Origin: Polyangiaceae bacterium
GTDB lineage: Bacteria > Myxococcota_A > Polyangia > Polyangiales > Polyangiaceae
Assembly: GCA_025937835.1 (NCBI GenBank)
Contig: JAICQO010000041.1
Span: forward strand, 1-52,253
Length of the DNA: 52,253 nucleotides
Direction: 5' to 3'
Both the position numbers and the translations under genes were made by a program. This document shows, piece after piece, positions 1 to 52,253 of this stretch; the stretch's first letter is position 1, and every line of letters begins with the position of its first letter. The notes under the pieces are model-generated. The model was not told the DNA's origin and ran no database searches. It saw only the letters and a list, made by a program, of their open reading frames with translations.

Positions 1-2
1 CA

Positions 3-140
3 CGGCTTTCTGAGCTTTTGTCGCCAAGGCGCCAAGGAGCGCCAAGAGTCGCCAATTTTTTTTTTGGTGAACAGTGCGCGCACAGCGCGTCTGAGCAACG
101 TCGGTTTTCGACCCTTCACTGCCGGACCAACAAACAGAAC
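3..140 (+). repeat. Dispersed repeat, copy A1
   Basis: First of two direct copies about 152 bp apart. The unit opens with CGGCTTTCTGAGCTTTTGTC, runs through four spaced GCCAAG/GCCAA motifs, then a run of T, GGTGAACAGTGCGCGC and a tail ending CAAACAGAAC. The same core recurs inverted at 376-730 and again at 4259-4632. No coding signal explains it; the open frames through it are low-complexity by-products. It probably lies downstream of a plus-strand gene left of the window, but that gene is not visible. Confidence 0.85.
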
Positions 141-154
141 CGCGCCGTCCCCGA

Positions 155-293
155 CGGCTTTCTGAGCTTTTGTCGCCAAGGAGCAGAGGGGCGCCAAGAG
201 CCGCCAAGTTTTTTTGGGGGTGAACAGTGCGCGCACAGCGCGTCCGAGCAACGTCGGTTTTCGACCCTTTACTGCCGGACCAACAAACAGAAC
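155..293 (+). repeat. Dispersed repeat, copy A2
   Basis: Second direct copy of the A unit, matching A1 from CGGCTTTCTGAGC to CAAACAGAAC with a few substitutions and small indels in the GCCAAG part. The interval 294-375 between this copy and the inverted B copies is unique, GC-rich and without a recognisable gene. Confidence 0.85.
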
Positions 294-375
294 CCTGGCG
301 TCCGTGGCGTTCTTTCTGGCGCCCGTGGCGGCAACTCCGGGCCGTATCGAGCGTCGTAGGCCTGCGGCTGGAATC

Positions 376-500
376 GCCGTTGTGCGGCGTTACTCGGACG
401 CGCTGAGAGCGCAGTGTTCCCCCAAAAAAAACTTGGCGACTCTTGGCGCTGCTTAGCGCCTTGGCGACAAAATCTCACAAAGCCCTGCTCCGAAATGGCC
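376..500 (-). repeat. Dispersed repeat, copy B1 (inverted)
   Basis: Read on the minus strand this is the same element as A1/A2: TTTTGTCGCCAAGGCGC, an inner stem-like part, GTCGCCAAG, a T tract, GGGGGAACACTGCGC and CGCGTCCGAG. It is the distal member of three tandem minus-oriented copies with periods of about 122 and 119 bp, downstream of the gene ending at 743. Confidence 0.85.
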
Positions 501-619
501 GAAGCGCGGTGTGACTCGGACGCGCTGAGAGCGCAGTGTTCCCCAAAAAACTTGGCGACTCTTGGCGCTTCTTAGCGCCTTGGCGACAAAATCTCACAAA
601 GCCCTGCCCCGAAATGGCC
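501..619 (-). repeat. Dispersed repeat, copy B2 (inverted)
   Basis: Middle copy of the B array, nearly identical to B3 through the core at 531-606. On the minus strand the core contains GGCGCT-AAGA-AGCGCC, a perfect 6-bp stem with a 4-nt loop, followed 13 nt later by six T and five G. The high identity between copies suggests recent duplication or gene conversion. Confidence 0.85.
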
Positions 620-730
620 GTTGTGCGCTGTTACTCGGACGCGTTGAGAGCGCAGTGTTCCCCCAAAAAACTTGGCGACTCTTGGCGCTTCTTAGCGCCT
701 TGGCGACAAAATCTCACAAAGCCTTTCCCC
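620..730 (-). repeat. Dispersed repeat, copy B3 (inverted)
   Basis: Gene-proximal copy of the B array. It begins, in minus-strand sense, about a dozen bases after the stop codon of the histone-fold gene (TAA, 745-743), so it would be transcribed as the 3' tail of that gene. It carries the same GGCGCT/AGCGCC stem and T tract as B2. Confidence 0.85.
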
Positions 731-742
731 AGCGGGGGTGGG

Positions 743-1261
743 TTAGCGTTTGAGAATGCCTTGGAAGTCGCGATCCATCACGGTTTTGCGGTTGGCGGCG
801 GTGGCGTTCTCGATGGCTTGATCGGAGATGCGGCGCAGGTGATCCGAGAGCACTTCGATCACGCCGTCGGACGTGGACATGCCGGAGCGGGCCTTGATGT
901 ACGCCTTGAGCTTGGACACGACGACCAGCACGTCTTCGGGGACCTCGCCCTCGGGCTTGGGTGGGGAGACCACGCGCCGCGCGGGGGCGGCCTCGGCGGC
1001 TCCCGTCGTGGACTCTTCCTTGGCGAGCTCGGCGAGGTATGTCGCGCGGCTGGGTGCCTGGGCCTGCTCCGCCCAGGCGTCGCGGTGGCGCTGCTCGGGC
1101 ACGTGCGCGTCCCAGCAGGGGACGGAGCAAAAGTAGTAGGCGACGCGCGCGCGATTGCAGGTCGACACGCTGCAGCGGTAGTACGCGCCCTCGAAGAAGA
1201 TCGGCTTCTTGCAAGTGCTGCAGACTTTGAAAGTGCGGTCGTCGAGGTCCTCTGCCGGCAT
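743..1261 (-). CDS. Zinc-finger / histone-fold fusion protein
   Basis: A 172-residue cytoplasmic protein with two recognisable parts. Residues 14-60 hold C14-x2-C17, C30-x4-C35, C45-x3-C49, H53 and H59, a two-zinc arrangement of ZZ/MYND type. After a Pro/Ala/Glu-rich linker, residues 109-172 look like one histone fold: a short helix, a long helix from about 131 to 157, the RKT motif (158-160) and a last helix opening with DRDF. Position by position this follows archaeal HMfB, including the Arg-Thr loop and the following Asp. It is probably a DNA-binding or chromatin-like factor, possibly dimeric. ATG 1261 has TATCCT 8 nt upstream. Divergent from argS across 49 bp. Domain calls rest on motif reading, not on a profile search. 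Confidence 0.8.
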   Translation of the reverse strand: MPAEDLDDRTFKVCSTCKKPIFFEGAYYRCSVSTCNRARVAYYFCSVPCWDAHVPEQRHRDAWAEQAQAPSRATYLAELAKEESTTGAAEAAPARRVVSPPKPEGEVPEDVLVVVSKLKAYIKARSGMSTSDGVIEVLSDHLRRISDQAIENATAANRKTVMDRDFQGILKR

Positions 1262-1269
1262 GGGCGCGT

Positions 1270-1275
1270 AGGATA
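1270..1275 (-). promoter_or_regulatory. -10-like hexamer of the histone-fold gene
   Basis: TATCCT on the minus strand, 8 nt before ATG 1261, with no Shine-Dalgarno. The spacing would give a leaderless or nearly leaderless mRNA. It lies where a -35 of the divergent argS promoter would fall, so the two promoters probably overlap. Confidence 0.45.
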
Positions 1276-1295
1276 CACCGCCTCGAGCCTCGTGT

Positions 1296-1301
1296 TATAG
1301 C
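1296..1301 (+). promoter_or_regulatory. -10-like hexamer of argS
   Basis: TATAGC on the plus strand, 9 nt before ATG 1311, with no purine-rich ribosome site between. Face to face with the minus-strand hexamer at 1270-1275. Confidence 0.4.
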
Positions 1302-1310
1302 CCTCCTCCG

Positions 1311-3041
1311 ATGTCGCACCCCGTGCCTTTGCTCAGAAGCGCCGTTCAGCGCGCCGTCACCCTCGAGTTCGGGGACGAACACTCGCAAGTCGACCCCGCG
1401 GTGCACCGGTCCCAGTTCGCGGACTATCAGGCAGACGTCGCGCTGCGTCTGGCGCGCGCCGCCAAGCTCCCGCCGCTCAAAATCGCCGAGCGCATCGCCG
1501 CGCGGCTCGAGCTCGGTGAAGTTTGCGAGCAAGTCTCGGTGTCTCCGCCGGGCTTCGTGAATTTCACGCTGCGCCGCGAGTTCCTGGAACGGGCGCTGTC
1601 AGCGCTGTTGGGGGACGAGCGCGCGGGCGTTGCCAGAGCCGAGCGCGTCGAGACCTTCGTCATCGATTACTCGGCGCCGAACGTCGCCAAAGAGATGCAC
1701 GTCGGCAACATCCGCAGCACCGTGATCGGTGATGCGCTGTCGCGCACGCTCGGCTTCCTCGGGCACCGCGTGATCCGCCAGAACCACATCGGGGACTGGG
1801 GCACGCCGTTCGGAATGTTGATCGAGAACCTGATCGACGGCGGCGCCTCCGCGGACGAGATCGCTTTCGGCGATCTGAACGAGTTCTACAAGGCCGCGCG
1901 CGCCAAGTTCGACGCGAACCCGGACTTCGCCGAACGCTCGCGGCAGCGCGTGGTGGCGCTGCAAGCGGGTGATCCCGAGACGCTCGCGCACTGGCAGACG
2001 CTGGTCGCCGCCTCGCGCCGCTATTTCACGGCAATTTACGACAAAATGGGGGTCCTGCTCGAGGACACCGACGTGCGCGGCGAGAGCTTCTACAACGACG
2101 ACCTCGGCAAGGTCGCCGCCGAGCTCGAGCAGAGCGGCATCGCGAGGGTGGACAACGGCGCGCTGTGCGTGTTCCTCCCTGAGTTCAAGGGGCGTGACGG
2201 CGAGCTCGTGCCGCTGATCGTGCGCAAGCAGGATGGCGGGTTCGGCTACGCCGCGACGGATCTTGCCGCGCTCCGCTATCGCGTTCGCGAGCTCGGCGCG
2301 ACGCGGGTGCTGTACGTCGTGGGCGCTCCGCAGCAGCAACACTTCGCGATGGTGTTCGCCACTGCGGAGAAGGCCGGGTGGCTCGCAGGGGCGCGTCCCG
2401 AGCACGTCGCGTTCGGGTCGATCCTCGATGCCAACCGCAAGATGTTTCGCACGCGCAGCGGTGAGAGCGTCAAGCTCGGCGCGTTGCTCGACGAGGCCAT
2501 CGAGCGCGCCGACCAGGCCATTCTGACGAAGAACCCGGAGCTGCCGGAGGCCGAGCGTAAGAAGGTGGCGCGGGAGGTCGGCATCGGCGCCATCAAGTAT
2601 GCGGATCTCTCGAGCGAGCGCGTCAAAGACTACGTGTTCGATTGGGCGCGCATGTTGAGCTTCGAGGGCAACACGGGGCCGTATCTGCAATACGCGCACG
2701 CGCGCATCTGCTCGATTTTGAGGAAAGCCGCGGAATCGGGGATCGAGCTCGGAGCGCCGCGCGTGCTGGTCGCCGAGCCCGCCGAGCGTGCGCTCGTGCT
2801 CGAGCTGTTCGACCTCGCCTCAGCGGCCGAGGCCGCCGCGGCCGGGCTCCACCCGCACCGCTTGTGCACGTACCTCTACGAGCTCGCCTCCAAGTTCACG
2901 GCGTTCTACGAGGCGTGCCCCGTGCTGCGCGCAGACAGCGACGCGCAACGCGACAGCCGGCTTTCGCTGTGCGACCAGACGCGGCGCTCGCTGTCGCTCG
3001 GCCTCGGCCTGCTCGGCATGGCCGCGCCCGAACGCATGTGA
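1311..3041 (+). CDS. argS: Arginyl-tRNA synthetase
   Basis: 576 residues, the normal size for a bacterial ArgRS. It charges tRNA-Arg with arginine in the cytoplasm. The N-terminal tRNA D-loop domain covers about residues 1-110. The class I signature SAPN (121-124) is followed by HVGN (130-133), the HIGH motif. As in most ArgRS there is no clear KMSKS; its place is taken by KMFRTRSG near residue 380. The C-terminal anticodon-binding helical domain starts at about 450 with the NTGPYLQYAHAR segment. ATG 1311 is the first start in frame and has a -10-like TATAGC instead of a ribosome site. A lipase gene follows 8 bp after the stop. Confidence 0.97.
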   Translation: MSHPVPLLRSAVQRAVTLEFGDEHSQVDPAVHRSQFADYQADVALRLARAAKLPPLKIAERIAARLELGEVCEQVSVSPPGFVNFTLRREFLERALSALLGDERAGVARAERVETFVIDYSAPNVAKEMHVGNIRSTVIGDALSRTLGFLGHRVIRQNHIGDWGTPFGMLIENLIDGGASADEIAFGDLNEFYKAARAKFDANPDFAERSRQRVVALQAGDPETLAHWQTLVAASRRYFTAIYDKMGVLLEDTDVRGESFYNDDLGKVAAELEQSGIARVDNGALCVFLPEFKGRDGELVPLIVRKQDGGFGYAATDLAALRYRVRELGATRVLYVVGAPQQQHFAMVFATAEKAGWLAGARPEHVAFGSILDANRKMFRTRSGESVKLGALLDEAIERADQAILTKNPELPEAERKKVAREVGIGAIKYADLSSERVKDYVFDWARMLSFEGNTGPYLQYAHARICSILRKAAESGIELGAPRVLVAEPAERALVLELFDLASAAEAAAAGLHPHRLCTYLYELASKFTAFYEACPVLRADSDAQRDSRLSLCDQTRRSLSLGLGLLGMAAPERM

Positions 3042-3049
3042 GGGGCGTC

Positions 3050-4258
3050 GTGGCGGCCGACTCGAGCGAAGCCGCGCACCAGATCGTGCTGGTTCCCGGG
3101 TTTTTCGGCTTCGGCCGCCTCGGCGACCTCACCTACTTCAACGGGGTCGCTGCTGCGCTCGAGCGGCGCTTCGCGGCTCGCGGAGTATCCGTGGTCATCA
3201 CCGAAGTCACGACGCTGCCAACGGCGTCGATCCGCGTGCGCGCCGCGCGCGTCCTCGAGACGCTCGCGAGCGTTGCGGCGCTCGGCACGGGTCCGATCCA
3301 CGTGATCGGTCACTCCACGGGCGGCCTCGACGCGCGGCTCGCGATCGCGCCGACGGCTTCGTTGCCGACGAATGTCGAAGGCTTCGACTATGCCCGGGTC
3401 AAGACGCTGGTCAGCGTGTGTTGTCCACACTTCGGGACGCCGCTCGCCACCTGGTTCAGCGGCACGTTCGGAAAGCCGATCTTACGGCTGCTAGCGCTCT
3501 ACTGGATCTGGGTGCTGCGCCGCGGCCGCCTACCGCTCAGCATCGCCCTCAGGCTCTGGTACTGGGTGGTACGCTTGCGCGACCCGTTCCGCAGGCACCG
3601 CGGCACGTTCGACGAAGTCTACGAGAAGCTGCTGAACAACCTGACCGATGAGCGCCGCGCCGAGCTGATCGCGTTCCTCGAGGCGGTATCGACAGATCAG
3701 TCACTGTTGTTCCAGCTCACGCCCGCAGGCTGCGATCTGCTCAACGCCTGCACCGCCGATCCCGAGCTCCGCTACGGCTCGGTGGTAGCGCGCTCCCCCG
3801 GCGCCACCTTCCGGCGCTTCCTGCGCAGCATCCGCGATCTCTACCCCCAGATCGTCTACCCCATCTATTCGCTGCTCCACGCCCTGATCGCGCGCGGCGA
3901 GAACCAGTTCGTCCCTCCTCCGGCTCCCCCGCAGCGCGAGCGCCTGCTCGCATCCTACGGCGCGCTCCCCGAGCCCGGCGACAACGACGGCATGGTGCCG
4001 ACCAACTCCCAAGTCTGGGGCGAGGTCATCCACGCCGTCTCCGGCGATCACCTCGACCTCGTCGGCCAATTCGGCTTCGAAGACGAATCCGGATTCTCCG
4101 GCGATTGGCTGCCCAGCTACGCCGGCTTCGATCGAGCCCAGTTCGAAGAGCTCTGGACCCGCGTCGCCGACTTCCTCGTCGACTCGGTGAACCAATCCCC
4201 CACCGACAACGTCGGCACCGAACGCACCAAACAAGACGTCACAGACCCCCCCCACTAA
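3050..4258 (+). CDS. Alpha/beta-hydrolase lipase
   Basis: 402 residues if GTG 3050 is the start; AGGGG at 3041-3045 precedes it, and GTG 3038, overlapping the argS stop, is the alternative. Lipase-family features are plain: PGFFGFG (16-22) as oxyanion segment, GHSTGG (87-92) with nucleophile Ser89, an Asp in DNDG (311-314) and His334 in GDHLD. It should hydrolyse lipid or carboxyl esters. No convincing signal peptide is present, so the site of action is probably the cytoplasm. The middle (about 140-260) is hydrophobic and Arg-rich and may form a lid or interfacial region. It is probably co-transcribed with argS. The first repeat base follows the TAA stop directly. Confidence 0.85.
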   Translation: MAADSSEAAHQIVLVPGFFGFGRLGDLTYFNGVAAALERRFAARGVSVVITEVTTLPTASIRVRAARVLETLASVAALGTGPIHVIGHSTGGLDARLAIAPTASLPTNVEGFDYARVKTLVSVCCPHFGTPLATWFSGTFGKPILRLLALYWIWVLRRGRLPLSIALRLWYWVVRLRDPFRRHRGTFDEVYEKLLNNLTDERRAELIAFLEAVSTDQSLLFQLTPAGCDLLNACTADPELRYGSVVARSPGATFRRFLRSIRDLYPQIVYPIYSLLHALIARGENQFVPPPAPPQRERLLASYGALPEPGDNDGMVPTNSQVWGEVIHAVSGDHLDLVGQFGFEDESGFSGDWLPSYAGFDRAQFEELWTRVADFLVDSVNQSPTDNVGTERTKQDVTDPPH

Positions 4259-4345
4259 CGGCTTCTGTCGCCAAGGCGCAAAGAGGCGCCAAGAGTCGCC
4301 AAGGATTTTGTGGGGGAGCACTGCGCGTCTCATCCGGTCGCGGGA
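4259..4345 (+). repeat. Dispersed repeat, copy C1
   Basis: Starts on the base after the lipase TAA with CGGCTTCTGTCGCC, then GCGCAAAG, GGCGCCAAGAGTCGCC, a G/T tract and GGGGGAGCACTGCGCG. Same family as the A and B copies, and in the sense orientation of the lipase gene. Confidence 0.85.
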
Positions 4346-4425
4346 AAGGCTCTGACGGCTTCTGTCGCCAAGGCGCCAAGCCAAGGATGTTGTGGGGCGC
4401 AGTCTGCGTCGGAGTCGCGCGTGGA
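4346..4425 (+). repeat. Dispersed repeat, copy C2 (shortened)
   Basis: Second plus-oriented copy, opening with CTGACGGCTTCTGTCGCC. One GCCAAG subunit is missing, and the T tract is reduced to TGTTGTGGGGCGCAG. The TGA before CGGCTT matches the junction at the RND gene stop, as though a gene end had been copied along with the unit. Confidence 0.75.
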
Positions 4426-4500
4426 ACAGTCGGGTCGCGCAGACTCACGAGTGTCGCGACGACCAATGCGCCTCCAAAAACCCTTGCGAGTCGCTGCCGC

Positions 4501-4531
4501 CCTTTGCGCCTTTGCGCCTTTGCGGCGAAAA
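4501..4531 (-). repeat. CCTTTGCG tandem 9-mers
   Basis: Three consecutive 9-bp units of the form CTTTGCGCC followed by GGCGAAAAC, at 4501-4531. The subunit is a close cousin of the CTTGGCGCC subunit of the neighbouring elements, in the same orientation as C3. It appears to be a divergent member of the same family, or a second family of the same design, sitting inside the repeat cluster. Confidence 0.7.
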
Positions 4532-4564
4532 CCAACTGAGCCTTTTCAATGCCGACAAAGGCAT

Positions 4565-4632
4565 GCAGCGCGACCCCCAAAAAACTTGGCGACCCTTGGC
4601 GGCTCTTGGCGCCTTGGCGACAAAAGCCGTCA
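4565..4632 (-). repeat. Dispersed repeat, copy C3 (inverted)
   Basis: On the minus strand the element begins directly after the stop codon of the RND permease gene: TGA at 4632-4630 is followed by CGGCTTTTGTCGCC, three GCCAAG subunits, six T and five G. It is inverted relative to C1/C2 and again in the sense orientation of the gene it follows. Confidence 0.85.
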
Positions 4633-7600
4633 GGGCCGTCGGGGTGAGGTGGCGAGGCCGTCTACTAGGACGCCGTCTCCGGAGGGAGGGGGTTCGGCGG
4701 ATTCGGCGCGTTGCTTGGAGTGGTCTTGGGCGATGAGGACGTAGATCGACGGGACCACGAGCAGCGTGAAGAAGGTGCCGATGGTCATGCCGCCGACCAG
4801 CACGATGCCGATCGAGTTGCGGGCGATCGCGCCGGGGCCGTCCACCAGTGTGAGCGGGAAATGGCCGACGACGGTGGCGGTCGTGGTCATCAAGATCGGG
4901 CGTAGGCGGGTGAGGGCGGCCGCGCGAACGGCGTCGATCTTGCTCGCGCCGCGGAGCTGCTCGGCGTTCGCGAACTCGACGATCAGGATGCCGTTCTTGG
5001 CGATCAGCCCGACCAGCGTGACCAGACCGACCTGCGAATAGATGTTCAGCGTCGTGGTCCAGCCTTCGGTCATCGGGAAGCTCACGCCGGGGAACGCGTT
5101 GAACTTCAGAAACGTGAAGATCATGGCGCCGAACAGCGCGAGCGGCACCGAGCCGGCGAGCACCACGAATGGGTCGCGGAACGAGTTGAACTGCGCGGCG
5201 AGAGCCAGGAAGATCAGCACGATCGCCAGACCGAGCGCGGGCAGGAACTTGTTCCCTTCCTGGCGGAGCTGGCGCGATTCGCCGGTGTAATCCACACGGT
5301 AACCGGCGGGCAGGATCTTCTTGGCCGTGTCTTCGAGCACCTTGAGGCCCTGATCCACGGACTGCGGAGCGACACCGGAGATCTTGACCGAGTTCAGCTG
5401 CTGGAAGCGCGACAGCGAGCGGGGCTCGATCGTATTGCGGATGGTCGCGAGCGAGCTCAGCGGGATCAGCTCGCCGCCCGGGCCCGTGATCTGGATGTCC
5501 TGGAGCTGGTCGGGGGTGAGCCGGGCGACGCGCTCGATCTGCGGGATGACCTTGTAGCTGCGACCGTCGAGGCTAAAGCGGTTCACGTAGTTGCCGCTCA
5601 ACATCGACGACAGGTCGGCGCCCACCGATTGCATGCTGAGACCCATCGACGCGACCTTGTCGCGATCGAGCACGATCTCGCTCTTCTGCTGGTCGATCTT
5701 GACGTCGACGATCGGCGGGAACGCGAACTGGCCGCTCTTGGCAGCTTCCTCCACGAGCTGCTGGGCGAAGCCGAGGATCTCCTCGTGATCGGCGGTCGAG
5801 GCAATCACGACCTCGACCGGGAAGAAGCCGGCGCTCGGGAGCGCGGAGGGCAAAAACACCGGCGCGCGGATGCCGGCGATCTGCGAGGTCTTACCGTAGA
5901 GCTCCTCCTGAATCGGGAAGATGCTGCGTTCGCGCTCGGCCCAGGGCTTCATCAGCGCCCCGCCGAAACCCTGCCCTGGGAAGGTGATCTGGAAGCTCTG
6001 GTAGAACTCCGGCACCGAGGAGAACGCGTCGTTGACCTGCTTCGTGTAGGGGACGAGCTGCTCGAGCGTCGCGTTCGGCGGCACGTCGATGGCGCCGAAC
6101 ACCACGCCCTGGTCTTCGTTCGGAGCCAGCTCCTTGCCCGAGAACATGTACATCGGCACGCAGGCCAACGTGAGCAGGATCCAGGCGGCGTAGACGGCGC
6201 CGCGCGTGCGCAGCGTGAAGTTCAGCATGCGCTCGTACGTCGAGCGCACGGCCTCGAAGGTGCGGTCGATGCCGCGCACGAAGAAGTTCGGCTTGTGCTG
6301 GGCCTTGAGCAGCCGCGACGACATCATCGGCGAGAGCGTCAGCGCGACGCAGCCCGAGATGAACACCGCACCGGCCAGCGTGAACGCGAACTCGCGGAAC
6401 AGCGAGCCGGTGATGCCGCCCTGGAAGCCGACCGGCGCGTACACCGCCGCCAGCGTGATGGTCATGGCGATGATCGGGCCCACCAGCTCGCGCCCGCTCG
6501 TGAGCGCGGCTTCCATCGGCGATTTGCCCTCGCGGATGTTGCGCTCGACGTTTTCGACCACGACGATCGCATCGTCGACCACCAGGCCGACGGCGAGCAC
6601 TACCGCGAGCAGGGTCAACAGGTTCAGCGTGAAGCCGAAGACCTGCATCAAGAACACGGCGCCGATCAGCGACACCGGGATCGAGACGATCGGCACGAGC
6701 ACCGTGCGTACCGACCCGAGGAACAGGAAGATCACGCACATCACGATGAAGATGGTCTCCATCAGCGTGGTCGTGACCTCATCGACGGCGTCGTTGATGT
6801 ACTTGGTCGAGTCGAACGCGACGGTCGCGCGCATGCCGGTGGGCAGCTCGGCCTTCAGCGTCTCGATCGAGTCGCGAACGTCGCCGATCACGTCCAGGGA
6901 GTTGGCGTTGGGCAGCACCCAGACGCCCATGAACACCTCGTTGCGGCCGGAAAGCCGCACGTCCTGGTCGTAGGTGTCGGCCCCCATCACGACGTCGGCC
7001 ACGTCTTCGAGTCGGATCAGCGCGCCGTCCTTCTCGCGGATCACGAGCTTCTTGAATTGCTCGACGTTGCTGAGGTCGGTCGTGGCCGTGAGGTTCAGCT
7101 GGATCAGCTGACCTTTGGTCTGGCCCACGGCGGACAGGTAATTGTTGTCCCTGAGCGCCTTGCTGACTTCGGCCGGGCTGACCTGGAGCGCCGCCATGCG
7201 CTCGGGCTTGAGCCAGGCGCGCAGGGCGAAAGTGCGGCCGCCCAGGATCTCGGCGCGCTGCACGCCCTCGATCGCCGACAGGCGCGGCTGCACGATGCGG
7301 ATCAGGTAATCGGTGACCTGGTTATCGGCGAGGATGTCCGAGCCGAAGCTCAGATACATCGCCGCGATCATCGAGTCCGACGGCTCGATGCTGATCGCGG
7401 GGACCTCGGCCTCGGGCGGCAGATCCGCACGGACCTGGTTGACGCGTGTGCTGATGTCGGCGAGCGCGCCGGCGGCGGGGAAGTTCAACTTCAGCCGCAC
7501 GTTGATGGTCGACAGACCCTGGACGCTCTGCGACTCGATGAAATCGATGCCGTCGGCCGCCGCAATGGAGCGCTCGAGCGGTGTGGTGATGAAGCCGCGC

Positions 7601-7776
7601 ACGAGCTCGGCGCTGGCTCCGACGTACGCCGTACGCACGGTGACCGTCGCGCTCTCGAGCTTCGGATACTGCCGTACGTTCAGCGTCCGAATCGCCTGCA
7701 GGCCGGCGATGATGATCACCAAGTTGACGACGATCGCCAGGACCGGCCGTCGGATGAAGAGATCCGTGAATTTCAT
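4630..7776 (-). CDS. RND multidrug efflux permease
   Basis: 1048 residues, full length for the hydrophobe/amphiphile efflux (AcrB/MexB) family. It is the inner-membrane proton-driven pump that exports drugs or other amphiphiles through a tripartite channel. It opens with FIRRPVLAIVVNL (TM1), has two large periplasmic loops, and carries the proton-relay pair Asp401-Asp402 in TM4 (GLVVDDAIV, AcrB D407/D408 equivalents). TM segments 8-12 close the protein, followed by a short Pro/Gly-rich tail. It lies 27 bp downstream of its adaptor gene and is surely co-transcribed with it. No TolC-like gene is in the window. The specific substrate cannot be told from sequence. Confidence 0.95.
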   Translation of the reverse strand: MKFTDLFIRRPVLAIVVNLVIIIAGLQAIRTLNVRQYPKLESATVTVRTAYVGASAELVRGFITTPLERSIAAADGIDFIESQSVQGLSTINVRLKLNFPAAGALADISTRVNQVRADLPPEAEVPAISIEPSDSMIAAMYLSFGSDILADNQVTDYLIRIVQPRLSAIEGVQRAEILGGRTFALRAWLKPERMAALQVSPAEVSKALRDNNYLSAVGQTKGQLIQLNLTATTDLSNVEQFKKLVIREKDGALIRLEDVADVVMGADTYDQDVRLSGRNEVFMGVWVLPNANSLDVIGDVRDSIETLKAELPTGMRATVAFDSTKYINDAVDEVTTTLMETIFIVMCVIFLFLGSVRTVLVPIVSIPVSLIGAVFLMQVFGFTLNLLTLLAVVLAVGLVVDDAIVVVENVERNIREGKSPMEAALTSGRELVGPIIAMTITLAAVYAPVGFQGGITGSLFREFAFTLAGAVFISGCVALTLSPMMSSRLLKAQHKPNFFVRGIDRTFEAVRSTYERMLNFTLRTRGAVYAAWILLTLACVPMYMFSGKELAPNEDQGVVFGAIDVPPNATLEQLVPYTKQVNDAFSSVPEFYQSFQITFPGQGFGGALMKPWAERERSIFPIQEELYGKTSQIAGIRAPVFLPSALPSAGFFPVEVVIASTADHEEILGFAQQLVEEAAKSGQFAFPPIVDVKIDQQKSEIVLDRDKVASMGLSMQSVGADLSSMLSGNYVNRFSLDGRSYKVIPQIERVARLTPDQLQDIQITGPGGELIPLSSLATIRNTIEPRSLSRFQQLNSVKISGVAPQSVDQGLKVLEDTAKKILPAGYRVDYTGESRQLRQEGNKFLPALGLAIVLIFLALAAQFNSFRDPFVVLAGSVPLALFGAMIFTFLKFNAFPGVSFPMTEGWTTTLNIYSQVGLVTLVGLIAKNGILIVEFANAEQLRGASKIDAVRAAALTRLRPILMTTTATVVGHFPLTLVDGPGAIARNSIGIVLVGGMTIGTFFTLLVVPSIYVLIAQDHSKQRAESAEPPPSGDGVLVDGLATSPRRP

Positions 7777-7803
7777 GGATAGCTGCCGCGAAGAGCTAGG
7801 CGC

Positions 7804-8958
7804 TCACTTGTTCTCGGGCGTGGGCGAGAGGCTCGGCTTTTGCGCGCCGTCGTTCTTGATCGCGATCGGTGCGCCGTTGCGGAGCTTGAAGGCGCCGGCC
7901 GTCACGATCTCCTGACCGTCCTTCAGGCCTTCCTCGACCGCCACGAAGTCCCCGCGCATCTCGCCGAGGCGCACGAACTGCTGGCGCGCGACGAAAGCGG
8001 GCTTGCCGTCGTGGCCGTTCTGCGGCTTGCCGGCAGCGTCCTTCTTCGGCTCCACGATGAACACGGAGTCGCCGTAAGCCGCGTGCACCACCGCCGTCAC
8101 CGGGACCGCGACCACGTCGCTCTTCTCGGGTAGCACCACCTTCACGCCGACGAACATGCCGGACCGCACCTTGCCCTCGGTGTTCTCGAGCAGGGCCCGC
8201 ACCTTCACGTTGCGAGTCACCGGATCGACGGAGGGCGCGATCGCGTCGATCGTGCCGACCGCGATCTGCTCGGTCGAGCCCTCGCGTGACACGCGCACCT
8301 GCATGCCGTTCTTGAGGACGGGCAGGTCGCGCTGCGGCAAGGTGAAGTCCACGTACTCGGACTCCGTGGTCTCGAGCACGGTGATCCGCGTGCCGGGCGC
8401 CAGGTACTGCCCGAGGTTTACCGCGCGGATGCCGAGGCGGCCCGAGAACGGCGCACGCACGATCTTGCGGTCGATCTGGGCGGCGAGGGCCTTGGCGTCG
8501 GCGCCCAGGCTATTCAGCGTGGACTCGTCGGTGTCGAGCTGCGCCTGCGCCGCCGCCCCCGCTTCGACCAAAGCGCGTGAACGCGACGCCTGCGTCTCGG
8601 CAAACTTGTGCCGGGCGCGGATCGAGGCGAGCTGAGCGCGTTCGACGCTGCTGTCGAGCTCGACCAGGACCTGACCCTTCTTCACGACCTGACCGGACTC
8701 GAAGCGGATCTTCGAGATCACCCCCGGCGCGTCGTTGCTGAGATCGACGCCCCTCGAGGAGGTGACGGTTCCGACGGCCTCGAGCGTGCCTTCCCAGCTC
8801 TGACGCTGGGCGCGGACGGTGCTCACCACCTCGGGTGGCTGGCCCATCGCCTGCATCTTCTCGCCGAAACCGATCAGAGTGCCGATCTGCTTGGCCTTGA
8901 TGCCGGCGAGCACCGCGATCACGGCGATCGTACCCACGATGATGATGACGTAACGCAT
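7804..8958 (-). CDS. RND efflux periplasmic adaptor (membrane fusion protein)
   Basis: 384 residues, AcrA/MexA type. An N-terminal membrane anchor (about residues 4-22, MRYVIIIVGTIAVIAVLAG) is followed by the split barrel-sandwich (lipoyl) halves around 60-100 and 165-200 with an alpha-helical hairpin between them, then beta-barrel and membrane-proximal domains. There is no lipobox cysteine, so it is anchored by its single helix. It links the permease encoded next to an outer-membrane channel. ATG 8958 has AGGA upstream. The tail is Lys/Pro-rich. First gene of the two-gene operon. Confidence 0.94.
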   Translation of the reverse strand: MRYVIIIVGTIAVIAVLAGIKAKQIGTLIGFGEKMQAMGQPPEVVSTVRAQRQSWEGTLEAVGTVTSSRGVDLSNDAPGVISKIRFESGQVVKKGQVLVELDSSVERAQLASIRARHKFAETQASRSRALVEAGAAAQAQLDTDESTLNSLGADAKALAAQIDRKIVRAPFSGRLGIRAVNLGQYLAPGTRITVLETTESEYVDFTLPQRDLPVLKNGMQVRVSREGSTEQIAVGTIDAIAPSVDPVTRNVKVRALLENTEGKVRSGMFVGVKVVLPEKSDVVAVPVTAVVHAAYGDSVFIVEPKKDAAGKPQNGHDGKPAFVARQQFVRLGEMRGDFVAVEEGLKDGQEIVTAGAFKLRNGAPIAIKNDGAQKPSLSPTPENK

Positions 8959-9307
8959 GGTCCTGAATCTTCGACCTACGCGGCTGCCGCGCGGTGCCTG
9001 GATGAAATCGTTGTGAAACTTCGAGGGTCCGCGCTCCCGTTCGGATCCAGCGAAGCTGAATTCAGCGAGTGAATCGCAGTCGACGGTCGAAGCGAAAGTC
9101 GTGCCCGTTCGGCGGTCGCAGTTTCACGCGCAATGCCTAGTGCGGCCTTTGGAGATTCGCCACCCCCGAACCGTCAGAATCGAAGCGAAGTTTGCCCGAC
9201 GCTCGGCTCCCGCGCCGGCGCAGCCCATTCTGAACGCTGCGGATGCTACCCCCATCGAGCTCGGAGCGCGAGCGGCTCGGCCCGCCAGCTCGGCCGCAGG
9301 GGTTAGA
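8959..9307. other. Non-coding interval upstream of the efflux operon
   Basis: 349 bp without a convincing gene. It must contain the promoter of the adaptor/permease operon on the minus strand. The only structure I can see is a perfect 12-bp palindrome, GCTGAATTCAGC, at 9055-9066, about 100 bp before ATG 8958, which could be a repressor site. No TetR or MarR gene is adjacent. Confidence 0.4.
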
Positions 9308-9610
9308 TCACTCGCGATCGCCGGCGCGGCGGCCGAAGCTCCGCCGCCGTCCTTCGGGTCGGACCGGGAAGACGCGGCGGTCGAGCGGTGAACGCCGCGA
9401 AACCAGCGACCTTCTCCCGAGTGGCTCGGGAAAAAGCCCGCGCAGCGCGGACAACGTGGTGATCCCGTCTTCCACGACAGCGTCGGCGTGCGCGTCGCAC
9501 AATGCCACGATTCGATCCTCGATCAGGACGCGCCTCAGCTTGGGTCGCCCCGAGCCTCCGACCGGTTCAGCCGCACCGAGAGCCGCGCAGACCTCGCAAC
9601 ATCGGGCCAT
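9308..9610 (-). CDS. Small zinc-binding, Arg-rich hypothetical protein
   Basis: 100 residues. C5-x2-C8 and C38-x2-H41 could hold one zinc as a small ribbon. The C-terminal 45 residues contain six RR or RRR clusters (GRRSL, SRRSPLDRR, GRRRS, GRRAG), so the protein is very basic and may bind nucleic acid. Codon usage is typical of the window, and the motif-like layout (ribbon, short helical part, regular Arg clusters) argues for a real gene. I do not recognise a named family. It starts at ATG 9610 and is divergent from the mscS-type gene. Confidence 0.55.
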   Translation of the reverse strand: MARCCEVCAALGAAEPVGGSGRPKLRRVLIEDRIVALCDAHADAVVEDGITTLSALRGLFPEPLGRRSLVSRRSPLDRRVFPVRPEGRRRSFGRRAGDRE

Positions 9611-9694
9611 CGGCCACGCCTAGCCGGGTTCGATCGAGTCGGCCAAGTTTCGGGCGAAGCAGTTCTGTGTCGAGGGCTCCGCGGCGAGCGGCGC

Positions 9695-9700
9695 TAGTAT
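9695..9700 (+). promoter_or_regulatory. -10-like hexamer of the MscS-type gene
   Basis: TAGTAT, 8 nt before ATG 9709, with no Shine-Dalgarno between. Same spacing as at several other genes of the window. Confidence 0.45.
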
Positions 9701-9708
9701 CCGTGGCC

Positions 9709-11373
9709 ATGGCCAAGGCCCCGAATCGGCTTGATGCAATGCGCTACCGCTCGTTCGCGCTGCTGCTCCTCGCCCTGGCGCTGGTGCTCGGCTGGGCAAC
9801 TCGAGCGCCAGCCCAGGAGGCTCTCACCCCCGAGGACGAAGAGTTCGGAACGCCGCGGCGGGCGCTCTCCACGCTGAACGGTGCCGTGAGGCGTGGCGAC
9901 CGCGCGCTGGCGGCGCGTGCCTTGAACGTACCGAAGAACGCCGGGAGCGCCCGGCTGGACGCGGCCTTCGAGCAAGCCGAACGCCTCGATTACCTGCTCT
10001 CGCGGGCGCTCGACGTGGACCTGGACGCGGTCTCGGACGAGCCCGACGGCAACAAGGCCGACGGACTCGATACCGAGCGGATCGGGGAGATCGAGCTCCA
10101 CGGCAAGAACGTGTCCATTCTGCTCAGCCGTTTGAGGAGCACGCCCCGGCGTTGGGTCGTCTCCGCGGGGACGCTGGCGCGCGTGCCCGAGCTCTATCAG
10201 GCGCGCGGTCCGAGCGCGCTGGAGGCGCGGATGCCCAAGGAGCTCCGCCGCGAAGCGTTTGGGCTCGCGCACTGGCAATGGATCGGGCTCGGCGTGGCCA
10301 TCGCGCTCGCGCTCGCGCTCGCGCACTTCCTCGTGTTCATCGGCTACGCGATGGGCTCGCGGCTCGCGGCGCGCACGCGCCTGCTGTGGGACGAGGAGCT
10401 GCTGCGGGAGCTGCGCGGCCCGAGCCGGCTGTTGCTGAGCGTGCTCGCGTTCTTGCCGCTCGGGCACTTGCTCGTGCTGCCGGAGTTTTACGCGGACGTA
10501 TTTTTCAGGATCAGCGCCTCGCTCGGCGTCGTGGCCATCTCCTGGATCGCGATCCGCGTGGTCGGCGTGGTGTCGAACGCGGTCGAACGCCGGGCGATCG
10601 CGGACGCGGAACGCTCCACCCACGTTCCCGACAACCTGCGCGGCGTGCAGACACGAGTGCGCGTGCTGCGCCGCGTGATCAGCGTGTTGCTCGCGATTTG
10701 CGGCGGCGCCGTGATGCTGATGCAGTTCGAGCTCGTGCGCAGCATCGGCGTGTCGCTGCTGGCCTCCGCCGGCCTCGCCGGTATCGTGCTCGGCGTAGCG
10801 GCCCAGCGCACGCTCGGGTCGGTCCTGGCCGGCATCCAGCTATCCTTCACCCAGCCGATCCGCATCGGCGACCAGGTCATCCTCGAGGGTGAATGGGGCT
10901 CCATCGAGGAGATCACGCTCACCTACGTGGTGATCAAGATCTGGGACGAACGCCGGATGGTCGTGCCGGTCAGTCGCTTCTTCGAGCAACCATTCCAGAA
11001 CTGGACCAAGGTCGCGACCGGCCTGCACGGCACGGTGATGATGCAGACCGACTACCGCCTGCCCGTCGACGAGCTGCGCAAGGAGCTCGCGCGGCTGGTC
11101 GCCCTGGACAAGCGCTGGGACCGCCGCACGAACGTCGTGCACGTCACGGACTTCAAGGACCGCACGATCGAGGTGCGCGTGCTCGTCTCGGCGCGCACCG
11201 CCGGGGAGCTCTTCGAGCTCCGCGCCTTCGTCCGCGAGGGGCTCGTGAAGTGGCTCGCGACGCTCGACGACGGCCGCTACCTACCGCGCCAGCGGCTGGA
11301 CGTGGGCGGCAAGGCCTTGCACGCGGTCCCGCCCGTTCCGGACGACGCGGACGCGGACGCGGCTACGGGCTGA
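9709..11373 (+). CDS. MscS-family mechanosensitive channel
   Basis: 554 residues. A signal-like hydrophobic N-terminus (RYRSFALLLLALALVLGWA, then APAQE) precedes a periplasmic domain of about 170 residues. Three or more membrane segments follow from about residue 190. The MscS core is at about 345-430: a Gly/Ala-rich pore helix (AGLAGIVLGVAAQRTLGSV), then the beta-domain signature FTQPIRIGDQV and the FEQPFQNW segment. The cytoplasmic alpha/beta cage domain ends the protein. It should open under membrane tension and release solutes during osmotic downshift. ATG 9709 is chosen for its upstream hexamer; ATG 9739 would leave a cleaner signal peptide. Its stop abuts the gshB stop. Confidence 0.9.
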   Translation: MAKAPNRLDAMRYRSFALLLLALALVLGWATRAPAQEALTPEDEEFGTPRRALSTLNGAVRRGDRALAARALNVPKNAGSARLDAAFEQAERLDYLLSRALDVDLDAVSDEPDGNKADGLDTERIGEIELHGKNVSILLSRLRSTPRRWVVSAGTLARVPELYQARGPSALEARMPKELRREAFGLAHWQWIGLGVAIALALALAHFLVFIGYAMGSRLAARTRLLWDEELLRELRGPSRLLLSVLAFLPLGHLLVLPEFYADVFFRISASLGVVAISWIAIRVVGVVSNAVERRAIADAERSTHVPDNLRGVQTRVRVLRRVISVLLAICGGAVMLMQFELVRSIGVSLLASAGLAGIVLGVAAQRTLGSVLAGIQLSFTQPIRIGDQVILEGEWGSIEEITLTYVVIKIWDERRMVVPVSRFFEQPFQNWTKVATGLHGTVMMQTDYRLPVDELRKELARLVALDKRWDRRTNVVHVTDFKDRTIEVRVLVSARTAGELFELRAFVREGLVKWLATLDDGRYLPRQRLDVGGKALHAVPPVPDDADADAATG

Positions 11374-12324
11374 TCACGCGGCGGGCAACTGCCGGCGGCG
11401 CTCGGCGATCCACGCGATCACGTCGTCTTCCACCGAGCGGCCCGAAAAGCGCGACAGCTCCTGGATGCCTGTCGGGCTCGTGACGTTGACCTCGATCAGC
11501 TTCTCGCCGATCAGATCGAGGCCCACGAACCACAGCCCGTGCGCGCGCAGCTTGGGACCGACCGCCGCGACCAGCTCGAGCTCTTTGGCCGAGAGCTCCG
11601 TCGGCACGACGTTGCCGCCGGCGTGGATGTTGGCGCGCACGTCGTCCGCGCGCGGCACACGCAAGATCGCCCCGAGCGGCTTGCCGTCGAGCAGGAGCAC
11701 GCGCTTGTCGCCGATGCGGATTTCGGGCTGATACTCCTGGACGAGCGAAAGTCGCTTGCCTTCCTCGGTCCAGACGTCGACCAGCGAGCGGCAGTTGGGG
11801 TCGCCCTGATTCAGCACCACGACGCCGCTGCCACCCGCGCCGTCCAGCGGCTTCAACACGGCCTTTCCGCCGACCTCTTCCATGAAGTCGAGCAGGGCCT
11901 TGGGGTTCGAGCTCACCAGCGAGCGCGGCATGAACTCCGAGAAATGGAAGGCGAACATCTTCTCGTTCGCGTCGCGCAGGCCCTGCGGGTCGTTCATCAC
12001 GACCACGCGCTGCTTCACGAAGTCGAGCTGCTGAGTGACGCGCAGGTAGGCGACGTCGAACGGCGGATCTTTGCGGATCAGCACCGCGTCCAGGCTCTCG
12101 ATCTCGAGTGACACCGGAGCGCCGGACGCGAGCCACGGCGAGCCCGGGTGCACGGTCAAGGGGCGGCACACGGCGGACAGCACGCGACCGCGGTTCTGCA
12201 CGAGATGCAGCTCGGTGTGGAACACCTCGTGGCCGTTTCGCGCAGCCGCGCGCATGAACGCGAAGCTCGTGTCCTTGTCCCACGCCAACCGATCGACCGG
12301 ATCCATCACGAACAGAATGCGCAC
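11374..12324 (-). CDS. gshB: Glutathione synthetase
   Basis: 316 residues from GTG 12324, equal to the E. coli enzyme in length. It joins gamma-glutamylcysteine and glycine with ATP to give glutathione in the cytoplasm. The N-terminus RILFVMDPVDR with the following DKDTSF is diagnostic. The ATP-grasp domain has KPLDGAGGSGV, the EYQPEI segment and the metal-binding end EVNVTSPTGIQEL. A longer reading frame to 12570 exists, but the upstream part has no homology-like character and TACACT lies 7 nt before GTG 12324. Convergent with the channel gene: the two stops abut in TGATCA. Divergent from ggt, which degrades the same product. Confidence 0.95.
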   Translation of the reverse strand: MRILFVMDPVDRLAWDKDTSFAFMRAAARNGHEVFHTELHLVQNRGRVLSAVCRPLTVHPGSPWLASGAPVSLEIESLDAVLIRKDPPFDVAYLRVTQQLDFVKQRVVVMNDPQGLRDANEKMFAFHFSEFMPRSLVSSNPKALLDFMEEVGGKAVLKPLDGAGGSGVVVLNQGDPNCRSLVDVWTEEGKRLSLVQEYQPEIRIGDKRVLLLDGKPLGAILRVPRADDVRANIHAGGNVVPTELSAKELELVAAVGPKLRAHGLWFVGLDLIGEKLIEVNVTSPTGIQELSRFSGRSVEDDVIAWIAERRRQLPAA

Positions 12325-12331
12325 GGGCCGG

Positions 12332-12337
12332 AGTGTA
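12332..12337 (-). promoter_or_regulatory. -10-like hexamer of gshB
   Basis: TACACT on the minus strand, 7 nt before GTG 12324; no ribosome site lies between. It supports the short start. Confidence 0.45.
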
Positions 12338-12438
12338 ACACGCGCGGCTGGCTCGCCATCCTGCTCGGTCGACCGGGAATCGTGCGACGGCGCGCTCGAG
12401 CTCTTGCCTCCCGCGCGCCCCGGCAGCAGAACGCCGGG

Positions 12439-14106
12439 ATGTTCCGTGTGTTGCGGTCGCCCGCGGTCTGGCTCGGGGTCTGGCTCGGTGTTGGGCTGTT
12501 CGCGCTCGCTCCGGGCGGCAAGGCCGAGGCCCAAGCCTCCGGCAAGCGCGAAGCGGCGTCGACCGAGCACCCGCTCGCGACGCAGGCCGCGATGGACACG
12601 CTGAAGCGTGGCGGCAACGCGGCCGACGCGGCTGCGGCCGCGGCGCTGGTCGCCGGCGTAGTGGGGCCGAAGTCGAGCGGCATCGGCGGAGGCGGCTTCG
12701 CGATGGTGCTCCGCGCTCGCGCCGCCGAGCCGGAGATCTTGGACTTTCGCGAGACGGCACCGATGGCGGTCGACAGCGCGGCGCTCGCGAATCGCCCGCT
12801 GCCCTGGGAGTCACGCGGCAAGCTGACCGGTGTCCCCGGTGAGCCGCAGGGCTTGTTCGACATGGTGCGCCGCTATGGCAAGCGCCCCTGGGCCGAGCTC
12901 GTGGGCACGGCCCAGCGCATCGCGAGCCGCGGCTATCCCGTGAGCGCGTTCATCGCCGAAGCGCTCGCCGAGAAGAGCGCGGCCGAGCTCAAGAAAGAGC
13001 CGAGCATCGCCGCGCTGTTCTTCCCCGGCGGCAAGCCCGCGATCGCCGGGCGCCTGGTCAGGAACCCGAAGCTCGCGGCCACGCTGAAGCGCCTCGGCGC
13101 CGAAGGGCCGGGCGCGATCTACGACGGCGTGATCGCGCAGGAGATCGTGAGCACGGCGGCGAGCGCGGGCGGCAATCTGAGCCTCGACGACTTGAAGCGC
13201 TACAAGGTCCACGATCGCAAGCCGCTCCGCGTTCGCTTCGGTGACTACACCGTGTTCACGATGCCGCCCCCGTCGGCTGGCGGCATCTTGCTGGCGCAGA
13301 CGCTCGGCATGTTCACCCCGAGCGAGCTCGAGCAGTTCGGCTGGGGGACGGGCGCGTTCAGCCACATCTTGGCGGAGGCGTTCCGCGCTTCCTTCGCGGA
13401 TCGCTTCCGCTACGTGGGAGACCCGGATTTCGTACCCGTGGACACGGCCAAGTTGCTCGAGCCCGCCCGCCTCGCGAGGGTGAAGAAGAAGCTCAGCATG
13501 GACCGCACCCACCGGGTGCAGCGGTTCACGAGCGAAGAGCACGGCACGCATCACATGGTGTTCGTGGACTCCGAAGGCATGGTCGTCTCGCTCACCACGA
13601 CCGTGAACCGCTCTTTCGGCGCCAAGCTCGTGACCCCGAACTCCGGGATCTTCCTGAACGACGAGCTCGACGACTTCGACAAGCCGTCGGAGTACGCGCG
13701 GCTCGGGATCACGAACGGGGCGAACCTGCCCCGCCCGGGGGCGCGACCGACCTCGAGTATGACGCCCACGATCGTGCTTCGCGAGGGCCGCCCCGTGCTC
13801 GCAATGGGCGGCTCCGGCGGCATGACCATCTCCACCAACGTCGCGCAGCTCCTGATCGGACGCCTGGTGTTCGAGCGGACGCCGGAAGAGCTGGTCAAGC
13901 AGCCCCGCTTCCTGGTGAGCACGCGCAACGCGACGCTGTACCTGGAACAAGCCGCGCCCCCCGCACTCCGCGACGATCTCGCCCGTCGCGGCGAGATCGT
14001 CGAGCTCACGAACTTCGCCACCGGCGTTCAGATCGTGAGCGGCGAGCCCGGCTCCCTCGAAGCCGCCGCCGACCCCCGCAAACACGGCAGCGCCCAGCTC
14101 CGCTAG
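12439..14106 (+). CDS. ggt: Gamma-glutamyltranspeptidase
   Basis: 555 residues. An N-terminal signal peptide (to about residue 32, GKAEAQA) sends it to the periplasm, where it hydrolyses or transfers the gamma-glutamyl group of glutathione. Family landmarks are EHPLATQAAMD, GGNAADAAAAAAL, GIGGGGF, the autocleavage and nucleophile Thr370 in HGTHHMVFVD, NSGIFLNDELDDF and GGSGGMTIS. The usual GSPGG is altered to GGSGG, a small departure. ATG 12439 fits the signal peptide; the upstream reading frame to 12148 overlaps gshB and is not used. The neighbouring gshB supports a shared role in glutathione turnover. Its TAG stop shares CTAG with the next, convergent gene. Confidence 0.94.
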   Translation: MFRVLRSPAVWLGVWLGVGLFALAPGGKAEAQASGKREAASTEHPLATQAAMDTLKRGGNAADAAAAAALVAGVVGPKSSGIGGGGFAMVLRARAAEPEILDFRETAPMAVDSAALANRPLPWESRGKLTGVPGEPQGLFDMVRRYGKRPWAELVGTAQRIASRGYPVSAFIAEALAEKSAAELKKEPSIAALFFPGGKPAIAGRLVRNPKLAATLKRLGAEGPGAIYDGVIAQEIVSTAASAGGNLSLDDLKRYKVHDRKPLRVRFGDYTVFTMPPPSAGGILLAQTLGMFTPSELEQFGWGTGAFSHILAEAFRASFADRFRYVGDPDFVPVDTAKLLEPARLARVKKKLSMDRTHRVQRFTSEEHGTHHMVFVDSEGMVVSLTTTVNRSFGAKLVTPNSGIFLNDELDDFDKPSEYARLGITNGANLPRPGARPTSSMTPTIVLREGRPVLAMGGSGGMTISTNVAQLLIGRLVFERTPEELVKQPRFLVSTRNATLYLEQAAPPALRDDLARRGEIVELTNFATGVQIVSGEPGSLEAAADPRKHGSAQLR

Positions 14107-15458
14107 GGCCTCCGCCGAGCCGTGACGACATAACCCGCGACCGGCTTGCCCGCTTCGCGGCGCAACACGCCTTCACCGAGCTTCACCAGCTCCAGGTTTG
14201 CGGCCGAAAGCGCGCGGCGCAGGTGGCGCTCCGAGTGGCTGTAGCGGCCGTGGGAGTTTAGGACGAAGCCGAGCTCTCCGGCAGCGTCGTCGCTGGCCCG
14301 CTCGACGCTGACGAGCAACAGCCCGCCCGGGCAGAGCGCTCGGGACGCACCTGCGATCACGGGTCGCAGATCTCCGAAGTAGATCAGGGTGTCCGCGGAG
14401 ACGATCAGATCGAAGCGCGCGCTCTGCGTGTCGAGGTACGCGCCGAGCTCGGAGTGGACCAGCTCGTCGTAGAGCCGGCGCTTGCTCGCACGCGCGAGCA
14501 TCTTGCTCGAGAGGTCGACGCCCGTGATGCGCGAGACGTAGGGCTCGATCAACGGGCCACACAGGCCGGTACCGCAGCCGGCGTCGAGCGCAACCAGCGC
14601 CTTTGCCGGCGGCCCCGCGGCTTCCGCGAGTGCCTCGCGGACTAGCTCGGGGGCGCGGTATTCGAGCTTCGCGAGCTTGACGTCGAAGCTGCTCGCGAAG
14701 TTGTCGAACACGAGCTCGACGTAGTCGTCCGAGGCCCGCGCCGGCACGTTTTCTCCCGAGTTTGCGGCGAGCATGTGAGCGGCCACGACGTTGCTCGGAT
14801 CTTCTTCGAGCCAGGTTCGGTACACCGAGGCGGCCTCGTTCCTCCGGCCCAGGGCCGCGAGAGCGACGCCCAGCTGGCGGCGCGCTTCGGGATGGTTCGG
14901 GAGCTGTTCGAGCGCGGCGCGAAAGTGCTCGAGCGCCTCTTCGATGCGACCGATCACACCCAGCAGGTTGGCGAGGTTGTTGTGAGTATCGATGTGCTTC
15001 GGGCTGAGCTCGAGCGCGCGGCGGTAGGCAGCCTCTGCCTCCTCCACGCGGCCCTGCATGCGCAGGGAGCTGCCGAGGTTGTTGAGCGTGCCGGCTTCGG
15101 GGCAGAGCGCGAGCGCGCGTTCGTAGGCGGCCGCGGCATCCTCGAAACGATCGAGCTCGTACAGCACGTTGCCGAGGTTGTTGTAGGTCCCAGCGTTGGG
15201 TGCGAGCGCAATGGCCCGCTCGATCAGCGTGAGCCCGCGTTCGCTGTCGCCGCGCTGGTGCGTCAACACCCCGAGGAAGTGCAGCGCGTCGGCGTGATCG
15301 GGTAACGCCGACAACACCACGCTGTACAGCTGTTCGGCGGCATCGAGGTTGCCGACCTGGTGGCACTTCATGGCGAACGCCATGGCTTCCGCCACGCTGA
15401 GATCGAGGTTTTCCCCTTCCGATTCGGCCGACTGAGCCGGTGCCTGCGCTTCGTTCAC
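14103..15458 (-). CDS. TPR-repeat SAM-dependent methyltransferase
   Basis: 451 residues. Residues 30-225 hold five or six TPR units (NNLGNVLYEL, NNLGSSLRMQG, NNLANLLGVIG and similar), a protein-binding superhelix. The C-terminal half (about 245-450) is a class I methyltransferase with motif I LDAGCGTG (291-298), an acidic GVDLS strand end (about 313-317) and LIVSADTLIYFGDL. This resembles the group of TPR-containing predicted methyltransferases; the substrate is unknown. GTG 15458 has a strong GGGAGG site at 15465-15470, spacing 6. Convergent with ggt, with four shared bases. Upstream is a 507-bp non-coding stretch with strong secondary structure. Confidence 0.88.
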   Translation of the reverse strand: MNEAQAPAQSAESEGENLDLSVAEAMAFAMKCHQVGNLDAAEQLYSVVLSALPDHADALHFLGVLTHQRGDSERGLTLIERAIALAPNAGTYNNLGNVLYELDRFEDAAAAYERALALCPEAGTLNNLGSSLRMQGRVEEAEAAYRRALELSPKHIDTHNNLANLLGVIGRIEEALEHFRAALEQLPNHPEARRQLGVALAALGRRNEAASVYRTWLEEDPSNVVAAHMLAANSGENVPARASDDYVELVFDNFASSFDVKLAKLEYRAPELVREALAEAAGPPAKALVALDAGCGTGLCGPLIEPYVSRITGVDLSSKMLARASKRRLYDELVHSELGAYLDTQSARFDLIVSADTLIYFGDLRPVIAGASRALCPGGLLLVSVERASDDAAGELGFVLNSHGRYSHSERHLRRALSAANLELVKLGEGVLRREAGKPVAGYVVTARRRP

Positions 15459-15541
15459 CGCGATCCTCCCTGGCTCGGCGTTATCTCATTGGCGCCGAGC
15501 GATTGGTAGCGACGATCGCGGAATAGATTACCGGGCGGCGA

Positions 15542-15775
15542 AGAGGGCGAGCCCCCGAAGTCGTGCTGCGGACCTCGGCTTTTTAGGCCTAGCGGGGCGC
15601 CCTTGCCGACGTATCGGAAGAGCATTGGGGGTTGACCCGCTGATGCACTGCCGGGGTTGTCTCCGTCATCACGACGGTTCGGCCCGCGTTTTGGTGAATC
15701 CTTCGCTTAGACCATTTCCCTTTTCGGAGACGCGAGAAATGGTGGACGGGCCATCACGATACGGGCTCGCCCTCT
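15542..15775. ncRNA. Structured non-coding element closed by a 13-bp inverted repeat
   Basis: AGAGGGCGAGCCC at 15542-15554 is repeated inverted and perfect at 15763-15775. Inside, in order, are hairpin-capable segments: CCGAAGTC/GACCTCGG (15555-15578, one mismatch), CCGA/TCGG (15606-15617), GCAT..GGG/CCC..ATGC (15622-15646), CCGTC-ATCAC-GACGG (15663-15677), and GGCCCG/CGGGCC (15681-15686/15747-15752) enclosing ACCATTTC/GAAATGGT (15711-15718/15736-15743). This looks like a multibranched RNA or a small palindromic element. It lies 84 bp upstream of GTG 15458, so on the minus strand it could be a leader. The strand is undecided; no match to RNase P RNA, tmRNA or 4.5S RNA signatures was seen. Confidence 0.45.
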
Positions 15776-15787
15776 CGCCGTCCGGAC

Positions 15788-15806
15788 GAGGTTCAAACTG
15801 AACCTC
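15788..15806. promoter_or_regulatory. Perfect 8-bp inverted repeat (operator or hairpin)
   Basis: GAGGTTCA-AAC-TGAACCTC, perfect symmetry with a 3-nt centre, 12 nt beyond the structured element. No T run follows on either strand, so a terminator is unlikely; a protein-binding site is more plausible. The stretch 15807-15965 between it and the anti-sigma stop shows nothing else. Confidence 0.4.
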
Positions 15807-15965
15807 CGCGCGAAGATTGTCAAGCTGCGGCGCGCACGATTCAGAGCTGATTTCGTGGGCGATCGTTCACACGCACGTGCTGCGTATGGCCTGGGTTTTG
15901 CTCAATGCATCACGCGTGCTCCGCGCTCGACTGGCAGAGATGCGCAGCGCGCGAGCACGGCGTGG

Positions 15966-16805
15966 TCAGTTCAGGCCCGCGACGAGCTCCGCAGTCTCGG
16001 GCTCGGTCAGGTCGCTCGCGAGCGCATAGCCGACGCCGCGATGTTCCGTCGCACCGATCGAGTACCCGCGACGAACGCCGACGTACACCGGCTCCTTGCC
16101 GACCATCCGCTGCTGCAGGCGATTCACGACCGGGAAGCGCTTGGAATCGTAGACGTAGAGCGTGACCCGGTGGCCACCGACCTTGTACCGCAACGACGCG
16201 GCCGCGCCGCGGTGCTGGCTGACCGGCACGACGCTGACGCCCTCCCAACGCCCGCCGTATTGACGGAAGCTCGGGATGTACACCGGGACGCCGACCTGCC
16301 GCTCCGCTTCGGGGAGCAGCTCCGGGCCCGAGTCGGGGCGTGATTCGACGTGGCGATCGACGAGCTCCTCGATCAGCTCGTCGAGGCTCTGCGTGTCGCT
16401 GAGCTTGCTCTGGTTCACCGGGGGCGCGCTGGGGTGGTGCGCGGTCCCGGACGGCGTTTGATTCATGAACCACACCGCCAGGCCGGCCGCGAACGCCAGC
16501 GGCGTCACGTTGCGCGACCCGAACCAGCGAGAGCGACCGGTGACCTCGGCCGTGGTCTCCCACTCACGCCGCCGAGCGGCTTCGAGCGCCGCGGCGACCC
16601 GCGCCTGAAAGCTTTCCGTGACGGGCGCGCTGCTCCGCGTCTGGCTGCGCAGGCTCTGGCGCATGGCCTCGCTGAAGCGAACGCGCTCGACGCAATGACC
16701 GCACTCCGACAGGTGCTGCTCCACCTCGAGCACGCGATCCGGGGCCAGCTCTCCGTCGCGGAAGGCTTCCAGGAAGGGCGCTACGGAACGGCAGTTGTTG
16801 ATCAT
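15966..16805 (-). CDS. Zinc-binding anti-sigma factor with large extracytoplasmic domain
   Basis: 279 residues. The N-terminus carries the ZAS/zf-HC2 signature H31-x3-C35-x2-C38 (HLSECGHC) typical of ECF anti-sigma factors. One membrane segment lies at about 100-116 ([14 protein letters not shown]). The remaining 160 residues would be periplasmic and contain a linker, an acidic helix ([13 protein letters not shown]) and a beta-rich end with [11 protein letters not shown]. It should hold the sigma factor encoded just upstream and release it on an envelope signal. Its ATG overlaps the sigma stop as ATGA, implying coupled translation. A longer reading frame exists upstream but lies in the sigma gene. 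Confidence 0.88.
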
Positions 16806-17449
16806 CCCGTCGCCGCTCCCTTCCGAGCGCGGAAGCGGTCGAGCTCGACGACCGTGTCTTTCTCCCCGACCTCGGTCTCCGGACCGATGATCCCGAACGC
16901 TCGCGCGTGATCGTAGAGCCGGGCCTTCAACATGCGGCGCCCGCGGTGCAGGCGGGACATCACGGTGCCGATGGGGCAGCCCATGATGTCGGCGATCTCC
17001 TTGTACGAGAGATCTTCGACGTCCGAGAGCACGACGGCGAGCCGGAACTCGGCGGGGAGCTCGTCCAGAGCCCGGCCGATCTCGGCTTCGAGCAGCGGGC
17101 GGAGCGCTTGCGACTCGGGGTCGCGCATCGACTCGATCGTGGAGGCGCTCACCCAACCGTCCGCGAGCGGATCGGCGTCCGGCCCGTCGAGCACGCTGCG
17201 CTCGAGACCGCCCCGGCGGTAGCGATTGATGAAGGTGTTGGTGAGGATCTTGAGCAACCAGGCACGCAAATTCGTGCCCGACTCGAACTGGCGCTGGGCG
17301 CGGATGGCCTTCAGCACCGCGTCCTGAACGAGGTCCTCGGCTTCGGCCGGGTTGCGGGTGAGCCGGGTGGCTACGGCAAGCAGGGACGGCAACTGCTCGA
17401 GCACATCGCGCTCGAACTCCGGCTGGGCGGTGCGTGCACGTCGAATCAT
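16802..17449 (-). CDS. ECF RNA polymerase sigma factor
   Basis: 215 residues from ATG 17449; GTG 17500 would add 17. Region 2 is at about 20-85 ([34 protein letters not shown]) and region 4 at about 122-178 ([40 protein letters not shown]). There is no region 1.1 or 3, so it is an extracytoplasmic-function sigma of the RpoE type. The coupled zinc anti-sigma gene fixes its regulation. A 35-residue tail follows region 4. It starts 54 bp after the PhaR-like gene and may be read from that promoter too. Confidence 0.93.
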
Positions 17450-17503
17450 TGGGTCTGAGTCTAGGAACAGCCGGCCTGCCCGGCTATTCCGAGGACCCAC
17501 GGA

Positions 17504-18121
17504 TCATGTCCCGCTGGGGCCGGTTCCGCCATCCCGGTCGCCAAGCCGGCGCTCGATGGCGTCCAATCGCTCGGAAATTCTCCGCACTTCCAGCTCCAGA
17601 TCGCGGAAAGCGGCGAAATTCGGCAACACGGTACGGATCCGCTCGTCGATGGCGCTTTGCCACTGCTCGAGAGTGGCCCGAATGCTTCCTTTGGCTTCTT
17701 TGCCTTGCGACATGTCTTCTTCTCCCACCGCTGCCAGGACTTCCGGAGGGGGCTCGGAGCCGAAGTGGCCCTCCTCCTTCGGGATCAGCTTTCCGATTGG
17801 TGTTTCGCGGAGTTGAGTCAGGATGCGCTCGCCGCGGTGCCGGATCAGAGCCTTGAGGGTTGCGATGGGGATCGCCCGCGGCTTCGAACGCAGCTCTTCC
17901 GAGATGATCAACGCCAGGGTGACGTCGGTCTTGTCCTCCTTCGTCGCGTTGTCGATGATCTGCACGTCTTCTCCCGCGCGGATCATTTCTGCGATCTGGA
18001 GCAGGGTGACGTAGCTGCTGCCCTTGGTGTCGTAGAGCTTGCGGTTCGAATACCGCTTGATGATCCGCCGCTGCGAGGGAGGCGCTTCGCTCTCGGTTAC
18101 CGTGGTGTCTTCGCCGTTCAT
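17504..18121 (-). CDS. phaR: PHA/PHB synthesis regulator-like DNA-binding protein
   Basis: 205 residues. The N-terminal 60 residues after a short acidic start carry the polyhydroxyalkanoate regulator DNA-binding domain: IIKRYSNRKLYDT, SSYVTLLQIAEMI and VQIIDNATKEDKT (about residues 20-68). In PHA producers this protein represses phasin and granule genes and is released by the polymer. The rest is charged, with a coiled-coil-like end (DLELEVRRISERLDAIERRL) that could mediate oligomers. No phaC or phasin gene is nearby, so the target is inferred from the family only. ATG 18121 has an AAGGA site upstream. It precedes the sigma factor gene on the same strand. Confidence 0.82.
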   Translation of the reverse strand: MNGEDTTVTESEAPPSQRRIIKRYSNRKLYDTKGSSYVTLLQIAEMIRAGEDVQIIDNATKEDKTDVTLALIISEELRSKPRAIPIATLKALIRHRGERILTQLRETPIGKLIPKEEGHFGSEPPPEVLAAVGEEDMSQGKEAKGSIRATLEQWQSAIDERIRTVLPNFAAFRDLELEVRRISERLDAIERRLGDRDGGTGPSGT

Positions 18122-18291
18122 GGAGCCCGTCCTTCACCCAGCGCAAGCTGACCGCATACAACCGACCGACAACACTTGGCTTTTCGCATGACTCTCGGCT
18201 CCCCACGGCCGTGCTGGGGAACCTATGGAGTTCAGCAGCCCTTACGCATAGCGTCAAGGGGAGGCGCCCGGTGGCGGCAAATTCGGACGGC

Positions 18292-18861
18292 TCAGGCGCT
18301 GCGGGCGAGAACGGGTGCGCTCTGTCGGTGAAGGTGCGCTTCGAGCTCCGACTCGGCCAGCTCGATCAGCAGTGCCAGGAACTCCGCGAAGTTCGCGGAC
18401 CGCACGCCCACCTCGTTGATCCAGGCGATCACCGCGCACTCGCCGGACGCATCCCGGGAGGCGGGGTCGAAAGCGAACAAGGTGGTGGCCTCGCTGTCGG
18501 CGGCGAACGGGATCATGCGCGGGGGACGCCGCTTGAGCGGGGGGCCGATGTCCGGCACGGGCGTCTCTGCCGCTTCGAAGGCGGCGCGGCACAGGTCGTC
18601 GTAGCGGCGCGCGCCCAGGGCGTCGGTCCCGAGCAAGCTCGCCCCGTCGAAGAACCGCGGCCAGCCGTCGTGGTGCCGGAGGAATTCGCAGTACGAGGGC
18701 GGAAGCTCGAAGCCGAGGCGCTTCTCGGCCGTCGCGATCGCGTCCTCGCTCGCTCCCGGGTTCGGCACGAGCCCGATGTCCCGGAACGGTGCCAGACGCT
18801 GCACCTCGGTCTGAATCTCACGCAAACGCGTCACGAGCTCGGGCCAGGTCGTCGTCGTCAT
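18292..18861 (-). CDS. SMI1/KNR4 (SUKH) family protein
   Basis: 189 residues. The region from about 35 to 185 has the family pattern: an ASEDAIATAEKRLGFELPPSY start, the FLRHHDGW helix, then a beta-rich part with LFAFDP and AVIAWINEVG. SUKH proteins are often immunity proteins against contact-dependent toxins but also occur as general adaptor domains. No toxin or secretion gene is adjacent, so an immunity role is not supported here. ATG 18861 follows a GTAACC sequence; the reading frame continues upstream but overlaps the promoter region of the divergent gene. The 170 bp between its stop side and PhaR show no gene. Confidence 0.82.
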   Translation of the reverse strand: MTTTTWPELVTRLREIQTEVQRLAPFRDIGLVPNPGASEDAIATAEKRLGFELPPSYCEFLRHHDGWPRFFDGASLLGTDALGARRYDDLCRAAFEAAETPVPDIGPPLKRRPPRMIPFAADSEATTLFAFDPASRDASGECAVIAWINEVGVRSANFAEFLALLIELAESELEAHLHRQSAPVLARSA

Positions 18862-18989
18862 GGGGGTTACCTCGCGCGACCCGACTAAGCACGGAAGGCG
18901 CGCGCGGGCCCAGTAATCGGGGACGCGACGAGGTCGCCGGCAGCGCTCGCCAAGTTCGCAGCTTTTTTCGAGCTGTAGGCGGCGACAAG

Positions 18990-18995
18990 TAGAGT
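18990..18995 (+). promoter_or_regulatory. -10-like hexamer of the PDZ-NuoH gene
   Basis: TAGAGT, 8 nt before TTG 19004. It supports this rare start codon, since no in-frame ATG or GTG precedes the signal sequence. Confidence 0.45.
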
Positions 18996-19003
18996 CGGGT
19001 CCC

Positions 19004-20812
19004 TTGCTGCGCCGCCAAGACCTCCGCTGGCTCGTTCTCGGTTTGCTCTGCGCGCTGTCGGCGTGCACGCCGCAGAAGGGTGCGCTGTTGCTCGAGCTCG
19101 GCGAAGTCACGCCGCGCGCGGTCGAGGTCGGGGATCGGCTGCGCATCACCGGCAGCGGGTTCCCCGAGGGACGCGCCGCGACGCTGGTGCTCGTGGGTGA
19201 CGCTTCGCGCGCGGGGGAGCCGGTGACGCGCGGACTCGAGGTCAGCGCGGAGGCGCGCTTGTTGTCGCCGCACGCGCTCGAGGTCGAAGTGACCCGCGAG
19301 CTGGCCGCGGCGATCTGCGACCGCTCGGACCCGCGGCACACCACGCTGCGCGCCGATCTGGAGCTGCGTTTTGCTTCGTTCCGCGGGCCGCACACGACCG
19401 TCAGCGGGCGGCTCGAGGGCGTGACCCTCGACGTGACGCCGGAGTCGGTCTCGGAGAGCACGCTCACGATGCTGCGGAAGGAGGCGCTGCGATTCGCCGC
19501 GTTCCTGGGCGTCGAGGTCGCGCGCTCCGAAGAGGGCGTGACGGTGACCCGCGTCGCGGAGCGCAGCCGCGCGAGCCGCGGAGGTCTCGTGGCTGGTGAC
19601 GTGATCCTGGAGCTCGACGGCCTGAGCGTGCGCGGCCTCGCCGATCTGGTGCCGCCCCCGAACCAGCGGAGCTCGCGGGTGGTGGTGCGGCGTGGGGGCG
19701 ACACTGCGACGTTGAGCGTGGATGCCGCCGGTTTCCGGTTTACCTCCCCGGCGTCGCTCGCGAACGCCGCGGCGCTGGCGCTGGCGGCCGTGTTTGCGTT
19801 CGGGCTGCTGTCGTCGCCGTTCGGGCGCTTGCTCGGCTTGTTCGAGCGCCGCCTGGTCGAACGCCTGCGCGAGGCCAACGAACGGCGCCAGAAGGAACAC
19901 CCGCTGCGCGCCGCGCTGTCGTCGGTAGCTCGCGAGGTTCCGACCTCGCTCGGGCGTCACCTGGCGCTCGTCGCGGTGACCGTGGTGCTGGTTCTGGTGG
20001 CCTTCGGTCAGAGCGTGGTGGCGAGCGAGATCGATGTGCCCGCGTTGTTCCTCGCGACGATCTCGGGTTCGATGTTGGTGGCGCTCGGCGTGGGCGGCGC
20101 CGGAAAGCGGCCGTCGGTGCTGGGAGGGCTGAAGCGCGCCGGCGCGCTGCTCGTGCACCAACTGCCGCTGATCGCGGCGCTCGGCGCCTGTCTGGTCGTC
20201 ACGGGCAGCTTTCGCGCCGTCGATATCGTGCGGGCGCAGGGGCCCTGGCCCTGGCAGTGGCACTTGTTCTCGTCACCTGGGCTGTCGCTCGTGTGCCTGC
20301 TGGCTCTGGCGGCGCAGGTGCCGCTCACACGTCCCGTGCGCTCGCTGTCGCCGCGCGCCGCGCTCGGCTGGCGCGGCCGGGCTCTCGATGTCGCACAATG
20401 GACCCACGACCTCGTGGTCTGCGGTCTGCTTGCGCTCGTGCTGCTCGGGGGCTGGGCGCCCGGAGGAAAGGGGAGCTTGAGCTCCGATCTGCTCGGCGCG
20501 GGCCTACTGCTCGCGAAGGCCTGGACTCTACTCCTCGGGGTTGCGCTGGCGCGCTGGACCCTGGGCGCGACCGATGCGCTGCGCGTGGTGCGCTGGTCCG
20601 CGGTCTGGTTCGTGCTTCCGAGCTGGTTGATCCTCGGGGTCTCGGTGGCCGTGCGGCGCTTTTCCATGGGGGCGGCGAGCGGCGCGCTCGACCAGCGCTC
20701 GGCGTGGGCGCTCACGTCGGTGCTTGCGCTCGGACTGGCCTGGTTCGCGCACCGAATATTCCGCCAGGCCCGCAATCCCGCGACGGAGCTCCGCGTTCTG
20801 CCCTGGCTTTGA
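19004..20812 (+). CDS. PDZ-NuoH fusion: lipoprotein-signal TIG/PDZ domain joined to a complex I subunit 1-like membrane domain
   Basis: 602 residues from TTG 19004. Residues 1-21 are a signal with lipobox LSAC21. Residues 30-115 resemble a TIG/IPT domain (RITGSGFPEG). Residues 150-245 are a PDZ domain (SRASRGGLVAGDVILELDG). From about 253 the chain follows NuoH: FERRLVERL (TM1 end), EIDVPALFLATISG, GKRPSVLGGLKRAG, SFRAVDIVRAQ, LLGGWAPG and the last two helices. The loop that in NuoH reads [21 protein letters not shown] is replaced by PLTRPVRSLSPRAALGW, so the quinone-site acids are gone. It is unlikely to work as a normal complex I subunit; a scaffold or quality-control role is conceivable. 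No other nuo gene is near. Confidence 0.8.
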   Translation: MLRRQDLRWLVLGLLCALSACTPQKGALLLELGEVTPRAVEVGDRLRITGSGFPEGRAATLVLVGDASRAGEPVTRGLEVSAEARLLSPHALEVEVTRELAAAICDRSDPRHTTLRADLELRFASFRGPHTTVSGRLEGVTLDVTPESVSESTLTMLRKEALRFAAFLGVEVARSEEGVTVTRVAERSRASRGGLVAGDVILELDGLSVRGLADLVPPPNQRSSRVVVRRGGDTATLSVDAAGFRFTSPASLANAAALALAAVFAFGLLSSPFGRLLGLFERRLVERLREANERRQKEHPLRAALSSVAREVPTSLGRHLALVAVTVVLVLVAFGQSVVASEIDVPALFLATISGSMLVALGVGGAGKRPSVLGGLKRAGALLVHQLPLIAALGACLVVTGSFRAVDIVRAQGPWPWQWHLFSSPGLSLVCLLALAAQVPLTRPVRSLSPRAALGWRGRALDVAQWTHDLVVCGLLALVLLGGWAPGGKGSLSSDLLGAGLLLAKAWTLLLGVALARWTLGATDALRVVRWSAVWFVLPSWLILGVSVAVRRFSMGAASGALDQRSAWALTSVLALGLAWFAHRIFRQARNPATELRVLPWL

Positions 20813-20942
20813 GGGGTATCGGCAAGGGGCGGCGCTCGGGAAGCGAAAGCGCAGCGGGGCCCTCTAAAGTTCCGCAAACACGCGCCGTTGCACGAAAGGG
20901 TGCACCGAGCTCCTCAAGACCGAGATTTCCCAAGGTAATTCG

Positions 20943-21353
20943 ATGAGGCCCGAAGCTCTCGCAGACGCGCTGGACGGATCGTCTCAGTCCGGCGTCAATC
21001 CGGGCGCGCCGCAGCGACGCATCAGTCCGCGCTACGTCGTCGACCTGGATGTCAGCCTCGGGAGCGACCACAACTTCTACGCGGGCTTCGCCGAGAACCT
21101 GTCGGTGACCGGCGTGTTCGTCGCCACGCATCGGCTGCGTCCGATCGGTGAGACGATCGAAATCTGTATCCACCTGCCCGATGGTGCAGAGGTGCGCGGC
21201 CTCGGTCAGGTGCGCTGGGTGCGCCTCTACGACGAGACCACCGCGACGCCCCCGGGCATGGGCGTTCACTTTCTCGAGCTCGAGCCCGAGGCGATGCGCG
21301 CGATCGAGGCCTTTCTGACGCGCCGGGAACCGCTGCTCTACGACGGTGACTAG
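20943..21353 (+). CDS. PilZ domain protein
   Basis: 136 residues, a single PilZ domain. The c-di-GMP binding signature is intact: RRISPR (25-30) as the R-x3-R arginine switch, and NLSVTG (52-57) as the D/N-x-S-x2-G turn on the barrel. The segments GLGQVRWV and GMGVHFLEL complete the beta-barrel. Single-domain PilZ proteins in myxobacteria act on motility, polysaccharide or development; the partner here is unknown. AAGG at 20932-20935 precedes ATG 20943. The stop codon lies in a CTAG shared with the convergent acyltransferase gene. Confidence 0.93.
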   Translation: MRPEALADALDGSSQSGVNPGAPQRRISPRYVVDLDVSLGSDHNFYAGFAENLSVTGVFVATHRLRPIGETIEICIHLPDGAEVRGLGQVRWVRLYDETTATPPGMGVHFLELEPEAMRAIEAFLTRREPLLYDGD

Positions 21354-22228
21354 CCTCGGAGCCGGAGCTCGCCTTCGAGCTCCGCGCGCAGCCGTCGTTC
21401 TTCCAGCCCGAGCTCGCGGATCGCGTCGAGCGCGCGGTCGGCGATGGCCTGCGACGCACGAGGGCTCGGCCGCTCCTCGAGCAGCCCGCCGAAATCGACG
21501 GGCTCTCCGAACACGACGACGATGCGCTGTCCCGTGCCGTCGAAGTTGCTCTTCACTTGACGGGGCAAGTCGTTGATCAGGCCGTTCACGAACACTGGTA
21601 TCACGGTGGCACGCGTGGCGTGGATCACGCGGCCGACTCCGCTCTGAGCCGGAAGCAGCGCGAGCGTGTCGTCGGTGCGGTTGCGCGTGCCCTCGGGGTG
21701 CATGCCGGCGAACATGCCGCCCTGCTTCAACAGCCAGATGAGCTCGTCGAGGCAAGCCAGGTTGAGCGGGGCTTGCTTGCGCTCGCGGAAAATCGGCGGA
21801 TACATGGCGAAGAAGCTCATCACGCCGTTCACGAACAGGCCGAGCAGGCCGGTGTAGAAGAAGCTCGCGCGCACCGGGAAGACGATCCGGTGTTTGAGGC
21901 CCTGCCGGACGAGCTGGCCCATCACCACGTACAGGTCGAAGAAGCTCCGGTGGTTCGCGACCAGGATGTAGCTCTGGTCGGGCTCGAAGCGCGGCAGCCG
22001 CTCGAAGCCGTAGACGTGGCGGAGCTGCTTCGTACAGTGGTGGATCCAGGTCGAGCCGATGCGCCGCTGCAGCCAGCGGATCGCCCGGTCGACGCGGCCC
22101 GGCTCGAAGGTGCGGCGCACGAAACCGAGCACCCCGCGTTCCATCGGGCCGAGCCGCTCTTGCCCGAGCGCCACCAAGTCGGGGCGAGCGGGCAGGACTG
22201 CGAGCGACTCCGGCTTCGAGGTGGTCAC
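21350..22228 (-). CDS. 1-acyl-glycerol-3-phosphate acyltransferase family (PlsC-like)
   Basis: 292 residues. The acyltransferase motifs are H-x4-D in NHRSFFD (92-98) and PEGTRNR (about residues 178-184), with short hydrophobic stretches between. It should acylate lysophosphatidic acid or a related lipid at the inner membrane; a lysophospholipid or ornithine-lipid acceptor cannot be excluded. The C-terminus is a charged helix. It starts at GTG 22228, 3 bp after the stop of the SseB-like gene, so they form an operon. Convergent with the PilZ gene, with a 4-bp overlap. Confidence 0.9.
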   Translation of the reverse strand: MTTSKPESLAVLPARPDLVALGQERLGPMERGVLGFVRRTFEPGRVDRAIRWLQRRIGSTWIHHCTKQLRHVYGFERLPRFEPDQSYILVANHRSFFDLYVVMGQLVRQGLKHRIVFPVRASFFYTGLLGLFVNGVMSFFAMYPPIFRERKQAPLNLACLDELIWLLKQGGMFAGMHPEGTRNRTDDTLALLPAQSGVGRVIHATRATVIPVFVNGLINDLPRQVKSNFDGTGQRIVVVFGEPVDFGGLLEERPSPRASQAIADRALDAIRELGLEERRLRAELEGELRLRG

Positions 22229-22231
22229 GGC

Positions 22232-23035
22232 TCAGGTCTCGAACAACACGTCGAGGTACCCGGGGGGCGGGACCTTGCCCTCGATGGCCTCGGTGACGCT
22301 CTGGAACAGCGCGCGCCGGTCCGCATCTTCCGTGACGAGCACGGTGAGCGTGAGGTGCGGTTCGAGGTCGCGATCGGGGTTGAACGTGCGGTCGACGCGG
22401 TAACCCTGCACGTCGTCGCTGCTGTCGAGCCAGGCGTCGAGCGTCTCCACCAGCTCTTCGGGGAGCGGATCGCCTTCCTCGGCGATCAGCGTGCGCTCGC
22501 TCTCCTCTTCGGGAATGTCGCGCACGTAGGCGAGCAGCGGGATCGGGCGCCCGGACATCAGGCTCTCGAGCTCGTTCCGCGATAGACCGAGCTCGCTGGG
22601 TGCGCCGGGATCGATCACCAGGCCGCGGACGCGCGCATCGCGGAGCACCTCGCGCGCCATCTCCAGGGCGAGCCGCGCGGGCAGGCTGCAGACCTTGAGC
22701 TGCTCGCCATCGGTCGTCCATCCGAGCGCCTGGACGATCGGATCGAGCGGCGCGGTGTGGGTGAAAAGCGCCGCGAAGGGCTCGCCCGACGCATCGGGCA
22801 AGAGGTGAGGCGAAAGCGTGAGCTCACCGTCGAGCTCCATTTGTTCACCGTCGCGGGCGTTCGCCGGCTGCTTGGAGATCGGCACGAGCAATTCGGCGCC
22901 GTCGAGGGCCTCGAGCAGGGCGGCCACGTCGCGGCGCAGGCCGCTCTTGGCTTGCGCCACCACGTGGGTCAGCGGGTTCTCCGCCTCGGTGTCGGCATCG
23001 GCGTCGGCCGCGTCGGCGTTCGGGTTCTCGGCCAC
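22232..23035 (-). CDS. SseB-like protein
   Basis: 267 residues from GTG 23035; GTG 23074 would add 13. After a low-complexity Ala/Asp/Glu start, residues about 25-145 resemble the SseB N-terminal domain: AELLVPISKQP, FAALFTHTAPLDPI, then LPARLALEMA and GLVIDPGAPSELGLSR. The C-terminal 100 residues resemble the second SseB domain, ending with a beta-rich segment (LEPHLTLTVLV). Family members are named for serine sensitivity in E. coli, and their biochemical role is not settled. First gene of a pair with the acyltransferase. Confidence 0.75.
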   Translation of the reverse strand: MAENPNADAADADADTEAENPLTHVVAQAKSGLRRDVAALLEALDGAELLVPISKQPANARDGEQMELDGELTLSPHLLPDASGEPFAALFTHTAPLDPIVQALGWTTDGEQLKVCSLPARLALEMAREVLRDARVRGLVIDPGAPSELGLSRNELESLMSGRPIPLLAYVRDIPEEESERTLIAEEGDPLPEELVETLDAWLDSSDDVQGYRVDRTFNPDRDLEPHLTLTVLVTEDADRRALFQSVTEAIEGKVPPPGYLDVLFET

Positions 23036-23123
23036 GGGGAAGCCCGACCTAACATGAAGCTTGGCGCGATGCACGGCGCGCGGGTGCCAAGATCCCGCGC
23101 AGTAGTGTTACGCTCGCTCCCGC

Positions 23124-24089
23124 ATGGTGCTGCGCCGCACTTTCTATCCGGAGATCGAGCCCTACCACACGGGTTTCCTGCGAGTCTCCGACGAACACTC
23201 GATCTATTACGAAGAGTCCGGCAACCCGAAGGGCAAGCCGGTGGTCTTCCTCCACGGCGGGCCCGGAGGCGGGACCAGCCCGAAGCAGCGCCGCTTCTTC
23301 GATCCGTCACGCTACCGGATCGTGCTCTTCGATCAGCGGGGCTGCGGCAAGAGCCGGCCGCACGCGTCCTTGAACGACAACACGACCTGGCATCTGGTCT
23401 CGGACATCGAGCGCCTGCGCGAGGAGCTCGGAGTCGCGCGCTGGATGGTGTTCGGCGGCTCGTGGGGCAGCACGCTCGCGCTGGCCTACGCCGAGAAGCA
23501 CCCAGAGCGCGTGACGGAGCTCGTGCTGCGCGGGATCTTCCTGCTCCGGCGCTGGGAGCTCGAGTGGTTCTATCAATGCGGTACGAGCCGGCTCTATCCC
23601 GACGCGTGGAAGGCGTACGAGGAGCTGATCCCTCCCGCAGAGCGCGGCGACTTCATTGCCGCCTATTACCGGCGGCTCACCAGCGGCGACGAGAGCGTCC
23701 GCCAACGAGCGGCGCGCGTCTGGAGCGTGTGGGAGGCGAGCACCAGCCACCTCTTGCCCGACGAAGACTACATCCGGAGCTCTGGCGGTGACGCCTTCAG
23801 CCTGGCTTTCGCGCGGATCGAGGCGCACTACTTCGTGAACCAGGGCTTTCTGACCCGTGAAAACCAGCTGATCGAGGACGCCGTCCGGATCCGCCAGATA
23901 CCGACGGTGATCGTGCAAGGGCGCTACGACGTCGTGTGCCCGATGCAGAGCGCGTGGGAGCTGTCCCGCGCGTTTCCCGAGGCCAAGCTCAAGATCGTGC
24001 CGGACGCCGGGCACTCGGCGTACGAGCCGGGCATCGTGCACGAGCTGGTCAGCGCCGTAGACGCTTTCGCTTCCCGCGAGGTTCCGTGA
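23124..24089 (+). CDS. pip: Proline iminopeptidase
   Basis: 321 residues, peptidase family S33. It removes N-terminal proline from peptides in the cytoplasm. Oxyanion-hole HGGPGGG (44-50), DQRGCGKS (70-77), nucleophile Ser113 in GGSWGS (111-116), Asp269 in GRYDVVCP and His297 in DAGHSAYEP complete the triad. Its length and the near-perfect motif set leave little doubt. ATG 23124 is the first start. Its TGA overlaps the GTG of the P-type ATPase gene (GTGA), so the two are translationally coupled although their functions look unrelated. Confidence 0.96.
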   Translation: MVLRRTFYPEIEPYHTGFLRVSDEHSIYYEESGNPKGKPVVFLHGGPGGGTSPKQRRFFDPSRYRIVLFDQRGCGKSRPHASLNDNTTWHLVSDIERLREELGVARWMVFGGSWGSTLALAYAEKHPERVTELVLRGIFLLRRWELEWFYQCGTSRLYPDAWKAYEELIPPAERGDFIAAYYRRLTSGDESVRQRAARVWSVWEASTSHLLPDEDYIRSSGGDAFSLAFARIEAHYFVNQGFLTRENQLIEDAVRIRQIPTVIVQGRYDVVCPMQSAWELSRAFPEAKLKIVPDAGHSAYEPGIVHELVSAVDAFASREVP

Positions 24090-27000
24090 ACGTTCGAAAC
24101 GCAGGGCTCAAGGTCGAGCGGGCCTACGGGGTCGTCCGCAAGCTGTTCGGCACGCGGCGGCGCCGCTGGACGCTCGGTAGAAACCGCGCGCAGATCGAGA
24201 TGCGCGAGCTGGATCCGCGCGAGACGGAGGCCTTCGAGCGCGCGCTGCGAGCCGGCTTCGAGCGGCTGAACCGCGTGCAGTGGGTCGACGTCTGCCCCGA
24301 GATCGGCCGCGTGATCGTCGCGTTCGAGGACGACGCGTACACGCTGGAGGAGCTGCTCGGGGTGATGGTCAACGCCGAGCGCTCGACGGGCGTGCACGAG
24401 GCGCGCTTTCGCGATGGCCCGTGGGAGCACCCGGCGGACGTCGAGACCGTCGAGCGCGTGGTGGTCGGCATGGTCGCCGACGCGCTCGGCGCCGTGGTCG
24501 GGACAGGGCTCCGGCTGTCGATCGTGCCCGCGTCGCGCGTCGCGGGGACTGCCGCGTCGTTGCTCGCGATCGCTCAGACCTCGCCGCGGCTACGGCGCCC
24601 GCTCGACGAGAGCCTGGGCGCGAACCGCGCGGAGCTCGTGATGAACACGGGCGTGGCGCTCGGCAACGGGCTCGCGCAGCGGCCCGGCAGCGCCTTCGTC
24701 GAGCTCGTGCACAAGTCCGGGCAGCTCGGGGCGGTGCGCGCCAGGCAGAAGCTGTTCGAGCGCCGTGAGGCCGAGCTGTTCCGCAACCCGAGGCCCGAGC
24801 AGCCACGCCACGCGCCAGCCGAGGCGCGGCCCAAGCCGCTGCCGCGCGGCCCGATCGAGGAGTACGCGGACCGAGCCTGGATCGTCTCGCTCGGCGGCTT
24901 CGCGGTGAGCCTGATCGCGACCCGCAGCGTGCAGCGCGCGGTCGCGGCCTTGTTCGGCGGTTTGCCGAAGCCCGCGCGCCACGGTCGCGAGGCCTTCACC
25001 AATCACCTCGAGGCCGAGCTCGCACGGCGCGGCGCGCTCGTGATGGACCGCGAAGCGCTGCGGCGCCTCGATCGGCTCGACTGCATCGTGCTCGAGGGCT
25101 CGCTCGTGGCGCGCGATCGCTTCGAGGTTCGCACCGTGATCGCGGCGCCCGAGCTCGACGAGCTCGAGGCGCGCAGGCTCGTGCAGGCGCGCTTCGATCC
25201 GGCGCGCCCGCTCGGCACCGTCGACCGCGACGGCTACGTGCTCGAGCCGCTCGGCGCGGGGAGCCCGCTGCCGCCGCCGGAGATGCTGTCGCAAGCGCTG
25301 GATCTCGGCGCGCGCGGCGGCCTGGTGCTGGCCCTGTCGCGCGGCGGCCGCGTGCTGGCGCTGGCCGAGGTCGAGTGGATCGCGCAGACCGGCATCGAAG
25401 AGCTGGTCGCGGCGGCGCGCGAGGCGCAGATGCGCGTCGTGATCGCGGCCGACGACGAGGGCGTGCTGGCCGGGTTCGCCGCCGACGACACCATCCCCGC
25501 GGGTGAGGGCATGCTGCGCGGGATCCGGCGCTTGCAGCGCGAAGGCCGCGGCGTGCTGGTCGTGGCGACGGAGTCCACGACCTCGCTGTCGGCGGCCGAT
25601 TGCTCGATTGGGCTGTTGCGCGAGGGCGAGGCGCCGCCCTGGGGCGCGCACGTGATCTGCCGCTACGACCTGTCGGACGTGCGTTTCTTGATCTTCGCCT
25701 GCGTGGCCGCGCGGCAGGTCTCGCGGCGCGGCGTGAGCATCGCGCTCGGCGCCGCCACGCTCGGCGCGCTGGTCTCGGCCGGCGGCGTGCTGCCGCTCAC
25801 GGCGCGGCGGGTGATCGCAGTCGTGAACCTGGCGTCCCTGGTGTCGATGGCCAACGGCATGCGCTCCGGCATCGTGCTGTCCCGGCGGATCTTGCCGCCG
25901 CCGCGCGACCGCACGCCCTGGCACGCGCTCGACGCGCGCGGCGTGTTGCACAAGCTCGCCACCGGCGAACAGGGTCTGACCCGGCGCGAGGCCGGCGAGC
26001 GCCGCCGCCGCAACGTCCGGCCGCGCTCGGCGATCGGCGAGATCGCCGAGGCCGTGAGCGACGAGCTGTTCAACCCGCTGGCGCCGTTGCTCGCGGCGGG
26101 AGCGGGCCTGTCCGCGGCGGTCGGCTCGCTCGGCGACGCGACGATGGTCGGCTCGGTGGTGCTGGTGAGCGCGATGGCCGGCGGCGTGATCCGCTACCGC
26201 ACCGAGCGCGCGATCCGCGAGCTCGGCAAGGTCGCGCGGCGGCGGGCGCTGGTTCGGCGCGGCGGCGCGCTGCTCGACATCGACGCGAGCGAGCTGGTGC
26301 GCGGTGACATCGTTCTGGTCACGACCGGCGACGTGGTGCCGGCGGACTGCCGCGTGCTCGAGAGCGAGTCCCTCGAGGTCGACGCCTCTGCCATCACCGG
26401 AGAGTCGCTGCCAGTGACGAAGGGCGCGCGGGCGTCATTCGAGCATCACGTGGCCGATCGCTCGTCGATGCTCTACGAAGGCAGCGTGGTCGCGGCCGGC
26501 CGCGCCACGGCTGTGGTCGTGGCAGTGGGCGACGAGACCGAAGCACGCCGCGGCGCGGTCGCGCAGAAGACCGACGCCAGCCGCGGCGGCGTCGAAAAGC
26601 GCCTGCGCTCGCTGATCGATCTGACGGGACCGATCGCGCTCGGCGCCGGTGTGACGCTGGTCGCGTCCGGGCTCGTGCGCGGCCGAAAGCTCGACGAGCT
26701 GGTCGGCTCCGGCGTGAGCCTCGCGGTCGCGTCGGTGCCGGAGGGTTTACCGCTGCTGGCTACCGCGGCGCAGCTCGCCGCCGCCGCGCGCCTGTCCCGA
26801 AAGGGCGCGCTGGTGCGCAACGTGCGCAGCATCGAGGCGCTCGGCCGCGTCGACCTGATCTGCCTCGACAAGACCGGAACTCTGACCGAAGGCCACATCG
26901 AGCTCGATCTGGTCAGCGACGGGAGCGCGGAGTACCGCGTGGACGATCTGGTCGACGCCGGGCGTATGGTTCTCGGCGCCGCGCTGCGCGCGAGCGGCGG

Positions 27001-28558
27001 CTTCGGTAGCAACAGCGACCCCACGGACCGCGCGCTCGGCCGCGCGGCGAGCCGCCTGGCCGTCGGCGTGCACCACGGCCGGAGCGGTTTCGAGAAGCTG
27101 CGCGAGCTGCCGTACGAGGCCGCCCGCGGCTTCCACGCCACGCTCGGTCGAACCGGCAGCGAGCGAATCTTCACCATCAAGGGAGCGCCCGAGGTCGTGC
27201 TCGGCTTTGCCAGCGACTATCGGCGCGGCGACGAGTTCGGGCCGATCGATCTGGCGCGTGCTGCAGAGCTCAACCGGCATGCGAGCGAGCTCGGCCGGCG
27301 CGGCTATCGGGTCCTGGCGGTGGCCGAGCGCAGCCTGCCGCTCGAGGGCGAAGAGCCGAACCTGTCGAACCCCGAGGGCCTCGTGTTCCTCGGCCTGATA
27401 GGCTTCCGTGATCCGGTGCGCAAGGCCTCCGCGCGTGCGATCTCGGACCTTTCCTCGACGGGCATCCGCACCGTGATGATCACGGGGGATCACCCGAGCA
27501 CCGCGCGCGCCGTCGCCGAAGAGGTCGGGCTGCTCGCGGGGCGCTCGGTCACGACGGGGCGCGAGCTTTCGGAGCTCAGCGACGATGAGCTCGACCGGCG
27601 CATCGGCGGTATCGGCGTGTTTGCCCGCGTGACCCCCTCGCAAAAGGTGCGCGTGGTTCGAGCTCTTCAAAGGGCCGGCGGCGTGGTTGCCATGGTCGGT
27701 GACGGCGCCAACGACGCGCCCGCGATCCGCCTGGCCAACGTCGGGATCGCGATCGGCGAGCGCAGCACGGGGGCCGCGCAGGCGGCGGCGGACATCGTGC
27801 TCACCGACGAACGCGTCGAGACCCTGGCGGAGGCCGTCTGGGAGGGCCGCGCGATGTGGGCGTCGGTCCGCGACGCCGTGTCGATCCTGGTCGGCGGCAA
27901 CCTGGGCGAGATCGGCTTCACGCTCGGGGCGGGGCTGATCGACGGCCGGCCGCCGCTCAACGCGCGCCAGCTCTTGCTCGTGAACCTGCTCACCGACGTC
28001 GCGCCCGCGATGGCGATCGCGCTGCGTCCGCCGTCGCTCGACTCGCTGCGCGCGCTCGCCCACGAAGGCCCCGAGCGCTCGCTCGGAGCGCGCCTGAGCC
28101 GCGACATCGTGTCGCGCGCCAGCGTGACGGCGCTCGGAGCGAGCAGCGCGTACCTCGTGAGCCGGCTCACGGCAGGTCCGGAGCGAGCGGGCACGGTCGG
28201 GCTCGTGGCGCTGGTCGGCACCCAGCTCGGCCAAACGCTGCTGTCCGGCCAATTCACCCGCCCCGTGGTGCTGACCAGCGCGGCCTCGTCGCTCGCGCTC
28301 GCAGCCATGGTGCAGACGCCCGGCGTGAGCCACGCCTTCGGCTGTCGGCCGCTCGGTCCGCTCGGCTGGGCGACGGCGCTCGGTGCATCGGCGGGCGCCA
28401 CTGCGCTCGCCAATTACTTTCCGGGTATCGTCGATTCGGTCGCCAGGAAACTGAGGCTGAACCGCGCGGTCTTCGTCGAAGATCCCGACGCCGCACAGCT
28501 CGAGCAGAAGGCCGAGGCTCTGGAGCCGGCCGCGCTCGGCGCGGGCGCGCGCGGCTGA
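24086..28558 (+). CDS. Giant P-type cation ATPase with degenerate duplicated N-terminal half (CtpI-like)
   Basis: 1490 residues, far longer than the usual 650-1000. The C-terminal part is a complete P-type ATPase: TGES (771-774), phosphorylated Asp928 in DKTGT, KGAPE, TGDHPSTA and GDGAND (1205-1210), with membrane helices around them. The N-terminal part repeats the plan in decayed form: an HMA-like domain without the CxxC (about 30-110), a segment DCIVLEGSLV where Glu337 replaces the aspartate, and a mock hinge around VVIAADDEGVLAGF. This layout matches the long mycobacterial CtpI-type pumps. The transported ion is unknown. GTG 24086 overlaps the pip stop. Confidence 0.9.
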   Translation: MNVRNAGLKVERAYGVVRKLFGTRRRRWTLGRNRAQIEMRELDPRETEAFERALRAGFERLNRVQWVDVCPEIGRVIVAFEDDAYTLEELLGVMVNAERSTGVHEARFRDGPWEHPADVETVERVVVGMVADALGAVVGTGLRLSIVPASRVAGTAASLLAIAQTSPRLRRPLDESLGANRAELVMNTGVALGNGLAQRPGSAFVELVHKSGQLGAVRARQKLFERREAELFRNPRPEQPRHAPAEARPKPLPRGPIEEYADRAWIVSLGGFAVSLIATRSVQRAVAALFGGLPKPARHGREAFTNHLEAELARRGALVMDREALRRLDRLDCIVLEGSLVARDRFEVRTVIAAPELDELEARRLVQARFDPARPLGTVDRDGYVLEPLGAGSPLPPPEMLSQALDLGARGGLVLALSRGGRVLALAEVEWIAQTGIEELVAAAREAQMRVVIAADDEGVLAGFAADDTIPAGEGMLRGIRRLQREGRGVLVVATESTTSLSAADCSIGLLREGEAPPWGAHVICRYDLSDVRFLIFACVAARQVSRRGVSIALGAATLGALVSAGGVLPLTARRVIAVVNLASLVSMANGMRSGIVLSRRILPPPRDRTPWHALDARGVLHKLATGEQGLTRREAGERRRRNVRPRSAIGEIAEAVSDELFNPLAPLLAAGAGLSAAVGSLGDATMVGSVVLVSAMAGGVIRYRTERAIRELGKVARRRALVRRGGALLDIDASELVRGDIVLVTTGDVVPADCRVLESESLEVDASAITGESLPVTKGARASFEHHVADRSSMLYEGSVVAAGRATAVVVAVGDETEARRGAVAQKTDASRGGVEKRLRSLIDLTGPIALGAGVTLVASGLVRGRKLDELVGSGVSLAVASVPEGLPLLATAAQLAAAARLSRKGALVRNVRSIEALGRVDLICLDKTGTLTEGHIELDLVSDGSAEYRVDDLVDAGRMVLGAALRASGGFGSNSDPTDRALGRAASRLAVGVHHGRSGFEKLRELPYEAARGFHATLGRTGSERIFTIKGAPEVVLGFASDYRRGDEFGPIDLARAAELNRHASELGRRGYRVLAVAERSLPLEGEEPNLSNPEGLVFLGLIGFRDPVRKASARAISDLSSTGIRTVMITGDHPSTARAVAEEVGLLAGRSVTTGRELSELSDDELDRRIGGIGVFARVTPSQKVRVVRALQRAGGVVAMVGDGANDAPAIRLANVGIAIGERSTGAAQAAADIVLTDERVETLAEAVWEGRAMWASVRDAVSILVGGNLGEIGFTLGAGLIDGRPPLNARQLLLVNLLTDVAPAMAIALRPPSLDSLRALAHEGPERSLGARLSRDIVSRASVTALGASSAYLVSRLTAGPERAGTVGLVALVGTQLGQTLLSGQFTRPVVLTSAASSLALAAMVQTPGVSHAFGCRPLGPLGWATALGASAGATALANYFPGIVDSVARKLRLNRAVFVEDPDAAQLEQKAEALEPAALGAGARG

Positions 28559-28576
28559 GCCAGCGAGCTCGCGGCC

Positions 28577-29968
28577 TCAGTAGCGCGTATCGTAGATGTT
28601 CGGCCGCGTGGGCGCAGGGGGCGGCGCGCTCGGCTGGACGTGAGGCGAGCTCGCGGGACGCCGGATCTTGCCAGGCTGCGCCGGGCTGACTCCACTCCCG
28701 AGGGTGATGGAGGCGCTCGGCGCGGGTTTCCCGACCGGCACGACGATCGTCTGTGGCGTGGACGTGGACGCGCTCGGTGGAGGTGTGGCCGTCGATGCCG
28801 GCGGTTGCGGTGGCTCGAGTGTCGGAGTCGGGACCGCGCGCTCCAGCACCGAGCTCGCCGCGCTCGGCAAGCCTTCGCCGACCTCGCTGCTCGGCATCAG
28901 CTTCCAGGCCGCGACGCTGGCGGCGGCGATCAGGCCGAGCGCGGGCAAGACGAGCCACGGCGCGCGCGACTTCCCCACCTTGCGCGGCGCCGCATCCGGA
29001 GGCCTCACCACCGACGCCACCGCGGTGACCGTGCGCGGTCCGCCGCCGCCCAGGCTCCGGTCAGCGCTCGAAAGAGTCTCGGCGGCGCTGCCGGTCATCA
29101 CCGTGGGCTGTTCGTTCACGCTCGAACCCACACCCACGACGCGGCGGAGCTCGTCGGAGAGCTCCTTCGCCGACTGGAAGCGCACCTCGGGCTTTCGCGC
29201 GAACGCCCGCGCGAAGAAGCCGTCGAAGGCCTGGGGGAGCCCGTAGCTCGACGGCGGTGTGAACGCGCCGCCGTTGATGCAGAGCGCGATTGCCACGACG
29301 TTGTCGCCCGTGAACGGCCGAAACCCCGTCAAACACTCGTACGCGATCACCGACAGCGCCCAGAGATCCGCGCGGTGGTCGGTGTGCTTGGCCCCCGCGA
29401 TCTGCTCCGGGCTCATGTAGTACGGCGTGCCGAGCAGCGCGTTGGTTCCCGTGAGGTTCCCGACGTCGGACGACTGCCACTTGGCGATCCCGAAATCGAG
29501 CACCTTGGCTACCGGCTCGTCGTCGTTGCGGACCAGGAACACGTTGCCCGGCTTGAGATCGCGGTGCACCACGGTCAGCTCGTGGGCGCGAGTCAGGGCG
29601 CGCGCGACGTGCGTCACGACCTGGCACGTCTCGAGCGGATGCAAGCGACCGGCCTGGTGCAAGCGCTCCGCCAGGCTCTGGCCCTCGAGCAGCTCCATGA
29701 CGATGAACGGGGTGCGCGTCGCTTCATCGAAGCCGTGGTCGAGCACCTGCACCACGTGCGGGCTGCGAAGCTGCGCCGTGGATTGAGCCTCGCGCTGAAA
29801 GCGCGCCATCACTTCGGGATTGCCGGCTTCGAGCGACGCACCGAGCAGCTTGACGGCGACGGGCGCGTTCAGACCCAGATGCTCCGCACGCCACACCGCT
29901 CCCATCCCTCCATGTCCAAGCAGCGACACGAGGCGATAACGATTGCTGAGCACCGAGCCGGGTTGCAT
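28577..29968 (-). CDS. Membrane-anchored Ser/Thr protein kinase (PknB/Hanks type)
   Basis: 463 residues. Kinase domain at 11-275: glycine loop GHGGMGAV (18-25), Lys40, catalytic HRD (135-137) with LKPGN, DFG (158-160), activation segment LGTPYYMSPEQ. All catalytic residues are present. One membrane helix follows at about 330-350 (WLVLPALGLIAAASVAAW). The outer part is a Pro/Ser/Thr-rich, probably disordered tail of about 110 residues with no PASTA repeat, ending NIYDTRY. It phosphorylates unknown targets in a signalling role. Convergent with the ATPase gene, 18 bp apart, and divergent from the PEGA-protein gene. Confidence 0.94.
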   Translation of the reverse strand: MQPGSVLSNRYRLVSLLGHGGMGAVWRAEHLGLNAPVAVKLLGASLEAGNPEVMARFQREAQSTAQLRSPHVVQVLDHGFDEATRTPFIVMELLEGQSLAERLHQAGRLHPLETCQVVTHVARALTRAHELTVVHRDLKPGNVFLVRNDDEPVAKVLDFGIAKWQSSDVGNLTGTNALLGTPYYMSPEQIAGAKHTDHRADLWALSVIAYECLTGFRPFTGDNVVAIALCINGGAFTPPSSYGLPQAFDGFFARAFARKPEVRFQSAKELSDELRRVVGVGSSVNEQPTVMTGSAAETLSSADRSLGGGGPRTVTAVASVVRPPDAAPRKVGKSRAPWLVLPALGLIAAASVAAWKLMPSSEVGEGLPSAASSVLERAVPTPTLEPPQPPASTATPPPSASTSTPQTIVVPVGKPAPSASITLGSGVSPAQPGKIRRPASSPHVQPSAPPPAPTRPNIYDTRY

Positions 29969-30051
29969 GCGGCCGAAGCCCCGAGGGCCGAGCGGCTAGC
30001 TTACTACGGAGCTTGACGGGTGGAACCCGGGGCGAAAGGATGGGAGCACGC

Positions 30052-31038
30052 ATGATCGGCACGCGACGCACCCCGGGCCTTCTCTTTCTGCTCGTGGCGT
30101 GCGTTGCGGCGAATGTAAGTTGGGTGCGCCCTTCTGGCGCTCAGCCATCGGACAGCGCCGCGGCGCAGGTTTTGTTCGAGGACGCGCGGCAGCTGATGAG
30201 CACCGGCCGATACGCCGAGGCCTGTCCGAAGCTCGAAGAGAGCCAGCGCATCGACCCCGGCAGCGGGACGCTGATGAACCTCGCGGATTGCTACGAGCAT
30301 ATCGGGCGTACCGCGTCCGCCTGGGGCGCGTTCCTCGACGCGGAGGCGGGTGCGCGTCTCGTCGGCAACACGGCGCGCGAGCAGGCGGCGCGCGAGCGCT
30401 CGCGGGCCCTCGAGCCGCGCTTGCCGCGGATCGTTTACCAGGTCGGAGCGCGAGTCGAAGGCCTCGAGATCCGGCGCGACGGCGTGATCGTCGGCTATCC
30501 GCAGTGGGGTGCGCCGATCCCGATCGATCCCGGTAGCCACACGATCAGCGTCACTGCGCCGGGTTACAAGCCCTGGTCCACGCAGATCACGGCACGAGAG
30601 AGCACGCCACCGGTCACGCTGGTGATCCCCGAGCTGCAGCCGGCGGAGGCACCTCGGCCGGAGCCGCGAGAGCCCTTGCCGCCGCCGGTGCGAGAGACAG
30701 GCCTCGGGACACAGCGCACGCTCGCACTGGTGGCCGGGGGAGTCGGAGTCGCCGGCGTGGTGGTCGGCAGCATCTACGGCTTGAAGTCGAGCGCCAAACA
30801 CTCGGACGCCGAGCCCTACTGCTACTCCGACGGCGGCTGCTGGGACGACCGCGGCTACGACGCCATGGAAGAGGCGGTCGCGGCCGGCAATGTCTCGACC
30901 GCCGCGTTCATCGTCGGGGGCCTGGGCTTGGCCGCCGGAGCCGTGCTCTGGTTCACTGCGCCCTCGGCTGACGCGAGCTCCGGGCAGACGGCGCTCGGCG
31001 TCGGGCCCGGCTCGCTCCGCTTGAGGGCGACGTGGTGA
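30052..31038 (+). CDS. Exported TPR/PEGA-domain protein
   Basis: 328 residues from ATG 30052, which has GGGAG at 30042-30046. Signal peptide 1-30. Residues 38-120 form TPR-like helices (LFEDARQLMSTGRYAEACPKL, GTLMNLADCYEHIG). A PEGA-type beta domain covers 125-185 (VIVGYPQWGAPIPIDPGSH). A Pro/Glu-rich linker leads to two hydrophobic helices at about 225-245 and 290-310, with a cysteine-containing loop between them. This architecture is frequent in myxobacterial envelopes, often next to protein kinases as here. Its function is not known. The downstream lipoprotein gene overlaps its stop. Confidence 0.85.
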   Translation: MIGTRRTPGLLFLLVACVAANVSWVRPSGAQPSDSAAAQVLFEDARQLMSTGRYAEACPKLEESQRIDPGSGTLMNLADCYEHIGRTASAWGAFLDAEAGARLVGNTAREQAARERSRALEPRLPRIVYQVGARVEGLEIRRDGVIVGYPQWGAPIPIDPGSHTISVTAPGYKPWSTQITARESTPPVTLVIPELQPAEAPRPEPREPLPPPVRETGLGTQRTLALVAGGVGVAGVVVGSIYGLKSSAKHSDAEPYCYSDGGCWDDRGYDAMEEAVAAGNVSTAAFIVGGLGLAAGAVLWFTAPSADASSGQTALGVGPGSLRLRATW

Positions 31039-32954
31039 CGCGGCGCCTCGCCGCCTGGGCGTGGCTCGGGCTCGCCGCGTCGTGCAACGCCGTGCTCGGC
31101 AACGAAGCTCCGACGCGCCTCGACGCGGGCGGCTACGCCGGCGCGCGTGATCAGGCCGGAGCCGCGAACACCGGAGGCGGAGCCCCACCGGCAACCGGTG
31201 GCAGGCCCGGCGCAGGCGGCGATGCGCCGGATGCGCTCGGCGGGGAAGCCGGGCAGGCGCCCGGGACCGGCGGCGACGCGGGCTCGGGTGGCGTGCCTGT
31301 CGAGCCCGCGACGGGCGGCTACGCCGGCGCCGTCGACGTTCCGGGCGCAGCGCCCCGCGTCACGAGCGTCGATCCCTACGACCAACAGGCGGGCGTCGAG
31401 CCAACGACCACGATCACGGTCACGTTCTCCGAGCCGCTCGAGCCCGCGACCGTCACTGTCGAGAGCCTCACGCTCTACGAAGGCACGACGCCGATCGAGG
31501 TCTCTATCGACTACTCGGGCACGAGCGCCGTGCTCACGCCGCGCGCGCCGCTCGCGTTTGCCGCCGAGTACACCGTCAGCGCCACCACCGCGCTCGAAGA
31601 CCTCGACGGCGCTCCGCTCCCGGAGCTTTTCGAGTCCACGTTCACCACGCGCGACGGCGCCTTCCAGCCTTCCGAGGTCGTGAGCAACCCGAGCGGAGAG
31701 TTGATCCTCCCGCTCGGCGCTCCGCCCGCTGCGGTGCTGGACGCCGCGGGCAACGGGCTGGTGGTCTGGGCGCAGAGTAAATACGGCGCATCGGCGCTGT
31801 CGATCTGGGGCCGCGCTTACACCGCGGGTAAGGGCTGGGGTTCGGCGTTCGAGATCGATCAGACCGACACGCTCTGCATGGAGGTCACGGTAGCGATGAA
31901 CAGCCGCGGCGACGCAGTCGTCGCCTGGGTTCAGGATCTCTCGGACGATCCAGCACCGGATCGCCGGATCTACGCCCGTCGTTATTCCGGCGGCGAGCTT
32001 CAGGGCGCCGCGCAGGCCATCGACTACGACCCTAGTGAAGCTCTCCCCGGAAGCATCGCAACGGCCGTCACGGAGAGCGGCGAGTATCACGTGGCTTGGA
32101 GCGTGCGGCCCGACGCGGCGCCCGCCCTCACGTACGTCTACGCAGCCGTCGCCGATCAGGGCTCCGGCTTCGTCGGTGCCGAAGAGCCGCTCAGCACCGA
32201 CTGGGAGAGCGTGATCGGCCCCGTGCTCGGCTTCGACGACGCGGGCAACGGCTTCGCTGCCTGGACCGGCACCAAGGCGGGCGAGTCGGCGATCTACCTG
32301 CGGCGCTACGGGCACAACACCGGGTGGGGCGCCGAAATTGGCATCACCGACAGCGCGGGCGCGGGCTACGCGATGCCGGCCGTCGCCGTGGCAACGGGCG
32401 GCAGCGCGCTCATCACCTGGGCTGGGCAGTATGAAGGCGCCGGTAACACCGAGCTACTCAGCAGTTATTTCACCGCTGCGCAGGGTTGGACGGTCGCGGA
32501 GCTCGTGGAGGACGGCAGCGGCGAGGTCCAATCCTCGAGCGCGACCGCAACGCCGCTCGGCTTCTTCGCTGGTTGGTCTCAGACGGTCTCGCCGATCGAG
32601 AACGGCTTCGCGAACCTTTTCAACCAGAACGGCTGGCAAGGCACCGAGCTCTTGAGCGACGGCGAGAGCCGCGTCGTGTTCGACTCCGCGGTGGCGCTCG
32701 GCTCCGATCGGCGAGGCAACGTGCTCGCCACGCTGATCCAGCAGCCGGAGATGTTCGGCGTGCACGACGTGGTGTTCTCGCGCCGCACGCGCTCGGGCGG
32801 CGAGTGGTCCTCGGTGCGCAAGGTCTCCGGTGATCCGGGCCCGTACGTCTTCAACGCGCTCGGCGTGTCTCGCGGCGGCGCTGCCATCGCCACCTGGGTG
32901 GAAGACGACCAGCAGCGCGGAAACACCGCGCTCCACGCCGCCGTGTTCGAGTGA
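31035..32954 (+). CDS. Large lipoprotein with Gly-rich linker, Ig-like domain and propeller-like repeats
   Basis: 639 residues if GTG 31035 is used (GTGA overlap with the upstream stop, GAGGG at 31023-31027); GTG 31032 is the alternative. Signal peptide with lipidation site Cys17 (LAASC). A low-complexity linker of GG/AGG/TGG blocks fills about 30-100. Residues 105-205 match a bacterial Ig-like (SbsA/Big_5) domain: VTSVDPYDQQAGVEPTTTI, TVTFSEPLEP, YTVSATTALEDLDG. The rest (about 205-639) has repeating beta segments of about 60 residues with motifs such as GNGLVVWAQ, GDAVVAWVQ and GNGFAAWTG, like a beta-propeller. It is surface-exposed; the ligand is unknown. Confidence 0.82.
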   Translation: MTRRLAAWAWLGLAASCNAVLGNEAPTRLDAGGYAGARDQAGAANTGGGAPPATGGRPGAGGDAPDALGGEAGQAPGTGGDAGSGGVPVEPATGGYAGAVDVPGAAPRVTSVDPYDQQAGVEPTTTITVTFSEPLEPATVTVESLTLYEGTTPIEVSIDYSGTSAVLTPRAPLAFAAEYTVSATTALEDLDGAPLPELFESTFTTRDGAFQPSEVVSNPSGELILPLGAPPAAVLDAAGNGLVVWAQSKYGASALSIWGRAYTAGKGWGSAFEIDQTDTLCMEVTVAMNSRGDAVVAWVQDLSDDPAPDRRIYARRYSGGELQGAAQAIDYDPSEALPGSIATAVTESGEYHVAWSVRPDAAPALTYVYAAVADQGSGFVGAEEPLSTDWESVIGPVLGFDDAGNGFAAWTGTKAGESAIYLRRYGHNTGWGAEIGITDSAGAGYAMPAVAVATGGSALITWAGQYEGAGNTELLSSYFTAAQGWTVAELVEDGSGEVQSSSATATPLGFFAGWSQTVSPIENGFANLFNQNGWQGTELLSDGESRVVFDSAVALGSDRRGNVLATLIQQPEMFGVHDVVFSRRTRSGGEWSSVRKVSGDPGPYVFNALGVSRGGAAIATWVEDDQQRGNTALHAAVFE

Positions 32955-32972
32955 GCGCCGGGCTCGGGCGCC

Positions 32973-34904
32973 TCAGCTCCCGCCGGTGGCCACCAACTTT
33001 TCGAGCGTGCGCCGCACGAGCGGCACGTCGAACGGCTTCTCGAGCAGCGGGTTCTTGACCCGCGACATGAACTCCTCGGTCTTGGCGAGTAGCGCGCCGC
33101 CGGTCATGAACACCATGCGCTGCTCGAGCCCCGGGTGCGCCGTGCGGATCGCCTCGTAGAGATCCACGCCGGTCATCCCGGGCATCATCAGATCGCAGAC
33201 GATGGCGTGGAACTGCGTCCCGCTCGCGAGCAGGCGCAGCGCTTCCTCGCCGCTCGTGGCGAGCTGTACGTCGTGCTCGCGCTGCAGCACGAGGCGCAGC
33301 GTGCTGCCCACGGCGACCTCGTCGTCCACCACCAGCACGCGCCCGCGCGGTCCTAGCGTCACGAGCGGGCGGCTACTGGTACGGCGGACCGCGCCCCGCG
33401 CCGTGCTCGAGGCCGGCAAGATGATGCGGAACGTCGCTCCCTCGCTCGGCTTGCTCTCGACCTCGATCGTTCCGCCGTGCGCGGCCAGGATGCTGCGGCA
33501 GATCGGCAAGCCGAGCCCGGTGCCGACGCCGACCGGCTTGGTCGTGAAGAACGGCTCGAAGATCCGCCCGATCACCGGATCGGGGATGCCCGGGCCCGTA
33601 TCGACGATCTCGGCCACGGCGCGGAGTTGATCGCCGTAGAGCCGGATCCGGATCTCGTCGCGCTCCGGATCTCCGTTCGGGAGCGCCTGCGCGGCGTTCA
33701 AGAGCAAGTTCAAGAACACCTGCTCCAGTCGGTTCGCCGAAGCATCGACCAGCGGCGATTCGCCGTAGTCGCGCACGATGCGCGCGCTCTGCTTCAGCGT
33801 GTTGCCGGCGATGTTGATCGCTGCCTCGATCACCTCGCGCAGGTCTACCGGGCCGCGCGTGCCGTCGTCGCCGCGGGCGAAGGTCCGCAGATCGCGGACG
33901 ATGGTCGCGACGCGCTCTGCGCCGTGGCAAGCGTCGCGCACGCGCACCATTAGATCCGAGAGCCGCGCCGGATCCTCCGCGAGCCGCGGCAGCTGCTGGC
34001 GCAGGTACTCGAGGTTCAACAGCACGTAGGCCAGGGGGTTATTGATTTCGTGAGCGACGCCGGCGGAGAGCACGCCCAGCGCCGTCAGCCGCTCGGCCTC
34101 GGCCAGGCGCGCCTGGATCGCCTTCCTCTCCGTGATGTCGCGCGCGAACGCCAGCACCGAGCGCTCGCCGCCGAGGTCGATCGGGATCGACGAAATTTCG
34201 ACCACCAGCTGCTCGCCGTCAGCGCTCTTCGAGCGGTACTCGGCGGGGTCTCGGTGCACGCGCCCGCTCGCGACCAGCTCGCCGATCCGGAGCTCCGCGA
34301 GCTCTGCGTCGTCCGGCTCGAGAAACTCGGTGATCAGCCGGCCCTTGCCTGCCTCGGGGCTCGACAGGCCGAGCATGCGGGCGGCACGCGGGTTCAAGAA
34401 CAGGATCTGTTGGCCGCGCAGGATCGCCACGCCGTCGGGCGCGCCCTCCACCACCGAGCGAAAGCGAGCTTCCGACTCCTGCAGCGCCGAGATCGCCACG
34501 CGGCGCTCGCTCACGTCGCTGAAGAACACGATCACCGAGTGACCGCCGTCGAGCTCGACCTCGCTCAGTGTCACCTGGATCGGCAGCTCCACGCCGCTCT
34601 TCGTGACCACCACGGTCTCGAAGCTCGTGGGCACGTTGGCGCGGTTCCGAAGATCGGTCAGATAGCCGCGGAAGCGCGGCAGCTCTTCGGGAACGGCCAG
34701 CGACCACAGCCCGCGGCGGTCGAGCTCGTCCTGCGAATACCCGAGCATTTCCGTGGGGTAGTCGTTGAGGAACACCAGGTGCGGAGGATCACTGTCGAGG
34801 AACGCGAGCGCGAGCCCGAGACGGCAGCGGTCCGCTGCGACCCGAAGGGCATCGAAGAGCGCTCCGCCGCCCAGGCGCTCGAGCTTCGACGACGAGACCG
34901 CCAT
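32973..34904 (-). CDS. Hybrid sensor histidine kinase (PAS-PAS-HisKA-HATPase-REC)
   Basis: 643 residues with no membrane segment, hence a cytoplasmic sensor. Two PAS domains lie at about 15-140 and 145-262. HisKA has phospho-acceptor His285 in AGVAHEINNPL. HATPase motifs are NLLLNAAQAL (N box), DTGPGIP and GTGLGLPI. A C-terminal receiver has VVDDE near 530, phospho-acceptor Asp571 in CDLMMPG and Lys623 in LEKPF. No DNA-binding output is attached, so a further phosphotransfer or a separate regulator is expected, but none is adjacent. ATG 34904 follows TATAGT at 8 nt. Convergent with the lipoprotein gene, 18 bp apart. Confidence 0.94.
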   Translation of the reverse strand: MAVSSSKLERLGGGALFDALRVAADRCRLGLALAFLDSDPPHLVFLNDYPTEMLGYSQDELDRRGLWSLAVPEELPRFRGYLTDLRNRANVPTSFETVVVTKSGVELPIQVTLSEVELDGGHSVIVFFSDVSERRVAISALQESEARFRSVVEGAPDGVAILRGQQILFLNPRAARMLGLSSPEAGKGRLITEFLEPDDAELAELRIGELVASGRVHRDPAEYRSKSADGEQLVVEISSIPIDLGGERSVLAFARDITERKAIQARLAEAERLTALGVLSAGVAHEINNPLAYVLLNLEYLRQQLPRLAEDPARLSDLMVRVRDACHGAERVATIVRDLRTFARGDDGTRGPVDLREVIEAAINIAGNTLKQSARIVRDYGESPLVDASANRLEQVFLNLLLNAAQALPNGDPERDEIRIRLYGDQLRAVAEIVDTGPGIPDPVIGRIFEPFFTTKPVGVGTGLGLPICRSILAAHGGTIEVESKPSEGATFRIILPASSTARGAVRRTSSRPLVTLGPRGRVLVVDDEVAVGSTLRLVLQREHDVQLATSGEEALRLLASGTQFHAIVCDLMMPGMTGVDLYEAIRTAHPGLEQRMVFMTGGALLAKTEEFMSRVKNPLLEKPFDVPLVRRTLEKLVATGGS

Positions 34905-34912
34905 CGAGCGGA

Positions 34913-34918
34913 ACTATA
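34913..34918 (-). promoter_or_regulatory. -10-like hexamer of the hybrid kinase gene
   Basis: TATAGT on the minus strand, 8 nt before ATG 34904, one base from the TATAAT consensus. No ribosome site lies in the gap, so a leaderless transcript is likely. Confidence 0.55.
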
Positions 34919-35060
34919 CCCAAACGCGGTCAAGTCCGCCGCATTCGGGGCGACTCGGGAACGCTGCGATTCGATCTGGATTCGGATGTGGGCGTGAGTG
35001 CGACTACCCGGTGGTTGATTCAGCCGCGCGGGTGGCGCTGCCGCTCCGCGCCCGGGCGCC

Positions 35061-36059
35061 TCACGTCGTCGTGAGCCAACCCTGATATTCCGGGCTCTTT
35101 CCCGTGACGGCGCGCAAGTACGTCCGCTGGAAGAAGGCTCCGAGCGTCTTCTTGCCGGTCGAGAAGCTGACGCCGTCGAGCTCGCGAACCGGCGTGACCT
35201 CGGCTGCGGTGCCGGTCAGAAACACTTCGTCCGCGCGCATCAGCTCTTCTCGGGTGAAGGACCGGACCTGAACCTGGACGCCGTTGCCGCGGGCGATCGA
35301 CAGGATGCAGTCCCGGGTGATACCAGGGACGATCGAGCTCGTCTCGTCGTTCGTGAACAGAACCCCGCCCTTCACGTAGAACACGTTGTGACCGGTGGCG
35401 CAGGCGACGTTGCCGTCCTGGTTCAGCAGGATCGCGTCGTCGAAGCCGTGCTCCATGGCCTCGTGCGCCGCGAGCACGCTGTTCGCGTAGTGTCCGCTCG
35501 CCTTCGCGCCCGCCGGCATCATGCTGTGGTGGAAGCGCCGCCAGCTCGAGGTCATCACGCGGATGCCGTTCCTCAGCGCGTCTTCACCGAGGAACGTGCC
35601 GAGCTCGCGGAGCGCGATGAAGACGTGGACCGGGCACTCGCGCTTGGGCTTCAGATCGATGGGCCCGGCGCCGAAGTACGCGAGCGGGCGCAGGTAGCCG
35701 TTCTGCGTGCCGTTGCGGCGTGTGACCTCGATCGCAGCGCGCGCCAGCGCGTCCACGTCGAACGGCAGCTTCATGCCGTAGAGCCGAGCCGAGATCAGCA
35801 TCCGCTCCAGGTGGTCCTTGAGCCGCACCAGGGCGGGCCCTTGCGCGGTCGGGTAGCAGCGGATGCCTTCGAATACGGCGACCCCGTAGTGGAGCGCGTT
35901 GGCGTAGTAGTGTACGTGCGGCGTGTTCGAGTCGCGGATTTCCCCGTCCCACCAGATCCACGGCGCTAGCTTTTGCCCGCGCGGGCGCGACGCGGTCAGC
36001 GCGTCGTCTTCGGGCATGCCTTCGAAGTTCGGCCACTCGGTGGGGATGGACGGCGACAT
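35061..36059 (-). CDS. ilvE: Branched-chain amino acid aminotransferase
   Basis: 332 residues from ATG 36059. A fold-type IV PLP enzyme that interconverts Val, Leu and Ile with their 2-oxo acids. PLP-binding Lys186 lies in AGAKASGHY. It also has HYGVAVFEGIRCY, LKPKRECP, SSIVPGITRD and FLTGTAAEVTPV, closely following E. coli IlvE. An N-terminal extension of about 25 residues (to TASRPRGQKL) precedes the catalytic fold. The frame runs open further upstream, but that part would cross the divergent gene start. It shares a 48-bp promoter region with a second aminotransferase. Confidence 0.95.
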   Translation of the reverse strand: MSPSIPTEWPNFEGMPEDDALTASRPRGQKLAPWIWWDGEIRDSNTPHVHYYANALHYGVAVFEGIRCYPTAQGPALVRLKDHLERMLISARLYGMKLPFDVDALARAAIEVTRRNGTQNGYLRPLAYFGAGPIDLKPKRECPVHVFIALRELGTFLGEDALRNGIRVMTSSWRRFHHSMMPAGAKASGHYANSVLAAHEAMEHGFDDAILLNQDGNVACATGHNVFYVKGGVLFTNDETSSIVPGITRDCILSIARGNGVQVQVRSFTREELMRADEVFLTGTAAEVTPVRELDGVSFSTGKKTLGAFFQRTYLRAVTGKSPEYQGWLTTT

Positions 36060-36107
36060 GGGCGGGCTATCAGGGTAGCTCAAGACGGGCGCTCGTGAGG
36101 TTTGGGC

Positions 36108-37289
36108 ATGACGGAGAAACACTTGGTCCATGACAATCCCCGGTTCTCGCAGCGCTCGGGTCTGGAGCGCGATCCCAACCCCGCCTCGGCAAAGCTCGCG
36201 GCCCACGTCGCCGCGGGCAAACGCCTGCGCGATCTGAGCTCGGGAAACCCCGCGCAGGTCGGGCTATCCCTGGGAGAGCTCTCGCTTTCGCCGCTCTCGA
36301 ATCGCGCGGTGCTCGAGTACGAGCCCGAGGCGTTCGGGCCGCTCCGGGCTCGGGAGGCCATCTCCCGCGAGTTTCCCGAGCATGGCCCGGCGATCCCGCC
36401 GGACCAGATCGTGATCACGGCCAGCACCAGCGAAGCCTATTCGTTTCTGCTCAAGCTGCTGTGCGATCCGGGCGACGAGGTGCTGGTGCCCTCGCCGAGC
36501 TATCCGCTGCTCGAGCACCTGTCCCGCTTCGAATCGGTAGCGACCCGGCCGTACCAGCTGGCCTACGACGGCGCCTGGCACATCGATTTTGCGAGCATCG
36601 TGTGCGGCCCGCGCACGCGCGCGATCCTGGTCGTCAATCCCAACAACCCCACCGGCCAATTTTTGGCGAAGGACGAGCTCGATCGATTGGCGGACTTCGG
36701 CCTACCGATCATCTCGGACGAGGTGTTCTCGAGCTACCCGCTCGAGCTCGGGCCCGGCCGGGCCCGCTCCGCGCTGGAGCACCCCGACGCGCTGGTGTTC
36801 GCGCTGTCCGGCTTGTCGAAGCTCGTCGCGCTGCCGCAGATGAAGCTCTCCTGGATCGCGGTCTCCGGTCCGAAGCCGGCGCGCACCGAAGCCCTCGCGC
36901 GGCTCGAGCTGATCGCAGATGCGTTCCTCTCGCCGAGCGCTCCTTCCCTCCACGCGCTGCCGACCTGGCTGCGCGCGCGCCCCACGGTTCAGGGGCTGAT
37001 CCACGGGCGCCTGGTTCGGAACCTGGGCGCGCTGACGCGCGCGGTGAAGAACAGCCCAATCACTCGTTTGCCGGTGGAGGGCGGCTGGTACGCGCTGCTA
37101 CGGCTGCCCGCGACCAAGACCGACGAAGAGTGGGCGCTCGAGCTGCTGGAAAAAACCGGGGTGGCGGTGCACCCCGGCTATTTCTTCGACTTCGACGGCC
37201 CGCCGCACGTCGTCGTGAGCCTGATCACTCCCGAGGAGGAGCTCAGCGAGGCGGCGAACCTACTCGTGGACTACGTGGCGGCGCGCTGA
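36108..37289 (+). CDS. Class I PLP-dependent aminotransferase
   Basis: 393 residues from ATG 36108, with GAGG at 36097-36100. A fold-type I enzyme: NPNNPTG (177-183), Asp204 in ISDEVF that holds the pyridine ring, and PLP Lys238 in LSGLSKL. The terminal arginine that binds the substrate carboxylate is not clearly seen. The N-terminus HDNPRFSQRSG and the segment TASTSEAYSF are typical of alanine/aspartate-type members, but the substrate cannot be assigned. Divergent from ilvE. Its 3' end overlaps the convergent MYXO-CTERM gene by 19 bp. Confidence 0.88.
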   Translation: MTEKHLVHDNPRFSQRSGLERDPNPASAKLAAHVAAGKRLRDLSSGNPAQVGLSLGELSLSPLSNRAVLEYEPEAFGPLRAREAISREFPEHGPAIPPDQIVITASTSEAYSFLLKLLCDPGDEVLVPSPSYPLLEHLSRFESVATRPYQLAYDGAWHIDFASIVCGPRTRAILVVNPNNPTGQFLAKDELDRLADFGLPIISDEVFSSYPLELGPGRARSALEHPDALVFALSGLSKLVALPQMKLSWIAVSGPKPARTEALARLELIADAFLSPSAPSLHALPTWLRARPTVQGLIHGRLVRNLGALTRAVKNSPITRLPVEGGWYALLRLPATKTDEEWALELLEKTGVAVHPGYFFDFDGPPHVVVSLITPEEELSEAANLLVDYVAAR

Positions 37290-38095
37290 CGGCGGCGCAA
37301 ACCGAACACGAGACCCAGGATCAAGAGGCCGAGCGCGGGCGCACCCGATTCCGGCTTGCCGCCCACGCGGCAGCCGCAGCCACCCGGCTTGCCTTCGACG
37401 GCCGGGGGCTCCTCGTTCGCGTTGCTCGGCTCGCCCGATTCGTCCGCGGACGGCTCCTCGGCGGCGGGTTGCTCGGTGTTCTCTGCGGCGGCCTCGGAGC
37501 CATCGCCGCTGCCCGAGCCCTCGGCGGCCTGCTCTTCCGCGGGCTTTTCTTGCTTTTTCTTCTTCTTCTCGCCCGTGAACACCATGGCACGACGGTCGAT
37601 GACCTCGTTCTGGCCCATGAACTTCAAGGTCGTCGCGGTGCCGACGGTGTTGCCGTTGCGCGAGTCCTTGATCGTCACCTTGTACTCGCCCGCTTCGTAG
37701 CCGTGGGCGCGCGTCACCTTGAACGTGAAGCGCGTGCGCTTCTCGATCCGGCCCGAACCCTGGTCGAGGAAGCCGACATCGACGCTCTCGATCAGCGACT
37801 GCCGGTGCTCGAGCGGCACGGTCCGCTCGATCAGCTTGTCTCCGTCCACCATCGAGCGCTCGTAGTAAGCGGTGGGCTGGAACTCGAACTTCATGGGGAC
37901 GTGCGCGACGTCGGGCGCGGAGGGGAGGTAGATCGCCAGCTCGAGCCGCCACGAGCCGCCCTCGCGCTCCTTCGGTGCCTTGTCCTTCCACTCGACACGG
38001 CCGGCTGCCTGCGCGCTGCCTGCGAACAGCAACAGCCCGAGACCGAGCCAGAACACCAAGAATCGACGGAACGGGGACGCTGCTGTTGTCTGCAC
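37271..38095 (-). CDS. MYXO-CTERM sorting-domain surface protein
   Basis: 274 residues from GTG 38095, chosen because GGAGG (38107-38103) sits 7 nt upstream. Signal peptide 1-30 (FRRFLVFWLGLGLLLFAGSAQA). A beta-rich domain covers about 35-175. Then comes KKKKK, a 50-residue Ala/Glu/Pro-rich acidic linker, and the tripartite MYXO-CTERM end: GGCGCRVGG, a hydrophobic helix APALGLLILGLVFGL and RRRQR. That signal is known from Myxococcota, where the cysteine is processed to give surface attachment. The function of the folded domain is unknown. Convergent with the aminotransferase, overlapping by 19 bp. Confidence 0.9.
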   Translation of the reverse strand: MQTTAASPFRRFLVFWLGLGLLLFAGSAQAAGRVEWKDKAPKEREGGSWRLELAIYLPSAPDVAHVPMKFEFQPTAYYERSMVDGDKLIERTVPLEHRQSLIESVDVGFLDQGSGRIEKRTRFTFKVTRAHGYEAGEYKVTIKDSRNGNTVGTATTLKFMGQNEVIDRRAMVFTGEKKKKKQEKPAEEQAAEGSGSGDGSEAAAENTEQPAAEEPSADESGEPSNANEEPPAVEGKPGGCGCRVGGKPESGAPALGLLILGLVFGLRRRQRAAT

Positions 38096-38228
38096 CAAGA
38101 GACCTCCGGCGCGCGACGCTAACACAGTTCAAAGCCGCGGCTGCCGGCCCTGGAATTGTCTCGTGACGCTCCAAGTTGCGCGCGCTGAGCCCAAAAATCC
38201 CGATTAAAGTCGAGGATTTGAGCCGTGT

Positions 38229-38876
38229 TCAGCCGCGCAACGCGCAGCGGAAGAAACACGCTCCGTCCGCGGCCGCCGTGAGCCGCGCTCCCTCGGGCAA
38301 CGGGGCACCGATCGCAAAACGGCGCTCGTCTTCGAACAGCAAGCTTCCCGACGCGAGCCAGGCGATCGCTCGCACGTGTTGCTCCCCCGTGCACTCGAGG
38401 CTGGCTCCGGGCGGCAGCGAGACGCTCTCGAGCACGGCCTCGTCCGTCTCGAGCACCGTGTCGACGCGCGCCGCGCCGCTGTTGCGCGTGCGCACCGGAA
38501 AATGCGCGCGAGTCCGGGTGATCGCGGCCGCGGCCGTGCGCGCGCGTCCGCCCAGCGCCTCGGGTTTCTCGAGCCGGATCGCGACCGCGTCGAGCAGGGG
38601 ATGCGCTGCGAACAACATCCCGGCGATCTCCTCGGTCGCCATCTCGACCAGCCGGTACTCGCGGAAGTGGAGCAGCCGCGAGACCTCCTCGACCACGAGC
38701 GAATAGTCCACGGTGTGCCCGAAACGGCCGGAACGACCGGCCCGCGCCAGATCCAGCATCATCCGCACATCGACGCGGATGCGCTGCGGCCGTCGGCGCT
38801 CTGCCGGACGGATCCCGACGATGCAGTCGAGCTCGAGCGCTTCGATGAACAGGGAGTCGGATTCGGTCGGGTTCAT
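38229..38876 (-). CDS. folB: Dihydroneopterin aldolase with C-terminal extension
   Basis: 215 residues; FolB enzymes are about 120. Residues 8-122 carry the aldolase: FIEALELDCIVGIRPAERRRPQ, HTVDYS (54-59), RLVEMATEEIA with Glu78, and catalytic Lys104 in LEKPEA. It cleaves 7,8-dihydroneopterin in folate synthesis. The extra 90 residues (about 125-215) are beta-rich with SLPPGASLECTG and RFAIGAPLPEGARL, like a small cupin, and could be regulatory. Its ATG overlaps the upstream stop as TGATG, so it is coupled to the 144-residue gene. No other folate gene is in view. The 133 bp between its stop and the MYXO-CTERM gene show nothing. Confidence 0.85.
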   Translation of the reverse strand: MNPTESDSLFIEALELDCIVGIRPAERRRPQRIRVDVRMMLDLARAGRSGRFGHTVDYSLVVEEVSRLLHFREYRLVEMATEEIAGMLFAAHPLLDAVAIRLEKPEALGGRARTAAAAITRTRAHFPVRTRNSGAARVDTVLETDEAVLESVSLPPGASLECTGEQHVRAIAWLASGSLLFEDERRFAIGAPLPEGARLTAAADGACFFRCALRG

Positions 38877-39310
38877 CAGTGCGTCACGGCGGGGCGCGCC
38901 TCGGTCTCTGCGACGATCACCGGCCAGCTCGCGGCTTGCCGCTGCCAGTGCTGGCTCTCGTCGCGCCGCGTATCGACGCGTAGCTGGTACTCGCCCTCGA
39001 CGGGCGGGATCGGCAGGCCCACCGTGCGCGTGCGGAACCGAATCGTCGACGAGCGATGGGAGAACGTATCCGTCACCGTCTCGAGACCGCTCGGTGCCAC
39101 GAGCGAGTAGCGGACCTCGAAGCGCTGGTTCAGCTCGTCCGAGTCGAGCTGAAAGTAAGCGTGGATCTCGAGCGGCACCATCGCGCCGGGCGGCGGTCTG
39201 CGCTCTTTGGGGAAGTTGAGCTGCTCGACCAGATTGAACAACGTCACGTTGTTCGTGTACCGGTCGAGGCTCGAGCCTCCGACGAGCGTCAGCAGGTAAC
39301 ATTTCGGCAT
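38876..39310 (-). CDS. Conserved-looking hypothetical protein upstream of folB
   Basis: 144 residues, no signal peptide or membrane segment. It opens with KCYLLTLVGGSSLDRYTNNVT, then FNLVEQLNFP, VPLEIHAYFQL and a regular alternation of short beta-like stretches ending in EGEYQLRVDTRR, suggesting a beta-sandwich. I do not recognise the family with confidence. Normal codon use, tight coupling to folB (TGATG) and a 49-bp gap from the upstream cytochrome gene support a real gene in an operon. Confidence 0.7.
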   Translation of the reverse strand: MPKCYLLTLVGGSSLDRYTNNVTLFNLVEQLNFPKERRPPPGAMVPLEIHAYFQLDSDELNQRFEVRYSLVAPSGLETVTDTFSHRSSTIRFRTRTVGLPIPPVEGEYQLRVDTRRDESQHWQRQAASWPVIVAETEARPAVTH

Positions 39311-39359
39311 CCGCCGGGCGCGATAACAGAGCGGGCCGGGCCTGTCATCTGGCCGCGGG

Positions 39360-39980
39360 TCATCGCGCGAATCGCGGCAGGATCGAGCCCGTGGCGAGCT
39401 CGATCAGCGTGGCCGCGCCGAGCCCGAACAGCGCCGCCGACAAGAGGCCCGCGCCGAGCCGCGCGGCCCGAGCCCGGGTCACGCCCCAGCCCTCGAGAAA
39501 GCGCGCGAATCCCCAGCCGAAGTGCGCGCACACCACGCCCAGTCCGAGCAGGTGCAGCGCGGCGAACCACGGCACGCCGTCGCTGGTCGAGGAAAGCGTG
39601 GCGGCCAGCCTCTCGGCCACGTCCTCGGGCGCGAGCCTGCCGCGCTTCAGCGGCCAGGAAAACCACACCGCGTGCCACACGAGGAACCCGAGCGCGAGCA
39701 GACCGCTCCCCCTCATCAAGAGCGCGTACTGCTTCTCGACGGGCGGCTCGGGGAGCGCCCGCGTCGAAAGCCACGCCCCGTAGGCGGCGTGGAACGCGAG
39801 CGGTAGCCAGACCACGAGCAGCCCCAGCGCCGACAGCGCGACGCCCGGCTCGTCGAGCAACCCGAACTCGTCGCTGCCGAACAACGCTCGCGCGTAGCTC
39901 GAGAGGTGCACGAGGAGATACACGCCGAGCGGCACCACGCCCGAGAGCTCGAAGCAGCGCCTGAGCCGCGTCGCTTTCAT
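39360..39980 (-). CDS. SdhC-like succinate dehydrogenase cytochrome b subunit (lone)
   Basis: 206 residues, about five membrane helices with histidines in the positions used for heme: His25 (YLLVHLSSY), His64 (AFHAAYG), His103 (VWHAVWF), His143 (ALHLLG) and His153 (CAHFGWG). The pattern, with the LPLAFHAAYG helix, matches the cytochrome b558-type anchor of succinate dehydrogenase/fumarate reductase. It would bind two hemes and pass electrons to quinone. No sdhA or sdhB follows on either side, which is unusual. It may serve subunits encoded elsewhere. First gene of a three-gene minus-strand run and divergent from tsaE. Confidence 0.68.
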   Translation of the reverse strand: MKATRLRRCFELSGVVPLGVYLLVHLSSYARALFGSDEFGLLDEPGVALSALGLLVVWLPLAFHAAYGAWLSTRALPEPPVEKQYALLMRGSGLLALGFLVWHAVWFSWPLKRGRLAPEDVAERLAATLSSTSDGVPWFAALHLLGLGVVCAHFGWGFARFLEGWGVTRARAARLGAGLLSAALFGLGAATLIELATGSILPRFAR

Positions 39981-40054
39981 GCGCCGCCGACGCTATCACC
40001 TCCGGGACCAGCGCGCGGTTGCGCGATCGGAGCGCGCGGCGCACCCTTCTCGCG

Positions 40055-40546
40055 TTGTCCGAGCTCGTCGTCGAACTGCCGACCCGGCGTGCCACCCGCG
40101 AGCACGGGCGGAGCCTCGCCGCCTTGCTCGACGCGGGCGATCTGGTGGTGCTGTCCGGCCCGCTCGGCTCGGGCAAGACTTTCCTCGCCCGGGCCCTGTG
40201 TCGGAGCCTCGGCGTGCCGCGCGAGCAGCGGGTGACGAGCCCCACCTTCGGCCTCGTCCACGAGTACACCGGAAGCTTGCCGATCCGGCACGCCGACCTG
40301 TACCGGATCGAGAGCGCGGCCGAGCTCCGCGAGCTCGGGCTCGACGCGGCGCGGGACGACGGTGCGGTGCTGCTCGTCGAGTGGGGCGAGGGTTACCAGC
40401 GCGAGCTGGGCGGGGACGCGCTGCTGGTGCGTCTCGCGCTCGACCCGCGGAGGTCTCACGTGTCCGCGACCGGGGCGCGTTCGCGCGTCATCCTGGAGCG
40501 TCTTTCTCTGGCTCTGGCTGCCGAGCCGCTCGACGCTCAGGGGTAG
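40055..40546 (+). CDS. tsaE: tRNA threonylcarbamoyladenosine biosynthesis ATPase TsaE
   Basis: 163 residues if TTG 40055 is the start; a TTG at 40019 would give 175. Walker A GPLGSGKT is at about 35-42, followed by the family segments VTSPTFGLVHEY, IRHADLYRI and LLVEWGEGY. TsaE works with TsaB and TsaD to put threonylcarbamoyl on A37 of ANN-decoding tRNAs. Length and motifs fit. No clear ribosome site precedes either TTG, so the start is uncertain. The permease gene follows 19 bp downstream and is probably co-transcribed. Confidence 0.92.
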   Translation: MSELVVELPTRRATREHGRSLAALLDAGDLVVLSGPLGSGKTFLARALCRSLGVPREQRVTSPTFGLVHEYTGSLPIRHADLYRIESAAELRELGLDAARDDGAVLLVEWGEGYQRELGGDALLVRLALDPRRSHVSATGARSRVILERLSLALAAEPLDAQG

Positions 40547-40565
40547 TCGAGATAAGGACGACCGA

Positions 40566-41375
40566 GTGGCATCGGAGCAGGAATCAGAGGCGCCCGCGTC
40601 GGGCAGCCCGTTCTCGTTCCTGATCGATCCGCTGATCCGCGTGCTCGAGCAGCTCGGCTCTGCGCTCGAGCTCACGGGGCGGACGCTGATGTGGATGATC
40701 CGGCCTCCGTACCGGCTGTCCCAACTTTTCGCGGCGATGGACTTCATCGGCGTGCAGTCGGTGTTCATCGTGTCGCTGACCGGCATCTTCAGCGGCATGG
40801 TGCTGGCACTGCAGACCGTGCACAGCCTGCGCCAGTTCAGCGCCGAGGGCGTGGTCGGCTCGGTGGTCGCGATCTCCCTGGCGCGCGAGATCAGCCCCGT
40901 GTTCGCGGCGCTGATGGTCACGGCGCGAGCCGGCAGCGCGATGGCCGCCGAGCTCGGCAACATGCGCGTCACCGAGCAGATCGACGCCCTCGTGACCATG
41001 GGCGTGAGCCCCGTGCAGTACCTGCTCGCGCCGCGGCTCCTGGCCAGCGTGTTGATGCTGCCGCTGTTGTGTATCCTCTACAGCTGCGTGGGGATGGCCG
41101 GCGCCTACGTGGTCGCCGTGAAGTGGCTCAGCGTCGATCCCGGCGTGTTTCTCGCCAACATCGACAAGTACCTGGTGCCGAACGACTTCATCATGGGCGA
41201 GGTCAAGGCGCTCACGTTCGGCTTCTTGATCGCCGCGATTTCCTGTAACCAGGGCTTCAACGCAAGCGGCGGGGCCAAGGGCGTGGGCGAGGCCACGACG
41301 CGCGCCGTCGTGCAGAGCGCGGTGGCGATCCTGATTGCGAACTACGTCCTCACCAGCCTCTTGACCGAGGCCTGA
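40566..41375 (+). CDS. mlaE: MlaE-family ABC transporter permease
   Basis: 269 residues from GTG 40566 (AAGGA at 40555-40559). It has the five or six helices of the MlaE/YrbE group with GIFSGMVLALQ, the family signature LAREISPVFAALMVTARAGSAMAAELG, then MRVTEQIDAL and the end helix SAVAILIANYVLTSLL. In the Mla complex it moves phospholipids across the inner membrane between MlaF (ATPase) and the MCE protein MlaD. Neither partner is adjacent, so they must be encoded elsewhere. Its last 34 bp overlap the convergent LysR gene. Confidence 0.93.
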   Translation: MASEQESEAPASGSPFSFLIDPLIRVLEQLGSALELTGRTLMWMIRPPYRLSQLFAAMDFIGVQSVFIVSLTGIFSGMVLALQTVHSLRQFSAEGVVGSVVAISLAREISPVFAALMVTARAGSAMAAELGNMRVTEQIDALVTMGVSPVQYLLAPRLLASVLMLPLLCILYSCVGMAGAYVVAVKWLSVDPGVFLANIDKYLVPNDFIMGEVKALTFGFLIAAISCNQGFNASGGAKGVGEATTRAVVQSAVAILIANYVLTSLLTEA

Positions 41376-42304
41376 GCTCGAACGAGCTCCGGACGCTTCG
41401 CGCGCGGAGTCCCGGCGAGGTCTGCGCGCAGGCGCTGCGCCGCGTAGTCGGCGAAGGCGCGGACGCGGGCCGGCGCCCGGCGCCCCTCCCGATACACGAT
41501 GTGGATGGGGAGGGGTTCGGGCTCGTAGTCTTCGAGCACGAGCCGCAGCCGCCCGGCGCGGACTTCGCGAGCGACCATGTACGACAGCACGCGCGTGAGC
41601 CCTCGCCCCGAAAGCGCCGCCGCAATCCCGATCTCCGAGGCGTTGCCGAGCAGCTGGGCGCGCGGACGGACGCTCACCCGCCCGCGCTTCCCCTCGAAGG
41701 TCCAGGAAGGTACCGCGCGCTCGTGACCGAATACGACGCAGTCGAAGTCGACCAGCTCTTCGGGCGACTGGGGCACGCCGTGTTTCCGCAAGTAGGCGGG
41801 CGAAGCGCACACGACACGCCGCACCTCGCCTACGCGCAAGGCCGTGAGCGAGGAGTCCGCGAGCTTGGCGATGCGCACGGCCAGGTTCAGGCCCTCGTCG
41901 ATCAAGTCGAGGACGCGGTCGCTCAGCACGACTCGCGCACTCAGCTCCGGATGGAGCGCCAGAAAGTCTAGCAGCACGGGCGTGACGTAGAGGCGGCCGA
42001 ACATCACGGACGCGGTGATGCCGAGCGCGCCGCGCAGCTCCGAATAGTCGCCGGAGACCGCCGCTTCGATGTCTTCGAGCTCGGCCAGCACGCGCCGGCA
42101 ATCTTCCAGGTAACGCGCGCCCGCGTCGGTGAGGCGCACCTTGCGCGTGGTGCGAGTCAGAACGCTCGCGCCGAGGTGCGCCTCGAGCTGCGCGAGCGCG
42201 CGGGTGACGACCGGCGGAGAGATGCCGAGACGGCGCGCCGCCGCCGCGAATCCGCCGGCTTCGGCCACGGAAACGAAGATCCGCATCCACTCCAGCCGGT
42301 CCAC
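41342..42304 (-). CDS. LysR-family transcriptional regulator
   Basis: 320 residues from GTG 42304. N-terminal winged helix-turn-helix (MDRLEWMRIFVSVAEAGGF, AARRLGISPPVVTRALAQLE), linker helix, and a LysR substrate-binding domain from about residue 90 (LRGALGITASVMFGR, DLIDEGLNLAVRIAKL, CASPAYLRKHGVP). It is divergent from a glutathione S-transferase gene across 79 bp holding a perfect 19-bp palindrome, the likely operator for both genes. The inducer is unknown, perhaps an electrophile. The 3' end overlaps mlaE by 34 bp. Confidence 0.95.
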   Translation of the reverse strand: MDRLEWMRIFVSVAEAGGFAAAARRLGISPPVVTRALAQLEAHLGASVLTRTTRKVRLTDAGARYLEDCRRVLAELEDIEAAVSGDYSELRGALGITASVMFGRLYVTPVLLDFLALHPELSARVVLSDRVLDLIDEGLNLAVRIAKLADSSLTALRVGEVRRVVCASPAYLRKHGVPQSPEELVDFDCVVFGHERAVPSWTFEGKRGRVSVRPRAQLLGNASEIGIAAALSGRGLTRVLSYMVAREVRAGRLRLVLEDYEPEPLPIHIVYREGRRAPARVRAFADYAAQRLRADLAGTPRAKRPELVRAQASVKRLVRT

Positions 42305-42308
42305 GGAT

Positions 42309-42327
42309 TATTCCTGTTTCAGGAATA
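42309..42327. promoter_or_regulatory. LysR-type operator
   Basis: TATTCCTGTTTCAGGAATA, a perfect dyad (8 + 3 + 8) that contains the LysR box T-N11-A. It starts 5 bp before GTG 42304 and so would also autorepress the regulator. GST ATG 42384 lies 57 bp further on. Confidence 0.7.
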
Positions 42328-42383
42328 GTCATTTGTCAATCGTGCCGATTGTTTCTGTACGTGCGCAGCCGCAAGCTCCGCCC

Positions 42384-43007
42384 ATGACGCACGACGCCCT
42401 CACGCTCCACGCATTTTCGCTGTCCGGTCACTCTCACCGAGCCCAGCTCTTGCTCTCACTCGCAGAGCTCTCGCACGAGCTCGTGCACGTCGATCTCAAA
42501 CAAGGCGCCCACAAGCGCCCCGAGTTCCTGCGTCTGAACCCGTTCGGCGTGGTGCCGGTGCTCCGCCACGGCGACTTCGTGATCTCCGAGAGCAACGCGA
42601 TCTTGCAGTACCTCGCTGAGACGTTCCCCTCCGCCTCGGCGTATCTGCCGAGGGACGCGCCGAGCCGCGCGCTCGTGCAACGCTGGTTCTCGGTCGCGTC
42701 CGGGCCGCTGCTCGCGGGTCCGGGCACGGCTCGCCTGGTGCGCGTGTTCGGTCGCGACGCCGACCACGCGCGGGCCGTCGCGATCGCGGAAGGGTTGTTC
42801 CAGCTGATGGAGCAAGAGCTCCGTAGCCGGGATTTTCTGGTCGGCTCGGTGGCGACGTTGGCCGACGTCGCGATGTACACTTACACGGCGCACGCTCCCG
42901 AAGGGGACATCTCGCTCGAGCCGTATCCGGGGATCCGCGCCTGGCTGGCTCGGATCGAAGCTCTGCCGGGCTTCGTGCCGATGGCAGCCGCACCGCGCCG
43001 CAATTGA
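42384..43007 (+). CDS. Glutathione S-transferase
   Basis: 207 residues. Thioredoxin-like N-terminal domain (about 6-84) with SLSGHSHRAQLLL at the active-site turn, NPFGVVPVL carrying the cis-proline, and ESNAILQYLAETF that binds the gamma-glutamyl part. The all-helical C-terminal domain has the N-capping motif region SVATLADVAMYTY. It conjugates or reduces electrophiles with glutathione in the cytoplasm. Under likely control of the divergent LysR. The next gene starts 18 bp after its stop and is probably in the same operon. The gshB and ggt genes in the window show the cell makes glutathione. Confidence 0.95.
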   Translation: MTHDALTLHAFSLSGHSHRAQLLLSLAELSHELVHVDLKQGAHKRPEFLRLNPFGVVPVLRHGDFVISESNAILQYLAETFPSASAYLPRDAPSRALVQRWFSVASGPLLAGPGTARLVRVFGRDADHARAVAIAEGLFQLMEQELRSRDFLVGSVATLADVAMYTYTAHAPEGDISLEPYPGIRAWLARIEALPGFVPMAAAPRRN

Positions 43008-43025
43008 CGTTGGGGCCGGATCCAC

Positions 43026-43979
43026 ATGCACGACCACGACTCTCCCTTCCACGAAGGCGAGCTCGCCGTCCAGGAGCGGAGCGGGATGCGCGAGCGTATC
43101 GACCGCGCCGGCCGTCGCATGATCCGTGACTTCATGCCCGAAGAGCACCGGTCGTTCTTCGAGGCGCTGCCGTTCCTGGTGGTCGGAAGCCTGGACGAGC
43201 GGCGCCGTCCCTGGGCTTCGGTCGTGCCTGGCAGTCCGGGCTTGGTCACGTCCCCGCACCCCCGCTCGCTGCTGGTCGCGGCGCTGCCTGTCCGGGGCGA
43301 TCCCTTGCACGAGAACCTGAAGGCCGGTGCTCCGCTCGGCCTGCTCGGAATAGAGCTCGAGACACGGCGGCGCAACCGAGCCAACGGACACGTGGTGTGG
43401 AAGAGCGAGCGCGGCTTCGAGCTCGCGGTCGAGCAGTCCTTCGGCAACTGCAAGCAGTACATCCAGTCACGGACTCGCCTGGGCTCGATCGGAGGCTCGG
43501 GCGCGCGACGGGGCGGCAGTGCACTCGGCGCCGAAGCGCTCGAGCTGCTCGCGCGCTGCGACACGGCCTTCGTCGCGTCGGCGTCGGCCCATCCGGAGCT
43601 GGGTGGCCGCGAGGGAGTAGACGTTTCGCATCGAGGTGGGCTGCCCGGCTTTCTCCACGTCGAGGGCAGCCGCCTGACGGTGCCCGACTACAGAGGGAAC
43701 TTTCTGTTCAACACCTTGGGCAACATCGAGGTGAACCCACGCGCCGGGTTGGTTGCGTGCGACCTCGAGCGCGGCGATCTGTTGCTGCTAACGGGGAGTG
43801 CGAGCACCAGCTCGGAGGCGCGTGCGCTCGAACGGTTTCCGGGTGCGGAGCGGCTGCTCCACTTGGACGTCGCAGAACATGCGCTGCTGTCGGGAGGGCT
43901 GGGCCACGCCTGGTCCGCCCCTGAATTTGCGCCTGAATTCGAGCGCCGGATTCGGGAAGGCTCACTCGCTGACTCGTAG
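43026..43979 (+). CDS. Pyridoxamine 5'-phosphate oxidase-family flavoprotein
   Basis: 317 residues, probably cytosolic. Two PNPOx-like split-barrel segments: about 40-115 (FFEALPFLVVGSLDERRRPWASVV, LGLLGIELETRRRNRANG) and about 185-275 (DTAFVASAS, VDVSHRGGLPGFLHV, YRGNFLFNTLGNIEVNPRAG). FGNCKQYIQSR at about 138-148 sits between them. This is the long family of FMN-binding oxidoreductases often found with GST or ferredoxin-reductase modules, not the vitamin B6 enzyme itself. It is probably co-transcribed with the GST and may act on a related compound. Confidence 0.88.
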   Translation: MHDHDSPFHEGELAVQERSGMRERIDRAGRRMIRDFMPEEHRSFFEALPFLVVGSLDERRRPWASVVPGSPGLVTSPHPRSLLVAALPVRGDPLHENLKAGAPLGLLGIELETRRRNRANGHVVWKSERGFELAVEQSFGNCKQYIQSRTRLGSIGGSGARRGGSALGAEALELLARCDTAFVASASAHPELGGREGVDVSHRGGLPGFLHVEGSRLTVPDYRGNFLFNTLGNIEVNPRAGLVACDLERGDLLLLTGSASTSSEARALERFPGAERLLHLDVAEHALLSGGLGHAWSAPEFAPEFERRIREGSLADS

Positions 43980-44002
43980 TGGGCGAACTCCGGATTTCGG
44001 GT

Positions 44003-44008
44003 TAGTGT
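44003..44008 (+). promoter_or_regulatory. -10-like hexamer of the small lipoprotein gene
   Basis: TAGTGT, 6 nt before ATG 44015, with no Shine-Dalgarno. One of the shorter spacings in the series. Confidence 0.35.
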
Positions 44009-44014
44009 TAGTCA

Positions 44015-44533
44015 ATGACGGCGGCGAGCTCGGGGCTTCGTTTTCTGGGGTGTGGGGCCGTGTTGTGGCTCTCGTCGGCTTGCATGGCCCATCAAGGCCA
44101 GCCCGGGGGAAACGCCCTGGCGGCGGAGCGCGCCCGGGCCGCCCGCGCCGAGCAGCAGGTCACGATGCTCGAAGCACGCCTCGCGCGACTCGAGGCTCAG
44201 GCCCAGAAGCCCACCGCGGCTGAACCGAAGAGCGACAAGCTCGACCGGCTGATCGCCGCTCAGGAGCGGATGGTCCAGAACCTGGAGCGCCTCCAGGCCC
44301 CGACCGTGATCCCCGTTCCGGCCCCCAGCCCGCACGGCTCGCCGGCCGCCGGAACCCAGTCAGTTCGAAGCTCGAACACGGCCCTATCCGACTACATCCA
44401 AGACCTGGTAGACCGTTCCGCGACGGACGCTCCCCCCTGGCGCGGGGGCCTCTCGCGCGAAAAACGCGAAGCGCTCCGAGTCCTCCTCAAGCCCGAGCGC
44501 ACCCTCGACCTCGGCAACCCGATGGAGCTCTAG
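44015..44533 (+). CDS. Small coiled-coil lipoprotein
   Basis: 172 residues. Signal peptide with lipidation site Cys23 (WLSSAC). Residues 38-65 form a short coiled coil (RARAARAEQQVTMLEARLARL), followed by a second helix (LDRLIAAQERMVQNLERL), a Pro/Ser linker and a conserved-looking end with SREKREALRVLLKPERTLDLG. It is probably anchored in the outer membrane facing the periplasm. I do not recognise the family. It is a single gene; the inverted repeat at 44564-44577 lies after it. Confidence 0.72.
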   Translation: MTAASSGLRFLGCGAVLWLSSACMAHQGQPGGNALAAERARAARAEQQVTMLEARLARLEAQAQKPTAAEPKSDKLDRLIAAQERMVQNLERLQAPTVIPVPAPSPHGSPAAGTQSVRSSNTALSDYIQDLVDRSATDAPPWRGGLSREKREALRVLLKPERTLDLGNPMEL

Positions 44534-44563
44534 AGAGCCAAAAAGACGCGCCATCCGTGTCAA

Positions 44564-44577
44564 TCATGCACGCATGA
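44564..44577. terminator. Short inverted repeat after the lipoprotein gene
   Basis: TCATGC-AC-GCATGA, a 6-bp stem 30 bp after the stop at 44533. It has no T run, so it is only a weak terminator candidate. Confidence 0.25.
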
Positions 44578-44669
44578 TGCAACCGGATGCCCGCGGCGGC
44601 CCGGCCCTTGCGGCGGAGCCCCCAAAGAGATCCGTCCGATCTCCCCCCTTCCAATCTTCTTGTTGCATC

Positions 44670-44697
44670 CCCTCGCTACGCCGCGTTGCGACGAGGG
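44670..44697 (-). terminator. Hairpin directly after the sulfatase stop
   Basis: CCCTCG at 44670-44675 pairs with CGAGGG at 44692-44697, next to the sulfatase stop (44700-44698). On the minus strand it is followed by an A/G-rich stretch rather than T, so it may protect the 3' end or help Rho-dependent ending rather than act as a classic terminator. Confidence 0.35.
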
Positions 44698-46653
44698 CTA
44701 CTTGGTCGCGCCGGGCAGCCGCCCAAACGTTCGCGTGGCTAGCGCCGGCAGCTCCCCGCAGGCTTCGGGGCCGAGGTTCTGAAGCTCTTCGGGATCCTGC
44801 TTGAGGTCGTAGCACTTGTACCCGGGGTCCCACGACCGGGCCTCGAGCTTCATGTTCCGGTGCATGTAGCCCCAGTTCTCAAAGGCGCAGCTCCAGACCC
44901 CGGCGCAGTTGGTGAACGGCAGGGGGACGTCCGTGGGCTCGGGGTCGAGCAGGCTCCGACCGGGCAGCTTCTCGAGGTATTCGGCGATCCCGGGGTCGTC
45001 CTTCACGCCGATCAGGTCGAGGATCGTGGGCGCGATATCCACGTGATAGACGTACTCGTGCCGCTTCTTTTCGAGGTTCGCGGCTTCCTCGTCGGTGAGC
45101 GTTCCCGGCGGCGCGTCGATCCAACCGGGCACGTGGATCTCCTCGTCGAAGATGCTGAAGGTGTGCCCCATCTGCCCGTGCTCGCGGAACGCTTCACCGT
45201 GGTCGCTCGTGTAGACGATCACGGTGCGCTGCCCGGCAGGCGTCTTGCGTAGATCGGCCAGCATGTCCGCCAGGTGCAGATCCTGCTGGTGCACGGCGTT
45301 CTGATAGAAGTTCCTGAACGCCCGGTTGTCCTCCGCCGCCTTGCTCGTGCTCGAGGGTTGGAACGGCATCGGTAACGAGGGGTCGACGAAGTACGGGTAG
45401 TGGACGTTCGAGAGCTGGACGACGGCGAGGTAAGGCTCCTTCAGCTCTTCGAGGCCGCGGCTCACGTGCGCCGCGAGCAAGCCCTCGGGAGCACCCATAT
45501 CCAGGTCCGAGGTCGGGTCGAGCTCGGTCGCGCTGGTGAAGTGCCCGACGCCGAGGTTCTTCACCCACAAGCGGGCGTTGCCGAACATCATGTTCTGGCT
45601 GGTCCAAAACGCCGTGTCGTAGCCCGCGGCCCGCGCGTAGTCGTAAATCAGCGGCCAGGTGTGGAGCGTCTCGCGGTCTTCCACCGGACGCAGCCCGGAC
45701 CACAACACCGCCAGGGAAATCGCCGTGCACGAGGCCATCGAGCGCATCTCGGTGAACGGATAGCGGTTCGGGAACATCCGGTTCGTCGCCGCCGTGCGCT
45801 GGCAATCCGGATCGTGCTCGATGCAGACGGCGTCCGAGCGGACGCTCTCCAAGATCACGAAAAGCACGTTGCGCGGCGGCACGTCTGCGCGCGTGAGCGC
45901 CGGGACGGGCAGGGAATCGCGCTGCCTCGGCCGCACCTGGTCGGATTGCTCGGTCAGCCCGAGCTGGGTCTGAATCAAGCCGCCCACGGCGTTCAGATAA
46001 AGAATGTCCGGCGTGGAAGCTTGCGCGTGACGATGCTGGGTCGGAATGAAGAAGCTCGCGACGAGCAACACCGGCGCGACGTATCCGGCGACACGCGCCT
46101 TCCGCCCCCGCGGGCGCAGGAGCTTGCGCCCCGACCACACCAGGCCGAGCGCCAGCAAGAACGGCGGGAGCTTGGCCATCACGTAGTTGCCGATGTCCGC
46201 GAACAGCTGATTGATGATGCTGTCCTTGAAGTTGCTGGCAAAGACCGAGACGTCGGTGTTCAGGTACGCGTTGTACTGCTCGAAGAAATACGCCTGGCCG
46301 CCGAGCGAGAACGTGAGAGCGATCACGAACAGCACGGCGTTGACCCAGCGCGCGTAACCGCGCCGCCGCGACGCCGCGTAGAGCAGGACACCCCAGACGA
46401 TCAGGCTCTCGAGAATCGCCGCGAGGTAGGTGAGCCGATAGGTCGCATCCAGCGCGGTGAGCCGCGGCCAACGGCGGTAAAAGTCGGTGCCGACCACGAT
46501 CGCCGTCGCCGAGAGCAAGAGCGCGACTGCGACCCGGGACCTGAGCAAGGCCCGCCGCTCCAGGCGCGCCCGGCCGGCCAGCGAAAGTGGGGCAGGGGGC
46601 GCGCCGGGCTCAGGCAGCGGGCCTGGGCTTCGGAGATCGAAGGCGTCCGACAC
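44698..46653 (-). CDS. Membrane sulfatase / LtaS-like phosphotransferase
   Basis: 651 residues from GTG 46653. Five N-terminal membrane helices (about 35-205) lead to a large outer alkaline-phosphatase-fold domain (about 255-580): ILESVRSDAV with a metal-binding Glu, the probable nucleophile in SMASCTAISL, TSDHGEAF with Asp and His metal ligands, and GHTFSIFDEEIHVP. The layout is that of LtaS and of phosphoethanolamine or phosphoglycerol transferases; the formylglycine motif C/S-x-P-x-R is absent, so it is probably not a true arylsulfatase. The substrate may be a periplasmic glycan or lipid. TAAGAT lies 9 nt before the start. Confidence 0.85.
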   Translation of the reverse strand: MSDAFDLRSPGPLPEPGAPPAPLSLAGRARLERRALLRSRVAVALLLSATAIVVGTDFYRRWPRLTALDATYRLTYLAAILESLIVWGVLLYAASRRRGYARWVNAVLFVIALTFSLGGQAYFFEQYNAYLNTDVSVFASNFKDSIINQLFADIGNYVMAKLPPFLLALGLVWSGRKLLRPRGRKARVAGYVAPVLLVASFFIPTQHRHAQASTPDILYLNAVGGLIQTQLGLTEQSDQVRPRQRDSLPVPALTRADVPPRNVLFVILESVRSDAVCIEHDPDCQRTAATNRMFPNRYPFTEMRSMASCTAISLAVLWSGLRPVEDRETLHTWPLIYDYARAAGYDTAFWTSQNMMFGNARLWVKNLGVGHFTSATELDPTSDLDMGAPEGLLAAHVSRGLEELKEPYLAVVQLSNVHYPYFVDPSLPMPFQPSSTSKAAEDNRAFRNFYQNAVHQQDLHLADMLADLRKTPAGQRTVIVYTSDHGEAFREHGQMGHTFSIFDEEIHVPGWIDAPPGTLTDEEAANLEKKRHEYVYHVDIAPTILDLIGVKDDPGIAEYLEKLPGRSLLDPEPTDVPLPFTNCAGVWSCAFENWGYMHRNMKLEARSWDPGYKCYDLKQDPEELQNLGPEACGELPALATRTFGRLPGATK

Positions 46654-46662
46654 GGAGGCCGA

Positions 46663-46668
46663 ATCTTA
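46663..46668 (-). promoter_or_regulatory. -10-like hexamer of the sulfatase gene
   Basis: TAAGAT on the minus strand, 9 nt before GTG 46653; no ribosome site between. Confidence 0.4.
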
Positions 46669-46772
46669 GCAAAGGCTTCTCGCTCCTGGCAGCGCAGCTC
46701 CACGGAAACGCCACGGAAATGCCCTTCGGCCCCCGAGTCGGCCCTCACAACCCCCGCGGCTGCGCTCGATCG

Positions 46773-47732
<960 letters not shown>

Positions 47733-47741
47733 GTTGGCGCT

Positions 47742-47747
47742 AGTGTA
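47742..47747 (-). promoter_or_regulatory. -10-like hexamer of nadA
   Basis: TACACT on the minus strand, 9 nt before ATG 47732; the same hexamer precedes gshB at 7 nt. It gives nadA its own likely start despite the upstream thyX gene. Confidence 0.45.
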
Positions 47748-47772
47748 GCCACGCTTTCGTCGCGCGCGACCC

Positions 47773-48777
47773 TCAGCCGTTCTTGTCGGGGTCGGGAGTG
47801 CGGTCCACCTTCGGGACGGCGTTCGCGAAGCGCTCGGCGAACACCTCGGGGCCGACGCTGCGGCTCGGGTCGAGCTCGAAGTCCGGAGTCTCACCCGGGC
47901 TGAGCTTCGAGAACAGCTCCTCGATCTCGCGCTTGGCGAGCCCCACGGATTCGAGCGCCGCGGCGTCCAGCCGCATACCCGGGCGAGTGACGAGCGCGCC
48001 GTCTTCCACCGCCACGAGTTTCGACAGCGCCGCGAGCTCTCCGCGGCTGAGCCGCGCGCCGCAGACGTCGTAGTCGATCCAGGCCTCGTAGGAGAGCGGC
48101 GCCACGTGCTTCAGCATCCCGGCCATCACGCGGCCGTACTCCTGGATTTCCCACTGCGCGTGCGGATCGGCGCGGAGCCGCAAGAAATGCAGCAGGTTGT
48201 GCAGATCGATCTTCCAGTACCACTGCGTGTAGGTCGACACGGGCAGGTCGATCCGGGAAATCTCCCGCGCGATGTCCTCGCCGGTCAGCCACTCATACGT
48301 GGCCTGGCTCTCCTTGCGGATCGACTCCCAGCGCCGCCGCGCTTCCGCGTGCACGCGCGGCTCGGCGCCGGCGCCGCTGCGCCCCTGGTTGTTCCTGCGG
48401 CTCTGCGTCTGCAGCTGCTCGGCGGGCGGCGTGTAGAACAACATCGGGATCAGCGAGTAGCGCCCCGAATACTCGTTCACGCTCGCCGTCCTGTGGCGGA
48501 TCCACTGCCTTGCCACGAACATCGGCATGCAGCAGTGGAATTTCAGCTCGACCATCTCGCTCGGCGTGGTGTGCGAGTGGCGCCGCAGGTAGCGGATCAA
48601 GCCGCGCGTCTGGCTGGTCTTTCGGGTCCCGTAGCCGTAGCTGACGCGCGCGGCGCGCTCCACGCAGTCGTCGGTGCCCATGTAGTCGACCAGCGCCACG
48701 AAGCCGTGGTCGAGTACGGGAAAGTACTTGCCCAGGATGGATTCGGCGCCGGCAGAGGTGGGGCGGAGTGACGTCAT
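47773..48777 (-). CDS. thyX: Flavin-dependent thymidylate synthase
   Basis: 334 residues from ATG 48777; typical ThyX proteins are 220-300. It methylates dUMP with methylene-tetrahydrofolate using FAD. The signature R-H-R-x7-S is present as [11 protein letters not shown], with [15 protein letters not shown] before it and SGRYS after. The [27 protein letters not shown] segment forms the FAD/dUMP end of the fold. About 90 residues beyond (from about 245) are less conserved in appearance and end in an acidic, Pro-rich tail. Divergent from a secreted protein gene. Confidence 0.95.
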
Positions 48778-48861
48778 GGTGGAGCGGGGGTTGGTAGCAT
48801 GGGTATCCGGCCCCAGGTATCGGCTTTCCGGTTCGGGTTTCTGGTAGGCCGAGAGCGGAGC

Positions 48862-48867
48862 TATAAC
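48862..48867 (+). promoter_or_regulatory. -10-like hexamer of the large secreted protein gene
   Basis: TATAAC, 6 nt before ATG 48874, with only GGCTGC between. This start matches the signal peptide, so the hexamer supports a leaderless message. Confidence 0.5.
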
Positions 48868-48873
48868 GGCTGC

Positions 48874-51765
48874 ATGCGCGCTCTGGCGTCGATCTTGGCC
48901 TGGCTCGCGCCGGCAGTCGTGGGCGTGGCGACGCCAGCGCTCGGGGCGCCGGCGCGGCTCGCCCTGGTGCCGCCGCTCGAGGGCGCCAACGTCTCGACGG
49001 TGGCGGTCGAGCGCGACGGCACGCGGCGGCTCGTCAGCAACGGCCTGCGCGTGCGTGTCGGGACCAACGGAGAGATCTCGGTCGGCAGCGAGACCTTCGC
49101 CAACGACAAGCACCTGGTGACCGTCGAGCTCCCGGCGCGCTTCGGCGGCGGGTTTTTGTTCGCGTCGTCGGGCATGGGTCGTACGCCGCTCTGGAAGGCC
49201 CAGACCTGGTCCGACGAGCTCGTGCCGTTCGCCGACATCGACTTCGAGGTGTCGCGGATCGTGCCGGGCTTCGACCGCATCTATTTGCAGGCGCGGCGCA
49301 CCGGCGAGTGGGCGGCGCTCGACCCCGACACCGGAGCGGGCCTCGACCGCGGCGCGCTGCCGCCCTCACCGAACTACGGCGCGATGGCGTTCGCCGACTC
49401 CTGGTTCGGCGCGGTCGAGTTGCCGGTGCAGGGCGTGCTCGTGAGCTTCGACGCCGGCTCGAGCTGGCACGCTCTCGAGCGTGACGTGGCTTCGGTCGCG
49501 GTCAACGGCCGCAGCATCGAGCTCGGTCGCGCGAACGGCGCCGAGCTCCTCGACTCGGACGGGAAGCGCCGCCCGCTCACCGGAGCGGACAAACCGAGCC
49601 GTGTTGCGCGCGTGCCGGCGCGTGTCGCTCGTGAAGGCGCTCTCGGGCGTTCGCCGCTGCGAACGGCCGTGCTGCGCGGCGTGCCGGACGGAGAGCACGC
49701 AGCGCTGGTCGTGTCGCGCGGCGTGCTCGCGCGCGTCAGCCTGGACGACGGCCGCATTCTCGCGAGCGCCACGCGCGCCGTGCCCGAGAACCGCGAGTGC
49801 AGCGGGATCCGGCTCGGCAAGGGCTTCGGCTTCGTCTGCGGAGAGACGCGCGGCAAGACCGAGATCTACGCCTACGAGGCCCCACTCGGTGTGCGCTTGC
49901 GCCAGCGCTTCGATAGCCCCCGCATCGTCGCCGCCAGTGACAACGGCGCCGTCGTGATCGAGGGCCGCTGCAACCCGAGCCCGGTCGCCGCTCGTTACCT
50001 CGACTACCACTGCGTGCTCCCTCCCGCGGGAGACAGCTACGAGGTGTCGGTTCCGAATTCGGCCGGCCTGTTGCGGGTGATCGGGCTCTCCGACGGGCGG
50101 GCCGCCGCGATCGAGCCACCGCGCGCGGGCCGGCGCGGCTCGCTGCGGCTGTTCGACGCGCGCGGTCGATTGCAGAAAAAGCTGAAGCTGCGCTGGGCGC
50201 GCGAGGTCTCGCGCACGGCGCTCGAGGCCGGCTATTGGACGCAAGGTTTCGTGGAATCGAAGCCGGGGGAGCTCTCGGGTTGGGCGATCAACCGCGGCTC
50301 GTTCCTGGGCGTGCGGCTCGATCTAGACGGCAAGGTGTCGACCGGCGCTCGCCAGCGCAGCATCGAGAGCGCGTTGCTCTCGGGCAGCCGCGCGATCGTG
50401 AGCGGGGTGTCGGGGCTCGCCGAGCAGACCCGGGACGCGGGCTTCCACTGGGTGGACGCGCAGATCCCGGCAACGGTCCAGGGTGGCGGCGAGAGCTCGG
50501 GCTCGTCCGCAGAGAGCGGACAACAACAGGAGCAGGAGCAGGGCTGCTCACTCATCGGCTGCGTATTTCGCGGCTGGATCCGCATCGGCTGGGACGAACG
50601 CGACGGCCGCCACGGCAGCCCGCGACCGCCGGCTCCCACCGCGCTGCCGTCCCCGGGTGGCGGTCGCTGGCGCCTGTCGTGCAGTGCAACCGGCGAGTCG
50701 TCGCGACCGTCGCTGCCGCTCACCGGACAGAAGTCCCGCGTCACGCCCGACACGACCGCCGCCTGGCTGCCGCTGCTCGATACGCCGCCCCCGCCGCTCG
50801 GCGCCGACCGCGTCGGACTCGACGTCGGCGCGGAAGCGGAAACGGTGCAGCTTCGCGCTTACCTGAGCGGACGCAAGGGCCCCGACTTTCCCAAGAACGC
50901 AAGCCTGGTCGTACGAGTCGCGGATCGCTTCCAGGTCCATGGGACGGTCTGGTCCACGGCGCCCGCCGACAGCCCGTGGCCCGATCTCGAGCAGGCGCTC
51001 GACGCGTTCGGTTTCGAAGGCAGCAGCACGTCCGCCTTCCGCGCCACGCTCGATCCGGGAGGGCGCGCGGGCATTCTCAGCGTCACCTCGCGCGGCACGA
51101 CGGATCTGTACGTGATCGAGCAGGACAGACCGCTGCGCCGCTGGCAAAACGTCGGCCGGTACGGGGTAGGCGTCGTGGCCTCGACGGTGCGGCTCGACGC
51201 CACCTATTACGTGCTCACGGTCGTCGATTCGCGGCGCTATCGCGTGTTCGCGCTCGACGCGAGCGAGCCGCGGCTCGTCGGTGAATACGAGGACGTCCCC
51301 TTCGGCGGCAGCGGACCGCCGACGCTGGTGCGGGCGCGCGGCGGCGGAGCCGCGCTCGGGCTGTGGGCGCGAAGCTCCGGTTGGTACGTCTTTCCGATCG
51401 ACGAGCGCACCGGCGAGGCATCGCGACCGCTCGAGGTGAGCGCCCGAACGCTATCGCGGCTCCCGCGTCGCTGTGCCGGCGACGAAGACGGCTATCTGCT
51501 CGAAGGCGCGGTCGGCCTCGAGCCGAACGTCGAGCTCTCGGGCGAGCGGAACAACGAGCGGGCGCGGCTGCGCGCAGTCGAGGGGCGTTTCATCGTCGGC
51601 CCCGACGACATTTGCGTGGTGGAGCTGACGGCGCAGTCGGACCGGCCCGTGAAGGGCAACTTCGACCGCGCGCCGGCGAACGAGCGGGGTTTCGTGCCTC
51701 TGGTCCTGAACGATCGGGGAGAGCTCGGCAGGCGGTACGCTCTGCGCTGTGCGATCAGCAACTGA
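48874..51765 (+). CDS. Large secreted protein of unknown function
   Basis: 963 residues from ATG 48874. Signal peptide 1-24 (ending PALG), no lipobox and no later membrane helix, so periplasmic or extracellular. The chain is mostly short beta stretches with recurring small motifs (GFDRIYLQARR, GYWTQGFVESKPGELSGWAIN, GVLVSFDAGSSWHALERD), which suggests one or two beta-propellers. At about residues 540-600 a Ser/Gln/Glu-rich linker (SSAESGQQQEQEQG) leads to a cysteine pair (CSLIGCVFRGW) and a Pro-rich stretch, splitting the protein into two halves. I do not recognise the family. Divergent from thyX. Confidence 0.72.
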   Translation: MRALASILAWLAPAVVGVATPALGAPARLALVPPLEGANVSTVAVERDGTRRLVSNGLRVRVGTNGEISVGSETFANDKHLVTVELPARFGGGFLFASSGMGRTPLWKAQTWSDELVPFADIDFEVSRIVPGFDRIYLQARRTGEWAALDPDTGAGLDRGALPPSPNYGAMAFADSWFGAVELPVQGVLVSFDAGSSWHALERDVASVAVNGRSIELGRANGAELLDSDGKRRPLTGADKPSRVARVPARVAREGALGRSPLRTAVLRGVPDGEHAALVVSRGVLARVSLDDGRILASATRAVPENRECSGIRLGKGFGFVCGETRGKTEIYAYEAPLGVRLRQRFDSPRIVAASDNGAVVIEGRCNPSPVAARYLDYHCVLPPAGDSYEVSVPNSAGLLRVIGLSDGRAAAIEPPRAGRRGSLRLFDARGRLQKKLKLRWAREVSRTALEAGYWTQGFVESKPGELSGWAINRGSFLGVRLDLDGKVSTGARQRSIESALLSGSRAIVSGVSGLAEQTRDAGFHWVDAQIPATVQGGGESSGSSAESGQQQEQEQGCSLIGCVFRGWIRIGWDERDGRHGSPRPPAPTALPSPGGGRWRLSCSATGESSRPSLPLTGQKSRVTPDTTAAWLPLLDTPPPPLGADRVGLDVGAEAETVQLRAYLSGRKGPDFPKNASLVVRVADRFQVHGTVWSTAPADSPWPDLEQALDAFGFEGSSTSAFRATLDPGGRAGILSVTSRGTTDLYVIEQDRPLRRWQNVGRYGVGVVASTVRLDATYYVLTVVDSRRYRVFALDASEPRLVGEYEDVPFGGSGPPTLVRARGGGAALGLWARSSGWYVFPIDERTGEASRPLEVSARTLSRLPRRCAGDEDGYLLEGAVGLEPNVELSGERNNERARLRAVEGRFIVGPDDICVVELTAQSDRPVKGNFDRAPANERGFVPLVLNDRGELGRRYALRCAISN

Positions 51766-52139
51766 CCGCACGCGCGAGGGCGATCGTAGTCCAACGGAAA
51801 TCATGCGTTGTCGGTACACGTTCGGGACGGCCGTAAGTCCGGAGTGCAACAAACAGAGACAGCCGACGCCCGAAAAAAGCGACCCAAAAATCGCGAGAAA
51901 AAACGCTGCAGCCTTCAACCACCAGAGTGACTCGACGACGAACGTCGCTCACGTCGATGTAAAAGCGCGGGCTCGCAAACACACCGCGAAGTGGTTGCGT
52001 TCCGCGTCCGAGACTGCTACTTAACGAAGGTCCGCGTGGAGTGAGGCTGTCCCCCCCCCGGCCCCTTCACGCGGACGTTCATTCCGTCCGCCTAGCGCTG
52101 ACTAGCCCGGGACGGAGCGAGCAACTCGACGCTTCGGGG
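51766..52139. other. Non-coding interval with a 9-bp inverted repeat
   Basis: 374 bp, visibly richer in A and T than the genes, with several short frames that lack a start site or codon bias. No tRNA-like fold was found. The clear structure is GTCCGCGTG (52030-52038) with CACGCGGAC (52068-52076), a perfect 9-bp inverted repeat around a C-rich loop. It lies 63 bp beyond the stop of the last, minus-strand gene and could be its terminator or that of the preceding plus-strand gene. Confidence 0.4.
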
Positions 52140-52253
52140 TTAGCGCGCGAGCTTCTTGGCCATGATTTCGCCGAGCTCCTGGGCTCGGCGCGTGGCCGCC
52201 TCGACCGCGTCGATCAGGGTGCGGCGCAGCCCCCCCGTCTCCAGGGTATGAAG
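52140..52253 (-). CDS. proC: 3' end of a probable pyrroline-5-carboxylate reductase (partial)
   Basis: The last 37 codons of a minus-strand gene cut by the window edge, ending in TAA (52142-52140). The peptide runs from LHTLETGGLRRTLIDAV through EAATRRAQELGE to KKLAR. The segment LE-x-GG-(F/L)-R-x3-(I/M)-x-AV-EAAT-x-R-x-x-ELG resembles the C-terminal helix of ProC, the enzyme that reduces pyrroline-5-carboxylate to proline. The short length makes this tentative. This frame is below the size limit of normal gene calling. Confidence 0.5.
   Translation of the reverse strand, partial: LHTLETGGLRRTLIDAVEAATRRAQELGEIMAKKLAR

What the first reader, a model, noticed from the sequence alone, without database searches (positions are those of the whole stretch)
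743..1261. Zinc finger fused to a bacterial histone fold
The C-terminal 64 residues follow archaeal HMfB over the long helix and the RKT loop, including the Asp that follows, and the N-terminus has eight Cys/His zinc ligands in ZZ/MYND order. Single-histone-fold proteins are rare in bacteria. From memory, surveys of prokaryotic histones have reported a class with an N-terminal zinc finger; this would be a myxobacterial example or a variant of it. What it binds and whether it dimerises are unknown.
Basis: partly seen in the sequence, partly recalled or inferred. Interest (0 to 1): 0.75.

Follow-up and report, generated by a model that had tools for sequence, protein, structure and literature searches.

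The report
Zinc-finger bacterial histone (ZZ histone)
The gene makes a small protein that joins a zinc-binding module to a DNA-binding histone; it is a clear member of a recently named family, the ZZ histones, and comparing its relatives shows that the two halves also exist apart, which narrows what the zinc half can be for.

Summary
Window 1261-743 (minus strand) encodes 172 aa with eight Cys/His zinc ligands, a flexible linker and a C-terminal histone fold. The histone half matches the Bdellovibrio histone HBb (phmmer 2e-7; predicted structure Z 9.5, 0.9 A, 42% identity) better than archaeal HMfB (Z 6.8, 23%). Most HBb residues that touch DNA are kept, including the invariant R-K/R-T...R-D loop. 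Of 284 Myxococcota genomes sampled, 88 carry the finger. It is the only histone found in its own genome. The comparison adds points I did not find in the papers held. (1) Free-standing finger proteins occur in genomes with no detectable histone, so the finger is not mainly a histone-tail reader. (2) Three genomes have a finger plus two tandem histone folds in one chain. (3) In one Bdellovibrionales subclade the fused gene keeps an internal ATG and ribosome-binding site matching free histone genes at the same locus; suggestive only, since a synonymous-recoding test was not significant. Most likely function: a DNA-bending homodimer whose zinc modules recruit an unidentified partner.

The parts
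743..1261 (-). ZZ histone gene, 172 aa, ATG at 1261, TAA at 743-745
   Evidence: homologues; alignment
1052..1234 (-). N-terminal two-zinc module, residues 10-70; ligands C14 C17 C45 C49 (C4 site) and C30 C35 H53 H59 (C2H2 site). The pairing is by analogy with Schwab et al. and the cross-brace fold, not shown here
   Evidence: conservation; model m37b8ecd27c2e; p62 ZZ domain is the best Foldseek match, weak
938..1048 (-). helix 72-86 followed by a flexible linker 87-108 (low pLDDT)
746..937 (-). Histone fold, residues 109-172: helices 115-126, 133-155, 164-171
767..790 (-). RKTxxxRD motif (R158-D165): DNA-contacting KT and R, and the RD clamp
   Evidence: R158, T160, R164, D165 invariant in 67/67, K159 K/R; roles in HBb from PMC11317129

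Best explanation
It is a ZZ histone. Two copies pair through their histone folds into a head-to-tail dimer that grips the DNA backbone in the minor grooves without sequence preference and bends it, as HBb does. A flexible linker carries one two-zinc cross-brace module per subunit away from the DNA. These modules bind a protein or peptide partner that is not identified, so the protein acts as a low-abundance adaptor or accessory chromatin factor rather than the bulk DNA packer. Shown by computation: the architecture, the conserved ligands, the HBb-like fold and DNA-contact residues, that it is the only detectable histone in its genome, that finger and histone also occur apart, and that some relatives carry two histone folds in one chain. 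Inferred: zinc occupancy, dimerisation, DNA bending, the partner, and low abundance (the last from the B. bacteriovorus relative in the literature).
For: Histone half: phmmer 1.8e-7 to HBb over residues 110-166; model superposes on HBb at Z 9.5, 0.8-0.9 A, 42-43% identity. Of 12 HBb residues named as DNA contacts in its crystal structures or simulations (T8, S9, K10, K12, K16, N22, T23, S24, A25, K52, T53, R57; PMC11317129), nine are identical here (S116, K117, K119, K123, T130, S131, K159, T160, R164, by the ungapped alignment); T8, N22 and A25 are replaced by V, S and D. The RD clamp (R158, D165) is invariant. Zinc half: eight ligands kept across 67 proteins, confident fold. Dimer as the working unit: finger plus two tandem histone folds in one chain in three genomes, G014, G167 and G267. 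Finger separable from the histone: free finger proteins in G038, G053, G058, G124 and G272, whose genomes show no convincing histone (best hits E 0.02 to 0.08, or none). No other histone in the own genome (next hit E 0.85). Low abundance of the B. bacteriovorus ZZ histone: PMC11390915.
Against: Neither zinc nor DNA binding has been measured for any ZZ histone in the papers I could read. Being the only histone in its genome would also suit a main packing role. No conserved neighbouring gene points to a partner or pathway. The finger model matches solved folds only weakly (best Z 4.2).
Confidence: 0.65

Rival explanations
1. It is the main chromatin protein of this bacterium: as the only histone it coats or compacts the whole chromosome, and the zinc module links neighbouring dimers.
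For: Only histone detected in its genome; most DNA-contact residues kept.
Against: The B. bacteriovorus ZZ histone is poorly expressed (PMC11390915), and Bd3044 cannot readily replace HBb (PMC10627809). Many close relatives in the same family lack the gene, which is odd for a main packer. HU and IHF homologues were not surveyed here.
Confidence: 0.17
2. The zinc module reads histone tails, as eukaryotic ZZ domains of p300, ZZZ3 and HERC2 do.
For: Best Foldseek matches are ZZ domains, and p300/CBP ZZ regions appear lower down.
Against: No second histone in this genome; free fingers in genomes without any detectable histone; Schwab et al. report that the eukaryotic pocket residues are not conserved.
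Confidence: 0.06
3. The zinc module is a metal or redox sensor that switches DNA binding.
For: Eight Cys/His ligands, nearly invariant.
Against: Near-total invariance of eight ligands suits a structural site better; no gene of any kind is a conserved neighbour across the family.
Confidence: 0.1
4. The resemblance is chance, or the reading frame is not coding.
For: Each Pfam hit taken alone is below its cut-off.
Against: Conserved full-length homologues in many genomes; confident histone fold matching HBb at 0.8-0.9 A.
Confidence: 0.01

Closest known systems
ZZ histones (Schwab et al. 2024, PMC11390915), e.g. D0LYE7 of Haliangium ochraceum, and B. bacteriovorus Bd3044 (taken to be its ZZ histone)
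   Same: N-terminal two-zinc module with C4 and C2H2 sites in the same order, C-terminal HBb-like histone, RKTxxxD motif; occurs in Myxococcota and Bdellovibrionota
   Different: The window protein has a longer predicted last helix (8 residues) than the 3-4 given for alpha3 histones; no second histone in its genome
HBb / Bd0055, bacterial dimer histone (PDB 8CMP, 8FVX, 9EZZ, 9F0E)
   Same: Histone fold at 0.8-0.9 A, 42-45% identity, most DNA-contact residues and the RD clamp
   Different: HBb has no zinc module and is abundant and probably essential (PMC11317129, PMC10627809)
HLp, face-to-face histone of Leptospira (9QT0)
   Same: Same fold, 39% identity, Z about 8
   Different: HLp is tetrameric and wraps DNA (PMC12701072); weaker match than HBb
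HMfA/HMfB, archaeal nucleosomal histones
   Same: Histone fold, RKT loop, RD clamp
   Different: 21-24% identity and Z about 7, clearly further than HBb
Eukaryotic ZZ and MYND zinc domains (p62, PRT1, p300; ZMYND8)
   Same: Top-ranked Foldseek matches of the finger alone
   Different: Weak scores (Foldseek E 0.04 at best, Z 3 to 4); ligand spacing CX4C in the second pair and CX3C in the third

Membership tests
ZZ histones (Schwab et al. 2024) | N-terminal zinc domain with a C4 and a C2H2 ligand set in the published order | tested here: met
   C14 C17 C30 C35 C45 C49 H53 H59; seven invariant, C45 in 65 of 67; order as
ZZ histones (Schwab et al. 2024) | C-terminal histone domain like the bacterial dimer histones | tested here: met
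   HBb is the nearest structure
ZZ histones (Schwab et al. 2024) | Actually binds zinc | not testable with these tools
   needs metal analysis
alpha3 histone superfamily | Central helix 4-5 residues shorter than in nucleosomal histones | tested here: met
   Aligns without gaps to HBb, whose central helix is a turn shorter than HMfB's (PMC11317129); helix 133-155 in the model
alpha3 histone superfamily | Last helix truncated to 3-4 residues (10 in nucleosomal histones) | tested here: inconclusive
   Model gives 8 residues (164-171). Polyangiaceae and Bdellovibrio ZZ histones often extend a few residues past F166, others stop there. Helix ends in a monomer model are uncertain
Bacterial dimer histones (HBb) | Single histone fold without other domains | tested here: not met
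   N-terminal zinc module is present
Archaeal nucleosomal histones | HMf-type histones are the nearest relatives | tested here: not met
   HBb Z 9.5, HMfB Z 6.8
Eukaryotic ZZ domain | Same fold as solved ZZ domains | tested here: inconclusive
   ZZ domains rank first but weakly; the Pfam ZZ family is not among the 25 families listed for 53 members
HBb-type DNA binding | Homodimer that bends DNA | not tested
   No multimer prediction or binding assay available; residues conserved

The most novel reading that the evidence does not exclude
The finger and the histone are two modules that evolution joins and separates. The finger has a job that does not need a histone (free fingers in genomes without a detectable histone). 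In one Bdellovibrionales subclade a single gene makes two proteins: the full ZZ histone and, from an internal start, a free HBb-like histone that these genomes otherwise lack.
Probability: 0.35. Interest if true: 0.62.

Novelty: new member of a known kind. Interest (0 to 1): 0.38.

Why it matters
Bacterial histones are newly recognised, and in the papers read only HBb and HLp have been studied in depth; what the zinc half of ZZ histones does is open. The comparison makes that question testable. Free finger proteins in genomes with no detectable histone argue that the finger's partner is not a histone tail. They also offer the finger alone, and the tandem-histone forms offer a built-in dimer, as ready-made reagents. 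The internal-start subclade, if real, would be a bacterial gene that supplies both a plain and a tagged histone.

Tried and rejected
Conserved neighbourhood as a guide to function: no shared neighbour across the family; argS, divergent from the gene here, is not next to it in the relatives examined (one distant locus, L044, has a weak argS hit over 1 kb away). A second histone in the own genome: searched with Pfam PF00808 and with an HBb-like protein, only background hits. Finger profile against solved chains: only cytochrome c3 and a weak MYM/TRASH match, taken as composition noise. Pfam DUF7576 (E 0.003) and QH-AmDH_gamma hits are below cut-off and shared by few members. Phage records: no match. 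Internal Shine-Dalgarno in eight Bdellovibrionales genes: 8-61% of synonymous recodings were as strong, so the site by itself is not beyond chance. Free-finger candidates at contig ends or beside masked bases (L146, L149, L209) were set aside. The histone-domain tree has too few columns to resolve most forks.

Full report
What is there. Window 1261-743, minus strand, is an open frame of 172 aa starting with ATG and ending with TAA. Two longer overlapping frames exist (536-1300 plus, 1532-714 minus), but the 172-aa frame has homologues: 22 of 58 related genomes carry a match, the best full-length ones 45-65% identical and free of stops, and one scan of the species-genome collection returned 80 loci, about two thirds of them full-length, mostly from Myxococcota and Bdellovibrionota. 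In a phylum-wide sample, 88 of 284 genomes have the finger (63 of 194 good-quality ones).

Histone half. phmmer finds the Bdellovibrio histone HBb at 1.8e-7 and the Leptospira histone HLp at 9e-6. AlphaFold2 on 53 sequences gives mean pLDDT 86.6 with helices 115-126, 133-155 and 164-171. This part superposes on HBb with Z 9.5, 0.8-0.9 A and 42-43% identity; HMfA and HMfB follow at Z about 7 and 21-24%. In HBb the DNA-contacting residues include T8, S9, K10, K12, T23, S24, A25, K52, T53 and R57 in the crystals, with N22 and K16 added by simulation (PMC11317129). By the ungapped alignment the equivalents here are V115, S116, K117, K119, T130, S131, D132, K159, T160 and R164, with S129 and K123. 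S116, R158, T160, R164 and D165 are invariant in 67 homologues, and K159 is K or R.

Zinc half. Eight ligands, C14 C17 C30 C35 C45 C49 H53 H59, are invariant except C45 (65 of 67). Folded alone, residues 1-86 give pLDDT 88.7. Foldseek ranks p62 ZZ domains first (E 0.04, probability 0.92), followed by a MYND-containing chain (PRKCBP1/ZMYND8); VIA-align scores are only 3 to 4. So 'ZZ/MYND-like cross-brace' is a fair name, but membership of the eukaryotic ZZ family is not shown.

What is known. Schwab et al. 2024 (PMC11390915) define ZZ histones by this layout and report that the eukaryotic pocket residues are not conserved, that about half of the proteomes with a ZZ histone have a second histone, and that the B. 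bacteriovorus one is little expressed. Bd3044, the second B. bacteriovorus histone, is mentioned in PMC10627809 and PMC12701072. That Bd3044 is the ZZ histone is my inference: only two histones are named in that species and Bd3044 is the longer one. One review (PMC11318664) calls both genes essential, whereas the passages of the primary paper that I read report deletion attempts for bd0055 only.

What the comparison adds. (1) Free fingers: G038, G053, G058, G124 and G272 encode short finger proteins (66-68 aa in four of them) that stop at or just after the end of the finger, with no histone frame downstream and no convincing histone elsewhere in the genome; G097 and G133 carry a second, free finger beside their ZZ histone. 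(2) Tandem forms: finger plus two histone folds in one chain in G014, G167 and G267. (3) Modular switching: eight ZZ-histone genes of one Bdellovibrionales group (L048, L056, L057, L059, L061, L064, L065, L068) have an in-frame ATG just before the histone fold, preceded by AAAGGGA, AAAGGAG or GAGGAG; from that ATG on they closely match free histones in L096, L098, L099 and L103, and so do their ribosome-binding sites. Where flanks are long enough, both kinds lie at the same locus, downstream of the same gene (71-80% identical, ending in a GGDEF-like domain). The tree of that neighbour puts the free forms beside fused ones at two places (100/100 and 99/97 support), and each of these genomes shows just one histone gene. 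The internal start is therefore either a working second start or the seam of a fusion. The synonymous-recoding test was not significant, so I do not claim it as shown.

Mechanism. A bending homodimer with an adaptor module on a flexible tether is the explanation that best fits these observations. The histone half is that of a protein with a known DNA-bending mode; tandem forms suit a dimeric working unit; and the finger's independent life points to a binding role of its own. The zinc content, dimer, bending and partner are all inferred.

Verdict. Ordinary as a discovery (a new member of a published family), well supported, and useful because the relatives sharpen the open question about the finger.

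Noticed in passing
L148 3972-4178 (G038), L153 (G058), L154 2382-2582 (G053), L144 3636-3842 (G124), L145 (G272): Free-standing finger proteins, mostly 66-68 aa, in genomes with no convincing histone; not described in the papers read.
   Followed up: partly
L161 (G014), L186 (G167), L195 (G267): One chain with a finger and two tandem histone folds, a single-chain histone pair.
   Followed up: partly
L048, L056, L057, L059, L061, L064, L065, L068 versus L096, L098, L099, L103: Fused ZZ-histone genes keep an internal ATG and a ribosome-binding site very like those of free histone genes at the same locus; possible two-product gene or fossil fusion seam.
   Followed up: partly
window 1-730 and about 4275-4613: Intergenic repeat array (units of 153 and 119 bases, in opposite orientations) right behind the histone gene; 39 matches to its core in the genome, several near contig ends, against none for the reversed control pattern.
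   Followed up: partly
window 1262-1310: Only 49 bases separate the start codons of the divergent histone and argS genes; the arrangement is not conserved in the relatives examined.
   Followed up: yes
PMC11390915, Fig. 4 legend: The printed ligand list for D0LYE7 (C20 C23 C51 C53; C36 C41 H59 H65) equals the window's plus six at every position except the fourth of the C4 set, where spacing predicts 55; possibly a misprint. D0LYE7 itself was not fetched.
   Followed up: no
window 748-771 (residues 164-171): Last histone helix predicted at 8 residues, longer than the 3-4 said to define alpha3 histones; several Polyangiaceae and Bdellovibrio relatives also extend past F166.
   Followed up: partly
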